Positions 1 to 6,540 of a stretch of DNA of 6,540 bases are shown one piece after another. The notes under the pieces were generated by a model, which was not told the DNA's origin, did no database searches, and worked only from the letters and a program-made list of their open reading frames with translations. A program made the translations under genes and the position numbers. Location: NCBI GenBank assembly GCA_012031955.1, contig JAAURZ010000136.1, positions 1-6,540 of the forward strand, given 5' to 3'. Positions within the stretch are counted from its first letter, which is position 1. Each line of letters begins with the position of its first letter. Source of the DNA: Bacteroidia bacterium (GTDB lineage: Bacteria > Bacteroidota > Bacteroidia > Cytophagales > Cyclobacteriaceae).

Positions 1-310
1 GTCTATTTCGCTTGTATGTCGAATGTCGAAAGCGCCGCCATTCCAAATTCCCTCAACGATAAAAGATCCGACAAGCATACCAATTTTAGTCATTCATGCC
101 CAAATCTCCAAGCTGTGTGGAGGTCATCACAATTTCCGCTAGCCGCAATGGCAACATCGAGAATGTCCATGCAGTCGCTACCGCCCGCAGCGGCACGGGT
201 TGCTAAGCCCTATCGCGAAATTATCAAAGAGATGTTACAGCTTCTCGTACCATTGCAAAATGTAATCCGCCACGCTCTCCCACCCTTTCTCGCAGGCATG
301 CACGAAACCG
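1..310. other. No supported gene in the left end
   Basis: I see no coding region here that I can defend. A plus-strand open frame covers most of the stretch (about 16-318), but its translation is low in complexity, rich in Pro, Ala and Met, and matches no family I recognise. A second plus-strand frame starting near 94 runs about 36 codons before a stop and has a more protein-like composition, but it is short and equally unrecognised. On the minus strand, directly downstream of the winged-helix gene, all frames are broken by stops. The region may be a decayed gene or intergenic DNA, and no repeat or hairpin stood out. Confidence 0.4.
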
Positions 311-575
311 CTATTTGATGTCCGGCTCGGCCTTGTGAAAGTACATTACGGGCCTGCCCCGGCCCTTAGGCAGCTTGCGTGTGTGGGTGACGAGGTACCT
401 TTGGCGGGCAAGTCCCTGCAGTGTTTTCTGAACCGTAGAAACGGTGATCACGATACTCTGGAATTGAATGGCATTCACAATGTCGTTGGTGGTGAATGAC
501 AGCCTGCTCTTCGACGGCGGCAAAAATAATTTTGCGTTCAGGGCTTTTGATGAAATCCATCACATTGTCGGTCAT
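311..575 (-). CDS. Small winged-helix DNA-binding protein, frame broken once
   Basis: Reading leftward, the gene starts with ATG at 575 and gives MTDNVMDFIKSPERKIIFAA plus a few residues. The frame then breaks near 500-515, and the adjacent frame continues to the TAG at 311-313. Removing one extra base joins the two into a protein of about 87 residues. The second part has the pattern of a winged helix: a helix around TTNDIVNAI, a recognition helix around STVQKTLQGLARQRYLV, and a wing with the KGRGRPVMYF motif typical of small wHTH regulators. It would bind DNA as a transcription regulator; its target cannot be read from the sequence. It is transcribed away from the transporter cluster, about 830 nt from it, so a link to that cluster is unproven. 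The extra base may be an assembly error, or the gene may be broken. The family call rests on pattern only. Confidence 0.55.
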
Positions 576-904
576 AGAAATGAGATCGGCTTTTAATTTT
601 GAAAAATTACTGGGTGGGCTAGCAGACGAAAGTTAACCACTGGATGGGACATATAATAGGGATTTGAACGGAACGTGTAGAGCAAGCCCGAGTGGATTTT
701 TTGAAACGGGCACTCCTGCGACAAACAATCTTGAATTGTGTGAAGAGACAGTACATCAATCTTACCTGCACCAGTTCAACAACGAAGTAAAAAACAAGCT
801 AAACAGTACACGACAATCGATTTCGAGAAAAAATTGGCAGGAGCCGGTACAACCCAGGGAAATATTTTACGTACTTTTGACCAGCGCCCTTCGGGCTATA
901 AAAC
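576..904. other. AT-richer stretch with possible coding shreds
   Basis: No intact gene is visible. Frame fragments with protein-like character occur in succession in three plus-strand frames: one around 668-790 (TERVEQARVDFLKRALLRQT at its start), one around 735-800, and one that opens at 744 and ends in TGA at 906-908 (containing KKLAGAGTTQGNILRTFDQR). The last one's stop overlaps the ATG of the next gene as ATGA, a layout typical of coupled genes. This could be a real gene cut by two single-base breaks, as seen elsewhere in the window, or chance. I do not recognise the product. The part next to 576 must also contain the promoter of the leftward winged-helix gene; AT-rich candidates exist (for example near 601-635) but none fits the Bacteroidota consensus well. 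Confidence 0.25.
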
Positions 905-1268
905 ATGAGCAAGCAAATTATACGGTTCGTACTTTTTTTCCTTGCCCTTGAATGTGTCGCCCCCGCATTGATAGAAAAGGGCGATGCGCGGGGAACCATA
1001 CCATTCTCATTTTCAAAAAAAGGAGACGTCCTCCATCTTCTCCAACACGTTGCTGAACACTTCCCTTGAAGAAAAGGGAGAAGAAGAAACCGATCCGCAG
1101 CCTGCGGTCGTGTTGATAGACTTCACCAAGTTGCCTGTCCTTCTTTCGAGGGCTCACACCGTTACACACTTCCGGCCATTTGCCAGACAACATCGAGACC
1201 TCGCGACTTCCGGTCTTCCTGCGCATCTGCCTTCTTCAAATTTGAGTCTCGCTAAGCCGGCGCTGTAG
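905..1268 (+). CDS. Small secreted hypothetical protein, frame broken at A7
   Basis: The ATG at 905 opens a frame that begins MSKQIIRFVLFFLALECVAP, with a basic N-tip and a hydrophobic run like a signal peptide or lipid-anchored export signal. This frame stops at a TGA near 1067-1069, but a neighbouring frame carries on to the TAG at 1266-1268 with an acidic stretch (SLEEKGEEETDPQP), then VVLIDFTKLPVLL and a His/Arg-rich tail. Dropping one A from the seven-A run at 1015-1021 joins both into about 120 residues. The build (export signal, short acidic linker, no obvious catalytic motif) is like the many short secreted proteins of unknown function in Bacteroidota. Its start overlaps the end of an upstream open frame as ATGA. 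A terminator-like hairpin follows. No function can be assigned, and a shadow frame on the other strand is a weaker alternative. Confidence 0.4.
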
Positions 1269-1277
1269 CGCCCGGCC

Positions 1278-1306
1278 ACCTGTCTCACCGGCAGGTTCTT
1301 TTTCTT
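1278..1306 (+). terminator. Rho-independent terminator-like hairpin
   Basis: A stem of 7 pairs is formed by ACCTGTC (1278-1284) and GGCAGGT (1290-1296), with one G-U pair and a 5-nt loop. It is followed directly by TCTTTTTCTT (1297-1306). It lies 9 nt after the stop codon of the small secreted protein and about 100 nt before the SulP start, so it would separate the two transcripts. A GC-rich imperfect inverted repeat (about 1256-1276) lies just before it. Confidence 0.5.
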
Positions 1307-1403
1307 AGACATTTTTAATGCTGCACCCCGATCATGCACACGTGGCATTTCGGAAAATCTCCAACCACTTCATGATTACGGCTGGTGTGAGCGAAACTCA
1401 AAT

Positions 1404-1415
1404 TATTCATGAATA
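1404..1415. repeat. 12-bp perfect palindrome over the SulP start codon
   Basis: TATTCATGAATA reads the same on both strands and contains the proposed ATG at 1409-1411. A further TTCATGA occurs about 37 nt upstream (near 1369). The palindrome could be an operator for a dimeric regulator or a short RNA structure at the ribosome entry site, but a palindrome of this size in AT-rich DNA can also be chance. Confidence 0.3.
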
Positions 1416-3609
1416 CTAAAAAATATCTATTCCTAAAGAAGGCTTAGCCGGCCTCAAAGAAAATTGGAAGAGTGACGCAATAGCTGGTTTTATGGTCTTC
1501 CTGCTTGCACTGCCCCTCAGCCTGGGCATCGCCAAAGCAAGCGAATTCCCTCCTGCCATGGGCGTGCTTACGGCCATGATTGGCGGGCTGGTAGTTGGAA
1601 TTTTTCAGGGCGGCAGGCTCACCATCAAAGGCCCTGCTGCCGGGCTCATCACCGTTTGCTCTGGCGCTGTGCTCGGCCTCGGCGGCGGCGAGCAAGGCTG
1701 GCGCCTCGCCGGCGGCGTAATTGTTGTGACGGCGGCCATACAGATTGTGTTCGGCCTCCTGAAGTTCGGAAAGCTCAGCGACTTCTTTCCACACTCGGCG
1801 GTCCACGGCATGCTTGCTGCTATCGGCATTATCATTTTCGCCAAACAGATACCCATCCTGCTCGGCGTGCCCGATCTCGCCAAAGGCCTCAGCCCGGTGC
1901 AACTGTACCTGCACATACCTCAATTCATCACACATCTCAACCTGCAGATCACCATCATCGGTATCACCAGCTTGCTTATTCTGTTCGGCTTGCCGGCGCT
2001 TAAAATAAAACTGCTCAAGAAAGTACCGGGCCCTCTCATCGTGTTGTTCGTGTCGGTACCGCTGGCGCTTGCAATGGATTTCAAAACAACACAAGCAAAG
2101 AGCGCACTGGTAAGCATCGGCAATTTTTGGGGAAGTGTCGGCTTCAACGCCAGCTTCGATGCCATCGGCAGTTTCGTGTTCTGGAAGTTCGTGTTCATGT
2201 TCCTCTTTGTGAACAGCCTGGAGTCGTTGCTCACCGTGAAAGCAATTGACGGCCTCGATCCTTACCAACGAAAATCCAACTACAACAAAGACCTTACCGC
2301 ATTGGGCGTAGGCAACGGCGTGGCTGGTATTCTCGGTGGTTTGCCCATGATCTCGGAAGTGGTACGCAGCGCGGCCAACGTAAACTTCGGGGGAAAAACC
2401 AATTGGGCCAACGTGTTCCATGGTCTATTCCTGTTCCTTGCCATGCTGCTCATGATACCGCTCATAGAGTTGATACCCAACGCGGCATTGGCAGCCATGC
2501 TGATTTTTGCCGGCTATCGGCTTGCCTCACCGAAGGAATTTATCGGCGCCTATAAAATCGGTCCCGAACAACTTGTGATCTTCCTGGTGACAATCGCCGT
2601 AACCGTGGCAGAAGACCTCATGCTCGGCGTATTCTGTGGCATCATTGTAAAATTCATCTTCCACCTTGTGAACGGCGCACCCTTCAAGACCCTCTTCAAG
2701 GCCGACTACGATGTAGTGACCAACCATGATGGCTACAAAGTAACCGTAAAAGGTGCGGCTACTTTTTCCAACGTGATCGGCTATAAGAAACTTTGGAACG
2801 GATTCAGCCGGGGCAAAAACATTGTCTTCAATTTCTCAGGCGCCAGGCTGGTAGACCACTCCTTCATGGAGCAGTTGCATCATTTTGAAGACGACTACCA
2901 AACCACGGGCGGCCACGTCGCTTGGCTTGGGCTTGAAAAATTCAGTCCTTATTCAAACCATCCGCTGGCAGCGCGCAAGGTCGCCAAGCAGAGTGCCAAC
3001 AAGTTTGAGATCAGGCTCAATGAAAGACAGATAGAACTGCGCGCTTTCGCGGATGCAAACGACTTCACCTTCTACCCTATGATCATTCGCAACGTAGCCA
3101 AGTTCAAAGACTTTCCGATTGAGAAAGGTACGCGAATCATGTACGAAGAGAACATTCTTTCCACCTACATGGAAAACGGGAAAGTGGAAGTGTCTGACAT
3201 CACGCTTACGGAAGGTGCAGGCATGGCACGCGAAGACACGCACATTACGGTGCTGCATTACTCCGACCTCGATCTTGCGATGCCCGACTTTGCACTTGAA
3301 CCGGAGCACATCTGGACGAAACTCACAGACTTGCCGTTCGGTCACGACATCGACTTCGAAAACCATCCACAGTTTTCGCACAAGTATTTTCTCAGGGGTG
3401 AGGATACGCAAGCCATCCGCGCCATGTTCGACGAACGGGTTATAGGCTTCCTGGAAACACATGAGCCGATACATGTAGAGTGTCACAAAAACAAGCTGTT
3501 GTTTTACCTGCGCCGAGACCTGCTGACTGCGGAAGACATTCAGTTCATGATCGCCCTGGCAAACAACTTCATGGCTATTGTGCAACCGCAGCCTGCAGAA
3601 CTGGGATAA
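1409..3609 (+). CDS. SulP anion (bicarbonate-type) transporter with STAS and extra C-terminal domain
   Basis: This is an inner-membrane SulP/SLC26-family permease. Members move bicarbonate, sulfate or other anions, often coupled to Na+ or H+; BicA of cyanobacteria is the bicarbonate example. From the internal Met at 1492 the body is 705 codons without interruption. Conserved SulP sequence starts earlier, in the same frame from 1420 (GLAGLKENWKSDAIAGF), and no start codon lies between. Adding one A to the run at 1418-1423 connects it to ATG 1409, giving about 733 residues. Counting from that ATG, residues 22-425 are the membrane core, with the family motif LTIKGPAAGL near 71-80 and several hydrophobic helices. 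Residues about 433-520 form a STAS domain (FNFSGARLVDHSFMEQLHHF). Residues about 525-733 are an extra soluble domain with the signature HKYFLRGEDTQAIRAMF near the end; ordinary relatives stop soon after STAS. The carbonic anhydrase-like gene follows after 3 nt and DabA lies in the same direction, which favours bicarbonate as substrate. Substrate is inference. Confidence 0.9.
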
Positions 3610-3612
3610 GAT

Positions 3613-4149
3613 ATGAGCTACGTCAATTACCTGGAACCGTTCCTGCGCGAGCGCAGGAGCCTGGTGATCGCGTGCCACGACTGTGACACGATCGACCTCG
3701 ATCAGCGTGCAAACGGAGTATTTGTGCATACCTGCCTCTGCTCCATGGTAAACCTCGACGATACCAGCGAAGTCAGCCTCATTCGGTATTTCATCGAGGA
3801 CCTTGCCTGCGACCAGGTCATACTGCTCGGTCACACCAACTGCAGGGCGGTAAAAGACATATTGGAGATGGGGAGGCGGCACGCGCCGCTTCGCCGTCTG
3901 CAAAGGGTAATAACGGGCGCGTGGACCGCCTCGGCATGCTGCATCCGGCACAACATGCGAATCCGCATCATGACCGAGCAAAACATAATTCACCAGGTAA
4001 GGGCAATCAGCACATTACCTTTCGTGGAAGAAAAAATAAACATGAAAACATTACAGGTAAAGGGACTTTGCTGGGATGAGGCGTCTTCGACATTCAATGA
4101 GATTTGCCGCAACAATATCGTATTCAACGATATTGTTTCACAGGGTTGA
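3613..4149 (+). CDS. Divergent beta-carbonic anhydrase-like protein
   Basis: Beta-carbonic anhydrases interconvert CO2 and bicarbonate with a zinc held by Cys, His and Cys. This 178-residue protein keeps those ligands in the right order: Cys21 with Asp23 in VIACHDCDTI, and His74 and Cys77 in ILLGHTNCRAV. The C-terminal part (TEQNIIHQVRAISTLPFVEE, then LQVKGLCWDE) matches the usual end of the fold. The motif that is normally C-x-D-x-R reads C-H-D-C-D, so the Arg that pairs with the catalytic Asp is absent at its usual place, and the following segment (VFVHTCLCSMVNLDD) also departs from the usual HRNxxN. Activity is therefore uncertain. Between residues about 101 and 118 the translation turns Cys- and Arg-rich and unlike the family, while other frames give VDRLG and AASGTTCE, so hidden indels are likely at 3915-3960. 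It starts 3 nt after SulP and must be co-translated with it; SulP-CA pairs and fusions are known. Confidence 0.75.
   Translation: MSYVNYLEPFLRERRSLVIACHDCDTIDLDQRANGVFVHTCLCSMVNLDDTSEVSLIRYFIEDLACDQVILLGHTNCRAVKDILEMGRRHAPLRRLQRVITGAWTASACCIRHNMRIRIMTEQNIIHQVRAISTLPFVEEKINMKTLQVKGLCWDEASSTFNEICRNNIVFNDIVSQG
4111..4137. repeat. Perfect 10-bp inverted repeat at the end of the CA gene
   Basis: AACAATATCG (4111-4120) and CGATATTGTT (4128-4137) are exact reverse complements around a 7-nt loop. The hairpin lies inside the last codons of the carbonic anhydrase-like gene, 65 nt before the porin start. It could act as an operator, an mRNA-stabilising hairpin at the end of the SulP-CA message, or a weak terminator; the run of T after it is only three long, which argues against a strong terminator. 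Confidence 0.55.
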
Positions 4150-4161
4150 ATCCATTATAAT
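4133..4161 (+). promoter_or_regulatory. Possible promoter for porin-dabA
   Basis: TTGTTT (4133-4138) and TATAAT (4156-4161) are separated by 17 bp, the classical spacing of a housekeeping promoter. The candidate sits in the only sizeable gap of the cluster, 41 nt before the porin ATG, and its upstream box overlaps the right arm of the inverted repeat, which is how an operator would be placed. Bacteroidota housekeeping promoters usually have TTTG and TAnnTTTG boxes instead, and I find no good match to those here, so the call is tentative. Confidence 0.35.
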
Positions 4162-4202
4162 AGATGGTATAGTCTCTTTAACCGACCAAACTTTATATTA
4201 TC

Positions 4203-5535
4203 ATGACTAAGTATTTCATCACACTCGTATTTTTTTCAATAGCATTCGCAGCACTCGCGCAAAACAAAGTAGACGAGCTGAAGTTAAACCTCAACGACGA
4301 CGGATCGCACTACATCAAGGGTACATTCCTGAACCAGACATGGATCAGGTTCAATGACAGCAATCCGGGTACAACGGTGGTGGGCGAACCGGCAGACCAG
4401 ACCTTCGATATTGGTTTGCGAAGAACGCGCATCCAGTTTTACGGTCAGATCACCGATCACGTGTTTTTCTACACCCAGTTTGGTCAGAACAATTTCAACG
4501 TTCTGTCGCAAAACGCAGGTAACAGAAAAATTCAGGCATTCTTTCACGATGCACTTTCCGAATACAAAGTCATGGAAAGAAAACGACAAACTTAAACTCG
4601 GGGCCGGGCTTACCATCACCAACGGACTGTCGCGGTTCAGTCAGCCAAGCATCGGCACCATCATGACCATGGACGTGCCGGTGTTCGCGCAGGCTACGGT
4701 AGAGCAGACCGACCAGTTTTCGCGCAAGCTAAGCGTTTATGCACGCGGCCAATTGGGCAAGCTTGACTATCGCGTAGCCATTAGCGACCCGTTTCCCGTA
4801 CAGACCAACGGCGCGACGCCACCTGCGCCAGGTCCCAGTGCCGGCTTTGCCACCTCAAAGCACACCAAGCAATTTCAGGGCTTCTTCATGTACAACATCT
4901 TCGACAAGGAAGGTCACACCACGCCGTACATGACCGGCACCTACCTTGGAAAGAAAAAAGTGTTTAACTTAGAAGCCGGCTTCATCACACAAAAAGAGGC
5001 CACATGGTCGCGCGAAACAGTCGCCTCCGACACCGTGTTCCACAGCATGAACCTTTGGTCGGTGGCGCTCTACTACGATGCGCCCCTCAACCGGGAAAAA
5101 GGCACTGCAATATCGGCGTACGCCGGGTACTTCGGCACCAACTATGGCAGGGACTACCTGCGCTACAACGGCATTATGAACCCCGGCAACGGCACCACCG
5201 ATCCGGTGTACGCCGGTAGCCAAGGCAACGCCTTCCCCATGTTCGGCACCGGCAACGTGCTGTACACACAAGTAGGTTACAAATTCAAAGACAACCTGCT
5301 GGGTGAAGAATGCGGCACACTCATGCCCTATGCATCGCTCATGCACGCCGACTTCGACAGACTCTCAGACCCGGTGGATGTATACAATGTGGGGTTGAAT
5401 TGGCTGATAAAGAACCACACCAGTAAAATCTCGCTCGACTACCAAAGCCGGCCGGTGTTTGCAACTTCCGGAGCCGACCTTGTGAACGACAGACGCAAAG
5501 GCCAACTGGTGCTACAGTACCAAGTCTATTTCTAA
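4203..5535 (+). CDS. Outer-membrane porin of the OprO/OprP type, frame broken once
   Basis: The protein starts with a clear signal peptide (MTKYFITLVFFSIAFAALAQ, cleavage likely around Ala-Gln), continues with IKGTFLNQTWIRFND and LRRTRIQFYGQITDHVFFYT, and ends in VLQYQVYF. The terminal Phe and the alternating aromatic strands are marks of an outer-membrane beta barrel. The arrangement resembles the phosphate-selective porin O/P family, which forms anion-favouring channels. The first frame stops at 4595; the neighbouring frame takes over at about 4573 (WKENDKLKLGAG). Removing one base, most simply one A of the AAA at 4566-4568, gives a barrel of about 443 residues, normal for the family. It begins 53 nt after the carbonic anhydrase-like gene and ends 22 nt before dabA, so it is probably co-transcribed with them. 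Passage of bicarbonate or another anion through the outer membrane is the natural reading, but the substrate is inferred from context alone. Confidence 0.8.
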
Positions 5536-5557
5536 GAATGAAAGAACTAACAACATA

Positions 5558-6540
5558 ATGGTCATGAATGACATACAGGACGTTCAACAGGCAGCACCTC
5601 ACAAGGCCGCCGAGTTTGATCAGGACCACGCAATCAAAGAACTGAAGCACTACCTGCCTGCGCAGGCGTCGCTGAAAGATTTTATTCACCACAATTCCTT
5701 GCACGCTTTTCAGAACCTGCCCTTTCACGAGGCGGCGCAAACTGCGACAGAATTGTTTGGATACAAGACCCGGCTTACGCTCAAAGAGTACAGGCAGTTG
5801 TATGCCGACAAAAGATAAACGACGAGGTGCTCGACGCAGTGCTCAGACAACACGCGCCCAACGACGCCGACATCTGGAAAAAAAGAATGCTGGCGACGCC
5901 CTACAGCAAGGGCACTTTGCCGCGCATCGGATCGCTTCGCGCATTTTGGAAGAAACACTACCGCATGGACATCGACGCGACTACACATTCGCTGTTGTTT
6001 CGCATTCTATGCAGCTACCTCGACCAGGGCATTTCCATGTGGCACTTTCCGGTCTGGAACAAAGGCTTCCTCGCATCGCTGGAGGAGTTGGAAAACAACA
6101 GCTACACAAGTTTCTTCCGCACCGAACGAGCAAGGCAACTGCTGCTGGAAGGAACGCACTCGATCACACATCTGCTGAAGATACTCGTAGGCGATCCTCG
6201 ACTGTATACGCACTACCTTTTCGACCAGCAGTTTGCGCACCAGGGCTGGTCGGGCCTGGTAAGCATGATTGAAGACCAACCTGAAACATTGCTCGACAAG
6301 CGCAAGATTTCCCTTCATGACCTCATATACTTCGAGCTTCTGCTGAGATAGACGTGGTCGATCAGCACTTTGGCGAGCGCTGGCGCCCGCTGCACAAAGT
6401 AGTGGACGAGTGGCCCTCCGATTTCTTCGCGCCCATTCCGCCTACGGAATACGACCAGGTGCTCAACCTGTGGCAGGACGCCATGGAGTGGAGTTACTAC
6501 GACCAGGTACTCGCGGGAATCAAACAGCGGTCGTGCATGC
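5558..6540 (+). CDS. dabA: DabA (DUF2309/UPF0753) inorganic carbon accumulation subunit, N-terminal part
   Basis: DabA is the cytoplasmic, zinc-binding, beta-CA-like subunit of DAB complexes, which with the membrane protein DabB take up and hydrate CO2 in an energy-driven way. The N-terminal DUF2309 signature is plain: HYLPAQASLKDFIHHNSLHA with FQNLPFHEA directly after, residues about 31-59. An ATG at 5564 is an alternative start. Two frame breaks occur. At the A run 5810-5813 the first frame hits TAA (5816-5818), but one more A gives ADKKINDEVLDAVLRQHAPN in the next frame. At 6345-6346 that frame hits TAG, but one more G gives LLEIDVVDQHFGERWRPLHK, open to the right edge. About 328 residues are present of a family length near 800-1000, so the Cys/Asp and His/Cys zinc-site residues lie outside the window and cannot be checked. 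The last codons (after AGIKQ) do not look typical, so another break near 6525 is possible. Confidence 0.88.

Follow-up and report, generated by a model that had tools for sequence, protein, structure and literature searches.

The stretch of DNA analysed here (6,540 nt in full; hereafter, the window) probably carries most of a Bacteroidota locus for the supply of inorganic carbon. In the explanation that we favor, with confidence somewhat better than even, DabA, DabB and a SulP transporter would form a bicarbonate-supply module that is served by a porin and by a non-catalytic partner derived from a beta-carbonic anhydrase (CA).

Gene organization of the window

According to their Pfam and NCBIfam profile matches, the four main genes follow each other in the order SulP, CA-like, porin-like and DabA, all on the plus strand (Table 1). 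Their limits (3609/3613, 4149/4203, and 5535/5558) bear out the co-directional arrangement with gaps of 3, 53, and 22 nt that was described in the initial annotation. Among the four, the CA-like gene alone has a frame that is intact from start to stop. The frame breaks in SulP, porin and DabA were absent from that annotation, which also overlooked a small broken gene at about 905-1245.

Table 1. Features of the window and the evidence for each of them.
Feature	Position	Strand	Evidence
Small membrane/acidic protein gene, broken	905..1245	+	Weak profile matches; C-terminal end read by eye
Terminator-like hairpin with T-rich tail, between small ORF and SulP	1278..1306	+	Significance doubtful
SulP anion transporter of the long type, C-terminally extended	1409..3609	+	PF00916, E 8e-53
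Beta-CA-derived protein, 178 aa	3613..4149	+	PF00484, E 1e-14, above cut-off
Outer-membrane porin-like protein	4203..5535	+	NCBIfam porin_ExtI, E 8e-8, 31.5 bits
DabA, N-terminal third, three frames, cut by window end	5558..6540	+	PF10070

SulP is read in an open frame that spans 1492-3609, and the ATG at 1409 lies in a different one. The protein belongs to the SulP/SLC26 family, scoring 180 bits against the PF00916 transporter domain (cut-off, 23.2), and it has a relative that is 71% identical. It does not reach the cut-off of the BicA model, NCBIfam NF050096 (97.6 bits, against 880). The frame of the porin-like gene changes near 4570-4595, and its product cannot be placed in a known porin family, since there is no Pfam match and the porin_ExtI scores of the window protein and of its homologue in locus L025 (53.7 bits) lie below the cut-off of 150. 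A PDB sequence search with the L025 porin gave a chance match alone (E 0.68).

The presence of DabA is established by two segments, 5558-5818 and 5827-6351, that match PF10070 above the cut-off (E 7e-12 and 1.5e-18, respectively), with frame breaks near 5815 and 6351. A third piece (6354-6539) scores below the cut-off (E 0.031) and is in register with the DabA of the relatives. The window end truncates DabA near position 276 of the 747 of the profile, upstream of the active site. In the relatives, C.D.R and HG..C.AC are kept in all 68 full-length DabA copies (one duplicate, L024/L125, included) when a relaxed pattern is used; a first, stricter pattern had missed 9 of them. Neither a DabB gene nor an Rfam match was found within the 6,540 nt. 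No matches of the window to plasmid DNA and no relatives of its SulP in viral contigs were found, and these comparisons thus gave no sign of a mobile or viral origin.

Association of SulP with DabA, DabB, and the porin

The functional linkage of SulP and DabA proposed in the initial annotation is supported by related SulP loci, where DabA is present in 65/80 and DabB in 66/80, the DabA-linked loci including those of nitrifiers. These loci are the best 80 of 569 confirmed ones, picked by SulP similarity (two peptide patterns), and they are related to each other, so that the counts are not independent. In addition, SulP and DabA constitute one single-frame fused protein in six genomes (G391/L047, G392/L052, G611, G455, G558, and G466), a fusion that looks new. 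The proposed link of the porin with SulP is likewise upheld, since porin homologues were detected near SulP in 31 of the 80 loci, in all 31 on the SulP strand.

The combination of the four parts is not limited to one contig: among 15 stretches that were fetched for their CA-like gene, 7 have all four parts on the same strand. The gap-free order SulP-CA-porin-DabA, however, was not seen outside the window. No DabA lies inside the stretch in 6 of the 15. Locus L121 carries a DabA fragment, and its gene labels are mis-tiled in the map of the 15 stretches. Genome G019 has SulP and the CA-like gene and no DabA match. The G184 and G164 genomes lack both the DAB-type SulP and DabA, and they keep the CA-like gene, the porin and the small ORF; thus, the CA-like protein cannot act solely through the DAB-type SulP or DabA.

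A protein family derived from beta-carbonic anhydrases

The model of the CA-like protein of the window has a beta-CA fold (AlphaFold model; Foldseek E 1.5e-10, TM 0.73). The protein keeps the zinc ligands of beta-CAs (Cys21, His74, and Cys77) together with Asp23, it has an extra Cys24, and Asp25 replaces the Arg of the CxDxR motif. This Arg, the partner of Asp in the catalytic dyad, is retained by none of the 32 family members compared. The zinc triad is incomplete or gone in 18 of them, 12 of which have lost all three ligands, and it is complete in the other 14; an extra Cys accompanies every complete triad and is found in none of the 18 defective members. In the triad-keeping members, this Cys could fill the fourth zinc position. 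The set of 32 includes near duplicates (e.g., P0123 and L012), and L081-L083, which repeat L012, L002, and L024, were left out of it. The model of the L012-type protein is weaker than that of the window protein (pLDDT 75, rmsd of 5-10 A to the 50 matches listed).

A search with the single sequence retrieved one CA-like relative besides the query among 35 candidates, and a profile search listed 17 proteins, query included. The sampling of 390 genomes found the gene in at least 16, a lower bound because eight candidates per genome were scored, and it lies directly 5' of the porin gene in 15 of the 16 and directly 3' of SulP in 13. Plain Nei-Gojobori estimates of dN/dS ranged from 0.074 to 0.213 in six pairs, which are not all independent (L095 appears twice) and none of which comes from the 12 members that have lost all three ligands. 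The CA-like gene is therefore kept by purifying selection in the six pairs tested. The loss of Arg and of zinc ligands in a family with such ratios indicates that its members are probably pseudoenzymes, and suggests a helper rather than an enzyme. Residual CA activity is possible in the window protein, as it retains the Cys, Asp, His and Cys residues. As a beta-CA-derived family with an altered site, these proteins look new.

Proposed function and alternative explanations

In the model that we favor, DabA would work with a DabB encoded past the window end and would hydrate CO2 to bicarbonate vectorially, and the neighbouring SulP, with bicarbonate as its putative substrate, would move it. The existence of natural fusions suggests that SulP and DabA probably touch each other directly. 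The porin would serve for entry through the outer membrane and the small membrane/acidic protein would be an accessory, the CA-like protein being probably not a normal CA and most likely a structural or regulatory partner. We put forward as tentative, and as rather less likely, a more specific version in which SulP, DabA and DabB form a supercomplex that makes and moves bicarbonate, provided with a dedicated porin, a small acidic membrane protein, and a CA-derived pseudoenzyme, either zinc-free or with a closed Cys3His zinc site, that acts as a regulator or carbon sensor.

The initial annotation had taken the second gene for a CA, and an active beta-CA could relay with SulP and DabA from the outer membrane to the cytoplasm. 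The residues kept by the window copy (both zinc Cys, His, and Asp), its PF00484 score above the cut-off and its beta-CA fold point in this direction, as does the finding of SulP beside an intact CA elsewhere (e.g., L028, L034, L035, and L080). Nevertheless, the absence of the CxDxR Arg from 32/32 members, the defective triad in 18/32, and the constant company of an extra Cys, a possible fourth zinc ligand, where the triad is kept, make this relay unlikely. Moreover, another strong Pro_CA match (at least 141 bits; counted by profile score) is present in 17/17 genomes of relatives, and in 16 of the 17 such a match adjoins a separate SulP by coordinates. It would be about equally improbable that the locus is decaying and that the small ORF, SulP, porin and DabA are pseudogenes. 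Decay is suggested by the six frame changes that the region 905-6540 contains, but they are scattered over several genes, which looks more like contig errors, and the window SulP alters 5 of 216 columns that are invariant in 26 other sequences, within the range of 0-7 found in those sequences themselves.

SulP might also carry sulfate or another anion and be placed beside DabA by mere co-regulation. PF00916 spans several substrates, as reported in the relevant part of PMC10880623, the BicA score is far under its cut-off, and one of the two SulP proteins of Thiomicrospira pelophila did not rescue CA-less Escherichia coli according to the extract of PMC12628692, which also states that the carboxysome-linked SulP of this bacterium did. 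We consider this the least probable of the readings, and very unlikely, given the DabA linkage in 65/80 loci, nitrifiers included, the joint absence of the DAB-type SulP and DabA from G184 and G164, and the SulP-DabA fusions.

The DabAB-SulP module would probably be at work in heterotrophs. No RuBisCO was found in the 17 genomes of relatives, in agreement with the heterotrophic host assumed in the initial annotation, RuBisCO alone among the fixation pathways being the basis for this assignment.

Relation to known systems

The loci share with the DAB/DAC/MpsAB systems (DabA, PF10070, plus a NuoL-like DabB) the DabA N-terminus found here and the DabA-DabB pair that most of the 80 loci have beside SulP, and they add SulP, even as a fusion, a porin or DUF2490 protein, the small acidic membrane protein and the CA-derived partner. 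SulP-carbonic anhydrase pairs and fusions were reportedly described by Felce and Saier in 2004. These loci resemble them in having a CA-fold gene directly after SulP; unlike in those pairs, the CA-like protein lacks the catalytic Arg and often the zinc ligands, measures 174-180 aa, and has no N-terminal part. The beta-CAs 6gwu, 9s4g, and the H. influenzae enzyme have the same fold, but identity is about 20% and CxDxR is lost here.

The core of the cluster had been published before, contrary to the initial view that no description existed: the part of the 2017 COGNAT paper at hand (PMC5700660) reports that ybcC (DabA) precedes nuoL (DabB) and that a sulfate-permease-like gene (COG0659) lies nearby, that is, the same SulP-DabA-DabB core. 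This part of the paper does not name the porin, the CA-like gene, the small ORF or the fusion, and the function was then unknown; of these, the porin, the CA-like partner and the fusion were not found among the papers listed in our literature searches either. An extract of PMC13144422 sets the ion-driven vectorial CO2 hydration of DAB against a Na+/HCO3- symport, the mechanism put forward for MpsAB, and MpsAB is used in a non-autotroph according to the portions available of PMC6689103 and PMC8567241. The coupling of DabAB to bicarbonate transport and its use by heterotrophs are an unsettled question, and the natural SulP-DabA fusions make the physical partnership directly testable. If the proposal is true, the maintenance by selection of a CA fold that has lost its chemistry would make these proteins unusual among pseudoenzymes, and candidates for an inorganic-carbon sensor or scaffold.

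The region upstream of SulP

The small gene extends over three frames, with the start at 905, an acidic patch in a different frame, and a third frame ending with the stop at 1243-1245. A profile of 14 relatives gave two weak, collinear matches, one to frame +2 starting around 902 (E 8e-4), the other to frame +3 starting around 1002 (E 0.013). Pfam and NCBIfam yielded no match over the cut-off for the small ORFs, nor for an extra ORF of 124-125 aa in L116 and L119, whose likeness to NuoC was an impression that found no confirmation. Two terminator-like hairpins were found in the window region for 0.7 expected, and such hairpins occur in 13 of 65 regions of relatives for 2.3 expected from mononucleotide shuffles. 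Despite this excess, the idea that the small ORF and the 1278-1306 hairpin control transcription by attenuation was rejected, as hairpins in 13/65 are no general feature.

In the Bacteroidota loci, a small membrane/acidic ORF lies 5' of 62 of 91 first genes and of 1 of 469 control genes, under strict criteria that were set after the ORFs had been seen. Several of the 29 cases counted as missing (e.g., L003, L007, L020, and L032) do show a small ORF by eye.

The SulP-DabA-DabB core is recurrent and already known

The order SulP, CA-like, porin-like and DabA on the + strand, with gaps of 3, 53 and 22 nt, was claimed in the initial annotation as a four-gene carbon-supply cluster and is borne out in the window. 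The cluster is also real and recurrent elsewhere. A SulP profile search was followed up at 80 loci, the best of at least 569 confirmed matches, mostly from Bacteroidota, with some from nitrifiers and Azotobacter. DabA was present in 65/80 of these and DabB in 66/80; among the 55 flanked on either side by at least 5 kb, DabA was present in 49, DabB in 50, the porin in 20 and DUF2490 in 15. Over the same best 80, a porin was found in 31 loci, on the SulP strand in 31/31, and DUF2490 in 20, and 0/80 contained both, as if they were interchangeable outer-membrane parts. Three orders recur: DabA-DabB-SulP, to which a porin or DUF2490 gene may be added; SulP-DabA-DabB; and a divergent arrangement of DabA-DabB and SulP-porin. 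The window-like order SulP-porin-DabA, lacking the CA-like gene, occurs in L025 and L011.

This core is already known, since a 2017 paper reports COG0659 (sulfate permease) as a frequent neighbour of ybcC (DabA) upstream of nuoL (DabB) (PMC5700660). Among the literature matches listed, which came from open-access journal papers, none described a porin, a CA-like partner or a SulP-DabA fusion in such loci. What look new are a CA-derived, selected, probably non-catalytic partner, SulP-DabA fusions and a small leader protein.

Frame breaks and the small upstream ORF

Three of the four window genes (SulP, porin and DabA) are frame-broken, and the window edge truncates DabA ahead of its active site. 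These changes might be taken as decay of the locus. The window SulP is altered in 5/216 columns where the other 26 sequences are invariant, those sequences themselves scoring 0-7; with its count inside their range, SulP looks constrained, and contig errors are the likelier cause of the frame changes. The last 200 codons of its open frame correspond to the roughly 200-aa C-terminal extension of Cyclobacteriaceae-type SulP, which is absent from the 530-aa forms and gave no Pfam domain. The two minus-strand frames gave only sub-threshold Pfam matches.

Frame breaks and other located features
Feature	Location	Position	Strand
Two overlapping open frames; by eye, one frame-broken winged-helix regulator	window	311-575	-
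Broken small-ORF copy upstream of SulP	window	~905-1245	
Terminator-like hairpin and T-rich tail, in the gap from small ORF to SulP	window	1278-1306	
SulP break	window	between ATG 1409 and open frame from 1492	+
SulP open frame	window	1492-3609	+
Porin break	window	near 4570-4595	+
DabA breaks	window	near 5815 and 6351	+
Extra 124-125-aa ORF directly before SulP	L116	12028-12399	-
Extra 124-125-aa ORF directly before SulP	L119	12177-12551	-
Extra 124-125-aa ORF directly before SulP	L117	6678-7049	+
783-aa open frame, SulP match then weaker Pro_CA match (38.6 bits)	G010:C11	918830-920959	

The broken small ORF, absent from the initial gene list, shows two collinear but weak profile matches (E 8e-4 and 0.013) in the usual position. 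ORFs of this type (85-165 aa long, hydrophobic over an N-terminal stretch and bearing an acidic patch) lie just upstream of 62/91 first genes in DabA/SulP runs versus 1/469 other genes in the same stretches, by criteria fixed after the ORFs had been viewed and in related loci. The 29 first genes without one include six proteobacterial loci (L016, L018, L021-L023 and L040). Against Pfam and NCBIfam, the small ORFs gave no match above cut-off. The ORF is kept in most Bacteroidota loci viewed, with a conserved C-terminus, and a variant with a PPPR-like ending sits before some second SulP genes. The extra ORF matched no family in its L116 and L119 copies.

The CA-like protein is probably a non-catalytic partner

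The second gene, initially taken for a working carbonic anhydrase, was probably misread. The Asp-Arg dyad of CxDxR is catalytic in beta-CAs. When 32 non-canonical CA-like sequences were aligned with three canonical ones, the Arg was kept in 0/32 and the zinc triad Cys..His..Cys in 14/32, all three ligands being gone in 12/32. An extra Cys at the canonical Ser position (C-x-[DE]-C plus HxxC) is present in 14/14 triad keepers and 0/18 others, and may close their zinc site as a fourth ligand. In contrast, DabA keeps both its own active-site motifs, CxDxR and HG..CxAC, in 68/68 full-length copies (one duplicate). The predicted model of the window protein (pLDDT 79.7, pTM 0.80) best matches beta-CAs (6gwu, E 1.5e-10, TM 0.73); that of the ligand-free L012 protein also matches them, more weakly and from an input alignment containing ligand-keeping members.

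Six CA-like pairs gave dN/dS values of 0.074-0.213, including two pairs without the His and second Cys (0.131 and 0.213), fully ligand-free members lying outside these pairs; in those loci, six pairs of SulP and porin sequences gave 0.019-0.063. By these ratios, selection acts on at least the partly degenerate copies that were paired, with somewhat weaker constraint than on the neighbouring SulP and porin. Judged from sequence, the CA-like protein is probably a CA-derived, selected, non-catalytic partner.

Another strong PF00484 match exists in 17/17 genomes (best at least 141 bits in each, by score, active sites aside). RuBisCO was detected in 0/17, and in 5/14 known genomes used as control. 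MpsAB and CA seldom occur in the same species, according to PMC8567241; here DabA and a strong Pro_CA match coexist in 13/17 genomes. The G010 frame is an apparent SulP-CA fusion, additional to a DAB-type locus.

Distribution of the CA-like gene

Searching with the CA-like protein of the window found one relative (84% identical), and a five-sequence profile matched 17 proteins including the query. Across 390 genomes from the family of G009 (genome of L012, a Chryseolinea MAG), with eight candidates scored per genome, the profile matched at E <= 1e-12 in at least 34, and the family proper (E <= 2.1e-20) occurs in at least 16. Of the other 18, the 14 with loci score as ordinary CAs. Among 16 CA-like genes, the porin is directly next in 15 and SulP directly ahead in 13; the preceding element is the small ORF in L087 and L088, and a DabA fragment in L094.

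The four parts, with intact DabA, are co-stranded in seven of 15 larger stretches fetched, all chosen for their CA-like gene, so the combination recurs outside this contig, although the window's gap-free order was not found elsewhere. Four of the seven, L116-L119, run SulP, CA-like, porin, other ORFs, small ORF, DabA, DabB; the remaining three, L120, L122 and L125, run DabA, DabB, SulP, CA-like, porin. DabA is absent within 6/15 stretches, and L123 is without porin. In L121 (G258) SulP is missing from the stretch, no DAB-type SulP occurs, and fragments of DabA stand directly ahead of the CA-like gene, an apparent deletion in the locus.

SulP-DabA fusion and co-occurrence

SulP and DabA share one uninterrupted frame in L047 and L052 (2/80, best 80 of 569). 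In 248 genomes from the family of G391 (genome of L047, a Lewinella MAG), DabA matched in 26, and in five of these the open frame spans 1400-1418 aa; by tblastn, the SulP and DabA halves share a frame in all five and in G392, and the G455 fusion sits on a 7.5 Mb contig. The fused protein, about 1380-1420 aa, is followed by DabB in L047, L052, L130, L131, L133 and L135. It differs from the mpsA-mpsB fusion mentioned for one species in PMC6689103.

Among the 17 genomes (the 16 plus G011), 14 carry DAB-type SulP, and 13 of those 14, with no others, carry full DabA. G184 and G164 (L114 and L115) lack both but still carry the CA-like gene together with the porin and the small ORF, which counts against a CA-like role solely through SulP or DabA.
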